Shown here: piece after piece, positions 1-64,000 of the stretch
How positions within the stretch are numbered: the stretch's first letter is position 1
Layout: each line of letters begins with the position of its first letter
Source of the DNA: Paludibacter sp.
GTDB taxonomy: Bacteria; Bacteroidota; Bacteroidia; Bacteroidales; Paludibacteraceae
Direction: 5' to 3'
Length of the DNA stretch: 64,000 nt
NCBI RefSeq assembly: GCF_009712605.1
Contig: NZ_WASO01000014.1
Location: forward strand, 310,001-374,000
Program-made: the position numbers and the translations under genes
The notes under the pieces: model-generated
The model's input: only the letters and a program-made list of their open reading frames with translations
Databases searched by the model: none
Told to the model about the DNA's origin: nothing

Positions 1-630
1 ATGTGGTTCAAGGCGCGTCAGTACTTGAAAAAAATGTCGAATGTGATTTTGCTGGCCTCCATCATTATCTGGGCTTTGGGCTATTTCCCACGTGATGTGA
101 AGTACAGCACCAATTATGATGCCAAACGTCAGTCTATCGAGGCAAACGTGGGATTAACGAAGGTTCAAAAGGATATAAATCTTAAGGAAGTCGCTCTGCA
201 ACAGCAATCCGAGAAACAGGAAAAATCGTATATCGGACAATTGGGCCATGCTATCGAACCGGTTATTTCTCCATTGGGTTATGACTGGAAAATGGGAGTG
301 AGCCTTCTTACAGGACTGGCTGCCAAAGAGGTGGTTGTTAGTTCAATGGGAGTGCTTTATCAGGCTGATGAAAAATCGGGAACGCTGAAAGATAAATTGA
401 TAGAACAACGTCATACATCGGGCCCGGAAATCGGACAAAAGGTGTTTACACCGTTGGTGGCTTTCGGCTTCATGCTCTTTATTCTTATCTATTTTCCTTG
501 TGTGGCTGCTGTTGCGGCTATAAAGAAAGAAGCCGGTTGGAAATGGGCCGCATTTACCATTGTCTATACGACGGCATTAGCCTGGCTGATCGCTTGCTTA
601 ACTTACCAAATAGGCAGTCTGTTTGGTTAA
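1..630 (+). CDS. feoB: Ferrous iron transport protein B, C-terminal part
   Basis: This is the last 209 residues of FeoB, the inner-membrane ferrous iron permease; the G-protein domain and first membrane half lie before the window. The ATG at base 1 is almost certainly an internal Met. A membrane helix at residues 15-30, a charged periplasmic-type stretch (31-80), the second Gate-type motif LTGLAAKEVVVSSMG (103-117) and two further helices (150-170, 181-205) fit the FeoB C-terminus. It is followed after 10 bases by a cation transporter and then a FeoB-associated peptide, the usual feo neighbourhood in Bacteroidetes. Confidence 0.92.
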   Translation: MWFKARQYLKKMSNVILLASIIIWALGYFPRDVKYSTNYDAKRQSIEANVGLTKVQKDINLKEVALQQQSEKQEKSYIGQLGHAIEPVISPLGYDWKMGVSLLTGLAAKEVVVSSMGVLYQADEKSGTLKDKLIEQRHTSGPEIGQKVFTPLVAFGFMLFILIYFPCVAAVAAIKKEAGWKWAAFTIVYTTALAWLIACLTYQIGSLFG

Positions 631-640
631 TTCTAAAATT

Positions 641-1282
641 ATGAACGAAAAACAGCTCTATAAATATGCTTTCGGACTTGCATTGTTTACCATTGTCTAC
701 AATGTGCTGGAAGCAGTATTTGCTCTTTATTTTGGCGCAGAAGACGAAAGTCTTTCCCTGTTTGGTTTTGGTATCGACAGTTTGATAGAAGTTATTTCAG
801 GGCTTGGAATTGCTCACATGGTGATTCGCATTCGACAGAATCCCGTTAGCAATCGCGATAATTTCGAACGTACAGCCCTTCGTATTACAGGTATTTCATT
901 TTATCTGTTTACTGCCGGCTTGATTTTGAGCGCGATTGTTACTTTCGTTGAAGGGCATAAACCGGAGACAACGTTTTGGGGCATTGTAATTTCACTTATT
1001 TCAATTGCCTTTATGTGGGCGTTGATTTGGGGTAAAACCTACGTAGGTAAACGACTAAATTCTGAAGCCATTCTGGCCGATGCCGCCTGTTCCAGAACCT
1101 GCGTTTATATGTCGTTGGTTCTTCTGGCCAGCAGTGGTATTTATGCCCTCACGCAATGGCCTTTTATTGACGGTATCGGTGCTCTGGGGTTGGCAGTGTT
1201 TTCTTTTACGGAAGGACGGGAATGTTTTGAAAAAGCAAAGAGCAACCAACTTTGCGGGTGTGGCTGCTCTTGTAAAGATTGA
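641..1282 (+). CDS. Cation-efflux-like membrane protein with Cys-rich tail
   Basis: A 213-residue integral membrane protein with about six helices, resembling the membrane part of the cation diffusion facilitator family (GFGIDSLIEVISG near residue 42; AILADAACSRT near residue 144). It lacks a cytoplasmic domain and the HxxxD metal pairs of classical zinc transporters, so the substrate is not certain; location in the feo locus suggests iron or another divalent metal. The C-terminus ends in LCGCGCSCKD, a five-Cys cluster that could bind metal. An in-frame TTG at 623 overlaps feoB, but the ATG at 641 is the better start. It is probably cotranscribed with feoB and the downstream Cys-rich peptide. 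Confidence 0.8.
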   Translation: MNEKQLYKYAFGLALFTIVYNVLEAVFALYFGAEDESLSLFGFGIDSLIEVISGLGIAHMVIRIRQNPVSNRDNFERTALRITGISFYLFTAGLILSAIVTFVEGHKPETTFWGIVISLISIAFMWALIWGKTYVGKRLNSEAILADAACSRTCVYMSLVLLASSGIYALTQWPFIDGIGALGLAVFSFTEGRECFEKAKSNQLCGCGCSCKD

Positions 1283-1287
1283 CGATT

Positions 1288-1458
1288 ATGCTACAGGAAA
1301 TTATTGTTTATATCATATTGATTGTTGCTGCCGGATTCGCGGTACGAGCTTTGGTCAAACGCTTTGGTCGTAAAAGCTCTCCGTGTGACGGATGCAGCGG
1401 ATGCGATCTGAAAAATACGGTTCGCAAGGGACAGAAGCCATCGTGCGGATGTTCGTAA
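1288..1458 (+). CDS. FeoB-associated Cys-rich membrane protein
   Basis: A 56-residue protein starting 5 bases after the cation transporter. Residues 2-19 form a single membrane helix, followed by a basic stretch (VKRFGRKS) and a Cys-rich tail with CDGCSGC (33-39) and a terminal CGCS (53-56). This is the layout of the small FeoB-associated cysteine-rich membrane proteins that sit behind feoB in Bacteroidetes and Firmicutes. The role is not settled; metal delivery or stabilisation of FeoB is the usual suggestion. The tail resembles that of the gene just upstream, so two of three genes here end in Cys clusters on the same membrane side or near it. Confidence 0.87.
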   Translation: MLQEIIVYIILIVAAGFAVRALVKRFGRKSSPCDGCSGCDLKNTVRKGQKPSCGCS

Positions 1459-1518
1459 ATGCTAGACATTATACCGGTGAAGTCATTTCTTAATTTTCGC
1501 ATTTGACCTCTCCCCTGA

Positions 1519-1605
1519 CCCCTCTCCCGAAGAGAGGGGAAAATCTGCAAAATGAATTGAATTCTAAAGATTTCACTGTCTTGCTCCTCCTCCCCTTGGG
1601 AGGAG
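1519..1605. repeat. Two GC-rich hairpins between convergent genes
   Basis: The first hairpin has arms CCCCTCTC (1519-1526) and GAGAGGGG (1532-1539) with a 5-base loop. The second has CTCCTCCC (1587-1594) and GGGAGGAG (1598-1605) with a 3-base loop. They lie between the end of the feo operon and the convergent hydrolase gene. Neither is followed by a clean T run, so they look more like dispersed palindromic (REP-like) units than canonical terminators, though they may end transcription from both sides. Confidence 0.5.
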
Positions 1606-1651
1606 AGGTCGGCAATTAAGATTTATATACACTTAATCGATATAATGTCTA

Positions 1652-3046
1652 TTATTTGATCGTTTGTGCTATCCACTTTTCGATGGTTTCTAGAACAACA
1701 GGAGCAATAGTTTGTTCAATTGAGCCATACTCTGCGGGAGCGCCGGTTTTACACTCCTGAAACATATGGTTAAGATTGGGAAAAATGTTGACGGTTACCT
1801 TTTTATTTCCTCCTTGTTGAAGAGCCTTTTCTATCAGAGGAACATTTTCTTTGGCAGGAACCTGTAAGTCTTTTTCTCCATTCAGTACAAGTACCGGGCA
1901 TTTTACTTTTGATAGTGCCGGTAGAGGATCGTATTTCAGAAAGTACCTCATCCAGGGGGTGGTCATCTGTTCAACCTGCATAGATATCTGAGCCTTTATG
2001 TCTGCCTGAGCAGTATCTTTCTTTAATTTCAGGTAAGTTTCGGTAAGCAATTGAGTGAGTTTTTGCTTTAGCGCTTCTGGAGCGGTGGTATGATTCAACA
2101 TATCCATTCCTTTTTCACCAGCCTCTTTCCATATAGCAAGCTCTTGTTCGGGGGCTCCGGTGGCACGACCGATCAGTTCCTGTTGCAACACTATCAACTG
2201 GTCACCACGCAGACCTGTTCCCGCCAGCATCACAATAAAGCGTATATCCTTCGACTTGGAAGCTACCATGGGGGCAATCATTCCTCCTTCGCTATGACCA
2301 ATCAATCCGATCTTCTTTGTGTCGATATCTTTCCGGCTTTTCAGATAAGCGACTGCACTTTCTACATCCGAGGCAAAATCTGTGGTCAGTGCTTTTTGAA
2401 AATTTCCCGTCGATTTGCCGAATCCCCGATCGTCATAACGCAAAACCCCAATGCCATTTCGGGTCAGATAATCGGCAATTACCAGAAACGGTTTGTGTCC
2501 AAATATTTCTTCATCACGGTTTTGTGATCCACTGCCGGTAATAAGTACGACAACGGGGAATTTACCCTCTTTTTTAGGCAAAGTCAATGTACCGGCAAGG
2601 GTAATCCCGGCGGATGAATTGGGAAAGGTTACCTCTTCGGAATAGTATGGAAATGGAGGCACTGGTTCCTGCGGACGTTTGATCGTTTGTTTTTCGACGG
2701 CATGTCGGGTAAGATTCAATGGAAATGACATCCCGCGTTGTTTGAAAGTGCCTGTAATGGAATCACCCTTGAGTTCTCCATTGTATTCAGCCATCAGATT
2801 GGGCATGGAAATATCCAGTTTTGAATTAGCAAATGAAGTGCTGCTGACAGGTATTCCTTTTGCCCCCTGATCGGGACTGTCCAGCGTAGCGCTGTATTTA
2901 TCGCCGTTTTGAGAGATATGAAAAACAATCCGCAGTTGCATTGCAGCTTGAACTTTTAAAGCTCCGTACCAATCGCCGGTAATTTGTTGGGCAAAAGTAC
3001 TAACGGAGAATAGCAAGGTCACCAGAAAGATTAATCGTGTTTTCAT
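1652..3046 (-). CDS. Secreted alpha/beta hydrolase
   Basis: A 464-residue protein with a signal peptide (cut near FAQ, residue 20), an N-terminal beta-rich domain (about 20-120) and an alpha/beta-hydrolase domain (about 140-464). The nucleophile elbow GHSEGG places Ser252; the acid is probably Asp393 (LNGEKDLQVP) and the base His427 (NLNHMF). Related Bacteroidetes proteins are called alpha/beta hydrolase or serine aminopeptidase S33-like; the substrate cannot be read from sequence. It is likely periplasmic. It stands alone on the minus strand, 37 bases downstream of the DUF72 gene, and could be read from the same transcript. Confidence 0.85.
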   Translation of the reverse strand: MKTRLIFLVTLLFSVSTFAQQITGDWYGALKVQAAMQLRIVFHISQNGDKYSATLDSPDQGAKGIPVSSTSFANSKLDISMPNLMAEYNGELKGDSITGTFKQRGMSFPLNLTRHAVEKQTIKRPQEPVPPFPYYSEEVTFPNSSAGITLAGTLTLPKKEGKFPVVVLITGSGSQNRDEEIFGHKPFLVIADYLTRNGIGVLRYDDRGFGKSTGNFQKALTTDFASDVESAVAYLKSRKDIDTKKIGLIGHSEGGMIAPMVASKSKDIRFIVMLAGTGLRGDQLIVLQQELIGRATGAPEQELAIWKEAGEKGMDMLNHTTAPEALKQKLTQLLTETYLKLKKDTAQADIKAQISMQVEQMTTPWMRYFLKYDPLPALSKVKCPVLVLNGEKDLQVPAKENVPLIEKALQQGGNKKVTVNIFPNLNHMFQECKTGAPAEYGSIEQTIAPVVLETIEKWIAQTIK

Positions 3047-3083
3047 GAGTTGGTGTTTTAATGTTTCCCGAAAGTTGATTTAA

Positions 3084-3863
3084 TTATTGCAAATATACTA
3101 ATTCTCTTAACTTTAGCGCATTTTTTGGAGCAAAACCTTCGTAATCGTTGTTGAAAAAAGCCCATACATCCTTGCCTTCGTTTAACCAGCAGCAAATTTT
3201 TTCCGCAAACAATACCAAATCCGGCGTGGTGTAATCAGAAGCATACAATTGCTCGCGGCCGTGAAAGCGTATGTAAACAAAGTCAGTGGTGACAATTTCT
3301 GCGAATGGAAATTTACCTCCGGTATCCGAAATGACGAAGCCAATGGAATAGCTGCTCAATAAGTCAAAAAAGTCATCGTTGATCCACGATCCATCGCGGA
3401 TTTCCACCGCAAAACGATAATCCGGATGTCTGTTCTTAAGCAATTCAGCAAAATGAATAAATAGTTCTCTGTCGCAATGGAAATTAGGAGGCAATTGAAC
3501 CAAAACAGGACCTAATTTTGGCTTCAAATAGTCAAAGGTCTGAAAATAGTTTTCCAGTGCTTCATCGCAATTGACCAGGCGTTTTTGATGTGTAATGAAA
3601 CGGCTCATTTTGGTACAAAAACGAAACGAATCCTGTGTACGACGCATCCATCCGGCTACTGTGGTTTTGAACGGAAGATGGTAAAAGCTGGCGTTCAGTT
3701 CAACACATGCGAAGTGAGTGATATAATATTCCAAATATCGGGATGGGGGTATTTCCGGAGGATAAAAGCAGCCAGACCAGTGCTGATAGCTCCAGCCGGA
3801 TGTGCCTACAAATAAATTGCCACGATTTGGAATTGCAGTCATTGCACTATTGCTTTCTTTCAT
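3084..3863 (-). CDS. DUF72 (YecE family) protein
   Basis: A 259-residue cytoplasmic protein with the DUF72 signature: GTSGWSYQHWSGCFYPP near residues 20-36, ELNASFYHLP, an FRFCTKMSRFITH segment, VQLPPNF and a C-terminal DVWAFFNNDYEG. The fold is a TIM barrel and the family's biochemical role is unknown. The start ATG (3861-3863) lies inside the end of the small membrane protein gene upstream, overlapping by 17 bases, which suggests translational coupling. A second in-frame ATG at residue 8 (3842) would avoid the overlap. Confidence in the family is high; function is unassigned. Confidence 0.88.
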   Translation of the reverse strand: MKESNSAMTAIPNRGNLFVGTSGWSYQHWSGCFYPPEIPPSRYLEYYITHFACVELNASFYHLPFKTTVAGWMRRTQDSFRFCTKMSRFITHQKRLVNCDEALENYFQTFDYLKPKLGPVLVQLPPNFHCDRELFIHFAELLKNRHPDYRFAVEIRDGSWINDDFFDLLSSYSIGFVISDTGGKFPFAEIVTTDFVYIRFHGREQLYASDYTTPDLVLFAEKICCWLNEGKDVWAFFNNDYEGFAPKNALKLRELVYLQ

Positions 3864-4038
3864 TCAGCAGCCAAACTCCCAGTAAAGCCAGAAAGACAGC
3901 CGCCACTGCACTTGGCCAAACCGGAATGCTAATGCAATTCGCAACTATTATTGGTACGGCAAAAAGGAACCGCAAGAGTTGGGCAAATGCCAAAAATAGC
4001 AGTAAAATGCCGATTACAAGAGATGCCGGGCGTTTCAT
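3847..4038 (-). CDS. Small two-helix membrane protein
   Basis: A 63-residue hydrophobic protein with two predicted helices separated by a short loop around ISIPVWPS. Small proteins of this look (a PVW motif between two helices) recur in Bacteroidetes as hypotheticals. The ATG at 4036-4038 is preceded at good spacing by GGAGGATC, one of the few clear Shine-Dalgarno sequences in the window; an upstream TTG at 4053 would place that site inside the gene, so it was not used. The stop overlaps the DUF72 start by 17 bases. No function can be assigned. Confidence 0.68.
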   Translation of the reverse strand: MKRPASLVIGILLLFLAFAQLLRFLFAVPIIVANCISIPVWPSAVAAVFLALLGVWLLNERKQ

Positions 4039-4456
4039 GATTTGATCCTCCAATTAAATTACTGTATCAAAGGTAGTAATGAAAACAGAGAATGATTCTT
4101 GAAAAAACAATCAAGATAATCGGGGGGATATACTTAAATCCTATTTTGAAGTTGTCTTGATTTTTCTCGAAAATGATACTTTTAGCTCATTTTGACCACT
4201 CCAGAATGTGCACAACTGCTAAATTTCGAGTATTGACTGAAATTCATTGCTGCTTTAGTTCAATAGGAAAGGACAAACTATGGTAGTAACTATTAAAGTC
4301 CTGTAATGACGATTTATATCGTCATTACAGGACTTAGATCAGCTGTGTGAGATGATGAATGTTTCGCTTCGTTTTACGTTAGGCTGAAATAAGCCATCGT
4401 AATAGTAACGAATTATGAGTTGCAAAATGAAAAATTGAAACGATTTATTTGACAAT
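4039..4456. other. Intergenic stretch with an inverted repeat
   Basis: AT-rich 418-base gap between two minus-strand genes. I see no coding potential. The only strong structure is the 18-bp inverted repeat listed separately at 4296-4335. The part next to 4039 should hold the promoter for the small membrane protein/DUF72 pair, but no clean TAnnTTTG box was found there. Confidence 0.6.
4296..4335. repeat. Perfect 18-bp inverted repeat, 4-base loop
   Basis: Arms 4296-4313 and 4318-4335 are exact reverse complements around a TTAT loop; the core is CCTGTAATGACGAT. It could be a strong terminator for DUF805 (minus strand) only if read in reverse, but no T run follows on either strand, so a protein-binding or mobile-element origin is as likely. 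Confidence 0.75.
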
Positions 4457-4837
4457 TCAAAAGCTCACTTCCTCAAGTATTTTCGGGTCTGAACCATAAG
4501 CATTATCGCCGCAAATTCCGTCGGTACAGCATAATACTAATAACCAGATACTGCCAATAAATGGAATGAGAACAATAAAATACCACCATCCGCTTTTGCC
4601 AATATCATGCATTCGACGCACAAATACGGCTAAGCCCGGGATTAACATTGCCAAGGCTAATACAAAATAAAATAATCCGTAAGGAAGTCCTCCCACGGTT
4701 GTCCCAAGCAGATTGTCTAATCCAAGGGCAACAAGCATAAAAATAAAATTGAACAACGAAAAATACCAATACTCGCTTCGTCTGGCTCTTCCGCTAAAAA
4801 CAGCGTACTTTTTCAATGCTGCTAAATAGTAATTCAT
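4457..4837 (-). CDS. DUF805 membrane protein
   Basis: A 126-residue protein with four membrane helices and the DUF805 signature: an N-terminal YAVFSGRARRSEYWYF (residues 11-26), RRMHDIGKSGWWYF (about 73-86) and a C-terminal NAYGSDP. The family (like E. coli YhaH/YhaI) is found in inner membranes and has no agreed function. It is monocistronic, with no neighbour on the same strand within 400 bases upstream of its stop and a long intergenic region on its 5' side. Confidence 0.88.
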   Translation of the reverse strand: MNYYLAALKKYAVFSGRARRSEYWYFSLFNFIFMLVALGLDNLLGTTVGGLPYGLFYFVLALAMLIPGLAVFVRRMHDIGKSGWWYFIVLIPFIGSIWLLVLCCTDGICGDNAYGSDPKILEEVSF

Positions 4838-5202
4838 GATTTTTTGGTTTTTAAGGTTTCCTACTCTTATGGCTTTTCAGTTACGCCCCGTTTGAGTGGT
4901 TTCCGGACTCCACATTATTATTTGATTATATGCGTATAATCTGATTTGTTTAATTTTCTGCTTTGGTTTTGCGCCTCAAAGTTGATTAAATTATTTGAAA
5001 TTGACAATAATATATATGATTTATTTTAACGTAAATATGATTTTAAGTGTGATGATTCAAGAGTGTAGTAACTCATAAAATGGAATGATGAATCGTATAT
5101 GTTTTGTTTTGATTGCTTTGTTTTATATATTTAACATTTAAAACAGCGTTGTCTCATAAATTCACTCTATTTTTGTACTATAAAACGATTTTAGTCTAAA
5201 AA
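4838..5202. promoter_or_regulatory. Divergent intergenic region, DUF805 and tetR promoters
   Basis: This 365-base gap separates DUF805 (minus) from tetR (plus). A TAnnTTTG box (TATTTTTG, 5168-5175) with a TTG at 5149-5151 lies 27 bases before tetR; the 16-base spacing is shorter than the usual 19. A perfect inverted repeat GATTATA-TGCG-TATAATC lies at 4924-4941 and is a candidate operator for the regulator or for DUF805. The rest is AT-rich and otherwise featureless. Confidence 0.5.
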
Positions 5203-5808
5203 ATGACAACTGAACAATTATCTAAAGAAGATTTACTTCGGAATGAAATAATTTCTACAGCTCAGAAATTGTTTCAACAGTTTGGCCTTCAGAAGACAAC
5301 AATGGAGGACATTGCACGGGCAATGGGCAAAGGAAAGAGTACGCTTTACTACTATTATAAGAGTAAAGAAGAAATTTTCGATGCAGTGCTTCGTACTGAA
5401 ATGCACCAAGTTTATCATCTGTCGAAAGAAGCAGTTCAAAAGGAACAAACAGCATCTGCAAAGCTGAAGGCCTTTTTTGCGGTTTCGTTTCAGATAGCAA
5501 AGAGCAAAGTCAATCTCTATAAGATAGTTACAGAAGAAATGGCTATTCAGGATTTATCCCGGACACATCATGTAGTTAAGGAATTGAATGTTAAGTCGGT
5601 GGCCATGGTGGAAGATATATTTATTGCGGGATTCGTATCTGGTGAATTTTGCGATGAACTTCGTGATCAGGCACACCTCCTAGCATATTCGATGGTGAGT
5701 GCGATGAGAAGTCTGGTGTTGGATATGGCAATTGACGATCAGATTCCCGATTGGGATACCCGTTTGAATGTGTTACTTGATTACCTGATTAAGGCATTAC
5801 GCAAATAA
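5203..5808 (+). CDS. TetR/AcrR-family repressor of the efflux operon
   Basis: A 201-residue TetR-family regulator. The helix-turn-helix covers residues 15-60, with FGLQKTTMEDIARAMG and the recognition helix plus KSTLYYYYKSKEEIF typical of the family; residues 75-200 form the ligand-binding dimer domain. It sits directly upstream of the adaptor gene and is probably the first gene of the efflux operon, so it likely represses its own transcription and that of the pump until a substrate binds. The effector is unknown. Confidence 0.92.
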   Translation: MTTEQLSKEDLLRNEIISTAQKLFQQFGLQKTTMEDIARAMGKGKSTLYYYYKSKEEIFDAVLRTEMHQVYHLSKEAVQKEQTASAKLKAFFAVSFQIAKSKVNLYKIVTEEMAIQDLSRTHHVVKELNVKSVAMVEDIFIAGFVSGEFCDELRDQAHLLAYSMVSAMRSLVLDMAIDDQIPDWDTRLNVLLDYLIKALRK

Positions 5809-5903
5809 TGCCGTTTTTTTTAATCAGTATTCGACTAAAATACGAAAAACGTTTTGATATATCGTTTAAGAATAAAGATAATTCAAACTTAATTTATGAC
5901 AAG

Positions 5904-6923
5904 ATGAAGAAGGTGGCTTATGTAGTTTTGAGCATCCTCACACTGGCAGGATGTAGTCTGGAAAAAGCAGATAAAACTGTTGATCCGAAAGTGGAAATGT
6001 CGGATGTGCAGCAGATATCCACTTCAAATGTATTGCAATATAGTGGTACTATTGAACCTACTCAAACAATTCCGTTGACATTCCAAACTCAGGGAACTGT
6101 GTTGAAAGTGTTGGTCAATGCAGGTGATCCGGTGAAGGCCGGACAGTTGTTGGCAGTTGTTGATAAGGCCGATGCTCAGAGTATGTACGAAGTGTCGCTG
6201 GCAAAGTATCAACAAGCAAAAGATGGCTACGAACGCTTGAAACAGGTTCACGATAAAGGCAGTCTTCCTGAAGTTAAATGGGTGGAGATGGAAAGCAACC
6301 TGCAACAGGCACAATCGTCTTTAGCGCTGGCGAAAAATAATTTGAAAAAATGTAATTTATACGCACCCGAGAGTGGTGTTATCGGCAAACGCAATATTGA
6401 GCCGGGAATGAATAGTCTCGGCAACATTAATGCTCCGATTGAATTGGTAAAGATCAATACGGTATATGTAAAAGTTGCTGTTCCTGAAAATGAAATCAAT
6501 CTGATCAAAAAAGGCCAGAAAGCAACATTTACAGTATCGGCGCTTGACAATGAAGAATTTCAGGGCACTGTTACTAATGTTGGTGTAGTGGCCGATCAGA
6601 TTTCCCGGACTTATGAAGTGAAAATTACGGTCAATAATACCAAAATGGAACTGAAACCGGGTATGGTTTGTGATGTTAAGCTGACAACCAACGCTCAACG
6701 TACAATTGTGGGTGTGCCTATGCCTGCTGTCGATAAAGATAATGGCAACAACAATTATGTATTCGTAGTCAATACTGCAAAAAAAACAGTGTCGAAACGC
6801 TTGGTAAAAACAGGAAATTACCAGGGCGATTTTGTGGAGATATTGTCTGGATTGTCGGTTGGCGAGAAGGTAGTCGTGAGCGGTATGCACAAATTGACGG
6901 ATAACGGAAAGATAACATTCTAA
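5904..6923 (+). CDS. RND efflux periplasmic adaptor lipoprotein
   Basis: A 339-residue membrane-fusion protein. The ATG at 5904 starts a lipoprotein signal with lipobox LAGC (Cys17); an upstream TTG/ATG extension to 5808 has no signal peptide and was rejected. It contains a lipoyl-like half (TVLKVLVNAGDPVKAGQLLAVVD, written here only as position 65-87), a helical hairpin (about 95-135), the second lipoyl half (NLYAPESGVIGKRNIEPGM region, about 145-165), a beta-barrel and a membrane-proximal domain. It would link the inner-membrane permease to the outer-membrane channel encoded as one fused chain downstream. There is a 95-base gap after tetR. Confidence 0.92.
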   Translation: MKKVAYVVLSILTLAGCSLEKADKTVDPKVEMSDVQQISTSNVLQYSGTIEPTQTIPLTFQTQGTVLKVLVNAGDPVKAGQLLAVVDKADAQSMYEVSLAKYQQAKDGYERLKQVHDKGSLPEVKWVEMESNLQQAQSSLALAKNNLKKCNLYAPESGVIGKRNIEPGMNSLGNINAPIELVKINTVYVKVAVPENEINLIKKGQKATFTVSALDNEEFQGTVTNVGVVADQISRTYEVKITVNNTKMELKPGMVCDVKLTTNAQRTIVGVPMPAVDKDNGNNNYVFVVNTAKKTVSKRLVKTGNYQGDFVEILSGLSVGEKVVVSGMHKLTDNGKITF

Positions 6924-7074
6924 AGACTACAGTTAAGAACCAAACAAAATCTGTTCTTTAACGAGAAGCCACCGAGACACGAATGTAATTAGAAGATCCA
7001 TCAGCGATATTCTGGTATTAGAACTTGGTGTCAGGGATATTATGTATTGATTCTTAGCTATAAAATTCAATCAA

Positions 7075-10000
7075 ATGAAACAGAAAAAGATAGGCTATAT
7101 AGGCTGGGCTATGCGCTATCACAACATTACCAATATTTTAGTGGTGTTGTTTATCATCTTTGGGGTGGTGGCGCTGATCAAAATGCCCCGGAATGAATTT
7201 CCTCAATTTACGATACGTCAGGGTTTAGTAATTGGCGTTTATCCGGGTGCAACTTCTGCTGAAGTAGAGGAACAACTTACCAAACAGGTGGAAAATTACC
7301 TCTTCGGATTTAAAGAGGTAAAAAAGAAAGATACCTATTCCGAATCGAAAGACGGAATGATGATTATTTATGTGGAGTTGAACGATAATGTGAAAGATGC
7401 AGATGCTTTCTGGTCCAAACTCAAACACGGACTAAACGAATTTAAGTCGTCGTTGCCTCCGGGAGTGGCAGCTCTTATTGCCAACAGCGATTTTGGCGAT
7501 ACTTCGGCAATGCTTATCTCCATGTCGTCGGATACGAAAGGTTATAAAGACATGGAAGAACAGCTTAAAAGACTGAAATCGGAATGCCGTAAGATTCCTG
7601 CCGTATCGAAGATAAAAGACTACGGTATTTTACGCGATAAAATCTATGTCAATGTAGCTCCAGAAAAACTGAACGAATACAATATTAAGTCGTTATCGCT
7701 GCTGGCTCAATATCAGCCTGCCGGATTGGTTTCGCCTGCCGGTACGCTTAAAAACGGGACACATGACCTGAACGTGCATTTCCCGGCCAATTTCCAGTCG
7801 GAAAAAGATTTAGCCGATCAGATTGTCTATTCAGATCCGAAGGGTGGGGTAGTGCGACTGAAAGATATTGCTACCATTCAACGTCATACCGATTCAGATC
7901 CGGAAAGCTATATCCGTCAGGATGGGAAGAAAACCATTCTGCTTTCGCTTGAAATGCAACCGGGGAATAACATCGTGGCATTCGGTAAAGATGTAGATAA
8001 AGCACTGGATGTTTTCAAAAAACATTGCCCGAAAGATATTGAAGCAAATGTGATCTCCAATTTACCTCATTATGTATACGATTCGGTTGCCGATTTTATG
8101 CGTGAGTTTATAATCGCAATTGTAGCAGTGATGCTAGTGGTAATGATGTTGTTACCTATGCGTGTCGCCTCTATTGCGGGTCTTACGGTACCTATTGCCG
8201 TGCTCATTACATTAGGTTTTCTCTACTTTTTCGGAGTTGAACTCAATACTGTGTCGCTTGCCGGCTTGATTGTCGTCTTGGGAATGATAGTCGATAATTC
8301 AATCGTCGTTATTGATAACTATGTGGAGAAAAAAGACCACGGCATGTCTTCGTGGCATGCTGCTATAAAAAGTGCCCGTGAACTTGTAACTCCCATTTTA
8401 ACGGCAACCATGGCCATTTGTGTTGTGTATATTCCGCTTGGGTTTATGCTTCCGGGAACATCCGGTGACTTTGTGCAACCATTGCCTCTAACTATCTGTA
8501 TTGCCTTGGTAGTGTCTGTTATTGTGGCTCTGTTTGTGGTGCCTTTCCTCAATTTTTTCTTTATCAAAAAGGGACTTAAATCGGACGAAGAGAAGGTTGG
8601 CAAGAAGAGCTTTCTAGATAAAATGCAGGCCGCATTCGATACCATGCTTGAAAAGGCTTTCAGGCATCCGAAACGTACGATTGCTTTTGGTATCGGTTCG
8701 GTTATACTGGCGGTAGTTTTGTTTAAGGCGATCGATCAACGGTTGTTCCCTGAAATGGAACGGAATCAGTTTGCGGTTGAAGTGTATCTGGATGAAGGAG
8801 CTTCGCTCGAAAGTACAGCTAAGGTAATGAACACCTTGTCGAATGCTCTTGAGAAAGACTCGCGTGTAACCACTGTAACCAGTTTTATCGGGACAAGCTC
8901 ACCCCGTTTTCACACGGCATATGCTCCACACTTACCCAGTACCAATTACGGACAATTAATGGTGAATACTACCGATAATGAGGCAACACGTGCCGTTTGT
9001 GAAGAGTACGACAAAAAATTTAACGGAGCATTTCCTAATGCCCATATCAAATGGAAAATCCTTGCGTTGCAAAAAAGTAAATACCCTATCGAACTGCGCA
9101 TTTCCGGCGATTCTATCAAGGATATACGCAAAGCCGAAGCTATGATAGATTCGGTTATTAAACCGGTAAAGGGTATTGCTTGGGTTAATCCCGACTGGGG
9201 TCAGAAAAAGCAGAATATCCGTGTGGATCTGGATAAGGATAAAGCCAATCGTATGGGGTATTCCAAGGGCGTGGTAGCTACTTCGGTCATGACAGGTCTT
9301 AATGGCATTCCATTGACAACGGTGTGGGAAAATGATTATCCTGTCGGTGTAGAATTGCGTCAGGATCAGGGAACCAAGAAGAATATCGATTACCTCAGCA
9401 ATCAGTTCATTACCTCTCCGGCTACCTATTCAGCTATGCCTTTGCGCTCGTTTGCCAAACTGTCGCCCGAATGGGAGGAGGGAACCATTGTGCATCGCAA
9501 CGGTACCCGTACGCTAACTATTCAAATTGATGTTATGGCTAACTATATGGCATCAAGTATTACCGATCAGATAAAACCGCAACTCGATAAGCTGAAACTG
9601 CCTGAAGGTGTTACACTTTCGTATGGTGGTGAACTTGAAGATCAGGAAATTTCATTTATTCCGATGTCGTATGCTTTGGCCATTAGTATTGCCGTAATCT
9701 TCTTTATTCTGTTATTCCAGTTCAAGAAGATAAAACTCGCATCTATCATCATGTCAACGATGTTGCTCGGATTGCCGGGTGCCGCCATCGGACTGTTTTT
9801 GGCTCGCTATCCTTTCAGTCTGACCGGTTTTATAGGAATTACCAGTTTGTGCGGAATTGTGGTACGTAACGGCATTATTCTGATCGATTACCTGCAAGAG
9901 TTGAGAGTGTTGCATGGCATGAGTGTGAAAGAAGCTGCTCTTGCTGCCGGAAAACGACGTATGCGTCCGATCTTCCTGACATCGGCTGCTGCTTCTGTAG

Positions 10001-11538
10001 GTGTGATTCCGATGATTGTCAGTCGCTCGCCGCTGTGGGGTCCATTGGGTACTGTAATTTGTTTCGGGTTGCTTATTTCGATGGTGCTGACACTGTTTAT
10101 TCTTCCGGTTCTCTATACGGTTCTGTATCGCGAAAAGCCGTTAGTGAAAAAGGCACACAAACATATTCCATATCTGAAACGCATGGGTGGCGGTGCTACA
10201 ATTCTTTTGTTGATGCTTGTATTTTCTTCGGCAACAATGACGGCGCAAAAAAGAGATATATCGCTGGATGAGTGCAAGAAACTGGCTGTACAAAATAATT
10301 CGAAGGTCAAAAATGCCAATTTTGAACTTCAGGCTTCGCAGGAAACAAAAAAGGCAGCCTTCACCAGTTATTTCCCTAAAATCAGTGCTTCGGCAAACTA
10401 TGTGAAGTTTAGCGAAAACCTGCTCAAGGTAAGTGTCCCTTCGGTCAATCTGCCGGTCTACAACGGAGATTTGTCAACGTTGGCTTCGGCATCGCAGTAT
10501 GCCTATTTTCCGGGAATGTCTGTATCGACTCTCGATAAAGCAGTTGTTGGAAATGTACTTATTATGCAACCGGTATTTGCCGGAGGTCGTATCATCAACG
10601 GCAATAAGCTTGCAAAACTGGGAGAAGATGTCAGTGCCAGCAAGGTAGTTCTTTCGAAGAGCGAAGTAGTGCAAAAAGCCGAAGAACAGTACTGGCAGAT
10701 CGTGTCGTTGCGCGAAAAAATGAAGACTTTGCGCATGTTGCAAATGCTGCTTGATAGTACCTATAAACAAGCTAACGATGCCTATCATGCAGGTTTGATT
10801 AATCGTAATGACGTGATGAAAGTAACCCTGAAAAAAAGTGATACGAAAGTAAATGAGCTTCAGCTTTCCAATGGCATTAAACTATCTACCATGGCTTTGT
10901 GTCAGTATATAGGTCTGCCTTACGATTCTACGATCGTATTCGGGGAAGAAATTCCTCTCTATAAAACGCCCGAGCAGGTATATCTTGATTCGAAACAGGC
11001 TGTAACAAACCGCGAGGAGTATAAATTGCTCGGTCAAAGTGTGAAGGCGGAAGAATTGCAATCAAAGCTGAAATTGGGAGAGTACATGCCAGAAGTTGCT
11101 GTTGGGGTAGGAGGTGTATATCAGAATGTTGCAGGTTCGCACAATTCGTTTGGTTTGGTGATGGCTTCGGTAAAGGTACCAATTTCCGATTGGTGGGAGG
11201 CTTCGCATACAATGAAAGCACGTAAACAAAAGGAACAGATAGCACGTAACGAAAGCAAGAATAATACCGAATTGCTGACGCTTGAAATTGAGAAGACTTG
11301 GAACGAACTGACGGAATCCTACAAGCAGATTGCTATTGCCAGCGAATCCATCGGACAGGCAGAAGAAAATCTTCGCATAAACCGTGATAATTTCAATGCT
11401 GGGATGATAAACATCTCCGATTTGCTTGAGGCTGAAACGATGCTGCAACAGGCTAAAAACCAGTTGACGGATAGTCAGACCAGGTATAAATCCAAACTGG
11501 TTGCTTATTTGCAGGTAACCGGTAGATATGAGAAGTAA
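7075..11538 (+). CDS. RND efflux permease fused to TolC-like channel
   Basis: A single 1487-residue frame. Residues 1-1036 are a complete RND permease of the AcrB/MexB type: 12 helices, two large periplasmic loops, TM4 motif GMIVDNSIVV with Asp407 (the second Asp of AcrB is Asn408 here), and TM10 motif VVRNGIILIDY with Arg931 where AcrB has Lys. Residues 1037-1057 look like a signal peptide (GGGATILLLMLVFSSATMTA), and 1058-1487 are a TolC/OEP-type outer-membrane channel with its two repeated helical halves. There is no stop or frameshift in the junction (10140-10260). The embedded signal may act as a 13th helix or be cut to release the channel. It acts with the adaptor upstream; 150 bases separate them. 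Confidence 0.93.
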   Translation: MKQKKIGYIGWAMRYHNITNILVVLFIIFGVVALIKMPRNEFPQFTIRQGLVIGVYPGATSAEVEEQLTKQVENYLFGFKEVKKKDTYSESKDGMMIIYVELNDNVKDADAFWSKLKHGLNEFKSSLPPGVAALIANSDFGDTSAMLISMSSDTKGYKDMEEQLKRLKSECRKIPAVSKIKDYGILRDKIYVNVAPEKLNEYNIKSLSLLAQYQPAGLVSPAGTLKNGTHDLNVHFPANFQSEKDLADQIVYSDPKGGVVRLKDIATIQRHTDSDPESYIRQDGKKTILLSLEMQPGNNIVAFGKDVDKALDVFKKHCPKDIEANVISNLPHYVYDSVADFMREFIIAIVAVMLVVMMLLPMRVASIAGLTVPIAVLITLGFLYFFGVELNTVSLAGLIVVLGMIVDNSIVVIDNYVEKKDHGMSSWHAAIKSARELVTPILTATMAICVVYIPLGFMLPGTSGDFVQPLPLTICIALVVSVIVALFVVPFLNFFFIKKGLKSDEEKVGKKSFLDKMQAAFDTMLEKAFRHPKRTIAFGIGSVILAVVLFKAIDQRLFPEMERNQFAVEVYLDEGASLESTAKVMNTLSNALEKDSRVTTVTSFIGTSSPRFHTAYAPHLPSTNYGQLMVNTTDNEATRAVCEEYDKKFNGAFPNAHIKWKILALQKSKYPIELRISGDSIKDIRKAEAMIDSVIKPVKGIAWVNPDWGQKKQNIRVDLDKDKANRMGYSKGVVATSVMTGLNGIPLTTVWENDYPVGVELRQDQGTKKNIDYLSNQFITSPATYSAMPLRSFAKLSPEWEEGTIVHRNGTRTLTIQIDVMANYMASSITDQIKPQLDKLKLPEGVTLSYGGELEDQEISFIPMSYALAISIAVIFFILLFQFKKIKLASIIMSTMLLGLPGAAIGLFLARYPFSLTGFIGITSLCGIVVRNGIILIDYLQELRVLHGMSVKEAALAAGKRRMRPIFLTSAAASVGVIPMIVSRSPLWGPLGTVICFGLLISMVLTLFILPVLYTVLYREKPLVKKAHKHIPYLKRMGGGATILLLMLVFSSATMTAQKRDISLDECKKLAVQNNSKVKNANFELQASQETKKAAFTSYFPKISASANYVKFSENLLKVSVPSVNLPVYNGDLSTLASASQYAYFPGMSVSTLDKAVVGNVLIMQPVFAGGRIINGNKLAKLGEDVSASKVVLSKSEVVQKAEEQYWQIVSLREKMKTLRMLQMLLDSTYKQANDAYHAGLINRNDVMKVTLKKSDTKVNELQLSNGIKLSTMALCQYIGLPYDSTIVFGEEIPLYKTPEQVYLDSKQAVTNREEYKLLGQSVKAEELQSKLKLGEYMPEVAVGVGGVYQNVAGSHNSFGLVMASVKVPISDWWEASHTMKARKQKEQIARNESKNNTELLTLEIEKTWNELTESYKQIAIASESIGQAEENLRINRDNFNAGMINISDLLEAETMLQQAKNQLTDSQTRYKSKLVAYLQVTGRYEK

Positions 11539-11544
11539 GAAGAA

Positions 11545-11592
11545 ATCTGCCGGACGGTTGTAAATGGAATCGGGTCAAATTGTCCGGCAGAT
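11545..11592 (+). terminator. Hairpin after the efflux operon
   Basis: Eleven-base perfect arms ATCTGCCGGAC (11545-11555) and GTCCGGCAGAT (11582-11592) with a 26-base loop, starting 6 bases after the pump stop codon. ACTTCT just beyond the right arm can also pair with AGAAGT at 11531-11536. No long T run follows, so it may be a weak terminator or an mRNA 3'-end stabiliser. Confidence 0.5.
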
Positions 11593-11696
11593 ACTTCTGA
11601 AAAGAGATCTTAGTGAAGTATAATCTGATAATAAATTGAATGACTTTTGTTTAATAACCAGTCGGTTAAAAAAGGCTAAACAAAAATTGGATTCTT

Positions 11697-11726
11697 TTGC
11701 AGTTTGCTCTTTCGGGAGTACTTTTG
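11697..11726 (+). promoter_or_regulatory. Promoter of the marR gene
   Basis: TTG at 11697-11699, a 19-base spacer and TACTTTTG at 11719-11726 match the Bacteroidetes -33/-7 consensus exactly. It shows that the MarR gene has its own promoter and is not simply the tail of the pump operon. Transcription would start about 50 bases before the ATG. Confidence 0.7.
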
Positions 11727-11782
11727 CAAGGATTAACAATTCGATTAAACATCGTCATTGCATCTAAAATTGAACTAAAAAT

Positions 11783-12229
11783 ATGGAAGCTGTAGTAGAA
11801 TACGAAACCGTACTCAATATTCTTTCCGGTAGAGTGGGAGATAAAATAAAGCGTCCTTTCTATAAGGCATTTGCCCGCGAATGTATTGCCATCTCGTCTG
11901 AGCAATATGCCATACTTGCTTGTCTTGTGAAACAAAATATGGTAACACAGCAAACTCTGTGCGGCCTGACAAAGAAAGACAAGCCTAACGTAACACGCCT
12001 GCTTGATCGTCTGGAAAATAAAAGCCTTGTACAAAGAATTGCAGATGCTGAAGACAAACGCAAGAAACGTATTTGCATTACCGAACAAGGAATGCTTGTT
12101 TATGAAAAGGTGAACCACATTGTCTCTGACATGGTTTCACATGCAATGAAGAATATTGATGAAGGTCAACTGGTGGTCTTTCAGGATGTATTAAGACATA
12201 TGATGCACAACCTCTCAATGGTTGTCTGA
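11783..12229 (+). CDS. MarR-family transcriptional regulator
   Basis: A 148-residue winged-helix regulator. Residues 35-105 carry the fold: SSEQYAILACL, a helix-turn-helix with LCGLTKKDKPNVTRLLDRLE, and the wing around DAEDKRKKRICITEQG. The N- and C-terminal helices would form the dimer interface. It follows the RND-TolC gene by 244 bases but has its own consensus promoter. MarR proteins often control efflux pumps in response to phenolics or drugs, so it may be a second input on this pump, in addition to TetR; the sequence alone does not prove this. Confidence 0.9.
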   Translation: MEAVVEYETVLNILSGRVGDKIKRPFYKAFARECIAISSEQYAILACLVKQNMVTQQTLCGLTKKDKPNVTRLLDRLENKSLVQRIADAEDKRKKRICITEQGMLVYEKVNHIVSDMVSHAMKNIDEGQLVVFQDVLRHMMHNLSMVV

Positions 12230-12271
12230 ATTGCTATGCTTCGCTATAAATGGCGTGTTTGTTTGTCGTCC

Positions 12272-12487
12272 GGCATACGAACATGCCTTTAACCCAAATT
12301 CCGCGATAGCGGAATTTGCCCGAAGGGCTGACGAAAAATAATATTTTTGTCAGGGTTAACCCCGACATTTTTGCAGGTAATCTGCAAAAATCGTCGATTA
12401 ATCAACATAAATTTTTTCTATTGATTAATTTTGGGTTTAATCTTTATATGTATCTTACCTGTTGACGCTATAAATCAAAGGTAAGAT
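12272..12487. repeat. Dense nested-hairpin element, unknown
   Basis: This stretch fills most of the 324-base gap after marR. Going left to right: GGCAT/ATGCC (12272-12287); an outer stem TTAACCC (12289-12295) with GGGTTAA (12353-12359) enclosing three abutting hairpins, AAATTCCGC/GCGGAATTT (12296-12317), GCCC/GGGC (12318-12328) and TGAC-G-AAAAAT/ATTTTTGTCA (12329-12352); then ATTTTTGCAG/CTGCAAAAAT (12367-12391, extended by CGAC/GTCG), ATTAATCAA/TTGATTAAT (12397-12429) and ATCTTACCT/AGGTAAGAT (12452-12487). The three inner hairpins and outer stem leave no unpaired base at the junction. CGCTATAAAT occurs at both edges (12242-12251 and 12466-12475). It could be a structured RNA or a palindromic mobile repeat. 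Confidence 0.7.
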
Positions 12488-12553
12488 TAAAAAATCACAT
12501 AAATTACTGTTTGTAGAATTGTTACAAACTACTTCCAGTTAAAAAAACGTGCC

Positions 12554-14377
12554 GTGAGTTCAAGACTTTTTACCTTTCTTAAGAGCTATCTCTTCTTTAT
12601 TCTCCTTTTTGTAGTGCAGAAACCGCTGTTTATGCTTTACCACTGGGACCAGTCTTCTAAAGCGTCGTTTGGCGACTGGTTTGCCGTGATTTGGCATGGA
12701 TTGCCCATGGATATTTCCACGGCAGGTTATTTCGTCGTTATTCCGGCCTTGCTGCTTATAGCTTCCATCTGGGCGGATCGTAAATATATTGCTCCAGCGG
12801 TGAATGTCTACGGTATGGTGGTGTTGTTTGTTATAGCACTTATTTTTCTGGTCGATATTGTGTTGTACTCCTTTTGGAGGTTTCGCATCGATACTACACC
12901 GCTGTTTTACCTGAAATCGCCCAAAGATGCGTTGGCAAGTGCATCAACATGGATGTTGATTTTGGGCGTTGTTTGTTTGGTGCTCTGTTTTGCGGGTACT
13001 TACTGGCTTTTCCGTCGCTATGTACTCGGCTTGTATCAAAAAATGCCGAAGGTGCCCGTACGTCGCGTGGTCTATACCGTTTTTATGACGTTACTTACGG
13101 CCATGCTGATTATTCCCATTCGGGGCGGCATTTCCGTATCAACCATGAACGTGGGGAATGCCTATTTTAGCAACGTATTGTTTCTCAATCATTCAGCCGT
13201 CAATCCGGTCTTCAACCTTATGGCTTCTTTCGGGGCAGAAAATGATTTCGGACAACAATATCGTTTTATGAACGACAAAGAGGCACATCGTATATTCGCC
13301 GAACTACGGGAAAAACCTATTGCAGCCGATTCCGTTCCTTCGTTGTTGAACCAGCAACGCCCTAATGTTATCTTCTTCATTCTTGAGAGTTTCATGTCGA
13401 AAGATTTCGAGTCATTGGGAGGCCTTCCTGTGGCACAAAACCTGAACCGCTTGTGCGGAGAAGGGGTGGTTTTTACCCATATCTATGCCAATAGTTTCCG
13501 CACCGATAGGGGAATTATTGCCAACCTGAGCGGTTATCCGGCGCAGCCTACCACCTCGATAATGAAGTATCCGGTGAAAAGTCAGAGCCTGCCATCCATT
13601 CAGAAATCATTGAAAAATGCGGGTTATGCCTGTTCGTACTATTATGGTGGTGATGCCGACTTTACCAATATGCGCTCTTATCTGATGAGTTCGGGCATCG
13701 ACAAAATTATTTCGGATAAGGATTTTTCACTCAAAGAGCGAATGTCAAAATGGGGAGCTCCCGATCATATTCTGATTCGCAGAGTGTTAACCGATTTGCA
13801 GCATCCGCCCCGCCAGCCATTCTTTACTGTTGTGCAGACCCTCAGTAGTCACGAGCCGTTTGAAGTGCCGATGCACCGGCTCAAAGATCCATATCTCAAC
13901 TCGGTAGCTTATACCGACAGTTGTTTGGGCGTTTTTATTAATGAACTTAAGAAATCGCCACTTTGGAAAAATACGCTGCTGGTGTTTGTCCCCGATCATG
14001 CCATGCGTTATCCGGCAACAATAGATAACACTGATCCAAACCGATACAAAATTCCCATTATCTGGGCGGGTGGGGCAGTGCGGCATCCCGTGAAGGTCGA
14101 TCGTTACGGTAGTCAGATTGATCAGGCTGCTACCCTGCTTTACCAGTTGGGAATCGATCATTCGGCCTTTACCTTTAGTAAAAACCTGTTGAATCGCAAT
14201 AATCCGCAGTTCGGCTTCTTTGACTTTGTCGACGGATTCGGCTTCGCCTCCCCGCAGCGCGAAGTGGTGTACGACCATGCTCAGAAAAAGGTGGTATACG
14301 GCGATCCAACTTCGGTGGAATTTACCAAAGGGAAGGCTTTTCTGCAATGCCTGTATGACGATCTGGCCAAAAGGTAA
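12554..14377 (+). CDS. LTA-synthase-like phosphoglycerol transferase
   Basis: A 607-residue inner-membrane protein with five helices (about residues 8-190) followed by a periplasmic sulfatase/alkaline-phosphatase-fold domain (about 270-560). Visible active-site elements are NVIFFILESF (metal-binding Glu), SFRTDRGI with the likely nucleophile Thr317, LSSHEPF, and VFVPDHAMRYP (Asp-His metal ligands). Such proteins transfer phosphoglycerol or phosphoethanolamine head groups to envelope polymers; in Bacteroidetes the acceptor is not known. The start is a GTG at 12554; the first in-frame ATG would cut into TM1. A hairpin GTTTGTA/TACAAAC (12509-12529) lies just upstream. Confidence 0.87.
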   Translation: MSSRLFTFLKSYLFFILLFVVQKPLFMLYHWDQSSKASFGDWFAVIWHGLPMDISTAGYFVVIPALLLIASIWADRKYIAPAVNVYGMVVLFVIALIFLVDIVLYSFWRFRIDTTPLFYLKSPKDALASASTWMLILGVVCLVLCFAGTYWLFRRYVLGLYQKMPKVPVRRVVYTVFMTLLTAMLIIPIRGGISVSTMNVGNAYFSNVLFLNHSAVNPVFNLMASFGAENDFGQQYRFMNDKEAHRIFAELREKPIAADSVPSLLNQQRPNVIFFILESFMSKDFESLGGLPVAQNLNRLCGEGVVFTHIYANSFRTDRGIIANLSGYPAQPTTSIMKYPVKSQSLPSIQKSLKNAGYACSYYYGGDADFTNMRSYLMSSGIDKIISDKDFSLKERMSKWGAPDHILIRRVLTDLQHPPRQPFFTVVQTLSSHEPFEVPMHRLKDPYLNSVAYTDSCLGVFINELKKSPLWKNTLLVFVPDHAMRYPATIDNTDPNRYKIPIIWAGGAVRHPVKVDRYGSQIDQAATLLYQLGIDHSAFTFSKNLLNRNNPQFGFFDFVDGFGFASPQREVVYDHAQKKVVYGDPTSVEFTKGKAFLQCLYDDLAKR

Positions 14378-14427
14378 GGCCTGCGTTATTTATTCCTGAA
14401 TTGATGACAGCAATTGTATTCATGAGT

Positions 14428-14435
14428 TATCTTTG
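14428..14435 (+). promoter_or_regulatory. -7 box before the START gene
   Basis: TATCTTTG matches TAnnTTTG and lies 21 bases before the ATG at 14457. A TTG at the expected -33 distance is not clear (nearest at 14401-14403, 24-base spacer). It suggests independent transcription from the sulfatase gene. Confidence 0.45.
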
Positions 14436-14456
14436 TACTCTAAAGAGAAAATTGAA

Positions 14457-15074
14457 ATGAAAAACAAATGGAATTACCTCATAATATTGTGTTTGTCGAT
14501 CATGTTTTTCCCTTTTCTGACTTCAGCTCAGAACTGGAAGTTTATCAAAGAAAAACATGGGGTACAATTGTATTCTCGCCATGAAGCGGGAAAAGGATTG
14601 AAATATTTCAAGGGAGTTGCAGAATTGCCAATATCGGCCGAAAAGATTTTTGCTATGCTCGAAAATGTACACCAAACCGACTGGTGGACAAAAGATGTTA
14701 CTCAATTGAAAGTGCTGCATTACGAAAAGGACCGTTTAGCTCAATTATACCTGGTTTACCGTTTGCCCTGGCCCTTTAAGCACAGAGATTTGTATATGAA
14801 CATCACAGCCTCGATAAACAGTGCAACCGGAGAACGCCGGTTGACTTCCGTTCCATTTCGTGGCACAACTGTAGAAAATAGAGATTACGTCCGTATTAAA
14901 GATTTTCGGGAAGAGTGTAAGATTTGGCCCATCGACAACAATCGTTCCCGCATGGAGCTTGAATTTTATATAGACCCCGGTACTGGTTTGCCCGACTGGC
15001 TGGTAAATATGGTACTGGCCGATTCTCCCATTCGGATCATCAATACAATAAAAGAGTATTTATCCGGTACATAA
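14457..15074 (+). CDS. Secreted START-domain protein
   Basis: A 205-residue protein with a signal peptide (cut after TSA, about residue 24) and a START/SRPBCC lipid-binding domain (about 28-200). The pattern WKFIKEKHGVQLYSR, AMLENVHQTDWWTKD, YRLPWPFKHRDLY and a C-terminal amphipathic helix ending TIKEYLSG is typical of bacterial StAR-like proteins. It probably binds a hydrophobic ligand in the periplasm. The ATG at 14457 was preferred over an in-frame TTG at 14433 that overlaps the -7 box. It is followed by a strong terminator. Confidence 0.83.
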   Translation: MKNKWNYLIILCLSIMFFPFLTSAQNWKFIKEKHGVQLYSRHEAGKGLKYFKGVAELPISAEKIFAMLENVHQTDWWTKDVTQLKVLHYEKDRLAQLYLVYRLPWPFKHRDLYMNITASINSATGERRLTSVPFRGTTVENRDYVRIKDFREECKIWPIDNNRSRMELEFYIDPGTGLPDWLVNMVLADSPIRIINTIKEYLSGT

Positions 15075-15153
15075 AAGAAAAATAACACAGGTTGAGTTTG
15101 TGCTTAGTTCATTCTTACCTGTCTCCTGATACAATTTTCCAAATGATGTATAG

Positions 15154-15186
15154 AGCCCAGTCCTCAATAGGACGGGGCTTTTTTTG
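15154..15186 (+). terminator. Rho-independent terminator after START gene
   Basis: Stem AGCCC-A-GTCCT (15154-15164) with AGGAC-G-GGGCT (15169-15179), a CAAT loop and a run of T (15179-15185). It lies 80 bases after the stop of the START gene. Confidence 0.85.
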
Positions 15187-15417
15187 TTGGTAATAAAAAT
15201 AATATTAACCTAAATAAGCATTTAACGAAAAGAAATTTGTAGTTTTGAGGCAGGAAATAACTGATCTCCTGTGCTGTATAGTATCTCATAAAATATACTT
15301 GCAAAACGACTTTCTATTTTCGGGATATAACTGCACATATAATGTTACTAGTCATATTAAGAAAAACTGCCTTATAAGAGGAAAGTTGAATTAGAATAAA
15401 AAATTAAAACAAGGAGT
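15187..15417. other. AT-rich gap before a hypothetical gene
   Basis: Together with the terminator upstream this makes a 343-base gap. It is AT-rich, has no plausible reading frame and no clear TAnnTTTG box; the promoter of the following gene must be here but I cannot place it. Confidence 0.5.
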
Positions 15418-15846
15418 ATGAATATTTTTGGAAAGCCAGAATTCTGGTATACCGTGACTTCAATTTCAGTCGCCTTTATAATTTATTTTCTTTCACAAAA
15501 TAAGAAATCTGGGAAAAGATTAATTCTTAAATTATATTTGGCAAATCAGACGCTTTCGCTTTCAATTCAAAAAGATCTTGAAGGCTTCATTGAAAAGCAC
15601 AATGCATTTAATGCTATTGCTTTCCCTGAGAAGAATATAACTTATGGACATATGCTTGAACAAATGAAAGCAGAGTTTGAAGTAAATTTATCAGAATCAC
15701 TATATCAAAAATTAAAAAAGAAGAACCTATCCAAACCTGAGATTGAAGTTGCTATTGATTCATTGAATAAACAGAACGAGGCTTTAAGATTGGTTGATTT
15801 GGATATGAAATTAGTAATTAGAAAAGCGGATTCTTCTCTTAATTAA
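15418..15846 (+). CDS. Hypothetical protein with N-terminal membrane anchor
   Basis: A 142-residue protein I do not recognise. Residues 9-26 form one membrane helix (FWYTVTSISVAFIIYFL), followed by a Lys-rich, mostly helical soluble part with no Cys and several heptad-like stretches (MLEQMKAEFEVNLSES, PEIEVAIDSLNKQNEALRL). An AAGGAG lies unusually close to the ATG (one base between), so translation may be weak. The base composition is more AT-rich than that of flanking genes, which may mean an accessory gene. Product and role unknown. Confidence 0.6.
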   Translation: MNIFGKPEFWYTVTSISVAFIIYFLSQNKKSGKRLILKLYLANQTLSLSIQKDLEGFIEKHNAFNAIAFPEKNITYGHMLEQMKAEFEVNLSESLYQKLKKKNLSKPEIEVAIDSLNKQNEALRLVDLDMKLVIRKADSSLN

Positions 15847-16211
15847 GACAAAACTACAGTTGCTAATATATTACTATGATAATAGTTCGTATTACAAAAT
15901 ATTAGCTTGTATTGCCCCTATATTCACTTTGTTGCTATGCAACAGCGAATACTTTCGTACCCCCCCGTGCGCATGCCTTGGTTGTTTGGGGATGCTGGGC
16001 GGATCCGACCCAAATGGAGATTGGTTGTCGGGTATGAGGGAACAACTTGCTCTTTTAAAGACCTAAATATTTCATTGTAATCATTCATTCCGGTTAGCAG
16101 ATACATTCTTAGTGAATAAAAAACTCTAAAGTCTCCTGTTTTTGAAGATATTGACTAAATAATAGCTTATCTTGCGTGACGAATTACACAACTCATCTAA
16201 ATCTAAAAACT
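15847..16211. other. Gap with a GC-rich relic-like block
   Basis: A 365-base gap. The middle (about 15950-16050) is markedly GC-rich compared with its surroundings, contains a run of C (15960-15966) and a near-palindrome TGGGCGGATCCGACCCA (16000-16016), and a small GTTGC-TAT-GCAAC hairpin lies to its left. Short frames on both strands here lack start signals and do not resemble known proteins; the block may be a decayed repeat. The right part is AT-rich leader for the DUF1398 gene. Confidence 0.45.
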
Positions 16212-16601
16212 ATGTTTACAGTAGATCAGATTGAACAGGCTCACAGCAAGGTGAAGTCGGGTGCCGACTTTCCCAAATATATTGCAGAAATCAGGCAAAT
16301 GGGCGTTACGGCTTTTGAAACCTGGGTGAACGATGGGCATACTATTTATTTCGGGGAAGAAGGATTTCAAGCCAAATCATTGCCTCAATACGATGCACTG
16401 GTTATTAATGATGAATGCGATCGAAAACGTTTTATTCACTATTTGAAAATCCATCAGCAAGGCCAGACCGACTTTTATACCTTTTGTTATCATTGTGCTG
16501 AAACGGGTATCGAAAAATGGTTTGTCAGTCTGGACGATATGCTCTGTACCTATTTCGATAAAGCCTCAAACGAAGTGCTGGAAGAACGGATTCCTCATTA
16601 A
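16212..16601 (+). CDS. DUF1398 (YbcV-like) protein
   Basis: A 129-residue soluble protein of the DUF1398 family: FTVDQIEQAHSKVKSGADFP at the N-terminus, then YIAEIRQMGVTAFETWVNDG and a C-terminal CAETGIEKWFVSLDDMLCTY. The family includes E. coli YbcV and has no known activity. The ATG at 16212 begins at the conserved N-terminus; an upstream in-frame ATG at 16176 adds 12 residues with no similarity and was not chosen. The next gene starts 14 bases after its stop, so the two are probably cotranscribed. Confidence 0.82.
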   Translation: MFTVDQIEQAHSKVKSGADFPKYIAEIRQMGVTAFETWVNDGHTIYFGEEGFQAKSLPQYDALVINDECDRKRFIHYLKIHQQGQTDFYTFCYHCAETGIEKWFVSLDDMLCTYFDKASNEVLEERIPH

Positions 16602-16615
16602 TAATTGTCTTGCTG

Positions 16616-16966
16616 ATGAAAGAGTTTGTATTAATATTCAGGATGGACATAATCACCGAAGAAGCCCAACCAACAGCTGAACAGATGCACGGGTATATGC
16701 AACAATGGACGGAGTGGATAAGTTTCATCAAAGATAAAGGACAACTGGTCGACGGAGGTAACCACTTTTCCAGAGAAGGTCGCGTACTAAAGCGTGGTAA
16801 CGAGGTTATTGAAGGTCCTTATGTAGCCGACCGGAATTCGGTTGCCGGTTATATCCTTATTCGGGCAATAGATGTGGATGATGCAACACGCATTGCTGAA
16901 AAATGTCCGATACTGCTGGGCGAAAATACCAGTGTGGAAATACGGGAAGTGGGGCAGCCCGGCTGA
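16616..16966 (+). CDS. YCII-domain protein
   Basis: A 116-residue protein of the YCII/DGPF-like superfamily: MKEFVLIFRMD strand, a helix with EQMHGYMQQWTEWISFIKDKG, then LVDGGNH, EVIEGPYVADRNSVAGYILIRA and a C-terminal AEKCPIL with a VEIREV strand. The ferredoxin-like fold is found in small enzymes and, in the PhnB/YCII group, next to ECF sigma factors; no sigma factor is present here. The ATG at 16616 was used rather than a TTG at 16610. Function not assigned. Confidence 0.8.
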   Translation: MKEFVLIFRMDIITEEAQPTAEQMHGYMQQWTEWISFIKDKGQLVDGGNHFSREGRVLKRGNEVIEGPYVADRNSVAGYILIRAIDVDDATRIAEKCPILLGENTSVEIREVGQPG

Positions 16967-17072
16967 TAGATTACAGATACCAGACTGATTTACTACTCAA
17001 TATGTTGAAAGATAAAACATTCTGAGTATCTGATATTTTGCCTAATGGCTTGAAAAGCCTCATTTTCATAAC

Positions 17073-17128
17073 CGCAGGTCTGTGGCCTGCGCGCGAGCAT
17101 AGCTTGAACCCACACGACCTGAAAGGTC
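17073..17128. repeat. Pair of short GC palindromes
   Basis: CGCAGG (17073-17078) pairs with CCTGCG (17086-17091), and GACCT-GAA-AGGTC occupies 17116-17128. Both stand in an otherwise AT-rich 293-base gap before the thioredoxin gene and look like a degenerate dispersed repeat. No gene is seen in the gap. Confidence 0.45.
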
Positions 17129-17259
17129 GGACGATACTAAAAGTAATGCCTTTGACTATGTCGATTCCCAATTCAGACGAAATAAGACTCAATTTGGTGA
17201 CATATCAGATAATCATTTAAAATATTAGCGTGCTTTTTTAATCAAATAATCTTACCATC

Positions 17260-18450
17260 ATGAGAAAAATCATTTTAATCTTTTTTGCAGCTGTATCTGT
17301 TTCTCTGTCGGCTCAGAATGAGGGGATACAGTTTCTTGGTGATTCAACGTTGCAATCGGCTTTAGCCAAAGCCAAACAAGCGAACAAACTTCTCTTTGTC
17401 GATTGTTACACTTCCTGGTGCGGACCTTGTAAGTATATGGCAAAGAATATTTTTCCATTACCCGAAGTTGGAACCTTTTTTAATCAGCACTTTCTGAACT
17501 GGAAAGTGGATTGTGATAAAATTAATAAGGTGGATGCAGGAATTTTTGCAAAATTCAACATACATGCCTGGCCTACTTATCTCTTTCTTGACGGAAATGG
17601 CAATATTGTGCATATGGCTCTTGGATCCGGTCCTGCATCGTTTTTTTTGGAGACAGGAAAAGCGGCACTGGATTCAACTAAAAATTTGATCGGACTGCAG
17701 AAAAAAATCAATCATGGAGATCGCTCTCAGGAAACCCTGAAAAATTACTACTCCTGCAATATAAATGCAGATACGAAATATATAGACGAGCATTTCTCGC
17801 TCGTTGATGACTCTGTCCGGTTCTCGCCAACTTCATGGGAGTTGTTTTCCTATTTTATGAAGGATATTGAAGGATATTCGTTCAATTTCTTTATCAAAAA
17901 TAAAACTCAATACGAAAAGAAATTCGGACAGGAAGCTGTAGATAGTAAGCTTACCAGTCTGTTTGGATATTATGCCCGTCCGGGAAAAGAGAGCCAGTAT
18001 GAAAAACTGTCGAAAATAGATACTGCACTCTTTGCAAAAGCGAAACTGATCAATGAATTTCGTAAGGCCAGGATGAGCTATTCTGCCGATAAAACGAACA
18101 AAGAAGCATGGGATAAATTGATAAACATGACATCGACTCTATTCACAGCGCACAAGTTTACAGTTTGGGACCTGAATGATGTAAGTTGGACTGTCTACGA
18201 AAACTATAAAAAGTTTAAGGATACCAATGCATTGAAGCTGGCCCAGATATGGTCGAAGAAAACAGTGGATAATAAGCCGGATACGCACGCTTTTAACGAT
18301 ACTTATGCACATATTCTGTTCGATTTGGGAAATAAAAAAGAGGCCATTCAGAAAGAAGAACTGGCACTTAAACAAGCAACGGAACAAAATGCGCCTGATC
18401 AGATTAAATTCTATTCCGACGAACTGAAAAGATTCCGGGGAGACAAATAA
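17260..18450 (+). CDS. Periplasmic thioredoxin-fold protein
   Basis: A 396-residue protein with a signal peptide (cleaved before QNEG, about residue 19) and an N-terminal thioredoxin domain (about 25-140) with active site WCGPC (Cys54, Cys57) and the cis-Pro loop AWPTYLF (Pro105). Residues 150-396 are a helical domain of unknown function, found in related Bacteroidetes thioredoxin-family proteins. It is probably a periplasmic disulfide reductase or thiol-disulfide exchange protein. It is monocistronic; the downstream gene has its own regulatory leader. Confidence 0.87.
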   Translation: MRKIILIFFAAVSVSLSAQNEGIQFLGDSTLQSALAKAKQANKLLFVDCYTSWCGPCKYMAKNIFPLPEVGTFFNQHFLNWKVDCDKINKVDAGIFAKFNIHAWPTYLFLDGNGNIVHMALGSGPASFFLETGKAALDSTKNLIGLQKKINHGDRSQETLKNYYSCNINADTKYIDEHFSLVDDSVRFSPTSWELFSYFMKDIEGYSFNFFIKNKTQYEKKFGQEAVDSKLTSLFGYYARPGKESQYEKLSKIDTALFAKAKLINEFRKARMSYSADKTNKEAWDKLINMTSTLFTAHKFTVWDLNDVSWTVYENYKKFKDTNALKLAQIWSKKTVDNKPDTHAFNDTYAHILFDLGNKKEAIQKEELALKQATEQNAPDQIKFYSDELKRFRGDK

Positions 18451-18517
18451 AAGGCATATTTCTGCCAATAGATTTCTTGTTTTGATTAAATATAATGATT
18501 TTTTAAAACAAAATTTC

Positions 18518-18525
18518 TACCTTTG
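18518..18525 (+). promoter_or_regulatory. -7 box of the aminotransferase leader
   Basis: TACCTTTG matches TAnnTTTG. No TTG occurs at the expected -33 position; the region there is T-rich. Transcription would start about 7 bases downstream, some 25 bases before the leader peptide ATG. Confidence 0.6.
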
Positions 18526-18557
18526 CATCATGCTTTCGGGCAATTAAAAAATTGGAA

Positions 18558-18629
18558 ATGAGAATTAGTCTAAACATTATCGCGGTCATTATTATTATCA
18601 TCGGAATCCCCTGGATTTGCCGAAGGTGA
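18558..18629 (+). CDS. Ile-rich leader peptide of an attenuator
   Basis: A 23-codon frame with ATG at 18558 and TGA at 18627. Ten of 23 residues are Ile, with five in a row at codons 11-15 (18588-18602) after IIAV. It is placed between a -7 box and a strong terminator, and its last codons overlap RNA segments able to form a pause hairpin (18601-18623) and an antiterminator (18616-18626 with 18660-18671). That is the architecture of ribosome-mediated attenuation of branched-chain amino-acid genes. The alternative, a tiny membrane peptide, cannot be excluded because the sequence is hydrophobic. Confidence 0.78.
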   Translation: MRISLNIIAVIIIIIGIPWICRR

Positions 18630-18654
18630 TAGTTTTGTGCTGCGCAAAATATTC

Positions 18655-18693
18655 AACCCCCTTTCGGTAAATACCGGAAGGGGGTTTCTTTTT
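18655..18693 (+). terminator. Attenuator terminator before the aminotransferase
   Basis: Arms 18655-18669 and 18672-18686 pair over 15 positions with one G-T wobble (core AACCCCCTTTCGG), followed by TCTTTTTAT. The left arm is also the partner of the antiterminator strand CCGAAGG (18620-18626), so the two folds exclude each other. It stands 33 bases before the aminotransferase ATG, not behind a gene. Confidence 0.88.
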
Positions 18694-18719
18694 ATATTCA
18701 CTTTTATAATTTTTGTCTT

Positions 18720-19907
18720 ATGAATGTATCATCAACCGGCAGGTTTGCCACTCGCATGGAAGGAGTTCCACGTTCGTTTATCCGTGAAATTTTGAAAGTA
18801 GCTATTTCGCCCGAAGTAATTTCGTTCGCAGGCGGACTACCCAACAAAGCGCTATTTCCGTTAGAAGAACTTCAGGCGAGCGCAGCGAAACTGATGTCCG
18901 GGTTGGACCGGAATATTCTCCAGTATGCCAATACGGAAGGTTACCTGCCATTGCGTGAGAAGATTGCAGAGCGCTATGCACGCAAAGGGTTGAAGATCGA
19001 TCCACGGAATATTCTTATTACAAACGGTTCGCAACAGGGACTTGATTTGTTGGGGAAAATCTTTATCAACGAAGGTGATGCCGTGTTGATGGAAGAGCCC
19101 GGATATTTAGGCGCTATACAGGCTTTCTCTATCTTTCATCCCCGATTTGTAACGGTTCTACTCACCGACGAAGGTATTGATACGCAAATATTAAAACAGA
19201 AAATTGATACGGAAAATCCCCGTATGGCTTACCTGATTCCTAATTTTCAGAATCCTTCCGGCATTAGTTATACGGAAGAGCGTAGGCGAGAAGTTGCCGA
19301 AACCTGCAAAGGAAAACCAATGTTCTTAGTAGAAGATGATCCGTATGGTGATATTCGCTTCAGGGGAGAACAGAAAAACTCGTTTTACCATTATTTGCCT
19401 GAGCAAACTATATTGCTGGGAACCTTTTCTAAAACGGTTGTTCCGGCATTTCGCATGGGTTGGATAGTGGCTCCTGATGATGTGATGGAACGCTTGATCA
19501 TTGCTAAACAGGCAGCTGATCTGCATACTGATTATTTTACGCAGCGGTTGGTACATCAGTATCTTAGTGATTATGATATCGATCTGCACATATCGCAAAT
19601 ATGCCGGGCTTATGGCAAACAGGCCGATGCAATGATTTCTGCCATTGAACAGTATTTTCCGAAGGAGATACAGTTTACGCGTCCTGAAGGCGGAATGTTT
19701 TTATGGCTGACGTTGCCCGAAGGTCAGAGTGCAATGAAATTGTTTGATCTGGCCATCAAAGAGAACGTGGCTTTTGTGCCCGGAAATCCTTTCTACGTCG
19801 GCAAAACGGACGTGAATACCTGTCGGCTGAATTTCTCCTGTTCCAACGAGCATGAGATTGAAGTGGGGATTTGTAGATTGGCAAAAGTACTGGCAAGTTT
19901 AGGATAA
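18720..19907 (+). CDS. PLP aminotransferase, LysN/MocR-type fold I
   Basis: A 395-residue class I/II aminotransferase without a DNA-binding domain. Recognisable elements: SPEVISFAGGLPN (30-42), LQYANTEGYLPLRE, ITNGSQQGLD, EDDPYGDIRF with the PLP Asp, and GTFSKTVVPAFRMGW with the Schiff-base Lys238. The closest known group is the LysN/2-aminoadipate and branched-chain/aromatic aminotransferases. The Ile-rich leader and attenuator upstream suggest that the enzyme serves branched-chain amino-acid metabolism (isoleucine, valine or leucine transamination); this is inference from regulation. It is transcribed alone, with a terminator at 19922. Confidence 0.88.
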   Translation: MNVSSTGRFATRMEGVPRSFIREILKVAISPEVISFAGGLPNKALFPLEELQASAAKLMSGLDRNILQYANTEGYLPLREKIAERYARKGLKIDPRNILITNGSQQGLDLLGKIFINEGDAVLMEEPGYLGAIQAFSIFHPRFVTVLLTDEGIDTQILKQKIDTENPRMAYLIPNFQNPSGISYTEERRREVAETCKGKPMFLVEDDPYGDIRFRGEQKNSFYHYLPEQTILLGTFSKTVVPAFRMGWIVAPDDVMERLIIAKQAADLHTDYFTQRLVHQYLSDYDIDLHISQICRAYGKQADAMISAIEQYFPKEIQFTRPEGGMFLWLTLPEGQSAMKLFDLAIKENVAFVPGNPFYVGKTDVNTCRLNFSCSNEHEIEVGICRLAKVLASLG

Positions 19908-19921
19908 TAATGAATTCATTT

Positions 19922-19955
19922 CTGCCCGGATGGTATTTATCATTCGGGCAGTTTA
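19922..19955 (+). terminator. Terminator after the aminotransferase
   Basis: CTGCCCGGATG (19922-19932) pairs with CATTCGGGCAG (19941-19951), with one G-T pair and an 8-base loop, followed by TTTATT. It isolates the aminotransferase from the rhamnosidase. Confidence 0.8.
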
Positions 19956-20050
19956 TTATTGAATGTTGAATTGTTTCCGGTTCATTAATTAGTCAGCAAA
20001 TAACAGCAATTTTAATGTAAAAATCAGAATATATTTTATCGAAAAATAAC

Positions 20051-20058
20051 TATATTTG
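20051..20058 (+). promoter_or_regulatory. -7 box of the rhamnosidase gene
   Basis: TATATTTG matches TAnnTTTG, 45 bases before the ATG. No TTG lies at the expected -33 position. Confidence 0.45.
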
Positions 20059-20103
20059 AGAGTAACTCATTAGGTCGAGTATTGTTTATTAATCTGTACC
20101 AAA

Positions 20104-23100
20104 ATGAAACGCGCCACTACAATTTTCTGCTGCCGGGCAATACTGTTTCTGCTCTTATACCTACCTGTTAATTCGGTGGTTATTGCCCAATCAACTCATC
20201 TTTGCAAAATCACGAACCTGCTTACGGAATACACATCTTCACCGATAGGTATTGATGTTGCTAAACCCCGGTTTAGCTGGCAAATGCAGGTCGAAGGTAA
20301 TGAGCGGGGATATTTTCAGAAAGCGTATCAAATTGTGGTCAATGACGACAATGGCAATATGGTCTGGAATAGCGGAAAACAGGAAAGCAGCATTTCTCTG
20401 AATATAGAATATCGCGGGACTCCTATACAGGCCGAAACGCGTTACACTTGGCATCTGACTGTTTGGAATCAAAAAAATGAAGAGCTTACGGCTGATTCGT
20501 GGTTTGAAACGGGGTTAATGAATCCTTCTCTACAGGCCTGGAATGGTGCAAAATGGATTGGAGGTGCGGGCGATCAAATTCCATTCTATTCTCACTATTT
20601 CTCGGTATTCAAGATTGGCTGTACCATTCAGCTCGATGCCGCTTCCGGTTCTTCGAAGGCATCTCTCGTGTTTGGTGCGAACGATAAGCGGTTGATGGAT
20701 AAAAACAAGAATGTGTTTAATCTGTCCAATAAACTAAATGCGTCTTACATCAGGGTGGAACTGGACTGCTCAGGTCTTATCAATAAAGAAGATGCTTTTG
20801 CTCAGATAAAGGTTTATCGGGCAGGATATCACCCCGGAGACAAAAAGGATAAACCTATTGGTTCTGTAGTTGTTCCAACATCAATTATCACTGTTGGTAA
20901 TGTGTATGCTGCTCATACCATCCTGGTCGAGTCATCGGTCGGTACTTTGAATTTTGAGATTGACGGACAAAAGATTGTGATTCCAAAGCTGGCAAATCAT
21001 AATGCTTACATTCCTTTCGGGATTCAGGTAAATCCAATGGGAGTTGGTGGCGATTATATCGGATTCCCGATGGTGGCTGACGTGGGTTTTATGCTGGAGA
21101 AACACCAGAAAGCTGCCTTTTCGAATTTGCAAATCAGGAATTACCGGAGTCCTTCCAGTGTTTTATTTGCGGAAGATATTCCGGATAACGGTGAATACGA
21201 AGGAATTTTTGCCAAAGATCTTCAAAGTGGCAAAACAAACATTGAAATTAAAAATCGTTCTATAGTGCTTTCCGGCGATAAGCACGGCTGTTTTCTCGTA
21301 GCCGATCCTACCCGAAATGCAATGCCGATGTTGCGAACTACATTTGACAATGGCAATAAAACAATCCGATCAGCTCGTATATACGTAACGGCAAGGGGTA
21401 TTTACGAACTATGGATTAACGGAAACAGGGTGGGGAACGACTGGTTTAATCCTGGACTCTCACAATACGATAAAACTCATTTTTATCAGACTTATGACGT
21501 GACTTCTTTGTTACAACAGGGCAAAAATGCGGTAGGAGTAATGTTGGGAGAAGGCTGGTGGAGCGGTAACTTGTCCTACTTGCCTGTCAATTGGAATTAC
21601 TTCGGCGACCGCCAATCTCTTTTGATGAAAATGGTAATCCGATTCAATGACGGCACATCTAAAACAATCACCTCCGACCCGTCCATGTGGAAATATTTTA
21701 CCAACGGACCGGTACGTTACGGAAGTTTCTTTCAGGGCGAAGTATACGATGCGACGAAAGAGCAATTGATTGAAAAATGGACGACTTCGAAGTATGATGA
21801 TTCGGAGTGGAGCAAGGCTGTGGAGGTGTTGACTGACGGAACAACTTATAAGGACTCTCTGACTGAAAAAGATCATCAGGCGACTGTTGAGAAAATGCTG
21901 GTTTTCCACAATCCCGACCGGACAGAACTGATAGGGCAGATCGGAGACAATGTCAAACAGGTCAACGAACTCACGGCTCAAAGTGCGAGTGAAGTTCGCC
22001 ACGGTGTGTATGTCTATGATATGGGACAAAATATGGTAGGAGTACCGTGCATTCGTTTGGAGGGGTATAAAAAAGGCCATGTAATTACATTTCGGTTTGC
22101 GGAAATGCAATATCCCCACATGAAGGAATACAGCAAGAATAAAGATATGATCATGCTGGAGAATATAAGGGCAGCGCTGGCTCAGGATATTTATATTTGT
22201 AAAGGAGGAAAAGAGACATTCCAGCCTCATTTTACCTTTCACGGTTATAGATTTATCGAAATTACCGGATTGAATAAGCCCTTACCTCTCTCTTCAGTTA
22301 CAGGCAAAGTCCTGAGTTCCGTTCAAAAAATAATATCTCATTACACGACCTCCAATCCGGATGTTAATCGCTTGTGGGAAAACATTTGCTGGTCAATGCA
22401 GGGTAATTTTCTGTCTATCCCCACTGATTGTCCGCAACGCAACGAGCGAATGGGGTGGAGTGGCGATATTTCGGTTTTTTCACGTACAGCTACTTACATG
22501 GGAATGGTTCCTCAGTTCCTTCGCCGGCATGTACTCGCTCTGCATGATACTCAGTACGACGACGGACGTTTTGCGGATGTGGCTCCTATAGGCGGCGGTT
22601 TCGGAGGCATCGTGTGGGGTAGTGCCGGTATTACTGTTCCCTGGGAATCGTACCTTCAATACGGAGACAGCTCCATGTTGGCAGAACATTACGATGCTAT
22701 GAAACGTTACGTCGACTATTTGAACCGAAATATCGATGCCAAAACCGTTGTAACAACTACAGGTCAGTTGGCAGATTGGTTGAGTCCGGAAGGTAATTTG
22801 ATCGGTCCTGTTGGGGTAAATAATCTTGTGTGGGATGCCTACTATGCTTACGATTTGGATTTAATGCATCGTATGGCAAAAGTTCTTGGCAAAGAAGAAG
22901 ATGCTCGTACTTTCGCTACACTTTTTGCAAAACGCAAACAGTATTTCAATGCTACTTATATTGACCCGGAGACAAAGAAAACGCGTCAGTTATTTCCTCC
23001 AAAAATATGTGATAATCAGGTGTCGTATGTAGTTCCTCTGGCACTAAACCTGCTGAACGATTCAAACAAAGAACCCGCCATCAGCCATCTTGTTCGGAAT

Positions 23101-23754
23101 ATCAGTCATGAAGCTAAAGACGATAAAAATGTTGTTAGACCACCGTATTCCCTGATGACAGGTTTTGTGGGAACTGCATGGATTAGTAAAGTATTGTCAG
23201 ATAATGGATTGGATTCTATGGCTTATAGGTTGCTTCAGCAAACGACCTATCCTTCATGGCTTTATCCGGTAAAACAGGGAGCTACTACCATTTGGGAACG
23301 ACTGAATTCGTATACGCTGGACAACGGTTTCGGAGGCAATAATAGCATGAATTCCTTTAATCACTATTCGTTTGGCTCGGTAGGCGCATGGATGTATAAT
23401 TACTCTTTAGGAATTGAGCGTGATGAAAATTCACCCGGGTTCAAGCATTTTATTCTCCGGCCAACTCCCGATCCGGACGGAATAATGACTCATGCAGAAG
23501 GATATTACGATTCGATGTACGGGCGGATAGAGAGTTCCTGGAGGCAGGAAAATGGGAAAACGATCTACAAGGTTACGGTGCCTGCAAATACCTCTGCAAC
23601 ACTCAGTCTAAACGTATCAGACATCAGCCGGATCAATGAAAGCGGAACTGTTGCTAAATCCGCGAAGGGAATACGTTTTCTGAAAAGTGACAATGGAAAA
23701 TCATTGTTTGAATTAGACTCCGGTAGTTACTCCTTTGAAGTTCAAAATCAGTGA
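20104..23754 (+). CDS. Secreted alpha-L-rhamnosidase, GH78
   Basis: A 1216-residue enzyme with a signal peptide (cleaved near IAQ, residue 29). Domains in order: an N-terminal Fn3-like module (LTEYTSSPIGIDVAKPRFSW), beta-sandwich domains including a jelly-roll with WINGNRVGNDWFNPGLSQYD, and an (alpha/alpha)6 catalytic domain from about residue 690 to 1110, then a C-terminal beta domain. The GH78 acid region TDCPQRNERMGWSGD starts at Thr774. It would release L-rhamnose from plant glycosides or pectin side chains, in the periplasm or at the surface. No SusC/SusD pair is next to it, so it is not part of a visible PUL. Its last 7 bases overlap the convergent gene. Confidence 0.93.
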   Translation: MKRATTIFCCRAILFLLLYLPVNSVVIAQSTHLCKITNLLTEYTSSPIGIDVAKPRFSWQMQVEGNERGYFQKAYQIVVNDDNGNMVWNSGKQESSISLNIEYRGTPIQAETRYTWHLTVWNQKNEELTADSWFETGLMNPSLQAWNGAKWIGGAGDQIPFYSHYFSVFKIGCTIQLDAASGSSKASLVFGANDKRLMDKNKNVFNLSNKLNASYIRVELDCSGLINKEDAFAQIKVYRAGYHPGDKKDKPIGSVVVPTSIITVGNVYAAHTILVESSVGTLNFEIDGQKIVIPKLANHNAYIPFGIQVNPMGVGGDYIGFPMVADVGFMLEKHQKAAFSNLQIRNYRSPSSVLFAEDIPDNGEYEGIFAKDLQSGKTNIEIKNRSIVLSGDKHGCFLVADPTRNAMPMLRTTFDNGNKTIRSARIYVTARGIYELWINGNRVGNDWFNPGLSQYDKTHFYQTYDVTSLLQQGKNAVGVMLGEGWWSGNLSYLPVNWNYFGDRQSLLMKMVIRFNDGTSKTITSDPSMWKYFTNGPVRYGSFFQGEVYDATKEQLIEKWTTSKYDDSEWSKAVEVLTDGTTYKDSLTEKDHQATVEKMLVFHNPDRTELIGQIGDNVKQVNELTAQSASEVRHGVYVYDMGQNMVGVPCIRLEGYKKGHVITFRFAEMQYPHMKEYSKNKDMIMLENIRAALAQDIYICKGGKETFQPHFTFHGYRFIEITGLNKPLPLSSVTGKVLSSVQKIISHYTTSNPDVNRLWENICWSMQGNFLSIPTDCPQRNERMGWSGDISVFSRTATYMGMVPQFLRRHVLALHDTQYDDGRFADVAPIGGGFGGIVWGSAGITVPWESYLQYGDSSMLAEHYDAMKRYVDYLNRNIDAKTVVTTTGQLADWLSPEGNLIGPVGVNNLVWDAYYAYDLDLMHRMAKVLGKEEDARTFATLFAKRKQYFNATYIDPETKKTRQLFPPKICDNQVSYVVPLALNLLNDSNKEPAISHLVRNISHEAKDDKNVVRPPYSLMTGFVGTAWISKVLSDNGLDSMAYRLLQQTTYPSWLYPVKQGATTIWERLNSYTLDNGFGGNNSMNSFNHYSFGSVGAWMYNYSLGIERDENSPGFKHFILRPTPDPDGIMTHAEGYYDSMYGRIESSWRQENGKTIYKVTVPANTSATLSLNVSDISRINESGTVAKSAKGIRFLKSDNGKSLFELDSGSYSFEVQNQ

Positions 23755-24860
23755 GACGAAGGTGGAGCATAAAAATCGCTAAGCGAATGGGTATAAATGC
23801 AATAATCCAGTTTGTATTTAGCCAGAAAAATAGTGGGATTTTTTGCTCCCAGAGGCACCAGCATCAGCGCTTTCTTGCCGTCAATGGTAAGTTTATCGAT
23901 ATCCACGCCTTCCCGGTTGTCGAGTGGGCAATTAAAATAGTAAAGATATGGATATATCCAGCTGGTATACATGCGCTTGCTTACTCCAGATAACGAGCTT
24001 ATTTCAAGCTGGGAATAATGTTCTGTAATGGCCTTCTGAAATTCAACGGCATTAAGAGGAATTCCATGCAGAATCGGCATTGCATCCCACTGACTATCCA
24101 GTAGTACCCACTTTTTCAGGTCATTCAGATATACTTCGGCGACAACGTGTCCGGCTCCGGATAATCTGGTTTCCACATCTTTTACTTTCAGACTGAGCAC
24201 TCTTGCTTTTAGCCCGATTGAGTTCAGGCATGCCGCCGTAACTATGCCAAACTCAACACAACGAAAATTGTCTCCTTTTTCTGCTTTATCGAGAATATAC
24301 AAGGCGTCCTTTTTCTCTGCGGCATTGTAGCCATCATGTTTCCACAAGCCATGAATCCAGTGTATAATTTTCAGGGCTCGTTCCGAATCACTTTCTGCTC
24401 CTTTTACAAGGCGATCTATGCGATATTTGTCGTGTAATTGAATCAGATAGGAATTCTGATTGTTATTCTCGTAAATCAGATGAACAGACGGCGATGCAAC
24501 AGAATCAAAGGATAAGGCTGTAAAATGTGGTTTAATTGCCCGGATCACAGTCTTGGCATATGACGTGTCGTTGAGCAATACAAAAAATGGATACACTTGA
24601 CCTGGATGAAGACAGATTTGAATGCTGTCCTTGTCTGTGTAAAAAGTAAAATCTTCTACAGGTAAAAAACATTGAATGATAAGGGTGTCGGTTGTTATTT
24701 GAGGTGATATTCTCCATTTGCTTTCATACCAGTCATCTCCCAAACGGTAGTCGGCTATGGAATCTTTTGCAGTTATAACGGGTAACCCGTGGTAAGTCTT
24801 CTGAGCCTGTAATAATGTAACTGAAAACAGGAGTGTTGTACAAAATATTAATTTACGCAT
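23748..24860 (-). CDS. Secreted transglutaminase-like protein
   Basis: A 370-residue protein with a signal peptide (cut after LQAQ, about residue 20). Residues 160-270 form a transglutaminase/protease-like core: NFRCVEFGIVTAACL carries the likely catalytic Cys, GAGHVVAEVYL the His and WVLLDSQWD the Asp. The N-terminal part is beta-rich. Proteins of this type can be peptidases, transglutaminases or amidases; nothing shows which. It ends 7 bases inside the rhamnosidase gene on the opposite strand, and is the downstream-most gene of a minus-strand group, 20 bases after DUF2007. Confidence 0.78.
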   Translation of the reverse strand: MRKLIFCTTLLFSVTLLQAQKTYHGLPVITAKDSIADYRLGDDWYESKWRISPQITTDTLIIQCFLPVEDFTFYTDKDSIQICLHPGQVYPFFVLLNDTSYAKTVIRAIKPHFTALSFDSVASPSVHLIYENNNQNSYLIQLHDKYRIDRLVKGAESDSERALKIIHWIHGLWKHDGYNAAEKKDALYILDKAEKGDNFRCVEFGIVTAACLNSIGLKARVLSLKVKDVETRLSGAGHVVAEVYLNDLKKWVLLDSQWDAMPILHGIPLNAVEFQKAITEHYSQLEISSLSGVSKRMYTSWIYPYLYYFNCPLDNREGVDIDKLTIDGKKALMLVPLGAKNPTIFLAKYKLDYCIYTHSLSDFYAPPSSH

Positions 24861-24880
24861 AGACCCGGTATTGTATTAGA

Positions 24881-25135
24881 CTATTCCTCCATGGCATCCT
24901 CCTCTCCTTTGTGGGTGTAATAGTCATTGATTATAATCGTTGCTTTGTCAATATCGTTACTCGAAATCATTACTTTGACATTTCCGGCGATAGAAGGATT
25001 AAAAGCATATGCATTTAAAAGAGAATTTACCAGATAAGACTCAATTTCGGCATTCTCCAAAAGGCTCTGTATGAGCTGAGCTTCCCACAATGTGCCGGCA
25101 TAAGCTTCAACGGTATGTTCTTTATCGGGTTTCAT
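24881..25135 (-). CDS. DUF2007 small protein
   Basis: An 84-residue soluble protein with the DUF2007 pattern: an N-terminal TVEAYAGTLWEAQLIQSLLENAEIESY region (given here as residues 8-34), a Gly-Asn-Val-Lys-Val strand and a helix IDKATIIINDYY. The family is annotated as putative signal transducing (ACT-like/PII-like fold) and is often a stand-alone small protein in Bacteroidetes. It lies 20 bases before the transglutaminase-like gene and 22 bases after the barrel-like protein, so all three may share a transcript. Confidence 0.82.
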   Translation of the reverse strand: MKPDKEHTVEAYAGTLWEAQLIQSLLENAEIESYLVNSLLNAYAFNPSIAGNVKVMISSNDIDKATIIINDYYTHKGEEDAMEE

Positions 25136-25157
25136 GTTTAAGTTTTATTTGATTTGC

Positions 25158-25880
25158 CTAAATGGTCCACAATAAACCCAGATATGACATGAATGTGTTG
25201 TCGTGTGTAATGCTGTGACCTATAGAATAAATTACATGAAAGGTCTTGCTGCAATTAATCATGCCTCCCAGGTTTATTCCTAAAAATGGTTTTCCGTCAT
25301 TTGTATCGGCCGTTTTAAAGTACAATTCTCCACCTATTGTTATCCGTTCTGAAAAATCATATTGCATTTCCCACCCGGTAAACATCCAGTTTTTATTATT
25401 ATTTCCGGGGTTGATCCAATAGCCGCCGCCACCGTAAGTTGTTAATTTACCCCACGATTTTTGTATCCACACCGGGAGATATATCTGCACTTTGTTATTG
25501 CCGAAATTCTGATTATTGATTGTCGGAATTTCAAGAATGGGAAAAGTGCCTATCTGAAATGTACTTTGGCTATTATCAAATATGCGATATTTAAAGCCAA
25601 TTTCACTGTTTGCATATCCGTATTGCAACGCGTTACCTTTCTGCATATTATAATTTAATGGCAGCAGAACATGTAACTGCCCGTTAGGAATTATGCCATA
25701 ATTAACTTCTATGTGAGGCAATGTTCCGCTGACAAAACCGGATTGGAAAAGATTTATCGAAGCAACATAATATTCCCAGTGCCGATATTTCACAGGTTCC
25801 GGATCATCAGTGCTGAACGGTGGCCCTGCAAAACTCGTTTGTATGATGAGCAAAAAACAAAGCGTTATCAGGTATTTCAT
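25158..25880 (-). CDS. Outer-membrane barrel-like protein
   Basis: A 240-residue protein with a signal peptide (cut after SFA, about residue 18). The mature N-terminus GPPFSTDDPEPVKYRHWEYY is characteristic of a family of putative transporters of the phenol MetA-like barrel type. The remainder consists of alternating beta strands with aromatic ends and a final strand closing with LGLLWTI, as expected for a small outer-membrane beta-barrel. The cargo is unknown. It is the first gene of a three-gene minus-strand group with DUF2007 and the transglutaminase-like protein. Confidence 0.75.
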   Translation of the reverse strand: MKYLITLCFLLIIQTSFAGPPFSTDDPEPVKYRHWEYYVASINLFQSGFVSGTLPHIEVNYGIIPNGQLHVLLPLNYNMQKGNALQYGYANSEIGFKYRIFDNSQSTFQIGTFPILEIPTINNQNFGNNKVQIYLPVWIQKSWGKLTTYGGGGYWINPGNNNKNWMFTGWEMQYDFSERITIGGELYFKTADTNDGKPFLGINLGGMINCSKTFHVIYSIGHSITHDNTFMSYLGLLWTI

Positions 25881-25924
25881 CTCTTTTGTGGTTTGATGCT
25901 CCGATGATTTTCGTCGATACGTAT

Positions 25925-26479
25925 TTATTCAGGGTATTTTATAAGCAACTCATCCAGTAGTTGATGAAATTCTTCGTGTACTCCATGTCCCACAACTTCC
26001 TCTTCAATTTGCTCGAAACGCTGTGCAATTTCTGCTTGTCCTGCTGCAGCCAGCATTCTGTCGGCCATCATAAAAAGCACATTCTCTTCTTTCATAATAT
26101 GATTTTGTAACAATGTGACGTAGTTTGTCATTGCCGTTGCAATCAACTTATCAGCAGTCACCTGGTGATTTTTCCAATTTTCGACTCCATCGCTCATTTC
26201 TTTGATGTAACCTCGGCCCAACGTATGTTCATGAAGCATAACGGATACAGGTCCGTTTTCGGCCGGCATTCCAGAGGCGATTAATGCCGGAAAAAGTACG
26301 TTCTCTTCTTTTCCGTGATGACATTTATCTGCAAATACCCGTAAAAAATAGACAATGTTTTCAATATCTTTTACGTCAAATTCTTTACCATTCCGAATGT
26401 CATCAGCAATTCGGGTCATAATCCCAAGCATCGTTTTGATTGCTTTATGTTCTTGTTTCAGATCTTCAGTCGGTTTCAT
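25925..26479 (-). CDS. Hemerythrin-domain protein
   Basis: A 184-residue four-helix protein of the hemerythrin HHE family. The di-iron ligands are visible as LKQEHKAIK (helix 1), DKCHHGKEENVLFPAL (helix 2), HEHTLGRGY (helix 3) and QNHIMKEENVLF (helix 4). It resembles bacterial proteins that bind oxygen or nitric oxide, or protect iron-sulfur clusters (YtfE/ScdA type), but lacks their N-terminal domain. A -7 box TATATTTG is on the minus strand at 26577-26584. It is likely monocistronic. Confidence 0.9.
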   Translation of the reverse strand: MKPTEDLKQEHKAIKTMLGIMTRIADDIRNGKEFDVKDIENIVYFLRVFADKCHHGKEENVLFPALIASGMPAENGPVSVMLHEHTLGRGYIKEMSDGVENWKNHQVTADKLIATAMTNYVTLLQNHIMKEENVLFMMADRMLAAAGQAEIAQRFEQIEEEVVGHGVHEEFHQLLDELLIKYPE

Positions 26480-26576
26480 ATCAGAAATATTTAGATGTTA
26501 GAACAGCTATGTCGATTCGTGTAGCAATAGGGGCGGTGTGATCCGGTTGTGCCACTTTCAGACTTAGTTATACATA

Positions 26577-26584
26577 CAAATATA
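26577..26584 (-). promoter_or_regulatory. -7 box of the hemerythrin gene
   Basis: The plus-strand CAAATATA reads TATATTTG on the minus strand, about 98 bases before the start codon. No TTG is at the expected spacing. Confidence 0.45.
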
Positions 26585-26611
26585 GTTCGTCAAATAGGTG
26601 ATGGTATTTTT

Positions 26612-26646
26612 CAAAAAGAAAAAGACACATTTTCGGTGCGTCTTTT
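26612..26646 (-). terminator. Terminator after the small membrane gene
   Basis: On the minus strand AAAAGAC (26640-26646) pairs with GTCTTTT (26620-26626), extended by two further pairs beyond one mismatch, and is followed by a T-rich stretch to 26612. Confidence 0.65.
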
Positions 26647-26731
26647 ATGCTCTTTCGGTAACAAAATGTTGCTGTTATTCTGAGACAACTCTTGTGCCCT
26701 GGGTAGATTCATTGTTTATGGAATGAAGATA

Positions 26732-26941
26732 TCACATAGAATCTTTTTGCTTCATTTTCTTGATCCATAAAATTAATGTCCATACCACTGAGACTAAGAA
26801 TAGGACAAGGATTGGAAGCCATGCCAAACGAATGTAATGATGAAAATAGGCTCCAATCAGAATGTAAGCACTTGCAATGGCGAGCTTGAAAACCACAAAC
26901 TCAGCATTCGACCAACTTGTTTTTCTTTTAAAGAAGTTCAT
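26732..26941 (-). CDS. Small membrane protein, unknown
   Basis: A 69-residue protein with two helices (about residues 15-37 and 40-60), a basic N-terminus (MNFFKRKTSW) and a Lys-rich C-terminus. I do not recognise a family. It lies 48 bases downstream of the lipoprotein gene and is followed by a terminator, so it is probably the last gene of a short transcript. Confidence 0.65.
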   Translation of the reverse strand: MNFFKRKTSWSNAEFVVFKLAIASAYILIGAYFHHYIRLAWLPILVLFLVSVVWTLILWIKKMKQKDSM

Positions 26942-26989
26942 AATATGTGAGTTAAGTCATTAATAATGATTACATGAAGATTGTATTCT

Positions 26990-27292
26990 TCAACAGCGTT
27001 TGCTTTTTCCAAAAATACCTTTCCCTCCAATAATGCCCCAACCGCCACTGCCGATTAAAAAGCCAAAAGCGTACCAGCAACCGTTATTATTTTGGGCATA
27101 CATAGTGACATCTTTTCGAAACAGCATTCCTATGAAATCAAAAGGAGCAATGATGCCATGCCACAACCCGCCCCAGAATCCATAAGTATGCCCTTTAAGG
27201 CACGCATCCACAACTTCTTTGTGGGCACAACTTGCTGTTAGTAATAAGCAAAACAACAGAATGATGTACAACGATATTCGATTTTTGGTCAT
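26990..27292 (-). CDS. Small lipoprotein, Gly-rich
   Basis: A 100-residue lipoprotein: the signal ends in the lipobox TASC (Cys22). The mature part has GHTYGFWGGLWHGIIAPFDF, then a hydrophobic Gly-rich stretch GFLIGSGGWGIIGGKGIFG before the basic end KSKRC. This pattern is conserved in Bacteroidetes hypotheticals found alone; the function is unknown. The Gly-rich stretch could insert in a membrane. Confidence 0.72.
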   Translation of the reverse strand: MTKNRISLYIILLFCLLLTASCAHKEVVDACLKGHTYGFWGGLWHGIIAPFDFIGMLFRKDVTMYAQNNNGCWYAFGFLIGSGGWGIIGGKGIFGKSKRC

Positions 27293-27353
27293 GTAGAGTG
27301 TGGTTTTATATGGTGAATATAACGTTCGATTTCCGAACAGAATTGAACTAAGT

Positions 27354-27938
27354 TCATTTCTCCAATGCGGAATCGTTTAGTTTGAATATTTCAATTGGTT
27401 TGTATTGCGAACCGTCGGGTGATAAAATGCTTTCGTACAAAATGACTGATTGTGCGTCACAAATTATTGGTGTCATGTTGGTCATTTCGTTAATTGTATT
27501 GATAAGCTGCGTAGGCGCTATCTGATGGGATGCAAACCGGCCAACGGTAATGTGGGGAACAAAAGGCTGTTTATCGGGGAAAAAACCGATTGAAGCCAAC
27601 GCCTGATCGATCCCATTCTTTATAGCAATCAGCTTGTCTGATCTTTCAACTCCCAGCCAGAGTACCCGTGGATTATGTTTCGAATAAAATATTCCCGTCG
27701 AATCAATAACAAAGGTAAAGCTCTGTAAATTGTCTTTTATGGTAAAAATGGTGTCTTGTATGGAAGAAACCTGTTGTACGGAAATCTGCCCGAAAAAGAA
27801 AAGTGTCAGATGAAGATCGTCCGTCGATATCCACCTGATGCTATAGTCCGATAAACTCGATTTTAGTTGGTTTATAGCTTCGGTTACGAATGTTCCGCCA
27901 TTGCATGGAATGGCAAGAAAAGCTCTTTTTGATTTCAT
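27354..27938 (-). CDS. thpR: RNA 2',3'-cyclic phosphodiesterase
   Basis: A 194-residue 2H phosphoesterase. Both catalytic HxTx motifs are present: HLTL (His43, Thr45) and HITV (His129, Thr131), spaced as in ThpR/LigT. The enzyme opens 2',3'-cyclic phosphates on RNA to 2'-phosphates and can ligate tRNA halves in vitro. N-terminal RAFLAIPC replaces the usual RLFIAI. It starts 24 bases after the stop of pdxH and is probably cotranscribed with it. Confidence 0.9.
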   Translation of the reverse strand: MKSKRAFLAIPCNGGTFVTEAINQLKSSLSDYSIRWISTDDLHLTLFFFGQISVQQVSSIQDTIFTIKDNLQSFTFVIDSTGIFYSKHNPRVLWLGVERSDKLIAIKNGIDQALASIGFFPDKQPFVPHITVGRFASHQIAPTQLINTINEMTNMTPIICDAQSVILYESILSPDGSQYKPIEIFKLNDSALEK

Positions 27939-27962
27939 TTGGCTATTGAAATGCCGATAAAA

Positions 27963-28652
27963 TCAAGGAGAAAGACGTTGTTTAGTCCATGTATTATCAG
28001 CCTGAAGTTCGTATAGTATTCTGTCGTGCAATCGGTTGGATCTTCCAAGCCAAAATTCCACTTTTGACGGTGCAAGGCAATATCCTCCCCAGTTTTCAGG
28101 ACGAGGCACCGGTTTCCCACTGAACTCTTTTTCAATATCTTCCATGCGCAGTTCCAATTCATGCCTGTTGTTCACTGGTTGACTCTGCATCGAAGCCCAT
28201 GCGCTGATCTGACTTCCTCTTGGACGACTGCTGAAATAATGGTTGGCTTCTATTGGAGGAATGCGATGAACGAGACCTTCTATTCTCACTTGCTTATACA
28301 ATTCAATCCACAGAAAAGTAAGTGAGGCATGGTTGTTAGCCTCAAGTTCATGCGATTTACGACTGGAGTAATTGGTGTAGAAGATAAAACCGCGCTCATC
28401 AAATCCCTTTAACAAAACCACTCGTCCGGATGGTTTCCCATCGGGAGTGGCCGTTGCCAGGTGCATGGCGTTGGGTTCCCGTAGTTTGTTGCTTACAGCT
28501 TCATTGAACCAGATTTCAAACTGGTCTATCGGATTTTCTTTAAGATCTGATTCTACTATCCCGTTAGAAATATATTCGTTTCGAAAATTGGCAACCAATT
28601 GACGAAGAGATTTACCTTGTATTTGTCCGGATATACTTTTGAAAAAATTCAT
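27963..28652 (-). CDS. pdxH: Pyridoxamine 5'-phosphate oxidase
   Basis: A 229-residue FMN flavoprotein oxidising pyridoxine/pyridoxamine phosphate to PLP, the last step of the DXP-dependent route. Family signatures: EPNAMHLATATPDGKPSGRV, VLLKGFDERGFIFYTNYSSR, YFSSRPRGSQISAWASMQSQ and the C-terminal WGGYCLAPSKVEFW with RLHDRILY. Length is close to the family norm. PdxJ of the same pathway is encoded at 43173-43886. Genes downstream (thpR) and upstream (lipoprotein) are on the same strand. Confidence 0.95.
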   Translation of the reverse strand: MNFFKSISGQIQGKSLRQLVANFRNEYISNGIVESDLKENPIDQFEIWFNEAVSNKLREPNAMHLATATPDGKPSGRVVLLKGFDERGFIFYTNYSSRKSHELEANNHASLTFLWIELYKQVRIEGLVHRIPPIEANHYFSSRPRGSQISAWASMQSQPVNNRHELELRMEDIEKEFSGKPVPRPENWGGYCLAPSKVEFWLGRSNRLHDRILYELQADNTWTKQRLSP

Positions 28653-28689
28653 TCAGCAAAGAGTATTGGTGCAATAATCTGAATATTGG

Positions 28690-29070
28690 TTAGTTGTTGT
28701 TAAACCGCAAATAGTTGATGACTTTTTGAGGAAAGCCATAACATTTCGCGTTTTTAAAGTCAATAGATAAGTACTCTTTATTCATGTAATAAAGATGTGT
28801 AGTCGGAGGTGAATAATAATCTTCCGAACTGGCATATATCAACGTTATGGAATCTCCTTTCAGTTGATATTGATATTGTTCATTGTGGAAACTGGCATTT
28901 GAATGGTAGACGACACCTGTATTTGAATCAAATGTCAATGTGTCTGCTATATCTCTTGCAATCCATCGGCCAACTATATTGATATTGTTGGGTATTGGCA
29001 GATCACTGTTACAACTTATAAATCCGATGGCGATCAACGATAAGATGACAAAAAAATAGAATTTCATCAT
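28690..29070 (-). CDS. Small lipoprotein, unknown
   Basis: A 126-residue protein starting MMKFYFF at 29070, with a lipoprotein signal and lipobox near GFISC (Cys18). The mature part, NIVGRWIARDIADTLTF followed by alternating strands, resembles lipocalin-like Bacteroidetes lipoproteins, but similarity is weak. An in-frame ATG at 29103 would add 11 residues before the signal and was not chosen. It lies 37 bases upstream of pdxH. Confidence 0.7.
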   Translation of the reverse strand: MMKFYFFVILSLIAIGFISCNSDLPIPNNINIVGRWIARDIADTLTFDSNTGVVYHSNASFHNEQYQYQLKGDSITLIYASSEDYYSPPTTHLYYMNKEYLSIDFKNAKCYGFPQKVINYLRFNNN

Positions 29071-29340
29071 TGTAAGATTGAAATGATTCGTATGCCTAAT
29101 CAAATTAATCTTACGCCCTTCAGTTGGGTTTTCTCTTTAGATTATTCGGTATTTATTGACCGAAAGATACTTAAACGGTTTTTATTAGCTTCTCTAAGCT
29201 CTTTATTACCGGCTTTTTAATGGATTTATATCACAAAGATAATATAGGATTAATGATTTTTTACTCTTAATTGATAATTTTTTTGCAATAATTCTGTTGC
29301 ATCAAATTTATAATCATTTCCGTTGAACTGGCTTATTCAT

Positions 29341-29348
29341 TACCTTTG
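29341..29348 (+). promoter_or_regulatory. -7 box of the pabB-pabC operon
   Basis: TACCTTTG matches TAnnTTTG, 20 bases before the pabB ATG. A TTG lies at 29323-29325, 15 bases upstream, which is shorter than usual. The rest of the gap back to 29071 is AT-rich with no gene. Confidence 0.5.
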
Positions 29349-29368
29349 TAGAGCAATAAAGAATAAGG

Positions 29369-30364
29369 ATGAACAGAATAAATACGGTTACAAAAGAAGC
29401 CGCAATTCATAAAATGAATTCCTGGGGATCAGAAGGACGTCCTTTTCTGTTTATTATTGATTTTCTGCAAAAAAAGCCCATCATTCTTCCTCTTGATGAA
29501 GTAAACGAGCAACAGCTTCTTTTCAAGACTCCGTTATTTTCTAATGCTAAGAACATTTTATCCGATCGTCAGATAGAAATGGAAGCGTTCCCGATTTCAA
29601 AAGATGAATATGCAGGTCAATTCGAGAAAGTCATCTCTGAAATACGTCGTGGCAATAGTTTTGTGGTTAATCTAACCTGCCAGACCCCGATAAAATGTAA
29701 TACTTCAACGAATCATATTTTTCACGCATCAAAATCAAAATACGGACTTTGGTATAAAGATCATTTTGTTTGTTTTTCGCCGGAAACGTTTGTGCAGATA
29801 GAGAATGGATGCATTAAGACATTTCCCATGAAGGGAACCATTAATGCCAGCCTTCCCAATGCAGTGGAGGAAATTCTGAACGACGAAAAGGAAAAGGCAG
29901 AGCACAATTGTGTGGTTGATCTTTTACGCAATGACCTTAGCGTGATAGCTGAAAACGTAGAAGTAACCCGTTATAGATATATTGATAAAGTGGTTACAGA
30001 GGAAGGAGCTCTTTTGCAGGTAAGTTCTGAAATTGCCGGTGTTTTGCATGCAGATTATAAGGAGCATTTGGGAGATATAATTTTTTCGATGCTACCTGCT
30101 GGCTCAATAACTGGTGCGCCAAAGATAAAAACTACTGAAATTATCCTGGATACTGAAAGTTATCATAGAGGTTATTATTCAGGAGTATTTGGCGTTTTCG
30201 ATGGTCGTAGTCTTGATAGTGCCGTAATGATTCGTTTTATTGAAGAAACGGAACAAGGTCTCGTGTTTAAGAGTGGAGGTGGAATTACAGCCAAGAGTAA
30301 TCTGGACGATGAGTATAACGAAATGAAAGCTAAAGTATATGTGCCTGCTACTGGAAAGTATTAA
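29369..30364 (+). CDS. pabB: Aminodeoxychorismate synthase component I
   Basis: A 331-residue chorismate-binding enzyme that makes 4-amino-4-deoxychorismate for folate. The N-terminal domain typical of longer PabB is much reduced. Conserved segments: FVVNLTCQTPI, PMKGTI, KEKAEHNCVVDLLRNDLS, MLPAGSITGAPKIKTTEII and the C-terminal SGGGITAKSNLDDEYNEMKAK. The family's Lys of the GTK-like motif is seen in PMKGT. It overlaps the next gene by 26 bases, so the two are translationally coupled. A PabA glutaminase is not in the window; it may be elsewhere or shared with TrpG. Confidence 0.93.
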   Translation: MNRINTVTKEAAIHKMNSWGSEGRPFLFIIDFLQKKPIILPLDEVNEQQLLFKTPLFSNAKNILSDRQIEMEAFPISKDEYAGQFEKVISEIRRGNSFVVNLTCQTPIKCNTSTNHIFHASKSKYGLWYKDHFVCFSPETFVQIENGCIKTFPMKGTINASLPNAVEEILNDEKEKAEHNCVVDLLRNDLSVIAENVEVTRYRYIDKVVTEEGALLQVSSEIAGVLHADYKEHLGDIIFSMLPAGSITGAPKIKTTEIILDTESYHRGYYSGVFGVFDGRSLDSAVMIRFIEETEQGLVFKSGGGITAKSNLDDEYNEMKAKVYVPATGKY

Positions 30365-30935
30365 AATTGAAAATGGGTGTCCCAGCCATTTGGAAGACCA
30401 TATAAACAGAATGAATGATTCGAGAAGATCTCTATTCGGCATTCAGAGCCCCATCATTCTACCCAATCAACTATTTGATAAAGAGATCAAAGGGGTTGCA
30501 AAATGCCGGATTGTTTATTCTGACTCAATTCATTCTGTAGATTGCCAATCTTACACGCCCCGTCAGATTAATACGCTATATCTGATAGAAAAAAACGACA
30601 TCGATTATACGCACAAATACGTAGACAGAAGCGCATTTCAAAACTTACCTGCGCATGCGCCTGACGAAGATTTTCTCATCATTAAAAATGGATATATTAC
30701 CGACACTACTTTTTCTAATATAGCGTTTTTTGACGGTAAACGATGGATTACACCATCTACTTTTCTGCTCAATGGAACACAACGCCAACGACTATTGAGG
30801 GAAGAACGAATTTTTAGCTGCGAAATTAAGGTCAATGATCTGAATCATTTTCTTTCTGCTCGATTGATAAATGCTATGCTCGATTTTGATTCTACCCCTT
30901 GCATTGAAATTTCGGATATCCGGTTTGCTCAATAG
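30339..30935 (+). CDS. pabC: Class IV aminotransferase, likely 4-amino-4-deoxychorismate lyase
   Basis: A 198-residue, short PLP fold IV protein. The likely PLP Lys is in DYTHKYVDR; the sequence then has EDFLIIKNGYITDTTFSNIAFFDG and LLNGTQRQRLL, as in PabC-like enzymes. It would convert aminodeoxychorismate to 4-aminobenzoate. The ATG at 30339 lies inside pabB, overlapping by 26 bases. At about 200 residues it is shorter than the E. coli enzyme but typical of Bacteroidetes relatives. The assignment rests on pabB coupling as much as on sequence. Confidence 0.85.
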   Translation: MCLLLESIKIENGCPSHLEDHINRMNDSRRSLFGIQSPIILPNQLFDKEIKGVAKCRIVYSDSIHSVDCQSYTPRQINTLYLIEKNDIDYTHKYVDRSAFQNLPAHAPDEDFLIIKNGYITDTTFSNIAFFDGKRWITPSTFLLNGTQRQRLLREERIFSCEIKVNDLNHFLSARLINAMLDFDSTPCIEISDIRFAQ

Positions 30936-30936
30936 T

Positions 30937-30972
30937 CAATTCCGGAACTATTTTTATTTCGGGAATTGTTTT
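30937..30972 (+). terminator. Hairpin after pabC
   Basis: CAATTCC (30937-30943) pairs with GGAATTG (30962-30968), extended by three pairs after a mismatch, and is followed by TTTT. It starts immediately after the pabC stop codon. Confidence 0.6.
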
Positions 30973-31365
30973 AAAAGTCTGTCGTATACACAAACATGCG
31001 AATGATAATTAGCTGATAGGATATGTTTTTAGACTGATCCTTCTGTGATACTGGTGAATTTTTATATAGATTTATTTGCTATTCGCAGCTGCTTTAGTAT
31101 TAAATAATGTTTTATTTATTATGTATGATTATAATCCGGTTGCAGATTCGTAAATCTACACCCGGATTTCTTTTTGGATAACTTTTTTACAATGTAAAAA
31201 TTTTATATATCTAATATTCTGATAGATATATTTTTTTTTGGAAAACTTTGGAAAAATAGTAGCCGATATATTTTTCTTTTCGAATAATCTGTTGTATCAT
31301 TGTATTCTGAAAATCGAACAATACAACTGAACAATAAACGCCTTATAATTAAAACTTTTTGACAA
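30973..31365. other. AT-rich leader region before nrdJ
   Basis: Part of a 430-base gap. It is very AT-rich with several T runs (for example 31230-31240). I found no B12 riboswitch signature, no NrdR-box pair and no clear TAnnTTTG box, so the promoter and control of the reductase cannot be placed by eye. Confidence 0.5.
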
Positions 31366-33933
31366 GTGGAAAAGCAAACTTATTCTTACGATGAAGCATT
31401 TCAGTCCTCCCTTGAATATTTTCAAGGTGACGAGTTGGCCGCACGCGTGTGGGTAACTAAATATGCACTCAAAGATTCGTTCGGCAATCTTTATGAAAAG
31501 AACCCGGATGACATGCACCATCGCATTGCATCTGAAATTGCACGTATAGAAGCAAATTATCCCAATCCGATGTCGCACGACGAACTTTTTGACCTTTTGA
31601 AAGGCTTTAAGTATATCGTACCTCAAGGTAGTCCTATGACCGGAATCGGAAACGAATTTCAGGTTGCATCACTTTCAAATTGTTTTGTAATTGGTTTCGA
31701 CGGAGATGCCGATTCTTATGGCGCTATTATTAAGTTGGACGAAGAACAGGTTCAACTGATGAAGCGTCGTGGTGGAGTAGGGCACGACCTTTCTCATATC
31801 CGCCCCAAAGGTTCTCCGGTTAAGAACTCTGCTCTTACATCTACCGGCTTGGTGCCGTTTATGGAGCGTTATTCCAACTCAACCCGCGAGGTTGCACAGG
31901 ATGGTCGTCGCGGAGCTTTAATGTTGAGCGTTTCGATAAAACACCCTGATTCAGAATCTTTTATTGATGCAAAACTGGAGCAGGGAAAAGTAACCGGTGC
32001 TAACGTATCGGTAAAAGTGCACGATGATTTCATGCAGGCTGTTGTAAATAATACTCCTTACAATCAGCAATATCCTATTAACTCGGCAAATCCGGCTGTC
32101 ATTAAAGAAATTGATGCCAATGTTTTGTGGAAGAAGATTATCCACAATGCATGGAAATCGGCAGAACCAGGTGTGCTTTTCTGGGATACTATCACCAAAG
32201 AATCAGTTCCGGATTGTTACGCTGATTTGGGCTTTAAAACCGTCTCAACCAATCCATGTGGCGAAATTCCATTGTGTCCTTATGATAGCTGCCGCTTGTT
32301 GGCAATCAATCTGTACTCGTATGTTGTAAATCCGTTTACGAAAGATGCTTATTTCGACTTTGATTTATTCAAAAAGCATGTGGCATTCTCGCAACGTATC
32401 ATGGATGACATCATTGATCTTGAAATGGAAAAGATCGATAAGATCCTTGAGAAAGTTAAATCTGACCCCGAAAGCGAAGACATAAAACTGACCGAGGTAC
32501 AATTATGGGAAAAGATTAAACGTAAAACTGCAATGGGTCGCCGTACCGGTGTGGGCACTACTGCTGAGGGTGATATGCTTGCCGCATTAGGTTTGATTTA
32601 TGGAACAGACGAAGCAACGGACTTCTCTGAAAAAGTGCATAAAACAGTAGCATTAGCGGCTTATGCTTCTTCGGTTGAAATGGCTAAAGAGCGTGGCGCT
32701 TTTGAAATCTATGATACCAAACGTGAAGCAGGCAACCCTTATATCAACAGACTGAAAGAGGCCGATCCTGAATTATACAAAGCAATGTCTAAATACGGAC
32801 GTCGTAATATTGCTTGCCTCACCATAGCACCAACAGGAACAACCAGCATGATGACGCAAACTACGTCGGGCATTGAACCCGCATTCTCATGCTACTATAA
32901 ACGCCGCAGGAAGGTGAATCCAAACGATCCGGAAGTGCGCGTGGACTTTGTTGATGAAGTGGGTGATACATGGGAAGAGTACTTTGTATTCCACCACAAA
33001 TTTGTAACGTGGATGGAAGCAAATGGCTATCCTACCACCAAGCATTATTCTGACGAAGAACTTGAGGAAATGCTCTCAAAATCACCTTACAACAAAGCAA
33101 CTTCTGCTGATGTTGACTGGCTGAAAAAGGTGCAGATGCAGGGACGTATTCAAAAATGGGTTGACCACTCCATTAGCGTTACGATCAATCTCCCATCTGA
33201 TGTGACAGAAGAATTGGTGGAAACTTTATACGTTGAAGCGTGGAAATCGGGATGCAAAGGATGTACCGTTTACCGTGAAGGTTCTCGTGCCGGAGTACTT
33301 GTTTCTGCTAGCAAAGACAAGAAGAAGGAAGACGAAGATACGGAAGAAAAACAGGAAAAAGATAAAAAATGTTTCTGTTATACCGAAGTGTCAGTTCGTC
33401 CTAAGGAACTAGACTGCGACGTGGTTCGTTTCCAGAATAACAAAGAAAAATGGATTGCTTTTGTCGGCATCATGAACGATCGTCCGTATGAAATCTTTAC
33501 CGGGTTGTCGGATGACGAAGATGGCATCTTATTGCCTAAGAATGTAACGGAAGGCAAAATCATTAAAAATGTGTCGGAAGACGGTTCAAAACGCTATGAC
33601 TTCCAGTTTACCAATAAACGTGGTTACAAAACAACCGTAGAAGGCCTTTCGCACAAATTTGACCCTGAGTTCTGGAACTATGCAAAACTGATTTCCGGTG
33701 TATTGCGTTATGGAATGCCTATTGATCAGGTTATAAAATTGGTTTCCGGTTTGCAACTCAATAGCGAATCGATCAATACCTGGAAAAACGGGGTTGAAAG
33801 AGCGTTGAAAAAATACATTCCGGATGGCACGACCATAGAAGGTAAACAGTGTCCTAACTGCGGGCAGGAAACTCTGATTTATCAGGAAGGATGCCTATCT
33901 TGTAAATCGTGTGGCTATTCACGATGCGGTTAA
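31366..33933 (+). CDS. nrdJ: B12-dependent class II ribonucleotide reductase
   Basis: An 855-residue adenosylcobalamin-dependent reductase reducing ribonucleotides to deoxyribonucleotides, with or without oxygen. Seen: LSNCFVIG near the N-terminal Cys of the active disulfide, the NPCGEIPL motif (Asn296, Cys298, Glu300), APTGTTSMM (488-496), and a C-terminal zinc-ribbon-like CPNCGQE...CKSCGYSRCG (about 829-855) that holds the swinging redox Cys pair. Residues 650-670 are a charged Lys/Glu linker. It uses a GTG start; no upstream ATG is in frame. No activase or radical-generating subunit gene is beside it, as expected for class II. Confidence 0.93.
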   Translation: MEKQTYSYDEAFQSSLEYFQGDELAARVWVTKYALKDSFGNLYEKNPDDMHHRIASEIARIEANYPNPMSHDELFDLLKGFKYIVPQGSPMTGIGNEFQVASLSNCFVIGFDGDADSYGAIIKLDEEQVQLMKRRGGVGHDLSHIRPKGSPVKNSALTSTGLVPFMERYSNSTREVAQDGRRGALMLSVSIKHPDSESFIDAKLEQGKVTGANVSVKVHDDFMQAVVNNTPYNQQYPINSANPAVIKEIDANVLWKKIIHNAWKSAEPGVLFWDTITKESVPDCYADLGFKTVSTNPCGEIPLCPYDSCRLLAINLYSYVVNPFTKDAYFDFDLFKKHVAFSQRIMDDIIDLEMEKIDKILEKVKSDPESEDIKLTEVQLWEKIKRKTAMGRRTGVGTTAEGDMLAALGLIYGTDEATDFSEKVHKTVALAAYASSVEMAKERGAFEIYDTKREAGNPYINRLKEADPELYKAMSKYGRRNIACLTIAPTGTTSMMTQTTSGIEPAFSCYYKRRRKVNPNDPEVRVDFVDEVGDTWEEYFVFHHKFVTWMEANGYPTTKHYSDEELEEMLSKSPYNKATSADVDWLKKVQMQGRIQKWVDHSISVTINLPSDVTEELVETLYVEAWKSGCKGCTVYREGSRAGVLVSASKDKKKEDEDTEEKQEKDKKCFCYTEVSVRPKELDCDVVRFQNNKEKWIAFVGIMNDRPYEIFTGLSDDEDGILLPKNVTEGKIIKNVSEDGSKRYDFQFTNKRGYKTTVEGLSHKFDPEFWNYAKLISGVLRYGMPIDQVIKLVSGLQLNSESINTWKNGVERALKKYIPDGTTIEGKQCPNCGQETLIYQEGCLSCKSCGYSRCG

Positions 33934-33951
33934 TGATTTGACAATAAATAG

Positions 33952-33990
33952 AAAGGAGAAGTGCTTTTTGTACTTCTCCTTTGTTGTTTT
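33952..33990 (+). terminator. Terminator after nrdJ
   Basis: AAAGGAGAAGT (33952-33962) pairs perfectly with ACTTCTCCTTT (33972-33982), followed by a T-rich tail. Confidence 0.85.
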
Positions 33991-34066
33991 ATACAGTCAG
34001 GTTATATGCGAATCTTTTAGCCTCATATTCTTTAGAATTAAATTGCAGAAAAAATTCTTTATTCTT

Positions 34067-34096
34067 TTGTGAAACCAAGGCTTTTAGCTACATTTG
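34067..34096 (+). promoter_or_regulatory. Promoter of the sdhCAB operon
   Basis: TTTG ending at 34069, a 19-base spacer and TACATTTG (34089-34096) match the Bacteroidetes consensus fully. The 5' leader would be about 110 bases long. It contains no obvious riboswitch. Confidence 0.75.
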
Positions 34097-34216
34097 CAGT
34101 GCATTTTAAAATAGGTTCTTCAGGTTTAATGATCCTGATTTACAAAAGATTAAGGCAAAATAAATAAACATTCTGCTTATTATTATCCTTTCAATAAACA
34201 TCAATTCAAAACTGTT

Positions 34217-34888
34217 ATGAAGTTATTTATTATCGATTCTTCGATTGGAAGAAAGCTCATTATGAGTTTGTCAGGGCTATTTCTATTTGTCTTTTTGACT
34301 TTGCACACCTTTCTCAACATGTTGTTGTTGGCTGGGCCTGCAACGTATCAGGCAGGATGTGAATTTATGGAATTGCCTGTTGTTACAGTAATGGTACCCA
34401 TTCTGGCTGCCGGCTTCTTTGTTCACATTGCTTATGGTATCTGGTTGTCATGGATGAACTTACGCGCTCGTGGCGAAGTGGGTTATGCTTCCGGCAAGAA
34501 ATCACAAACAACATCATGGGCTGCCCGCAACATGTTCGTTTTGGGAGCTATCGTATTGTTGTTCATTGCATTACACTTAACTCATTTCTGGGCTAAAATG
34601 CAGTTGCAAGCCTTTATGGGTGGTGCAGAACAAGTACATGCAGAAGAAGCTTACGGTTTGGTGGCTACTTTGTTGCGCAATCCGGTTTATAACCTTTTAT
34701 ACATTGCTTGGTACTGGGTATTGTGGTTTCACCTTACACACGGTTTCTGGAGTGCATTCCAAACCATCGGTGTCAACAACAGCAAATGGCAACCTCGTTT
34801 GCAGGTAATCGGCATTATTTACGCAACTATCCTTATTGCTTGCCTTACCGGTATTAATGTTTACTTCTTATTAGGATGTGGAGCTTAA
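34217..34888 (+). CDS. sdhC: Succinate dehydrogenase/fumarate reductase cytochrome b subunit
   Basis: A 223-residue membrane anchor with five helices, of the Bacteroides/Wolinella-type di-heme b family. Heme-ligand His residues lie in LTLHTFLN, FFVHIAYG, ALHLTHFW and LWFHLTHGFW. It ties the catalytic subunits to the inner membrane and passes electrons between menaquinone and fumarate/succinate. In an anaerobic Bacteroidales it likely works mainly as fumarate reductase in the succinate-propionate pathway. It is the first gene of the sdhCAB operon. Confidence 0.95.
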   Translation: MKLFIIDSSIGRKLIMSLSGLFLFVFLTLHTFLNMLLLAGPATYQAGCEFMELPVVTVMVPILAAGFFVHIAYGIWLSWMNLRARGEVGYASGKKSQTTSWAARNMFVLGAIVLLFIALHLTHFWAKMQLQAFMGGAEQVHAEEAYGLVATLLRNPVYNLLYIAWYWVLWFHLTHGFWSAFQTIGVNNSKWQPRLQVIGIIYATILIACLTGINVYFLLGCGA

Positions 34889-34926
34889 TCTCTTCTTTAT
34901 TTCAGAATACAATAAACAGATAAGAT

Positions 34927-36867
34927 ATGACACAAATTAATTCTAAAATTCCCGAAGGGAAGTTAGCTGAAAAGTGGAACAACTATAAAGCCTCTCAAAA
35001 GCTTGTCAATCCGGCCAACAAACGCCGTTTGGACGTTATTGTTGTAGGTACAGGTTTGGCCGGTGCTTCAGCTGCCGCATCACTTGGTGAACTCGGCTTT
35101 AATGTTTTGAACTTCTGTATCCAGGATTCACCCCGTCGTGCTCACTCTATCGCTGCACAGGGTGGTATCAATGCTGCTAAAAACTACACAAACGATGGTG
35201 ACTCTGTTTACCGTCTTTTCTACGATACAATCAAAGGTGGTGACTATCGTGCACGCGAAGCTAACGTTTATCGTTTGGCCGAAGTTTCCAACTGTATTAT
35301 TGACCAATGTGTTGCTCAGGGTGTTCCTTTTGCACGCGAATACGGAGGGTTGCTCGACAACCGTTCTTTCGGTGGTGCTCAGGTATCACGTACTTTCTAT
35401 GCTAAAGGTCAGACCGGACAACAGTTGTTGTTAGGTGCTTACTCAGCTCTTAGCCGTCAGGTTGGTAAAGGTTCTGTAAAACTTTACACCCGTTACGAAA
35501 TGATGGACGTTGTGGTTGTTGATGGTAAAGCACGCGGTATTATTGCCCGCAACCTTCGCACTGGTCGTTTGGAACGTTTCTTCGGTCACGCTGTAGTTAT
35601 TGCTACAGGTGGTTATGGTAATACGTTCTTCCTTTCTACCAACGCTATGGGATCTAACGGTTCTGCTGCAATTCAGGCTTATAAGAAAGGGGCTTATTTT
35701 GCAAATCCTTGCTACGCTCAGATTCACCCGACCTGTATTCCGGTTCACGGCGAATTCCAGTCGAAACTGACATTGATGTCCGAATCACTGCGTAACGACG
35801 GTCGTATCTGGACTCCGAAAAAGAAAGAAGATGCTGAAGCTATCCGTGCAGGTAAATTGAAACCTACTCAGATTGCAGAAGACGATCGTGACTACTATTT
35901 GGAACGTCGTTATCCTGCATTCGGTAACCTGGTTCCGCGTGACGTTGCCTCTCGTGCCGCAAAAGAACGTTGTGATGCCGGTTATGGTGTAGGTACAACA
36001 GGCTTGGCCGTTTACCTCGACTTCTCTGAAGCTATCAATCGTCTGGGTCGTGATGTTGTTGAAGCACGTTACGGTAACCTCTTCCAGATGTACTATAAAA
36101 TCGTTGACGAAAATCCATACGAAACTCCGATGATGATCTATCCGGCTATCCACTACACAATGGGTGGTATTTGGGTTGACTACGAATGTATGACCAGCGT
36201 TGAAGGTCTGTTCGCTATCGGTGAAGCTAACTTCTCTGATCACGGAGCAAACCGTTTGGGTGCTTCTGCGTTGATGCAGGGTTTGGCTGACGGTTATTTC
36301 GTATTGCCTTTCACTATTCAAAACTATTTGGCTGACGAGATTCGTACGCCGCGTATGAGTACCGAAAAGGAAGAATTTGTTGAAGCTGAAAACTCAGTAC
36401 AATCAAAAATTCAGAAATTGATGTCTATTAAGGGTAACCGTTCGGTTGATTCTATTCACAAAGACTTAGGTCATGTGATGTGGAACTTTGTGGGCATGGG
36501 CCGTACAAAAGAAAGCCTTGAAAAAGCACTGGAAGAGATCAAACAAATCAAGAAAGAATTCTGGAGCAATGTATTTATTCCGGGCGAAAGCGAAGATTTG
36601 AATACCGAACTGGAAAAAGCTCTTCGTGTAGCTGACTTCATCGAAATCGGTTACTTGATGGCGAAAGATGCTCTTCACCGTGAAGAATCCTGCGGTGGTC
36701 ACTTCCGCGAAGAATACCAGACAGAAGAAGGCGAAGCAAAACGTCAGGACGACAAGTTCTCTTACGTTGCTTGCTGGAAATACGAAGGTGAAGACAAAGA
36801 ACCCAGCCTCTTGAAAGAGCCTCTGGTATACGAATCTATTCATGTTCAACAACGGAATTATAAGTAA
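34927..36867 (+). CDS. sdhA: Succinate dehydrogenase/fumarate reductase flavoprotein
   Basis: A 646-residue FAD-containing catalytic subunit. Elements seen: the dinucleotide motif [19 protein letters not shown] (about 37-55), the FAD-linking His in [30 protein letters not shown] in the active site, [12 protein letters not shown], and [19 protein letters not shown] near residue 435. It interconverts fumarate and succinate. Codon use looks biased to C/T-ending codons relative to flanking genes, consistent with high expression. It is separated by 38 bases from sdhC and 5 bases from sdhB. Confidence 0.97.
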
Positions 36868-36872
36868 GCAAA

Positions 36873-37628
36873 ATGGAAAAAACAATTAATATAACCCTGA
36901 AAATATGGCGTCAAAAAGGGCCTCAGGCTAAAGGCGCTTTTGAAAGCTACCAGTTGAGCAATATTTCTACCGATAGTTCATTTCTTGAAATGCTCGACGT
37001 ACTGAACGAAAAGTTAGTTTCAGAAAAGAAAGAACCGGTAGTATTTGACCACGACTGTCGCGAAGGTATCTGCGGTATGTGTTCTCTTTATATCAACGGT
37101 CACCCACACGGACCTGATGAAGATGTTACTACCTGTCAATTGCACATGCGTAAGTTCAAAGACGGCGAAACTATTACCATCGAACCGTGGCGTTCTCGCG
37201 CTTTCCCTGTAATCAAAGACCTTATGGTGGATCGTAGCGCTTACGATAAGATCATGCAGGCTGGTGGTTTTATTTCAATCAGCACCGGTGGTGTTCCTGA
37301 CGCAAATGCAATTCCTATTTCGAAAGAAAAAGCTGACGAAGCTATGGATGCTGCATCTTGCATCGGTTGTGGTGCTTGCGCTGCTGCTTGTAAAAACGGT
37401 TCTGCTATGTTGTTCGTTGCTGCTAAAGTTAGCCAGTTGGCACTATTGCCACAGGGTAAAATTGAAGCTGCTCGCCGTGCAAAAGCTATGGTTTCAAAAA
37501 TGGATGAACTTGGTTTCGGTAACTGTACCAACACAGGTGCTTGCGAAGCTGAATGTCCTAAGAATGTTTCCATTTCGCACATTGCACGCCTGAACCGTGA
37601 GTTCCTTGTTGCAAAACTGAAAGACTAA
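36873..37628 (+). CDS. sdhB: Succinate dehydrogenase/fumarate reductase iron-sulfur subunit
   Basis: A 251-residue protein carrying three clusters: 2Fe-2S ligands in [16 protein letters not shown] and the later TTCQLHM; 4Fe-4S ligands in [11 protein letters not shown]; and 3Fe-4S ligands in [15 protein letters not shown]. It relays electrons between the flavoprotein and the cytochrome b subunit. It follows sdhA by 5 bases and completes the three-gene complex. Confidence 0.97.
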
Positions 37629-37646
37629 TCAGATCGTTATTTTTCG

Positions 37647-38015
37647 ATGGATTTCAAATTTGTACATAACAACGTCAATGTCTTCGATCTTCAAAAAAGT
37701 CTGGCCTTTTACGATAAAGCGCTTGGATTGAAAGAAGTTCGACGGATCAATGCTCCTGATGATAGTTTTATTATTGTATATTTGTCCGACAATCAGACAA
37801 ATCATCGGTTAGAGCTAACATGGTTAAGGGATCGAACCGAACCTTATGATTTAGGAGATAATGAAATACACATTGCATTTACGACGCAGCATTACCAGGA
37901 AGCGCATCAGCTTCACCAGCAAATGGAGTGTATCTGTTTCGAGAATGAAGCGATGGGAATTTATTTCATAGAAGATCCGGATGGATATTGGGTTGAAATC
38001 CTACCCGAAAGATAA
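37647..38015 (+). CDS. VOC-family (glyoxalase-like) protein
   Basis: A 122-residue vicinal-oxygen-chelate protein. The paired beta-alpha-beta motifs are seen as FVHNNVNVFDLQKSLAFYDKA... and FENEAMGIYFIEDPDGYWVEI; metal ligands are likely His8, Glu near RLELTWL, His in EIHIAF and Glu in VEILPE. It is close to lactoylglutathione lyase in sequence, but Bacteroidales generally lack glutathione, so a different thiol or substrate is probable. It lies 18 bases after sdhB and may be on the same transcript, ending at the terminator at 38029. Confidence 0.83.
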   Translation: MDFKFVHNNVNVFDLQKSLAFYDKALGLKEVRRINAPDDSFIIVYLSDNQTNHRLELTWLRDRTEPYDLGDNEIHIAFTTQHYQEAHQLHQQMECICFENEAMGIYFIEDPDGYWVEILPER

Positions 38016-38028
38016 CCTGTAACATATT

Positions 38029-38070
38029 AACTGCCTCGGATTGTAGCATTACAATTTGAGGCAGTTTTTT
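38029..38070 (+). terminator. Terminator after the VOC gene
   Basis: AACTGCCTC (38029-38037) pairs with GAGGCAGTT (38058-38066); the inner ATTGTA/TACAAT also pairs, and a six-T run follows. It ends the sdhCAB-VOC transcript and separates it from purA. Confidence 0.88.
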
Positions 38071-38174
38071 GTGTGTGAAACTCTTCTCAAAAGGTAGAAA
38101 TTCGATAAAAAATCGGTAACTTTACACGCATTTCTACGTAAGATTCATAGTATATGACTATAAAAAATAAACAA

Positions 38175-39440
38175 ATGAAAGTTGATGTTCTGTTAGGCCT
38201 TCAGTGGGGCGATGAAGGAAAAGGTAAAGTAGTTGACGTACTTACACCTAAATATGGAGTGGTGGCTCGATTTCAGGGAGGTCCTAATGCCGGACATACC
38301 CTCGAATTCGAAGGTCAGAAATATGTATTAAGATCAATTCCTTCCGGAATTTTCCAGGGCAACAAAATCAATATTATTGGGAATGGGGTAGTGCTGGATC
38401 CGGCTCTCTTCAAAGTTGAAGTTGAAGGCCTCGAAGCTTCCGGTCATGATCTGACGAAACGCCTTCTCATTTCCAAGAAAGCTCACCTGATTTTGCCAAC
38501 TCACCGTCTGTTGGATGCTGCCTATGAAGCTGCTAAAGGTGATGCTAAAATTGGAACCACTGGCAAGGGCATCGGTCCGACATACACTGATAAGATTAGT
38601 CGTAATGGTGTAAGGGTAGGGGACTTGCTCTATAATTTTGATAAAAAATATGCAGCTGCCATTGCTCGTCACAAGGCTATTTTGGCACAGTACAACTACC
38701 CTCTCGATCAATTGGAAGCAATTGAGAAAGAATGGTTTGCCGGAATCGAAGTGTTGAAGAAATTCCAATTCATCGATAGCGAACATGAAGTAAACAACTA
38801 CATTTCGAAAGGAAATTCAATTCTGGCAGAAGGTGCTCAGGGTACCATGCTCGATATCGATTTTGGTTCTTATCCGTTTGTTACTTCGTCAAACACAATT
38901 TGTGCGGGAGTTTGCACCGGTTTGGGCGTTGCTCCGAGAAACATTGGCGAAGTATTTGGAATTTTTAAAGCATATTGTACCCGCGTTGGTAGCGGTCCTT
39001 TTCCTACAGAACTACATGACGAAATTGGTCAGAAAATCAGAAATTTAGGTCATGAATATGGATCCGTAACCGGACGTCCGCGTCGTTGTGGTTGGGTAGA
39101 CTTGGTAGCTTTGAAATACGCTATTATGATTAATGGGGTCACTCAATTGATTATGATGAAGAGCGACGTTCTGGATGACGTTGATACCATCAAAGCATGT
39201 GTGGCATACAAAATGAATGGTGAGGAAATCGACTATTTCCCATACGAAGCCGACGATTCTATCGAACCGATTTATACAGAACTTCCGGGCTGGAAATGCG
39301 ACATGACCAAAATGCAGCATGAAAACGAGTTCCCTGAAGAATTCAATGCTTATGTTGATTTTCTGGAAAAAGAACTCAATACTCCAATCAAAGTCGTTTC
39401 TGTTGGACCGGATAGAAAACAAACAATCTTCAGAGGATAA
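38175..39440 (+). CDS. purA: Adenylosuccinate synthetase
   Basis: A 421-residue GTP-dependent enzyme joining IMP and aspartate, the first committed step to AMP. Seen: the N-terminal LLGLQWGDEGKGKVVD P-loop, GGPNAGHT, KIGTTGKGIGPTYTDK, GAQGTMLDIDFG, and the GTP-binding end VSVGPDRKQTI. The ATG at 38175 gives the standard Bacteroidetes N-terminus MKVDVLLG; an in-frame ATG at 38154 would add seven residues. Upstream there is an imperfect -7 (TAACTTTA, 38118-38125) within an 8-bp inverted repeat (38094-38101 with 38130-38137). Confidence 0.96.
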   Translation: MKVDVLLGLQWGDEGKGKVVDVLTPKYGVVARFQGGPNAGHTLEFEGQKYVLRSIPSGIFQGNKINIIGNGVVLDPALFKVEVEGLEASGHDLTKRLLISKKAHLILPTHRLLDAAYEAAKGDAKIGTTGKGIGPTYTDKISRNGVRVGDLLYNFDKKYAAAIARHKAILAQYNYPLDQLEAIEKEWFAGIEVLKKFQFIDSEHEVNNYISKGNSILAEGAQGTMLDIDFGSYPFVTSSNTICAGVCTGLGVAPRNIGEVFGIFKAYCTRVGSGPFPTELHDEIGQKIRNLGHEYGSVTGRPRRCGWVDLVALKYAIMINGVTQLIMMKSDVLDDVDTIKACVAYKMNGEEIDYFPYEADDSIEPIYTELPGWKCDMTKMQHENEFPEEFNAYVDFLEKELNTPIKVVSVGPDRKQTIFRG

Positions 39441-39480
39441 TTTAGTCGTCTGAAAATCAATAAAAAAAGAGGAATTTTGC

Positions 39481-40515
39481 TTAGCAGGATTCCTCTAATT
39501 CTTTCTGGTAATGGGGGAGTGCCGCCTTCAATTTTTTAACGGTATCCTTCAACGATTCGTAGCTCTCGCCTCCCGAAGCATTTATATGCCCGCCTCCATT
39601 AAATAACGAAGATGCTACTTTGTTTACAGGAAAAGTTCCTCTTGAACGAAGCGACAGTTTTACCATCTCTTTTCCTTCTTTTACCAATACAGAAAAGACA
39701 ATTCCTTTGATACTCAATGGAATATTTACAAATCCTTCTGTATCGCCTTCCTTGTAATTGAATTTGTCCAGCTCTGCTTTCGTTAACGTAATTATTGCTG
39801 TATGATATTCAGGCAAAATTTCCATCTTTTGGCCAAGTGTATATCCCATAAGCCTCAATCTATCAACAGAATATGTATTGTAAACTTTTGAGTAAATAGC
39901 ATCTTTATCAACACCTTTTTTCAATAGCTCTGAAATGATGTAGTAGATTTCGGGATCATTTGAGTTGAAAGTAAAAGCCCCTGTATCTGTCATCATACCG
40001 GCATAAAGACATTCTGCGCAAGAAAGTGTCATTTGAGGAAAGAACCCCATTGCATAAATCATCCGAAAGACCAGTTCCGATGTTGATGCTATTTTTGGAT
40101 ATGAGATAACTACATTGCAAAAATCATCCGGATCGCGGTGATGGTCAATTAAAATCTTTTTACAAGAAAGATTTTTTACAATGCTGTTCAAATTGCCAAT
40201 TCTGGTCAAAGTGTTAAAATCGAGAGCAAACAACAAATCACATTTCTTTAAGACAATTTCAGTTTGTTCTTTCTGTTCGTCGTATACAAAAACATTTTCA
40301 GCACCGGGCATCCAGGCAAGAAAATCCGGAAAACGATTGGGAACAATTACTGAAACATTTTTGCCACAACTAATCAAATGCTGATACAAACCAAGTGAAG
40401 ATCCCATTGCATCTCCATCAGGACTCATGTGTGTAACAATAGCTATTTGACTCGATTCGTTAATTAATGACTGCGCATCATCAATTTTATGTTTATCTAT
40501 AATTCGTGTGAGCAT
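39481..40515 (-). CDS. nrnA: DHH-family oligoribonuclease/pAp phosphatase
   Basis: A 344-residue DHH/DHHA1 phosphoesterase. Metal and catalytic motifs: THMSPDGDAMGSS, LLFALDFN, the signature ILIDHHRDPDDF, and the C-terminal substrate-binding NGGGHINASGG. The NrnA type degrades 2-5-mer RNA and pAp. Residues before the ATG at 40515 could extend to a TTG at 40569, but MLTRIIDKHKI matches the usual start. It is the last gene of the pdxJ-exbBD-tonB-DJ-1 run, 109 bases after DJ-1. Confidence 0.92.
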   Translation of the reverse strand: MLTRIIDKHKIDDAQSLINESSQIAIVTHMSPDGDAMGSSLGLYQHLISCGKNVSVIVPNRFPDFLAWMPGAENVFVYDEQKEQTEIVLKKCDLLFALDFNTLTRIGNLNSIVKNLSCKKILIDHHRDPDDFCNVVISYPKIASTSELVFRMIYAMGFFPQMTLSCAECLYAGMMTDTGAFTFNSNDPEIYYIISELLKKGVDKDAIYSKVYNTYSVDRLRLMGYTLGQKMEILPEYHTAIITLTKAELDKFNYKEGDTEGFVNIPLSIKGIVFSVLVKEGKEMVKLSLRSRGTFPVNKVASSLFNGGGHINASGGESYESLKDTVKKLKAALPHYQKELEESC

Positions 40516-40624
40516 TCGATATTTCAGTTTAGATATTTTGGCCTGTTCAAATATTGAAATTTCAGGCAATTTGAATTTCCTATAATTAATATTATGTTAA
40601 GTAGAGTTGGCGGAGGTTGAAAGA

Positions 40625-41182
40625 TTACCTCATTAGCATTCCCTGAGCAATTTTATCAGCTACCTCTTTGCCTTGTAGAATTTCTACCAGTTGCAGACCA
40701 AATTCAATAGCAAAGGCAGCTCCTTTTGCGGTAACGATATTTTCATCTCTTACTGTACCGTTATTAGAAAGCACAGCTCCCAATAATTCATTTTCAAATC
40801 CGGGATAACATGTAGCCTTCTTCCCGTTCAATATATTGAGATGTCCAAAAACTTTTGGTGCTGCACAAATAGCAGCAACCAATTTATTTTGTTCAAAATG
40901 TGCCTGAAGTAATTTTCCAAGCGCTTCATGATTTTGAAGATTTTGCGAACCAGGCATTCCACCTGGCAAAATTAGCAGTTCGCTACCATCAAAAGCTACC
41001 TCTTCAAATAAAGCATCTGCTACAATATTAATGTTGTGTGCTCCGGTGACAGTTAGTTCTTTTGTGATCGAAATTATTGTAACCGGTACGTTCCCTCTTC
41101 GGAGAACATCAATCGTGGCAACCGCTTCAATCTCCTCAAATCCGGTAGCTAAAAAGATAAATGCGCCCTTTCTATTTAACAT
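40625..41182 (-). CDS. DJ-1/PfpI family protein
   Basis: A 185-residue protein of the DJ-1/ThiJ/PfpI superfamily, with FLATGFEEIEAVATIDVLRR holding the conserved Glu, ILPGGMPGSQNL, and the nucleophile elbow AAICAAPKVFG with the conserved Cys. Closest to the YajL/DJ-1 branch, proposed to act in protection from carbonyl or oxidative stress. It starts 10 bases after the tonB-like stop, in the same operon. Confidence 0.9.
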   Translation of the reverse strand: MLNRKGAFIFLATGFEEIEAVATIDVLRRGNVPVTIISITKELTVTGAHNINIVADALFEEVAFDGSELLILPGGMPGSQNLQNHEALGKLLQAHFEQNKLVAAICAAPKVFGHLNILNGKKATCYPGFENELLGAVLSNNGTVRDENIVTAKGAAFAIEFGLQLVEILQGKEVADKIAQGMLMR

Positions 41183-41191
41183 AATATTTTC

Positions 41192-41974
41192 CTATTTAAG
41201 AATGAAACGATATGTGATTGTTCCTATAGCTTCATTAGAACCTGAAGAAAATTTACTTCTGCGGGCAGCTTGTAATGCGGCTTCCCGAAGGGCATCGCTG
41301 GATGTAGTTGCCGAGCCTATATATGCTCTGATCACATTTCCATCTTTATCAACAGTCACATTCACAGTAACTTTTCCTTCATCATTAGAGTTATATGAAG
41401 GACTGGGAGTCGACGTTATGGACCGCCCGGATACATTGGCGACTACACTCCCGGTACCGCCCACTTTGCCTAGCGGATTGCCTTTTGTTCCATCTCCTTT
41501 TTGTCCGTCTCCGCTGCCATTACCATGATTTGAACCGAAAACGCTGCCCATTTTTCTGGCTTTATCGGTAATAGCCGCCTGTTGAGCAGCCTGAGCTTTT
41601 ACTTGCTGCTGCTTCATTAGCTCTTGCTGAATCTTTTTCCTGTTATCTTCCAGTTCTTTAGCGGTCGGTTTTTTGACAGGCGTTTTCTTCTTTTCTACTG
41701 TTTGCACAGGCGATTCGTCAGCCTGAGTCGCTAAGTTTTCGTTATCACTTGCCTGTTGTTTTGTATGCGATGGAGGCGGAGGAACAGTTTGAACAGGAGG
41801 TGCCGGATTTGTAACAGCAGCCCCTACCCCATCTTCTGCATCTCCAAGATTGATTTCAACCGGTTCTGTGTAATTGTCCTGAATAGAGACAATCCTAACC
41901 AGAAAAAACAAGAGCAGTACCAGAGTTGCAAATAAAGTTGTACCAGCCAGACCGTATATTTTTGATTTCCTCAT
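41192..41974 (-). CDS. TonB-like energy transducer
   Basis: A 260-residue protein with a short cytoplasmic N-terminus, one membrane helix (residues 8-28), a Pro/Gln/Lys-rich periplasmic spacer (60-150), a Gly-rich stretch and a C-terminal TonB-like domain (DEGKVTVNVTVDKDGNVIRAY, written as positions 196-216, ending TITYRFILK). It would transmit the ExbB-ExbD proton force to outer-membrane receptors or, TolA-like, to the envelope. It forms an operon with exbB and exbD just upstream. Confidence 0.85.
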   Translation of the reverse strand: MRKSKIYGLAGTTLFATLVLLLFFLVRIVSIQDNYTEPVEINLGDAEDGVGAAVTNPAPPVQTVPPPPSHTKQQASDNENLATQADESPVQTVEKKKTPVKKPTAKELEDNRKKIQQELMKQQQVKAQAAQQAAITDKARKMGSVFGSNHGNGSGDGQKGDGTKGNPLGKVGGTGSVVANVSGRSITSTPSPSYNSNDEGKVTVNVTVDKDGNVIRAYIGSATTSSDALREAALQAARRSKFSSGSNEAIGTITYRFILK

Positions 41975-42003
41975 ATTTACGTTAGTTCAACAGTTACAAC
42001 CGC

Positions 42004-42411
42004 TTATTCTTTTTGGGTAGCCAGGATCATTTTTACATGTAATTGGTGTCCAATGTCCAATACAGAAACTAAATCCTGCAACTGAATGGTACGGTCGGCA
42101 CGTAATATAACTGTAGCATCGGATGTATTTGCAACCATTTGTTGTATTGTCGGCTGAATGTGAGGTAGTGCTATCGGAAGGTCATTCAAATAATAGCGTA
42201 AACCTTCAGGATCTTCTTTAATGGAGATATTGATGGTTTGTTTCGACATTTTCTGCACATTAGCCGTTGCCTTTGGTAACACCAATTGAATAACCGACGG
42301 GTTTACAAGAGTAGAAACAATCAGGAAGAACAACAACAGAAAAAACATGATGTCATTCAACGAGGCGGTATAAACCTCGGGTTGCATTTCCCGTTTACGT
42401 TTGATAATCAT
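42004..42411 (-). CDS. exbD: ExbD/TolR biopolymer transport protein
   Basis: A 135-residue protein with one membrane helix (about 18-40) carrying the conserved proton-pathway Asp20 in ASLNDIMFFLL, and a periplasmic ExbD domain. With ExbB it forms the proton channel that energises TonB or TolA. It lies 23 bases after exbB and 29 bases before the TonB-like gene. Only one ExbD copy is in this operon, whereas some Bacteroidetes have two. Confidence 0.93.
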   Translation of the reverse strand: MIIKRKREMQPEVYTASLNDIMFFLLLFFLIVSTLVNPSVIQLVLPKATANVQKMSKQTINISIKEDPEGLRYYLNDLPIALPHIQPTIQQMVANTSDATVILRADRTIQLQDLVSVLDIGHQLHVKMILATQKE

Positions 42412-42434
42412 ACGATAAAATATTAAAAGTCTGA

Positions 42435-43112
42435 TTATTTATTGCGAAGCAAATTCAGGAACTGATTACTCTGACGCTCCATACTTGAAATGATGCGGTC
42501 GATACGGCCGTTGAGAATATGATAGGCCGAAAATGCGATAATACCAACCAACAGACCGGCAGCTGAAGATATCATCTTTTGGTAAAGACCTCCGGAAATA
42601 CCACCAATACTGATGTTATCGGTCAATGAAATGCTATAGAAAATTTTGATAACCCCGAAAATTGTTCCAAGAAAACCGAACATCGGAGCAACAGAAGAAA
42701 TAATGGCCAGATAATTCATACCCCGGCTCATGTCATCCACTTGTTGGCGGGCTTCAGCTTCCATCGAGTCTTTGATGTCGCTTACAGGATTGCCAAGATT
42801 CTTCAATCCACATGTAAGTACCTCTCCAATAGGCATATTACTACTTTCGCAAACTGTAATAGCTTTGTCGATATTGCCTTCTTTCAGCATTGGGGCAATC
42901 TTATCTACCAGATTTTTTGTTTTTGACGATTTATGCAGTTCAAATGAACGAACAATAATGACGTACACAGCCAATAAAAGCAAAAAACCAATCGGAGCTA
43001 AAATCCAACCACCTTTTAATACGATGTCAAACATGGTTTCGGTTTTTTCTGAAGTAACCGGAGTTGTGGTAGGAAGCTGTGCAACAGCTTGCAGGATAAG
43101 CATTAAGTTCAT
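42435..43112 (-). CDS. exbB: MotA/TolQ/ExbB proton channel
   Basis: A 225-residue inner-membrane protein with three helices (about 33-52, 137-160 and 178-200) and a cytoplasmic domain between the first two. The conserved IISSVAPMFGFLGTIFGVIKIF and GLYQKMISSAAGLLVGIIAF segments identify the family. An N-terminal extension (1-25) may carry a signal-like helix. It is the pentameric stator for ExbD and the TonB-like protein. It lies 60 bases after pdxJ. Confidence 0.94.
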   Translation of the reverse strand: MNLMLILQAVAQLPTTTPVTSEKTETMFDIVLKGGWILAPIGFLLLLAVYVIIVRSFELHKSSKTKNLVDKIAPMLKEGNIDKAITVCESSNMPIGEVLTCGLKNLGNPVSDIKDSMEAEARQQVDDMSRGMNYLAIISSVAPMFGFLGTIFGVIKIFYSISLTDNISIGGISGGLYQKMISSAAGLLVGIIAFSAYHILNGRIDRIISSMERQSNQFLNLLRNK

Positions 43113-43172
43113 GGGAAAATAAATGATTTAATTTTACGACAGAATAGTGTTATGCCCCAAGGCACAAATTAA

Positions 43173-43886
43173 TTACAATAACTGCTTTTTATATGAATTT
43201 ATTGTTTGTTCCAAACCTAAATATAAGGCATCACAAATAAGTGCATGACCTATTGAGACTTCAGCCATCCAGGGAATATTCTTGTGAAGGTAACTAAGAT
43301 TCACCAGGCTCAAATCGTGACCGGCGTTAACACCCAGACCCACTTCACGGGCTACCTTTGCAGCTTCAACAAATGGTGCGACTGCCTGCTCCGGAGAAAG
43401 AACGTAGTTTGTGGCGTAAGGTTCTGTATACAACTCGACTCTGTCGGTTTCAGTCAACGCCGCATTACGTATATTATCCGGATTGGTATCAATAAATATT
43501 GAAACGCGAATTCCATGCGATTGAAATTCCGCTACCACTTCTTTCAGGAAAGCAGCATGAGCAATGGTATCCCAACCAGCACTGGAGGTGATGGCATCGT
43601 GTGCGTCCGGCACTAACGTTACCTGTTCGGGTTTAACTTTGCAAACCAAATCGATAAATTCAGGGGAAGGATAACCTTCAATATTGAATTCGGTAGACAC
43701 AATCGGACGCAATGCATATACGTCAGCGTAACGAATATGGCGCTCATCTGGTCTTGGATGTACGGTTATGCCTTCTGCTCCAAACAATTGACAATCAGTT
43801 GCTACCTTTAACACATCCGGCGCGTTGCCTCCTCTTGCATTACGAAGAGTTGCTATTTTGTTGATATTAACACTTAACTTCGTCAT
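43173..43886 (-). CDS. pdxJ: Pyridoxine 5'-phosphate synthase
   Basis: A 237-residue TIM-barrel enzyme condensing DXP and 3-amino-2-oxopropyl phosphate to pyridoxine phosphate. Motifs: [64 protein letters not shown] and [12 protein letters not shown]. Together with pdxH at 28 kb it shows the DXP-dependent B6 pathway. It starts the minus-strand operon and has a consensus promoter just upstream. Confidence 0.96.
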
Positions 43887-43956
43887 TAAATTTTTCTGCT
43901 ATATTTGTAAGTATGATACGCATTTTGTTTCTTTGCATATCGGTTGGTTATAGAGA

Positions 43957-43987
43957 CAAAGTTAAGGAAAAAACCAGCAACCACCAA
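43957..43987 (-). promoter_or_regulatory. Promoter of the pdxJ operon
   Basis: On the minus strand TTG (43985-43987), a 20-base spacer and TAACTTTG (43957-43964) match the consensus. The leader is about 65 bases. A plus-strand TATATTTG at 43900-43907 overlaps this leader and could start a transcript toward nadK. Confidence 0.7.
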
Positions 43988-44110
43988 GATTGCTTTTTCT
44001 TAATTGATGATTTATCCAAAAATAATATTGTATTTATAATCTTCTTAATCAATATATTGCTTCAGTAAATCACCTTCCGTATCATTTAAAATATATAAAA
44101 ATGAAATGAT

Positions 44111-44173
44111 CATGTTGCTTCACAAATGCCCAAGGATTCCCGATAGCTATCGGGACATAATTTCAGCAACATG
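44111..44173. repeat. Nested palindrome between pdxJ and nadK
   Basis: An outer inverted repeat CATGTTGC (44111-44118) / GCAACATG (44166-44173) encloses a perfect 18-bp palindrome TCCCGATAGCTATCGGGA (44138-44155). The gap (325 bases, divergent promoters) has no gene. The central palindrome looks like a dispersed Bacteroidetes intergenic motif and has no T run. Confidence 0.7.
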
Positions 44174-44211
44174 CAGTTCTATATGTCATTAAACAAGAAA
44201 ATTATTATCAT

Positions 44212-45090
44212 ATGAAAATAGCTCTCTTTGGAAATACTTTTCGCCAGGAAGCCATAGATACTGCAACGCATTTATTGACAACCTTACAAAAGAAAAATAT
44301 TGAGGTTTTGATTGAAGCATCGTTTTTTGATTTTCTGACGAACGCGGGATGTGATGTTACAGTTTCACCAGAGAACACAATTAATGATGGAGATTTCTCT
44401 GCTGATATAGCACTTAGTCTGGGAGGAGATGGTACATTCCTGAATACAGCTAAACATGTAGGCAATAAGGGAATTCCTATCCTGGGAATCAACGCTGGAC
44501 GTTTAGGCTTTTTGAGTGATGTGGCTGATAATGAAATTGAAGCAGCGCTCGAGGAGATTGTCAATCACCAATACCAAATTGAAGAACGTTCTGTACTGCA
44601 ACTAATAACTGACAATTCAGATTGGCAGGAGTATTCTTTTGCATTGAATGAAATTGCATTACTAAAACAAGATACTTCATCTATGATGACTATCCACGTT
44701 AATGTCAAAGGAGAATTATTGAATTCCTACAGGGCTGATGGTTTGATTATTTCTACCCCGACCGGTTCAACAGCTTATTCTATGAGTGTCGGTGGTCCAA
44801 TCGTTGTGCCTCAATCAAATACATTTATTCTTGCTCCTGTAGCTTCTCACACATTGAGTATAAGACCATTGATTATTCCGGATAATTGGGAGTTGGAGAT
44901 CTCCGTCAGCAGTCGCTCCAAGAGCTTTCTTGTTGCTCTGGATGGGCGGTCAGACGTTTTCCCGCAGAGTACCAGCCTGAAAATAAGGAAAGCGGAACAC
45001 ACAGTCAATGTACTAAAAAGAGCCAACCACACTTTTTTTAATACGCTAAAATCCAAATTAATGTGGGGTGCAGACAAACGAATGGAATAA
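44212..45090 (+). CDS. nadK: NAD kinase
   Basis: A 292-residue enzyme phosphorylating NAD to NADP. The GGDGT motif is in LSLGGDGTFLNTAKHV, followed by GINAGRLGFLSDV, SYRADGLIISTPTGSTAYSMS and GGPIVVPQ, as in the family. It lies 21 bases upstream of fmt and is probably the first gene of a two-gene operon. The exact promoter is not clear; a TATATTTG at 43900 is far upstream. Confidence 0.96.
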   Translation: MKIALFGNTFRQEAIDTATHLLTTLQKKNIEVLIEASFFDFLTNAGCDVTVSPENTINDGDFSADIALSLGGDGTFLNTAKHVGNKGIPILGINAGRLGFLSDVADNEIEAALEEIVNHQYQIEERSVLQLITDNSDWQEYSFALNEIALLKQDTSSMMTIHVNVKGELLNSYRADGLIISTPTGSTAYSMSVGGPIVVPQSNTFILAPVASHTLSIRPLIIPDNWELEISVSSRSKSFLVALDGRSDVFPQSTSLKIRKAEHTVNVLKRANHTFFNTLKSKLMWGADKRME

Positions 45091-45111
45091 TTCCAGACTT
45101 AATATACACTG

Positions 45112-46071
45112 ATGAATAAGAAAGATTTACGGATTGTTTATATGGGTACTCCCGACTTTGCAGTGGAGAGCCTTCGTGTTTTAGTTGAAAATGATTATAA
45201 TGTAGTAGGAGTGATCACGATGCCCGATAAACCCGCCGGGCGTGGATACAAAATTCAGTTTTCACCTATCAAACAATATGCATTAGAAAAAGGCTTGCCT
45301 CTTTTACAACCGGAAAAATTGAAAGATCCTGTTTTTCTGGAAGAATTAAAAGCCTTGAACGCCGATTTACAAATTGTGGTTGCATTTCGGATGCTTCCAG
45401 AAGTAGTCTGGAATATGCCTCGTTTTGGAACTTTCAACCTTCATGCATCACTTTTACCTCAATATCGTGGTGCCGCTCCAATCAACTGGGCAGTTATCAA
45501 CGGTGATGCAGAAACCGGGGTTACTACATTTTTCCTGACGCATGAAATAGACACCGGAAATATTATCTTACAAGAAAAAGTAGCTATCGGAGAGTCAGAA
45601 ACAGCCGGAGATATTCATGATAAACTCATGATAACAGGTTCCAGGCTGGTACAAAAGACTGTGGATATGATCATAGATGAGAATGTGTCTGCTATGCCAC
45701 AGCCTGACGTCATGACATTAAAAGCAGCTCCGAAAATCTTCAAAGAGACCTGTAAAATTGATTGGAATCAAAACGTGTCTACCGTCTATAACTTAATCAG
45801 GGGATTAGCTCCCTACCCTGCTGCATGGTCTTTTCTGAAAACCGACAACGGTGAAGAACTGAATGTAAAAATCTTTGAAACTGAAAAAGAACCCGCAACG
45901 CATACACTTACCTGTGGGAGTATCGTAATTGAATCTCCCAAGCAGGTAAAAGTAGCTGTTATTGATGGTTTTATCCGGCTAAAAAGTATTCAGGTTGCCG
46001 GAAAGAAAAGAATGTCGGTTGAAGATTTTCTTCGGGGAAATAAGCTTACGGAAGCTTATAAATTTGAATAA
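45112..46071 (+). CDS. fmt: Methionyl-tRNA formyltransferase
   Basis: A 319-residue enzyme formylating initiator Met-tRNA. N-terminal catalytic domain: MGTPDFAVESLRVL, the substrate site around NLHASLLPQYRGAAPINW with catalytic Asn, His and the later Asp in THEIDTGNII; C-terminal OB-like domain from about residue 210 with VSTVYNLIRGLAPYPAAW. It follows nadK by 21 bases and converges with the HIT gene, with only 5 bases between stops. Confidence 0.96.
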   Translation: MNKKDLRIVYMGTPDFAVESLRVLVENDYNVVGVITMPDKPAGRGYKIQFSPIKQYALEKGLPLLQPEKLKDPVFLEELKALNADLQIVVAFRMLPEVVWNMPRFGTFNLHASLLPQYRGAAPINWAVINGDAETGVTTFFLTHEIDTGNIILQEKVAIGESETAGDIHDKLMITGSRLVQKTVDMIIDENVSAMPQPDVMTLKAAPKIFKETCKIDWNQNVSTVYNLIRGLAPYPAAWSFLKTDNGEELNVKIFETEKEPATHTLTCGSIVIESPKQVKVAVIDGFIRLKSIQVAGKKRMSVEDFLRGNKLTEAYKFE

Positions 46072-46076
46072 GAATG

Positions 46077-46469
46077 CTAAGCAAAAAAGCTGATATTATA
46101 AGCTATGCTCTTCATCTCTTCAGGTGAGAGCTTTAGCTTTTCTTTTGCAAAATTGATATCGGCTTCCGAATTCAAGGGTACCAAATGTATGTGGGCATGT
46201 GGTACATCCAATCCAATGACAGCCACGCCTACTCTTTTGCAGGGTATTGCCTTCTCTATCGCCTTTGCAATTTTCTTTGCAAACAGGATATAAGCCTGAA
46301 GAGTTACATCATCAAGATTGAAAAGGTAATTTTCTTCAATTTTTGGAACCACCAGAGTGTGTCCCTTTGCGACCGGATTAATATCGAGGAATGCAAAAAA
46401 ACGATCGTCTTCTGCCACTTTATAGCACGGTATTTCGCCTGCAATAATACGAGAAAAAATAGTTGCCAT
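46077..46469 (-). CDS. HIT-family nucleotide hydrolase
   Basis: A 130-residue protein with the histidine triad in PHAHIHLVPL and an N-terminal IFSRIIAGEIPCYKVAED, typical of HINT-like proteins. It would hydrolyse nucleoside phosphoramidates or AMP-linked substrates. It starts 20 bases after the greA stop and is likely cotranscribed with it. Confidence 0.93.
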   Translation of the reverse strand: MATIFSRIIAGEIPCYKVAEDDRFFAFLDINPVAKGHTLVVPKIEENYLFNLDDVTLQAYILFAKKIAKAIEKAIPCKRVGVAVIGLDVPHAHIHLVPLNSEADINFAKEKLKLSPEEMKSIAYNISFFA

Positions 46470-46489
46470 AATCGTTAGTTTTATTGATC

Positions 46490-46960
46490 TTAGATTGAAA
46501 TGTCGACAATCTCAAAAGGAATAATGCCAGATGGTACTTTTACCTGAACTGTATCACCGACTTTCTTACCCATTAAACCCTGACCTATTGGTGTACTAAC
46601 CGATAACTTACCTTCTTTCAGATTAGCTTCACTTTCAGAAACCAACATGTAAGTCATAACCTGTCCGTTATTTTGATTCTTAATCTTGACTTTATTCAAA
46701 ATCTGTACGCTATCGGTATTTAATGTACTTTCGTCAATTACACGGGCATTAGCCAGAGTGTCTTTCATTTTGGCGATTTTCATTTCAAGCAGACCCTGAG
46801 CTTCTTTTGCTGCATCATATTCTGCATTTTCAGACAAATCACCTTTATCGCGGGCTTCTGCAATCTGACGTGAGATGGCAGGCCGTTGTACACTCTCCAA
46901 TTGATTAATCTCGTCCAATAGCCTTTTGTAACCCTCCCGGGTCATATACGATGTTGCCAT
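46490..46960 (-). CDS. greA: Transcription elongation factor GreA
   Basis: A 156-residue factor that rescues backtracked RNA polymerase. N-terminal coiled coil (about 8-75, with the acidic tip DKGDLSENAEYDAAKEAQ) and a C-terminal FKBP-like domain (80-156, with TPIGQGLMGKKVGD). The tip residues Asp/Glu needed for cleavage are present. The leader contains a terminator-like hairpin and a possible promoter upstream of it (47072-47079), which could make the leader regulatory. Confidence 0.97.
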   Translation of the reverse strand: MATSYMTREGYKRLLDEINQLESVQRPAISRQIAEARDKGDLSENAEYDAAKEAQGLLEMKIAKMKDTLANARVIDESTLNTDSVQILNKVKIKNQNNGQVMTYMLVSESEANLKEGKLSVSTPIGQGLMGKKVGDTVQVKVPSGIIPFEIVDISI

Positions 46961-46990
46961 GGTAAAACCTGTTTTTTATTGTAATTGATT

Positions 46991-47030
46991 GAAAATAAAA
47001 AGAATTCCGACAATTGCCGGAACTCTTTTC
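46991..47030 (-). terminator. Terminator between the 47.1-kb gene and greA
   Basis: An almost perfect palindrome (16 pairs per arm region with two mismatches, centre CAATTG, 46997-47029) followed on the minus strand by TTTTATTTTC. It ends the transcript of the gene at 47117-47524, but also lies downstream of a minus-strand TATCTTTG (47072-47079), so it is within a possible greA leader. Confidence 0.75.
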
Positions 47031-47116
47031 TTATTTTGTTATACTAAAATGTTCGTTGAATAATTACGCTACAAAGATACGGATTTTTTTCTTTCTGATA
47101 ATATCACCCGAAAAAA

Positions 47117-47524
47117 TTAAAATTTCCGGCTAAAGATTTCACTAAAAAGAATTCCTCTTTTTATTTCATCGTAGTTAGAAAAATCAGGCAAAGAAACTTT
47201 TTCCTGCTCTTCAGGATCGTTCAACGTTGTTGTTACAACGGGAGCTATTTTTATAACCGTGTCTTTGTGTAACTTCTTTTCTTCGTCCAGAAAAGGCTGA
47301 GACTTATGTTGAACAGTCTCTTTTTTGTACTCCGGAACGTGAGACGGCACAGGATTTTTATCCATTGTCAGCTCTCTTATCACATCTTCCCAACTGTGTG
47401 CAGGAGTAGATGGCGCTGATGGTTCAGGTTCCGTTCTGTTCGTTTTCTTCTTGGACAGTATACTGCTCAAAACAGCAATAATGACAGCAATAACATAAAT
47501 GATATTTCCTGAATTATCTGCCAT
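47117..47524 (-). CDS. Membrane-anchored hypothetical protein
   Basis: A 135-residue protein I do not recognise. Residues 7-24 form one membrane helix, then KKK and a charged, Pro/Ser-rich, likely disordered segment (28-120), ending in DEIKRGILFSEIFSRKF. The C-terminal motif, with a conserved-looking basic-aromatic end, recalls small Bacteroidetes hypotheticals placed next to metK. It lies 54 bases after the metK stop and may be read from the same transcript. Confidence 0.72.
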   Translation of the reverse strand: MADNSGNIIYVIAVIIAVLSSILSKKKTNRTEPEPSAPSTPAHSWEDVIRELTMDKNPVPSHVPEYKKETVQHKSQPFLDEEKKLHKDTVIKIAPVVTTTLNDPEEQEKVSLPDFSNYDEIKRGILFSEIFSRKF

Positions 47525-47578
47525 GTTTATCGGTGTTTTGAACTGTAAAGATACACAAATATATAAAAATCCAACGGC

Positions 47579-48868
47579 TTAAAGAGAAAATTCTTCACGA
47601 ATTTTGTCCACGTAATCCAGCTTTTCCCACGTAAACAACTCTACTTCTTTTTCAATAGTATCAGTGTAACGAGAAGAAAAAGTCTTTTTTACCACTTGCG
47701 GTTCACGACCCATATGACCATACGATGCAGTTTCAGAGTAGATGGGATTTCTCAGCTTTAGTCTCTGTTCTATTGCTTTCGGACGCAAATCAAACAGTTT
47801 TTCCAAGCGTAGAGCAATTTCTTCATCTCTCATTTCTACATTGGCTCTTCCATAGGTATTTACATATACGCTAAGAGGTTGAGCTACTCCGATGGCATAA
47901 GAAACCTGAACCAGTATTTCATCGGCAACACCCGCAGCAACAGCATTTTTAGCAATATGACGGGCAGCATAAGCGGCAGAACGGTCAACTTTTGAAGGAT
48001 CTTTTCCTGAGAATGCACCACCTCCATGAGCTCCTTTACCACCATAAGTATCAACGATAATTTTACGTCCTGTCAATCCGGTGTCACCATGCGGACCGCC
48101 GATAACAAATTTTCCGGTCGGATTAACGTGAAGAATATAATTGTCATCGAGCAACTTTTTCCATTCCGGATTCTTAGCCAACACTCGTGGAATCAAGATA
48201 TTTTTTACATCTTCTTTGATTTTAGCCACCATTTCTTCGTCGGCTTCAGCCTGAGTTTTGCCATTTCCGGCCAATACAAACTCATCATGTTGTGTCGAAA
48301 CCACAATGGTGTGGATGCGTTGTGGAACGCCATCTTCTGAATATTCAACTGTTACCTGCGATTTGGCATCAGGACGCAAATAACCAATTTCCTTAGCTTC
48401 GCGACGCAAAATAGCCAGTTCTATTAATAATTGATGCGACAATTCTAATGGAAGTGGCATATAGTTTTCTGTCTCTTTGGTAGCATAACCAAACATCATT
48501 CCCTGGTCACCGGCTCCCTGATTGAGGGGTTCTGCGCGTTCAACACCACGGTTGATATCGTCTGACTGTTCGTGAAGCGCAGAAAAAACACCACAAGCAT
48601 CACCGTCAAATTTATATTCGCTCTTTGTATAACCAATTTTGTTAATTACCTGACGTGCAACTTCCTGCACATCAACATAAGCACTCGATTTAACTTCACC
48701 GGCTAATACTACCTGTCCTGTTGTAACCAACGTTTCACAGGCTACTTTTGAATTTTCATCGAAAGCCAGAAAATTATCCAGAATTGCATCAGAAATCTGG
48801 TCGGCAACCTTGTCGGGATGCCCTTCAGAAACTGATTCTGAAGTAAATAAATAATTCGTCGTCTTCAT
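47579..48868 (-). CDS. metK: S-adenosylmethionine synthetase
   Basis: A 429-residue enzyme making SAM from methionine and ATP. Signature segments: [31 protein letters not shown] (ATP-binding hexapeptide GAGDQG), and [19 protein letters not shown]. Its length slightly exceeds the E. coli enzyme, as in other Bacteroidetes. Expression is evidently controlled by the SAM-II riboswitch in its 180-base leader (48996-49048), a feedback loop on the enzyme's own product. Confidence 0.97.
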
Positions 48869-48952
48869 TTAGATAATACATTATTAAACTAACAATAAAA
48901 GCATGAAATCATTTCACACCTTGTCATGCTATGAATAAAATTTGGTTGGGAT

Positions 48953-48979
48953 AAAAAGGCAATGCTTAATTAGCACTGC
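48953..48979 (-). terminator. Leader terminator downstream of the SAM-II aptamer
   Basis: On the minus strand GCAGTGCT pairs with AGCATTGC (one G-T wobble) around a 5-base loop, followed by CTTTTT. It lies 17 bases after the aptamer and 84 bases before metK, where an expression platform would be. Confidence 0.75.
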
Positions 48980-48995
48980 ATTAACGAGAAAGAAT

Positions 48996-49048
48996 CACGT
49001 TTTAGCATTTTTTTCCGTGGTTGCAAGCAATCAAATCTATCCACTATT
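48996..49048 (-). promoter_or_regulatory. SAM-II riboswitch upstream of metK
   Basis: Read on the minus strand, the segment has GTGG (P1 left), GATTTGATTGCTTGCAACC, CAC (P1 right), then an A-rich linker and TGCTAAAA. This is the conserved order of the SAM-II (metA) aptamer: P1, a TGATTTG-like joining region, GCTTGCAnCCAC, and GCTAAA forming the pseudoknot. It lies directly behind a consensus promoter, 128 bases before metK, and is followed by a terminator hairpin. SAM-II is an established class; placement by eye, boundaries approximate. Confidence 0.85.
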
Positions 49049-49057
49049 TTGACGATG

Positions 49058-49087
49058 CAAAGTTACGTCATTTTGTTCTAATTGCAA
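49058..49087 (-). promoter_or_regulatory. Promoter of metK
   Basis: On the minus strand TTG (49085-49087), a 19-base spacer and TAACTTTG (49058-49065) match the consensus exactly. The transcript would start about 5 bases before the riboswitch P1 stem. Confidence 0.8.
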
Positions 49088-49112
49088 ATAATCAAGTAAA
49101 AATATTACGCTC

Positions 49113-49153
49113 AATAAAAAAGCCTGCATTTCGAATCGAAAATGCAGGCTTTT
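49113..49153 (-). terminator. Terminator after the FadL-family gene
   Basis: AAAGCCTGCATTT (49119-49131) and AAATGCAGGCTTT (49140-49152) pair perfectly over 13 bases; the T run is on the minus strand. It ends the 49174-50700 gene. It lies just upstream of the metK promoter. Confidence 0.9.
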
Positions 49154-49173
49154 ACAAGTTATTCTATTGATAA

Positions 49174-50700
49174 TTAATATCTAAAACCTACAGTAAATGC
49201 CACATTACTATTATGAGTATTCAATCTTGCCGGAGCCAAATTGGCATCGTCATAAGCATAAAAGTCCTGTTTTTGATTGCTCAATACGTATGCAAGGTCG
49301 AAATTCCAGTTGTTATAGCGGAACCCTATCCCTGCCGTAAAGTTTTGGGTATTTACATCCAAAAAATATTCACTATCCGTTCGCACTGAGTTGTTTGCTA
49401 AAACCCTGTAGGCATCAGGTTTAGTTGCCGGTGAAATATAATTGTATCCCAAACGTAATGCTATATTATCAGTTGCACGGAATTCACCTCCGACTTTAAA
49501 ACTGCTTACCGATTTCATATTTGCTTTTACACCATCATTTTCAAATTGAAAAGCTTGGCTATCTCCATCCTGATTTTTTAATTTCATAGTGGAAAAATCC
49601 TGATATTGGTAATCAAAGCTCAGAATTCCTTTTTTACCTAAAATAGCAGCTAAACCAAATGTATAATATGACGGCGTTTGTACTTTATATTTACTGTAAC
49701 CGCCTTCATTTGGAGTAGCCACCGTACCATTAAATGTACCTGACGCTGTTTTTACTGCAGAATATAGCGATGCGTAATAATTATCCGTCATGTTATAAAA
49801 CATCGGAGTATGGTAAGCAAACCCCAGACGCAGAAAATCTGTCGGACGCACAATAACTCCTAATTTTACGTCAAATCCTGATCCTGTCGTATATATTTCA
49901 TTTTTGAGATTAAAATTTTCTGCAGAGCCGAAACTTTCTCCGTAGTAACTTATCAGTGAATAATTCAGACTTTGCCATCCGATAGAGGCACCCAAATAAA
50001 CAATGTTGGATATATTTCCAGCGTAACCGATGCTGTATTGGTCAATGTATCCTCTTTCCGAAAAGCTATAAGAGGGACGCACATTTTCGGTACTGCCCAA
50101 AAGAGATGTCCACTGATTAGTTCCACTCGAACTCGGATTGATTAGGTAGCCTTCATAACCCAAGACAGAGATCCATGGAATACTTGTGTTATTGTATGGA
50201 TCGCTGGATGATTGAAGAGCTGATTCAGGAATACCTCCGGTACGATAAGCTATATTATCGGTCAGTGATGAAAATTGGTTTGCTCCCGAAATTACGCCGT
50301 TCCTGTTAAAAGATTTGAGGCGGTCAAACGTAAAGCTCAGAGCTGAACTATACTGGTCGGTTCCCGGAATAGTTGCCACTATAGAAAGGTTATTGAAATG
50401 CGCAAAGATATTATTGTCGCTGTTACTTACTCCGTTCCATGTTGAACTTGTAGAGTTATTCATCATATTCAGAGTCGCCGTTATTTCCGAACTCCGATAT
50501 ACTCCAAGACCTGCGGGGTTAAGCGTGATAGCCGAAGCATCACCTCCGAGGGCTGTAAATGCCCCCCCCATCCCCATGTAACGTGCAGTTCCTTTTAATT
50601 GTGTTTGCGAGGCTTTAAGAGCATCAAATTCATCTTGTGCATGAATGCCGGAAACAAAGCCTAATATCAAACCTAATGAAAGCAAACTCTTTTTTATCAT
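49174..50700 (-). CDS. OmpP1/FadL-family outer-membrane protein
   Basis: A 508-residue protein with a signal peptide (cut after IHAQ, about residue 21). It has the FadL-like N-terminus (GTARYMGMGGAFTALGGDAS, SAITLNPAGLGVYRSSE) and then alternating strands of a 14-strand barrel, ending with VAFTVGFRY. Such proteins transport hydrophobic compounds across the outer membrane. It ends at a perfect terminator and lies 58 bases after the Trp/Tyr/Gly-rich gene. Confidence 0.88.
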   Translation of the reverse strand: MIKKSLLSLGLILGFVSGIHAQDEFDALKASQTQLKGTARYMGMGGAFTALGGDASAITLNPAGLGVYRSSEITATLNMMNNSTSSTWNGVSNSDNNIFAHFNNLSIVATIPGTDQYSSALSFTFDRLKSFNRNGVISGANQFSSLTDNIAYRTGGIPESALQSSSDPYNNTSIPWISVLGYEGYLINPSSSGTNQWTSLLGSTENVRPSYSFSERGYIDQYSIGYAGNISNIVYLGASIGWQSLNYSLISYYGESFGSAENFNLKNEIYTTGSGFDVKLGVIVRPTDFLRLGFAYHTPMFYNMTDNYYASLYSAVKTASGTFNGTVATPNEGGYSKYKVQTPSYYTFGLAAILGKKGILSFDYQYQDFSTMKLKNQDGDSQAFQFENDGVKANMKSVSSFKVGGEFRATDNIALRLGYNYISPATKPDAYRVLANNSVRTDSEYFLDVNTQNFTAGIGFRYNNWNFDLAYVLSNQKQDFYAYDDANLAPARLNTHNSNVAFTVGFRY

Positions 50701-50758
50701 AATATAATTGTTTTAATAATGATATCTATTCTTCATTCGTTCTCGTTTAGGCTATCGG

Positions 50759-52090
50759 TTAACGACGGCCACCACTTCCGCTACTGCTGCTACGTGATCC
50801 ACCACCTGAATAACTTCCACTACTTCCTGAAGAGTAGCTTGATCTGCTTCCCGACGAGTAGCTGGATGAATTGCTGTTATAGTCAGAAGATGATGATCTC
50901 TCATACGATTGCGATGACGATCTTCTGCTACCGCTGTCGTAGGTGCTACTATTGTTTGATGAGCTTCTTGATCCACTACTATAGCGGGTAGAATAGCCAG
51001 ATGATGGAACTGATACAACTTCCGAGCTACGACGACTGCCGGCTCCGCTACTGTAATTACCTCTGGAATTATAAGATGGCGCGCTGGTTACGCTACTGCC
51101 CGCTGAGCGACTGCCTCCGCTAACAGTAGAACCGCTTGTGCCTGCAGCTGCACGGCTACCGCTATTTACATTGTAACCTCTGTTTGAAAGGAAGTTATTC
51201 CAAAATGCAGTATTCTGATTGCTTCCTCTTGTTCCGATGGTATTGCTACGCGTACCAGCAGTTGCAGAATTGAATGCGGAACTACTGCTTCGTGATCCTG
51301 TAGAAGAAGCAAAGCGTGAGCCGGTTATTGCACTACGACTGGTACCTGTCATAGCCTGTCTTCTACTGTCGGCAGTATAGTTATACGGAATAGACCGTCC
51401 CCAATTGCCACCATACCAACCATCGTAGTAATATGGATAACCACCCCATCCATAATAAGGATATCCCCAGCTGTAATATCCGCCGTAATATGGATAATCC
51501 CAACCAAAGCCAGAACTCCAACCGAAGCTCCAATCCCAGTAAGGATCGTACCAACTGGAGTACCACGGAGAATACCAGTTATTCCAGTATCCGCCATAAC
51601 CTAAGTATCCACCATATGGATAATGACGATATCCACCGTAAGGCCATCCCCAACCAAAATTGTCATAAACATTTACAGTCCAGTTGACGTTATCGAGAGG
51701 GTATGCGCCGTTTTCGTCGCCATCGTTAATGATAATAGTACCATCAGGATTATGGAAACGTTTGATTCTGTTTGCATATTCGCCATTAGCGATGCCGACT
51801 TTAGAGCTGTCTATAACCGGTTCCTGATTATCTCCGGAATAATAAACGGTATCGCCGTTCATATTCCTTACCACAACAATATCCTTTCCGCCCACTCTTG
51901 TCGATTCAATTTTGTATTGATCGTTTTGTGGAGCAGAGGACTCTTCATGTTGAACTACAGGTTTTGCCTGCTGCGTCCGCAATGGTTTGTCTTTTCCGGG
52001 TTTATAATAAAGGTCATCGTAAAGATCTTGCCCGAACATAAATGCCGGAAGCGACATCAGAGCGGCTACGAAAAACACTTTTGATTTCAT
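50759..52090 (-). CDS. Secreted Trp/Tyr/Gly- and Ser-rich protein
   Basis: A 443-residue protein with a signal peptide (cut near FMFGQ, residue 21). Residues 22-135 are ordinary, including KRFHNPDGTIIINDG. Residues about 140-230 are extremely rich in Tyr, Trp and Gly (for example YPYGGYLGYGGYWNNWYS), and 250-443 are Ser/Arg/Gly-rich low-complexity sequence ending GSGGRR. Similar Bacteroidetes proteins are uncharacterised. It has a good GGAGAT ribosome site 7 bases before ATG. It is probably cotranscribed with the FadL-family gene. Confidence 0.78.
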   Translation of the reverse strand: MKSKVFFVAALMSLPAFMFGQDLYDDLYYKPGKDKPLRTQQAKPVVQHEESSAPQNDQYKIESTRVGGKDIVVVRNMNGDTVYYSGDNQEPVIDSSKVGIANGEYANRIKRFHNPDGTIIINDGDENGAYPLDNVNWTVNVYDNFGWGWPYGGYRHYPYGGYLGYGGYWNNWYSPWYSSWYDPYWDWSFGWSSGFGWDYPYYGGYYSWGYPYYGWGGYPYYYDGWYGGNWGRSIPYNYTADSRRQAMTGTSRSAITGSRFASSTGSRSSSSAFNSATAGTRSNTIGTRGSNQNTAFWNNFLSNRGYNVNSGSRAAAGTSGSTVSGGSRSAGSSVTSAPSYNSRGNYSSGAGSRRSSEVVSVPSSGYSTRYSSGSRSSSNNSSTYDSGSRRSSSQSYERSSSSDYNSNSSSYSSGSRSSYSSGSSGSYSGGGSRSSSSGSGGRR

Positions 52091-52216
52091 GATTATATCT
52101 CCTTTTCTTTAAGGGTGAATTTTTACCTTTTTATATTAGACAGATTTGTAATCTTACGGTTTAATTTTTTGGAAAAGATTTCAATATAGAACGTTTACGG
52201 TCTCAGAATTATTATC

Positions 52217-52224
52217 TAAGTTTG
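52217..52224 (+). promoter_or_regulatory. -7 box of prmA
   Basis: TAAGTTTG matches TAnnTTTG, 89 bases before the prmA ATG. The -33 position has TTT rather than TTG. Confidence 0.45.
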
Positions 52225-52313
52225 TATACTTTTTTACTATGGGCAAAGTTATACCAAAAGCCCTGTGAATAATACTTTTCGCTTGTATTTTAACGAAAAT
52301 AAACCAAACACTG

Positions 52314-53153
52314 ATGGATTACATTGAACTGACATTATCTCTTAACAATTCGCGTGGTTTTGAGAACGATATAGTATCTGCAACACTCGCTGAAATCGGA
52401 TATGAGAGCTTTGTCTATACAAATGACGGAATGAAAGCCTATTGTGCTGCATCGTTATTTGATGAAAAAGACCTAAAAAACTGGAAAGAAACTTTACCCT
52501 GTGATATTGAAGTTGACTATACCTTTGAACTGATAAAGGACAAGAACTGGAACGAAGAGTGGGAAAAACACTATTTTTCTCCTATTGTAATTGGTAATGA
52601 TTGTGTGATTCACAGCTCTTTCCATACAGATGTACCCAAAGCAAAATATGATATTTTAATTGATCCCAAAATGTCATTCGGAACCGGTCATCATGAAACA
52701 ACAAGCCTTATTATAGGTGAATTGATAAAGATGAATGTTGCCGGGAAATCACTCCTTGATATGGGGTGCGGAACGGGAGTGCTGGCCATTTTGGCTGCTA
52801 TGAAAGGAGCGCAACCGATTACAGCTATTGATATCGACGAATGGGCTTACGATAACACAGTCGAGAATATACGCCTGAATGGTTATCCTGATATTGAAGT
52901 AGCAAAAGGGGGAGCCGAATTGCTTTCCGGGCGTAAATTTGATATAGTCCTGGCCAACATTAATCGTAATATTCTTCTCAATGATATGAAACATTATGCA
53001 GCCTGTCTTTCTTCAGGAGGATTACTATTAATGAGCGGATTCTACAAGACAGACATGCCTGCCATTGAAGCTGAAGCTACAGAAAACGGACTGACTTTTA
53101 TCAAATTTGAAGAAAAGAATAACTGGGTAACCACGGTATACGAAAAACGTTGA
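52314..53153 (+). CDS. prmA: Ribosomal protein L11 methyltransferase
   Basis: A 279-residue SAM-dependent methyltransferase that trimethylates ribosomal protein L11. N-terminal substrate-binding domain (about 1-90), then DPKMSFGTGHHETTSL, the SAM motif LLDMGCGTGVLAILAAM and DIVLANINRNIL (the family's NxxP-like motif IV is NINRN). It is transcribed on the plus strand upstream of argF' with an 80-base gap; a CGTTGT/ACAACG hairpin lies in that gap. Confidence 0.95.
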   Translation: MDYIELTLSLNNSRGFENDIVSATLAEIGYESFVYTNDGMKAYCAASLFDEKDLKNWKETLPCDIEVDYTFELIKDKNWNEEWEKHYFSPIVIGNDCVIHSSFHTDVPKAKYDILIDPKMSFGTGHHETTSLIIGELIKMNVAGKSLLDMGCGTGVLAILAAMKGAQPITAIDIDEWAYDNTVENIRLNGYPDIEVAKGGAELLSGRKFDIVLANINRNILLNDMKHYAACLSSGGLLLMSGFYKTDMPAIEAEATENGLTFIKFEEKNNWVTTVYEKR

Positions 53154-53233
53154 TACGTTGAATTGTTTAAGCGTTGTCGACGGGAATCCTACAACGATTA
53201 CACAACTAAACGATTACCAATTAAACATTGACT

Positions 53234-54187
53234 ATGAAAACTTATACGAACGTAAAAGATTTGGGCGACCTGAAAGCTGCGGTTGCCGAAGCGCTTGAGA
53301 TAAAGAAAAATCGTTACGCATATAAACATCTGGGCGAAAATAAAACGCTGCTGATGGTCTTTTTCAATTCTAGTTTGCGTACCCGCCTAAGTACACAAAA
53401 AGCAGGGATGAATTTGGGGATGAACACTATTGTACTGGATGTGAATCAGGGCGCCTGGAAACTCGAAACGGAAAGAGGTGTTATCATGGATGGCGATAAA
53501 ACGGAGCACTTGCTCGAAGCTATTCCTGTGATGGGATGCTATTGCGATATTATTGGCGTTCGTTCGTTCGCGCAGTTTGAAAGCAAAGAATACGACTATA
53601 ACGAAACTATTGTCAATCAGTTTATCAAATATTCCGGTCGTCCGGTATTCAGCATGGAAGCTGCGACTGGTCACCCACTACAGGCATTTGCCGATTTGAT
53701 AACCATTGAAGAATATAAGAAGACCCAACGTCCGAAAGTTGTTCTGACCTGGGCACCCCACCCTAAGGCTCTGCCTCAGGCCGTTCCCAATTCTTTTGCC
53801 GACTTTATGAATGAAGCTGACGTAGACTTTGTGATTACCCATCCTCATGGCTACGAATTAGATGAAAAGTTTGTTCGTGGTGCTCGTGTGGAATACGATC
53901 AGGATAAAGCATTGGCTGGTGCTGACTTTGTGTATGCTAAAAACTGGGCAGCTTATACAGATCCAAACTACGGGCAGATATTGAGCAAGGACCGTTCCTG
54001 GACCGTAAGTACAGAAAAGATGGCATTAACTAATAATGCTTATTTTATGCATTGCCTGCCTGTTCGCCGCAACATGATTGTGACTGATGATGTAATTGAA
54101 AGTCCGCAATCGATAGTGATCCCGGAAGCAGCCAACCGTGAGATTTCGGCGCAGGTAGTTTTGAAACGAATGCTTGAAAATCTTTAA
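53234..54187 (+). CDS. argF': N-succinylornithine (acetylornithine) carbamoyltransferase
   Basis: A 317-residue transcarbamylase of the Bacteroides type, which uses N-succinyl-L-ornithine rather than ornithine for arginine. Motifs: FFNSSLRTRLSTQKAG (carbamoyl-phosphate site), HCLPVRRN, ITHPHGYEL. It is closely similar to the B. fragilis enzyme as I recall it. The residue that sets succinyl versus acetyl preference, Pro90 in B. fragilis and Glu in Xanthomonas, is Thr90 here (DGDKTEHLLEA). The ATG at 53234 gives this numbering; a TTG at 53228 was rejected. It is adjacent to argB. Confidence 0.92.
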   Translation: MKTYTNVKDLGDLKAAVAEALEIKKNRYAYKHLGENKTLLMVFFNSSLRTRLSTQKAGMNLGMNTIVLDVNQGAWKLETERGVIMDGDKTEHLLEAIPVMGCYCDIIGVRSFAQFESKEYDYNETIVNQFIKYSGRPVFSMEAATGHPLQAFADLITIEEYKKTQRPKVVLTWAPHPKALPQAVPNSFADFMNEADVDFVITHPHGYELDEKFVRGARVEYDQDKALAGADFVYAKNWAAYTDPNYGQILSKDRSWTVSTEKMALTNNAYFMHCLPVRRNMIVTDDVIESPQSIVIPEAANREISAQVVLKRMLENL

Positions 54188-54188
54188 A

Positions 54189-54959
54189 ATGATGGAAAAA
54201 CTGACTGTTGTAAAAGTTGGCGGAAAAATCGTTGAAGAGGAGGCCACGCTCAAACAGCTTTTATGTGATTTTGCGGCTATCGAAGGCCACAAGGTGTTAG
54301 TTCACGGCGGAGGCCGCTCGGCAACTGCTATTGCCGCCAAGCTGGGCATTGAGAGCATTATGGTGAATGGTCGTCGTGTGACCGATGCCGAAACCCTCAA
54401 GGTGGTAACCATGGTCTATGGCGGATTGGTCAATAAAAACATTGTGGCACAGTTGCAGGCTATGGAGATTAACGCTCTGGGACTCACGGGAGCCGATATG
54501 AACTATATGCTTTCAGCTAAACGTCCGGTGGGTGAAGTGGATTACGGCTTTGTTGGCGATGTAAAGTCGGTAAATGCAGGCTTGCTGGCCGATCTGATTT
54601 CCAAAGGTATTGTGCCGGTACTTGCTCCGCTTACGCACGACAAACAGGGACATTTACTCAATACCAATGCAGATACCATTGCCGGTGAAGCGGCTAAAGC
54701 TCTGGCTAAATTTTTCGACGTAACATTGATCTATTGCTTTGAAAAGAAAGGTGTTTTACGCGACGAACATGATGACGACAGCGTGATTGAAGAAATCAGC
54801 AAGGAGAATTTTTCTCAATATGTTGTTGACGGGGTCATTCAGGGCGGTATGATTCCCAAACTGGAGAATGCTTTTGAAGCGATTGATGCAGGAGTAAGTC
54901 AGGTGATTATTACTAAAGCGGATGCTATAGATGGAAAATCGGGTACCAAGGTGAAGTAG
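54189..54959 (+). CDS. argB: Acetylglutamate (N-acylglutamate) kinase
   Basis: A 256-residue amino-acid kinase phosphorylating the N-acyl-glutamate gamma-carboxylate in arginine synthesis. Motifs: VVKVGGKIVEEEATL, LVHGGGRSATAIAAKLG, NGRRVTDAETLKVV, GDVKSVNAGLL, NTNADTIAGEAAKAL and GGMIPKLENAFEAI. With the succinylornithine-type transcarbamylase next door, its natural substrate is probably N-succinylglutamate. It starts one base after the argF' stop (two adjacent ATG codons at 54189 and 54192). Confidence 0.95.
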   Translation: MMEKLTVVKVGGKIVEEEATLKQLLCDFAAIEGHKVLVHGGGRSATAIAAKLGIESIMVNGRRVTDAETLKVVTMVYGGLVNKNIVAQLQAMEINALGLTGADMNYMLSAKRPVGEVDYGFVGDVKSVNAGLLADLISKGIVPVLAPLTHDKQGHLLNTNADTIAGEAAKALAKFFDVTLIYCFEKKGVLRDEHDDDSVIEEISKENFSQYVVDGVIQGGMIPKLENAFEAIDAGVSQVIITKADAIDGKSGTKVK

Positions 54960-54984
54960 CGAAAACAATCACCATACATAAATA

Positions 54985-55050
54985 AACCATTAAGACATTA
55001 AGTTGCATGTCGGGAACTTTCCGACAACCTTAATATCTTAATGGTTTTTC
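54985..55050. terminator. Bidirectional terminator between argB and T9SS gene
   Basis: Arms 54985-55002 and 55029-55046 pair at 17 of 18 positions (core AACCATTAAGA), with inner TCGG/CCGA pairing; a TTTTT run follows on the plus strand and AAT-rich sequence on the other side. Confidence 0.8.
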
Positions 55051-55077
55051 ATTTTATAGACTATATTGTTCTACAGC

Positions 55078-57246
55078 CTATCTTCTTAATGTCAGATATC
55101 CCGTGTAGTGTTCAACAACATTGGTCTTGGTGTCGGTTGTTTCAAGAATATAGTAATAAGTACCATCTGGCAGATTTTTGCCGAGGAAGTTACCGGTACC
55201 TTTACCATCCCACTCGTTGTTATAATCATTGCTCTTGTAAACCAAATCACCATTCCGATTATATGCTTCGAATTTAAGACGCAGGTAAGGTGCATGTATA
55301 ATTTCAAATGTATCATTAAACTTGTCGCCATTGGGAGAGAACCCATCAGGTATAATAAGAGCTGCTACAGGTACATTCGTTATTGTTGGTTTTGGAACAA
55401 CAAACCCGGCTTCAGTATTGTGAGGGTCGTTAGATAAAACATCCGTAACGTTACCTATCAATTTAGAACTACCTTCCGTCGTTGCCTGATTGTACACTTT
55501 ACCTGAATACCAGTGTGGGTCAATTTGTAAAGAGATAATAATAGAGTCTGTTTGTTGCGGAGCCAAACGGCATTTGGATGCCAGTAATGTTGCAATATCA
55601 CTACTGCCGTTATACAAACTGTTGGCAACAAGCGAACCGCTTGCGACAACACTCAGCACCTCGAAGGTTTCTCCGTGGGTGAATACTTTTGTCAGATCAT
55701 CATTTACCTGTATGTTCGATAGCGTATCTTTTGACGACACCGGCATCGTGTTTTTCAACGTAATGGTATACTTCCAGCTAAACTTCGCTTTCCCGTCAAA
55801 TTTAGGTGCGGTTGCAGTTTTGGTTACACTTAACACCTGTTGTTTAGAATCTGCTGTATAAATAGTGGTAGGTTTATCTCCTGCAAGTGATTTTGGATCA
55901 GAATAATCGTTTACCAGTTTACCAAAAATATCTATTGCAACTACCTGTGCCAAATTCACTACGTAACCTGTATCCACATCAGCCTTTGTAATTTTATAGT
56001 CGGCAGTAAATGTAGTGTAATCTTTTACTCCCGGAGCCAAGCTATCTATGGTTGTCCCCACAACCGTAACTTTAGGATCGATTATATGAACATTAGTAAG
56101 TTTATATTTCCCGATGTTTGCCACTGTAAAGGTGTAATGAATCTGGTCACCCGTATCGCCCTCAATGCCATTATGATTGGCATCTACCAATATTGCCTGC
56201 TTTAGCAATGCGATTGCACCTTTGGCATTTGTACTGGCTTTCGTGTAATATGCTTCTCTCTTAATTGAGTAAGTCGCAAGGCTGTCAAATTTGTGAGTGA
56301 GGATTTCCGATCCGGGAACGCTGCCCACCAAACTTGCTTCCTGATAATTAAACTGCCATTCATCCGTACTTGGATAGTAACCCGAGTTGTTGGGTGCTTT
56401 TCCGTATCGTGTTATATAATTGGCCGCAGACGAAAATCCTAGCATGTTTGTTTTCGAATTGTGCTGAAGACTGATGGTTGCCGAAGCTGTGGTATTCCCG
56501 TAAATATTCCACGTGCGGGTAATACCAGCAAGGTCTGCCTCATCAGGTGCTGAGGCGGCGTATGAACTAACATTAACGTGCATTGTATTGGCAGTGACCG
56601 GTGACACGGTGGCCGGGGTATAGTCATTTACAGCATATCCTACAGGGAATATAAAAGCTCCCGTATAGTTTTCCTTTACAAGATGTCCTGTTGATGCCGT
56701 AACCACATATTTATCGGCATCGTAACCCAAGAGATTGGCAATGCTTGTCAAAACCATATCCCGAGTATTCAAAAAGAGATGTCCGGTGGTAAAGGTGATG
56801 GATGTACCGACACGGGCATCGGTGTTGAGAAGCAGCACTCCTTTCGGGTTGTTGATTTCTATGGACGTAAGGGTGTTTTGCAAACTGTTGGCAGGATTGC
56901 TACCATTACCACCATCAAGTATCTGTTGCGTGATGGTTCCGGTGTTGGGGTTGGGTTGTTTGAATACAAACATTCCTGTTCCCGTGCCGTGGTTTAGCAT
57001 AGTCCAGGCCGTATTGGATCCATAGATTCGAGCCCCTGGAAATATTTTCAATGTATCTCCATAAAAATAGAGCTTTTCACCATCTTCGATATACACCCGT
57101 GCATTAGAACCCAGTACCACATTGCCATACCATTGCGTGGCACTGCCAGCGGCTACAGTGTAAGTGTCGTTGATATAAATAGGCTCTGTTGACCAAGTAT
57201 ATGTATAAAACCAAATGAACAGATACAGCAATAAGTATCGTTTCAT
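55078..57246 (-). CDS. T9SS type B cargo (gliding-motility C-terminal domain)
   Basis: A 722-residue secreted protein. It starts at MKRYLLLYLFIWFYTYTWS (signal peptide); an extension to 57339 has no signal and was not used. Residues 60-330 are beta-rich; about 360-450 carry a DUF11-like module (NHNGIEGDTGDQIHYTFTVANIG, listed as position); the last 95 residues form the CHU_C domain with IIPDGFSPNGDKFNDTFEI and LPDGTYYYILE. That domain routes proteins through the type IX system to the surface or medium. It is the downstream-most of a group of four secreted proteins. Confidence 0.88.
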   Translation of the reverse strand: MKRYLLLYLFIWFYTYTWSTEPIYINDTYTVAAGSATQWYGNVVLGSNARVYIEDGEKLYFYGDTLKIFPGARIYGSNTAWTMLNHGTGTGMFVFKQPNPNTGTITQQILDGGNGSNPANSLQNTLTSIEINNPKGVLLLNTDARVGTSITFTTGHLFLNTRDMVLTSIANLLGYDADKYVVTASTGHLVKENYTGAFIFPVGYAVNDYTPATVSPVTANTMHVNVSSYAASAPDEADLAGITRTWNIYGNTTASATISLQHNSKTNMLGFSSAANYITRYGKAPNNSGYYPSTDEWQFNYQEASLVGSVPGSEILTHKFDSLATYSIKREAYYTKASTNAKGAIALLKQAILVDANHNGIEGDTGDQIHYTFTVANIGKYKLTNVHIIDPKVTVVGTTIDSLAPGVKDYTTFTADYKITKADVDTGYVVNLAQVVAIDIFGKLVNDYSDPKSLAGDKPTTIYTADSKQQVLSVTKTATAPKFDGKAKFSWKYTITLKNTMPVSSKDTLSNIQVNDDLTKVFTHGETFEVLSVVASGSLVANSLYNGSSDIATLLASKCRLAPQQTDSIIISLQIDPHWYSGKVYNQATTEGSSKLIGNVTDVLSNDPHNTEAGFVVPKPTITNVPVAALIIPDGFSPNGDKFNDTFEIIHAPYLRLKFEAYNRNGDLVYKSNDYNNEWDGKGTGNFLGKNLPDGTYYYILETTDTKTNVVEHYTGYLTLRR

Positions 57247-57412
57247 GTTCGTCATAGAAGTGATACTTACAATGTAGCTATTATTGAAAAATACAAAAGG
57301 GCATTTCCTTTTGCTAAGAAAATTTGGATTCACAGCCATAATCTGTATATTGCCCTTATTTTTGATATAAAATAAATATACTAGGAAATTATATCCAACA
57401 AATAAATTGTTT

Positions 57413-60400
57413 TTATTTAATTCTTTGTATGCTAAAATAGGTGCCGATGCCGCTGCCGGTGCTACCAGAGGAATAAGTTGTAATTGTTCCGTTAGTACTA
57501 TATGAAGAATTTACAATGCCAAAATAATATTGTTGTCCTGCAGTTAAATTGACAACCCCTTTACAGAAATTTGCCCTTGGATCTATTGAACTTTCAAAAT
57601 TAAACCTTGCTATCCAATTACCACCTGATGCAAAGCCAAACACAGCTCTGTTATCTCCGTCTCCATAAATATCATGAGTATTATAACCATTTCCACTGTA
57701 AGTAATCATCATTTCAAAAACATATATTCCTGAATTAACAGGAGTAAAAATCCCCGACGAAGTATTATATTCTCCTGCTATGTCCATCAATGCAGTACCT
57801 ACAGTTATTTTATTAATACCACCTCCATTAAAAGTCACATTATTAGGGGAGATATTCATATAGCCTGAAAAACCACTGGAACTAGGGATAGATATTTTTA
57901 CTTCGCCGGAAGAATTTACTACTAAATTTCTATCATTAGTATTAGTTGATTCTTGCAAACCCTCTAACCGTAGCGGGTCTGCCGTGGCTTTAACATGCAT
58001 TGCATTTGCAGGAATACTTGTCCCAATACCAACCTTTGTAGCAGCTCCGCTTCCAGATGTATTTCCTAAAATAAGAGTATTTTGTTGACTTGTAGTTGCT
58101 CCATAGCCAATTCCTGTTGATTGCCATCCCTGTACTTTAGTGTCTACGCCTATTGCTATTGCTGATGATGCGTTTATAGCCTGCGCGTTGTTTCCCAAAG
58201 CAATATTATACTGAGTATTTGCATTACTTTTATAACCAATAGCAATTGCTCCTTGGGCTGATGCATTTGCCGCGTTTGTTCCACTCACATCATCTCCGCC
58301 TCCAATAGCGATGCCAAATTGATCCTTTGACTGAGCACCAAAGCCAATAGCGACTCCAGTTGCAGCAGAAGCTTTTGCGCTATTACCAATAGCAGTTGAT
58401 TGGTATGCTGCTGTTGCTCCGATACCAAACGAAGTTGAAAATTGATAAACACTAGTTCTACCCGATTCTGTATTATTAGTTTTGAAAACTAAATCCTGAT
58501 TATCCGTTGTCCCTAAAAAATTAGTTCCAGCGGTGGTCCCGGCATTACCGGTAAGACTCCACCCACTACCGCTATTGGCTGCGGGTTCCCATTGACTTGT
58601 TGTGCTGTTATATGCTAAAATCTGGCCGTTCGATGGTATTCCTGATTTTACAGGAATATTTTGGATTCTTGCTACTGTTGTTGTACCCAGTGTACCTGTC
58701 ACATCACCGGCAACAGATAAACTACCAGATGAGAAGTAAGAAGGGGCTGCACTTGCTCCTGTGTTATTGCCAAAAATTGTAGTGGCAGGGGCGTTCGACA
58801 AAGCAAAAGACAATGCTGGTGTAGTAGTAGTGGTAGCCTCAGTTGTTGTAAACAAAGGAGATAAATCTCCTGCGGAAAAGTTTGTAACAGTACCATTATT
58901 TACCGTATACAATTGATTACTCCCATTTACTTTTATTGTTGAGTTATCATATCCTACTGACACATTAGCATTAGTTCCGGCCATTGTCACTGTTATTGGA
59001 GAACTTCCAGTTACGCTCCCTATCTTACTATTAAAAGTAGTCCAGTCTGCCGAAGAAATTGCCCCCCGATTTGTTGCGCTTGCTGTAGGGATATTAAGAG
59101 TGAAGGATCCACCCAAATTGACTGGAGAACCACTCACATTCACGTCTGTACCAGTCGTTCCTGTTGACAAGCCAATTGTTCCTAGATTTGAAGTATTTAT
59201 ATCAACAGTCGGAGCCGTAGCAGTTCCTCCGATCGTTATTTTTGTACTTCCCGCAGTAACACTCGATACTTTATTGTTGAAGGTTGTCCAATTCGATGAA
59301 GACAGCAAGCCTCTGTTTGTAGCACTAGCAGTGGGAAGATTGAATGTATGAACAGTCCCGCTTGATGAGATATTAAAGTCTGTCCCAGCTATACCTGTTG
59401 CAAACGTTTGAGTAAGCCCCGTTAGTCCATTCAAAGAAGTAATTCCGCCATCAGCATAATTTGGAATATTCAAGACCCCAGTAGTACTATTATAAGTTGC
59501 AGCCCCACTTGTGCCGGTTGTTGTAAGAGAAATAGCTGATCGGGCTCTGGCATCAGTATAATACAAGTTGGTGACCTCTGGAACTACTGATGTGTTCAGC
59601 GTTTGCCAGGTTTTGTCCCCCCTCCAGTATTGTGCTGTTGTGCCTGCTGTTATAGCTGGCTCTTTGCTATTAAACGTATTCCAATCGGTATTGCTTATCA
59701 GCCCGGCAGTGACACCGATTGTATTTGCCAGAGGAATGTTTAATTGTGTACTTCCACCTAAACTAACAGGAGACACAGACCAGGCAGGTGCAGTACTTGC
59801 CGTACCTGCCGATAAAGAAATTGAACCTATGGAAGAGATTCCTGACCAAGAGGCATTTCCATTCACATCTGAAGTTAAAATTTTTCCTGTGCCTTGCGTT
59901 CCATCCACCAACCGAAAAGCAGGGCTACTACTGCTATTAATGTGTAATAAAGTAGATGGTGAGGTGGTTCCAATTCCGACATTCCCAGCATTACTGATAC
60001 GCACTCGTTCTGCAATTGTTGCAGATCCGTCAGGTGTTGTACTGAATATCAATGCCGTTGGTAGATCATTTGATGCACCTCCTGCAGCATCTCTTATAGC
60101 TTGTATCTGGGCTTGAGGAACATTCGATGTCGAATAACTATCACCAAAATTAATCTTTGCCAATGATGTTCCTGATGTAGTATTTTGTGTTGTTTGCCGC
60201 ATTGATAGTATTGCCGGATTTCCTGCTCCTGCAGTAGTATTCTGAATTTCTAAGTCAACGCCAAGAGGAGATGATGGCGATCCATCGGATGAAATTACCG
60301 TTCGTCCCTGAAGGAAAGCAGCATAACTATTGGATGCAGAAGTATAAGAGCCTATAGTTCCATTAACTCCATATAATCCATAACTTACACCACTACCATT

Positions 60401-61357
60401 GCGATAACCTAAATAACCTGATACAATATTTGTATTACTCAATACAGATCCCAGTCCATAAAACGCACTGGTTGTCGCACCGGAAGAATTTGTGACTAAA
60501 AGGCCATTAACATTACTCGTACTTGAATTTATACTGATGCCTGTAGCAGAACTGCTTGCACCAGTGAGAGTCATACTTATTCCATTTCTAAAGTTGTTTG
60601 TAGTTGGATTGATTGTAAATAAGGTATTTGCTGCTGTAGTTGCAGTTCCAATTCCAATACTACCATCCGATTTAACTCTTAATCGTTCTATATTTTGAGT
60701 TCCTACTACAAAATCATTCGCATCTTTTGTTCCAAGCCAATTTTCTGTGACTCCCAATGATGTTGTTCCGTATGTTGTAGGAATTGCGGGCGTTGAAATG
60801 CCACTATTGCCTGTTAAGTGCCAGTCGTTAGTAGCTGAAGTAACGGTCGCAGCTGTCAGCGAATTCCACGCTCCTCCATCCCAACGAAAAAGAGTGGAAC
60901 TTCCTGGTGCAATAATAACACCTCCCACTGTAATTATCTGTGTAGAAGTGTTGTTATTGGATACCTGAAAAATTCTCCCTGCTGTTGAATTGGTAGGTGA
61001 AGGTAATGTTAATGATATGCCCGGAGTTGTTTGTGTGATTACCGCTCCAGAGAAAGCATCCACAGTTGTAAAAGCTGTGAGTGTAGTGTTGGTTGTAAAG
61101 TTGGATAATGCTGTTGAACCCAATATGGTAGCCCCCTCATTATCAAATTTGGCCATCGGAGTTGAAGTTCCAATTCCTACATTGCCGGAGTTTTTGTTGT
61201 ATATGTCATTACCTACCTGCTTCCATTTTGATTGTTCGATATCTTTTATTGTGCCTTTATTGTCGATAACACGCACGGTGGTCTGAGCAATTACATTCGG
61301 AGTAAGTGCAAATGAGAAGAGTAAAAATATCCAGATTTTAGAAGAAGATGAAAGCAT
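57413..61357 (-). CDS. Giant surface protein: tail-fibre-like repeats, YadA-like head, C1q-like end
   Basis: A 1314-residue protein with a signal peptide (cleaved near VIAQ, residue 25). Order: RVIDNKGTIKDI motif (27-38); GNVGIGTSTP pseudo-repeats; a region rich in phage tail-fibre-like motifs (NTFNSKEPAITAGTTAQYWR, TWQTLNTSVVPEVTNLYYTD, ASATNRG with WTTFN repeats, about 540-800); a stretch of left-handed YadA-head-like repeats around 985-1105 (ATGVAIGFGAQSKDQFGIAI); and a C1q/TNF-like C-terminal domain (about 1160-1314). No T9SS tail is visible. Likely a trimeric fibrous adhesin or filament tip; function not proven. A terminator lies between its start and the gene upstream. Confidence 0.8.
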   Translation of the reverse strand: MLSSSSKIWIFLLFSFALTPNVIAQTTVRVIDNKGTIKDIEQSKWKQVGNDIYNKNSGNVGIGTSTPMAKFDNEGATILGSTALSNFTTNTTLTAFTTVDAFSGAVITQTTPGISLTLPSPTNSTAGRIFQVSNNNTSTQIITVGGVIIAPGSSTLFRWDGGAWNSLTAATVTSATNDWHLTGNSGISTPAIPTTYGTTSLGVTENWLGTKDANDFVVGTQNIERLRVKSDGSIGIGTATTAANTLFTINPTTNNFRNGISMTLTGASSSATGISINSSTSNVNGLLVTNSSGATTSAFYGLGSVLSNTNIVSGYLGYRNGSGVSYGLYGVNGTIGSYTSASNSYAAFLQGRTVISSDGSPSSPLGVDLEIQNTTAGAGNPAILSMRQTTQNTTSGTSLAKINFGDSYSTSNVPQAQIQAIRDAAGGASNDLPTALIFSTTPDGSATIAERVRISNAGNVGIGTTSPSTLLHINSSSSPAFRLVDGTQGTGKILTSDVNGNASWSGISSIGSISLSAGTASTAPAWSVSPVSLGGSTQLNIPLANTIGVTAGLISNTDWNTFNSKEPAITAGTTAQYWRGDKTWQTLNTSVVPEVTNLYYTDARARSAISLTTTGTSGAATYNSTTGVLNIPNYADGGITSLNGLTGLTQTFATGIAGTDFNISSSGTVHTFNLPTASATNRGLLSSSNWTTFNNKVSSVTAGSTKITIGGTATAPTVDINTSNLGTIGLSTGTTGTDVNVSGSPVNLGGSFTLNIPTASATNRGAISSADWTTFNSKIGSVTGSSPITVTMAGTNANVSVGYDNSTIKVNGSNQLYTVNNGTVTNFSAGDLSPLFTTTEATTTTTPALSFALSNAPATTIFGNNTGASAAPSYFSSGSLSVAGDVTGTLGTTTVARIQNIPVKSGIPSNGQILAYNSTTSQWEPAANSGSGWSLTGNAGTTAGTNFLGTTDNQDLVFKTNNTESGRTSVYQFSTSFGIGATAAYQSTAIGNSAKASAATGVAIGFGAQSKDQFGIAIGGGDDVSGTNAANASAQGAIAIGYKSNANTQYNIALGNNAQAINASSAIAIGVDTKVQGWQSTGIGYGATTSQQNTLILGNTSGSGAATKVGIGTSIPANAMHVKATADPLRLEGLQESTNTNDRNLVVNSSGEVKISIPSSSGFSGYMNISPNNVTFNGGGINKITVGTALMDIAGEYNTSSGIFTPVNSGIYVFEMMITYSGNGYNTHDIYGDGDNRAVFGFASGGNWIARFNFESSIDPRANFCKGVVNLTAGQQYYFGIVNSSYSTNGTITTYSSGSTGSGIGTYFSIQRIK

Positions 61358-61410
61358 TTTAACCAGTACCTTAGATTTTGATTGTGTATAAACTGAAACG
61401 AAAAAAGTAG

Positions 61411-61442
61411 CTTAGAGGCAAGGAATTATCCTTGCCTCTAAG
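61411..61442 (-). terminator. Terminator after the 61.5-kb surface gene
   Basis: CTTAGAGGCAAGG (61411-61423) pairs perfectly with CCTTGCCTCTAAG (61430-61442), followed on the minus strand by CTACTTTTTTCG. It lies between 61460-62218 and the giant gene, 54 bases before the latter's ATG, so expression of the giant gene may need readthrough. Confidence 0.88.
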
Positions 61443-61459
61443 AATATATAGGGAAATTT

Positions 61460-62218
61460 TTATTTAACCCACTGAACTTCGATTCTATCACCTGCAATAA
61501 ATGAATAATCTTCTGGGTCCGTTCCGCTTGCATGTTTAACTGTTACCGTAGCGGCACCTGCTAAACCAGAAACAGAATAATCAGTACCTGCTAATAATTT
61601 TATTCCATTACGATAAACAGATACTTTCTGTACATCAACAGGAAATGTAGCATCAGTGTAAGTATAATCAGCACCAGCAGAACTTACTGTAGTCCCATCT
61701 GCAAGTTTATCTGTTCCAATTTTCGCACTCGTTTGTCCACCTTTTGCTAGATCTGAAAATAACAGTTTTTTAATTGCACCAGTAGCTTCATCACGAACTA
61801 ATAAGGTCCACTTGCCTGCGGTTGTTCCCGTGTGTACAGCATTCAAATCAGCAGCTGAAGCTGCATCCGTTGCTGCTGCCTGAGTAATTCCATCTAAGCC
61901 AAAAATTTTACCAGTAGCATCTATGTACGTATTATCAGTCAATGTTCCTCCCAATTGCCAGGTGGTTACTACACTTCCATTGGTTGGATCAGTATTTGTT
62001 ATCTGAGTAAGGCCATTTTTAGATTGTAAATACTTAATCGTTCCTTTATTATCGACTACTCTGATAGCTCCAACTTTTGGAGTAGTTGCAATAACTACAG
62101 ATGCTTGTTTGTCAATTGCGGTTGTTGTATTCTGAGCATTTGCCGATAAGGCAAGAGTACCGATGGCAAGCGAAAGGCCGGCCACCTTCATCCAATGTTT
62201 TGTAGAATTTGTTTTCAT
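61460..62218 (-). CDS. Secreted protein with DNKGTIK and YRNG modules
   Basis: A 252-residue protein with a signal peptide (cut near ANAQ, residue 29). It contains IRVVDNKGTIKYLQSK (about 52-67), also found near the N-terminus of the giant protein, and a C-terminal VSVYRNGIKL... FIAGDRIEVQWVK module shared with the gene at 62277. The rest is Thr/Ala-rich. I do not recognise a named family. It is 58 bases downstream of the next gene and followed by a strong terminator. Confidence 0.73.
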   Translation of the reverse strand: MKTNSTKHWMKVAGLSLAIGTLALSANAQNTTTAIDKQASVVIATTPKVGAIRVVDNKGTIKYLQSKNGLTQITNTDPTNGSVVTTWQLGGTLTDNTYIDATGKIFGLDGITQAAATDAASAADLNAVHTGTTAGKWTLLVRDEATGAIKKLLFSDLAKGGQTSAKIGTDKLADGTTVSSAGADYTYTDATFPVDVQKVSVYRNGIKLLAGTDYSVSGLAGAATVTVKHASGTDPEDYSFIAGDRIEVQWVK

Positions 62219-62276
62219 CTCTTCGAAATTTTAAATGTGAATAAAATAGGTAATTAATTATTGTTTTTTAATGTTT

Positions 62277-63251
62277 TTATCTCCATTGGTAAATTTTAAT
62301 CTCATCTCCCGCAAAACAGCTTGTAACTGAGCCATCTCCGTTTTTGATAAAATCAAGGGTGATGGTATTGCTGCCTAATGAAGCCGCAAAATCTATTTCT
62401 GTGCCATTGCGGTACACCTGTATTTTGTCGGCAGAGGTTATCGTGTAAGGAGTAGAAAACGAGATGTCGCCTTGATTGGCTTTATGTACCACTACCTTTC
62501 GGCCGCTTGCAATGGCGGAGGAGGACACCGATTTGATAACACCGGTAGCGGGGTCGGCCACTAAGAAGTTGTCGGTATCGCTGCCCGTTTGCAATCCTGT
62601 AATGGAAAGGGTATTGGTTGCATCGGTTTTGATAGTGGTGGGTTGAGTGAGTTTGCCCCCAAACGAGATTGTGTGAGTAGCCGGGTCGTAGGTAAGCCCA
62701 TTCGTCACATTCAGATTTTGAATAAGTTCGTTGAAAGAAATTTTGCGCAGTACTCCCGAAGCATCAGAAACTATCAGACTGTCGGATTTTGACCCCGTTT
62801 GCAGACCAGATAGAGAAAAAGTATTAACCGATGAAGCGGTAATTGTTGTGGGCTTGATAAGAGAGCCTCCGAGTTGCACGATGTTAGCACCGCTTTTCGA
62901 AAGACCATTGTTGGCATTGGTAAGTGAAGAGGTGGAAGAAATGTCAATTATTTTAATCCATTGCGTTCCATCATTATAATAAATACCTTCGGAAACGTAG
63001 GGTAAATTATTACCATTCGTGGTTTTATTATACACCAGCATCCCCTTTACATGCGATGTTAATGGAACCGGGGATGTCGTTAGATTTAAGTTGACGCGGG
63101 GCAGCAGCAAACCCTTTTTCCCGTTGGCAGCATCTCCAAGTTCTAAATAGGCATTGGTATCAGAGGGACCTATGATTCCACCTATTTTGGTTTGAGAGTG
63201 AACATGGGAAAAAATAACGCAGATGAATATGGCTGCAATTACTTTTCTCAC
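62277..63251 (-). CDS. Secreted beta-repeat protein
   Basis: A 324-residue protein with a signal peptide (cut after VHSQ, residue 20). The N-terminal half has the Bacteroidetes pattern AYLELGDAANGKKGLLLPRV and MLVYNKTTNG...GIYYNDGTQWIKI. Then two tandem copies of a 70-80 residue unit, each with a GG.L..PTTI start and a GLQTGS core, and a C-terminal KIQVYRNGTEIDF module ending IYQWR, similar to the end of the neighbour gene. It is probably exported to the surface; role unknown. It begins the four-gene group. Confidence 0.75.
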   Translation of the reverse strand: MRKVIAAIFICVIFSHVHSQTKIGGIIGPSDTNAYLELGDAANGKKGLLLPRVNLNLTTSPVPLTSHVKGMLVYNKTTNGNNLPYVSEGIYYNDGTQWIKIIDISSTSSLTNANNGLSKSGANIVQLGGSLIKPTTITASSVNTFSLSGLQTGSKSDSLIVSDASGVLRKISFNELIQNLNVTNGLTYDPATHTISFGGKLTQPTTIKTDATNTLSITGLQTGSDTDNFLVADPATGVIKSVSSSAIASGRKVVVHKANQGDISFSTPYTITSADKIQVYRNGTEIDFAASLGSNTITLDFIKNGDGSVTSCFAGDEIKIYQWR

Positions 63252-63844
63252 AGATAATTATATTTTTCTCTTTAGATATTATTAATAATACTACCATTAA
63301 CTTTATTTATTTGGATAATAGTTAATTAAGTAGCTTTATTAACGTCAATAGTCAAAACATTCACGCTACATCAAGCAATAGCATTAGGTTTTGCTACATT
63401 TTAGCGCTACAAATGTATGGAATTTATTCATTTCGTTATTTATTAAACAAATATAATTATGTTAACAATAAACAAATAAATAGCCATAATTTATATAAAT
63501 AACATAAAATATATTGATTTGACATAAACGTAGTATAGCATTTATTATACTCAGTCAAAAAAGTTCAACCAGGAGCTTTAATCAGCTCTAGTTGGTTGGT
63601 AGAAAATCGATCGAAGCACACTCTAAACGCCAACAAGATGATGCGGAAAACTGTTTCTCGTTGCTTAAATTCTTCATCGTTTTATTTATATAATTCAATA
63701 GAAACATCATCTATAAAATTGCTGTTTTGTTTCAATTTTCAAAAACCTGATATAAAACATCCTTTACGCGAGGAGTTTTTTGCAATAAAAGGATATATTT
63801 GCCTTGGAAACATCGAAACAATCAATTCAAAATATTCAGATCAT
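63252..63844. promoter_or_regulatory. Long divergent intergenic region
   Basis: A 593-base gap between the surface cluster (minus) and the sixA-like gene (plus). Two minus-strand -7 boxes are present: TACATTTG (63410-63417) and TATATTTG (63448-63455, with TTG at 63473-63475, 17-base spacer); either would give a long leader of about 150-190 bases. A plus-strand TATATTTG (63794-63801) lies 44 bases before the sixA ATG. A hairpin CCAGGAGCT/AGCTC around 63570-63598 is the only other structure. I see no gene or tRNA. Confidence 0.55.
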
Positions 63845-64000
63845 ATGAAAAAGCTTATACTTGTCCGCCATGCAAAAGCGGAAATTCTGCAACCCGGAAT
63901 CCCGGATGTTGATCGTATTCTATGCGAAAGAGGAAAAAATGATGCAGTTAAAATTGCCAATCAACTGTATAGTACCGAAATAACACCAAACGATGTGATT
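63845..64000 (+). CDS. Histidine phosphatase (SixA-like), N-terminal part
   Basis: The first 52 residues of a protein that continues past the window end. MKKLILVRHAKAE carries the LVRHAK variant of the RHG phosphatase motif with the catalytic His, then DVDRILCERGKNDAVKIANQL, as in SixA-like phosphohistidine phosphatases. The ATG at 63845 fits the family start. A -7 box TATATTTG lies 44 bases upstream. Confidence 0.85.
   Translation, partial: MKKLILVRHAKAEILQPGIPDVDRILCERGKNDAVKIANQLYSTEITPNDVI

Follow-up and report, generated by a model that had tools for sequence, protein, structure and literature searches.

A candidate branched-chain leader-peptide attenuator precedes a LysN-like aminotransferase gene in Paludibacter and its relatives

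INTRODUCTION

Why would a lone gene for a LysN-like aminotransferase be preceded by a short reading frame with five consecutive isoleucine codons? This arrangement occurs in a 64,000-nt stretch of a Paludibacter sp. genome (G000, contig C13, positions 310001 to 374000); the whole stretch is called the window here. The initial annotation of the locus described a complete isoleucine attenuator and took it as a clue to branched-chain transamination. Leader-peptide attenuators of the ilv type are known from the ilvGMEDA, ilvBN, and leu operons of enterobacteria. Here, we examine the elements of the leader, the order of its folds, its conservation, and the genes with which it is associated.

RESULTS

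Elements of a probable attenuator precede the aminotransferase gene

The -7 box, the Ile-rich frame, the hairpin, the CCGAAGG segment, its partner, and the terminator described in the initial annotation were all found where it had placed them (Table 1); the terminator stem, counted there as 15 bp, has 14 pairs in our fold. The Bacteroidetes promoter -7 consensus is TAnnTTTG. The putative promoter element of the window lies between the end of an upstream thioredoxin-like gene (18450) and the leader, and TAnnTTTG is found 32 to 48 nt 5' of the leader ATG in 8 of the 12 homologous leaders described below. Two others have TTCCTTTG in its place, and the remaining two have neither motif within 90 nt. 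The predicted leader peptide, MRISLNIIAVIIIIIGIPWICRR, contains ten Ile among its 23 residues, with one Val and one Leu, and 8 of 10 residues in its run are Ile, Leu, or Val.

Table 1. Features of the leader and the regulated gene in the window
Feature	Position	Strand	Basis or remark
-7 box TACCTTTG	18518..18525	+	Bacteroidetes-type promoter; read from sequence
Leader peptide gene	18558..18629	+	ATG 18558, TGA 18627-18629; 23 codons
Five consecutive Ile codons, main sensing stretch	18588..18602	+	Sequence
1:2 hairpin	18591..18633	+	Fold, -15.0 kcal/mol; core 18601-18623
Segment 2, CCGAAGG	18620..18626	+	Common to 1:2 hairpin and 2:3 antiterminator
Segment 3	18655..18668	+	Terminator 5' arm and antiterminator 3' arm
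Predicted intrinsic terminator	18655..18693	+	14-bp stem 18655-18686, -24.2 kcal/mol, plus T-rich tract
LysN/KAT-II-like class I/II aminotransferase, regulated gene	18720..19907	+	395 aa; PF00155, E 1e-35
Hairpin CTGCCCG...CGGGCAG, then T-rich DNA	19922..19951	+	By eye, unscored; likely one-gene transcript end

The core of the 1:2 hairpin reads TCGG-AATCC/GGATT-TG-CCGA, and its outer helix pairs Ile codons with GGTGATAGT. Segment 2 overlaps the last codons of the leader frame, and its antiterminator partner is CCTTTCGG at 18660-18667. The predicted terminator (arms 18655-18668 and 18673-18686, T-rich tract 18685-18693) precedes the aminotransferase gene, which is the place of an intrinsic terminator in a ribosome-mediated attenuator. 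The region from 18530 to 18700 folds at -56.7 kcal/mol, compared with -37.0 (SD 4.1) for shuffled sequences, none of which was as low (0/200).

Downstream, the next large gene on the same strand encodes a rhamnosidase and begins at 20104, with TATATTTG upstream of it at 20051 (by eye). Because this motif and the hairpin that follows the aminotransferase gene both precede the rhamnosidase gene, the aminotransferase gene is probably transcribed alone, in line with its earlier description.

The leader matches no Rfam family at the gathering score. The window has two matches above that score elsewhere, a SAM-II riboswitch at 48992-49050 and a DUF805 RNA at 4854-4918, both on the minus strand.

The position of the ribosome would decide among three predicted folds

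We folded the leader with the RNA under the ribosome hidden at each codon in turn (the first A-site base plus 14, an assumed footprint). With no ribosome, or with the A site at codons 1 to 4, segment 2 was sequestered in the 1:2 hairpin. Moving the A site to codons 5 to 16 gave 8.7 to 8.9 pairs of the 2:3 duplex in a transcript ending before segment 4, and the number fell to 6.8 at codon 17, 2.9 at codon 18, and 0.8 at codon 19. From codon 20 to the stop codon, neither 1:2 nor 2:3 formed; segment 2 was covered, and the 3:4 terminator was left. Codons 5 to 17 include eight of the ten Ile codons. The calculation thus reproduced the proposal that a stall frees segment 2 for segment 3 and that a finished peptide permits the terminator. 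In the calculation, the 1:2, 2:3, and 3:4 folds are mutually exclusive, with the stall position deciding among them; the antiterminator duplex of the window taken alone is unexceptional (P = 0.11; -12.7 kcal/mol, versus -9.3 kcal/mol in shuffled sequences). After segment 4 has been made, the terminator is the more stable structure for almost all stall positions, those around codons 10 to 12 being the exceptions, so the antiterminator would have to act by folding first. In other attenuators as well, the order of synthesis matters.

Among 35 modules from the window and its relatives, the shuffle test on single antiterminators gave P <= 0.05 in 15, the first 12 rows being homologous and not independent. 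We also exchanged segment 3 partners among 30 modules. With native partners, the segment 2-segment 3 duplexes total -416.0 kcal/mol, whereas swapped partners gave a mean of -301.8 and a best value of -370.7 kcal/mol, and none of 5,000 permutations was as good as the native pairing; near-identical copies were left out. Because the modules share ancestry, this result should not be read as a strict probability. In six of the 30 modules, pairing with the native partner falls in the lower half of the ranking.

We propose that the region is a ribosome-mediated transcription attenuator that would sense charged branched-chain tRNA, in this genus chiefly through Ile codons, and would control a LysN-like aminotransferase whose role would be that of a second branched-chain transaminase. 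We assign this reading a probability of about 0.86. With the ribosome absent or at the first codons, the 1:2 hairpin would keep segment 2, and the terminator would form. Under a shortage of Ile-tRNA, a ribosome halted at the Ile codons would disrupt the 1:2 hairpin, segment 2 would pair with segment 3 before RNA polymerase makes segment 4, and transcription would continue into the aminotransferase gene. With ample Ile, the ribosome would reach the stop codon and cover segment 2, and the terminator would form.

Close orthologs keep the layout and vary the sensing residue

Comparison with related Bacteroidales, the check suggested in the initial annotation, showed that the layout is kept across orthologs. 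All 12 close orthologs, the window's included (L001-L004, L006, L016-L018, and L077-L080; 70.8 to 100% identity), have a homologous leader frame and a called terminator. The run drifts among Ile, Val, and Leu with the layout kept, as in MRLSLNSIAVIIIVIGIPGICRR, MKLQLIAVVLIVLGITKIHRR, MNLVLNISAVIIIIVIGIPRIYRR, and MRRNLINIVVVAIIVTWVRTIHRR; at the position of the five Ile codons, relatives carry Ile, Val, or Leu and rarely Ala.

Across the 12 aligned leaders, 94.4% of cells are paired in the 1:2 core, 96.4% in 2:3, and 92.2% in the 3:4 terminator stem. Covariation was not above shuffles in the 12 leaders, whose columns hardly vary, and likewise on 8 sequences. One terminator pair had both sides changed, which was not above shuffles, and no such change occurred in 1:2 or 2:3 within the close family. 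Under a strict test of covariation this is a negative result, and near-invariant columns are to be expected where one segment must pair with two partners. One antiterminator pair is broken in L079 and L080, and another is broken in L077. The covarying stems predicted in the initial annotation were not clearly seen in the close family and came to light only when divergent modules were compared. Among 11 distal modules tabulated, the 9-pair antiterminator is imperfect in 4, with one or two mismatches each, and at two antiterminator positions both partners differ between modules, C-G being replaced by A-U in L112/L113 and A-U by G-C in L122/L123.

The drift bears on what is sensed. The leader could sense Ile alone, with the drift in relatives reflecting lost or changed regulation there, and the predominance of Ile in the window peptide and its frequency in most of the 12 close leaders would agree with this. 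However, Ile is replaced mostly by Val or Leu and not at random (some Ala occurs in L006), and distant leaders that are rich in Val or Leu (MDFKLQNNILQLVVVVGNRTP, MIINNTNILSAALLLALLLNRKLRGY) have kept their terminators. We consider sensing of Ile alone unlikely. The isoleucine signal of the initial annotation is better described as a branched-chain signal, since relatives swap Ile for Val or Leu.

Distant orthologs carry other leaders, often two in series

Orthologs were sought in genome sets of the family (300 genomes), the order (393), the class (395), and four other families (23, 20, 4, and 71), with cutoffs of E <= 1e-120, 1e-100, or 1e-80 depending on the set. Matches were found in 8, 13, 2, 7, 6, 2, and 4 genomes, respectively, a patchy distribution in sets that overlap and differ in cutoff. 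In the large sets, at most 4 to 6 first-look candidates per genome were scored, and carriers may have been missed. A tree was computed from 47 rows, of which one (L013) was dropped and 46 were placed. Thirty of the 46 form one clade with moderate support (87/75), two Gastranaerophilales rows adjoin it, and 14 stand apart. Within the clade, the close leader is found in 12 members and leaders with other stems in 10; 5 members lie in ilv operons, and 3 have neither a leader nor an ilv operon (L082, L083, and L084; L082 has a frame with 6 of 10 residues Ile, Leu, or Val and no called terminator).

The ten distant leaders (L085, L086, L088, L109-L114, and L120) again have runs of Ile, Val, and Leu and match the close leaders in layout, with different stem sequences, and their peptides share little besides these runs. 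At nine of the ten loci, two leader-terminator modules stand in series before the aminotransferase gene (L085/L107, L086/L106, L088/L108, L109, L110, L112-L114, and L120); L111 has one. Both modules were called by the script at seven of these loci, and one was completed by eye in L113 and in L120. The threshold for tandem calls was 5 Ile, Leu, or Val in 10 residues, below the 8 of the specificity scan described below, which makes the calls of the weaker first modules in L086 and L109 less certain. With three operons described below, tandem modules are found at nine lone genes and three operons among the 27 leader-bearing clade members. As a paralog control, 24 homologs with less than 45% identity yielded two weak modules (L010 and L029), three of the rows having short upstream DNA.

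We also searched 101 genomes with a covariance model of the leader, R1. The idea of a widespread leader family was rejected on this basis: strong matches (E below 1e-20) occurred in 6 of the 101 genomes, all before the aminotransferase gene. Sixteen loci among 33 weaker rows, inspected by eye, were terminators, a tRNA region, and coding DNA, save one Asn leader; of the 17 other rows, 5 overlap the leader on the opposite strand. R1 is too sequence-bound to reach the distant leaders. At L060:1476-1535 (G092), the leader MKAFFFNNNNNNCPPFKRR and a terminator lie just before an asnA-like gene at 1615 (named by eye) and, judging from sequence, look like an asparagine attenuator.

The aminotransferase gene lies in ilv operons in five relatives

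The gene order is ilvD-aminotransferase-ilvB-ilvN in G064 and G421 (TIGR00110, TIGR00118, and TIGR00119 over cutoffs) and ilvB-aminotransferase in G089, G1131, and G340 (TIGR00118). These operons back the initial guess of branched-chain transamination. Upstream of ilvB, two modules each were called in G089 and G1131, and the script called a single module in G340, where a second, with a GTG start, was found by eye; at these tandem loci (L122, L123, and L126), both modules are rich in Ile, Val, and Leu. One leader and terminator each, missed by the script, were found by eye upstream of ilvD in G064 and G421.

The regions upstream of ilvD and ilvE were also examined. In the window genome, ilvD is preceded by a terminator and the leader MNNSILLVNVVVLLVKS, with one Ile, four Leu, and five Val. 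A leader and terminator precede ilvD in 6 of 8 genomes, and Val/Leu-rich examples were seen at L090/L131 (G000), L089, L092, L093, L095, and L096. No leader was found within 450 nt of ilvD in G005 (L094), which has different DNA upstream, and in G003 a contig end leaves 176 nt, in which a partial leader is visible. Within 450 nt of ilvE, no attenuator was found in any of six genomes.

The regulated enzyme is related to LysN and KAT-II over most of its length (residues 16 to 393 of 395 align with 2egy). Its PDB relatives include the alpha-aminoadipate aminotransferase 2egy (E 3.2e-91) and the multiple substrate aminotransferase 1wst (E 8.4e-86), and the solved structures nearest by sequence are aminoadipate, kynurenine, and multiple-substrate aminotransferases. 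It is not a member of TIGR01123 (ilvE), whose sole match in the genome is another gene, C13:512549-513472. Matches to ilvE are present in 98 of 101 relatives' genomes, the window's included, and in 18 of 20 further clade members. The two without a match, G1131 and G1069, are draft genomes (95% and 93% complete, respectively) and carry the aminotransferase with a branched-chain leader. A role as a replacement for a missing ilvE was rejected for the window genome, where ilvE is present; there, the aminotransferase is not needed merely to provide a branched-chain transaminase.

The enzyme could thus be a true LysN, acting on 2-aminoadipate, or a kynurenine or aromatic aminotransferase that is merely under branched-chain control, as its closest solved relatives and the near-universal ilvE would allow. 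Against this stand the five ilv operons and the two carriers without an ilvE match, and we regard such a substrate as improbable. The context points to branched-chain substrates. Given the ilvE gene of the window genome, the regulation and context indicate that the aminotransferase is probably a second, regulated branched-chain transaminase.

Among the scanned genes, the richest branched-chain leaders precede aminotransferase or ilv genes

The upstream regions of 174 genes encoding at least 150 aa, taken from the window and 15 long loci, were scanned; overlap of L019 with L129 reduces these to 167 distinct genes. A run of at least 8 Ile, Leu, or Val in 10 residues followed by a terminator was found upstream of 10 of the 174. 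These were this aminotransferase gene (6) or ilv genes (4), the ten including near relatives and not being independent, and none of the other genes among the 174 reached this level with a terminator. Five others (four distinct) reached only 6 or 7 in 10. The script missed two ilvD leaders found by eye (L124 and L125).

The 35 leader peptides, partly chosen for these residues, contain 46.8% Ile, Val, and Leu, compared with 22.0% in the window proteome (Ile, 19.9 versus 6.9%; Val, 15.4 versus 6.7%; Leu, 11.5 versus 8.4%). Phe (1.8 versus 4.4%), Met (0.7 versus 2.4%), Trp, and Ala (6.3 versus 7.5%) are not raised, and hydrophobicity as such is therefore not the property that is kept. A functional small membrane peptide followed by an ordinary intergenic terminator, suggested by the hydrophobic run, by the upstream gene that ends before the leader, and by how common such terminators are, is highly improbable in view of this composition, of a segment 2 that overlaps the last codons and prefers its own terminator arm to swapped ones, of the -7 box between the upstream gene and the leader, and of distant peptides alike in little but their runs. 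Taken together, the results confirm that the attenuator-like leader is real and well supported.

DISCUSSION

The window leader appears, from its sequence, to add a new member to an established class of switches, the leader-peptide transcription attenuators. Like the ilv-type attenuators, including that of C. glutamicum ilvBNC (PMC11857589, available passage), it combines a short peptide rich in Ile, Val, and Leu codons, alternative hairpins, and an intrinsic terminator with branched-chain genes. In contrast to them, it would control a lone LysN-like aminotransferase gene rather than an ilv operon, and the likeness is one of layout. The Bacteroid-trp RNA (RF01692), presumably a Trp leader-peptide attenuator, differs in amino acid and genes, and the window has no match to RF01692 at the gathering score. 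In the part of PMC2864571 available, this RNA is a cis-regulatory leader in Bacteroidetes. In the same phylum, leader-peptide attenuators with the same proposed mechanism precede amino acid operons of Flavobacterium psychrophilum, according to a passage of PMC9723704 that gives no gene names, and short frames reminiscent of leader peptides are mentioned for B. thetaiotaomicron in a portion of PMC7366714.

The most unusual feature is the tandem arrangement seen in relatives. Salmonella mgtCBR, in the accessible part of PMC3641672, has tandem attenuators for two signals, ATP and proline. The relatives of the window similarly place one short leader frame after another ahead of the regulated genes, but both peptides of a pair are branched-chain rich, and the window itself has a single module. 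No description of this leader or of tandem branched-chain leaders was found in the openly accessible literature examined, which does not prove their absence, and the available parts of PMC4833913 and PMC6429828 contain nothing on this leader.

For the wider group, we see an even chance that a Bacteroidales clade of LysN-like aminotransferases carries out the final step of branched-chain amino acid synthesis under feedback control, in some genomes perhaps without ilvE, and that the sensing residue of its attenuator has shifted among Ile, Val, and Leu during evolution. Where two attenuators stand in series, as in about a dozen relatives, both terminators would have to be defeated, giving an AND gate or a sharpened response to branched-chain shortage.

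The leader suggests a likely role for an enzyme that would be classed as LysN- or kynurenine-like from its sequence alone. Within one genome, separate leaders read mostly Val and Leu before ilvD and mostly Ile before the aminotransferase gene, and the relatives form a natural set of variants, some with a different sensing residue and some with doubled attenuators. These observations point to a branched-chain regulon run by leader peptides in the Bacteroidales.
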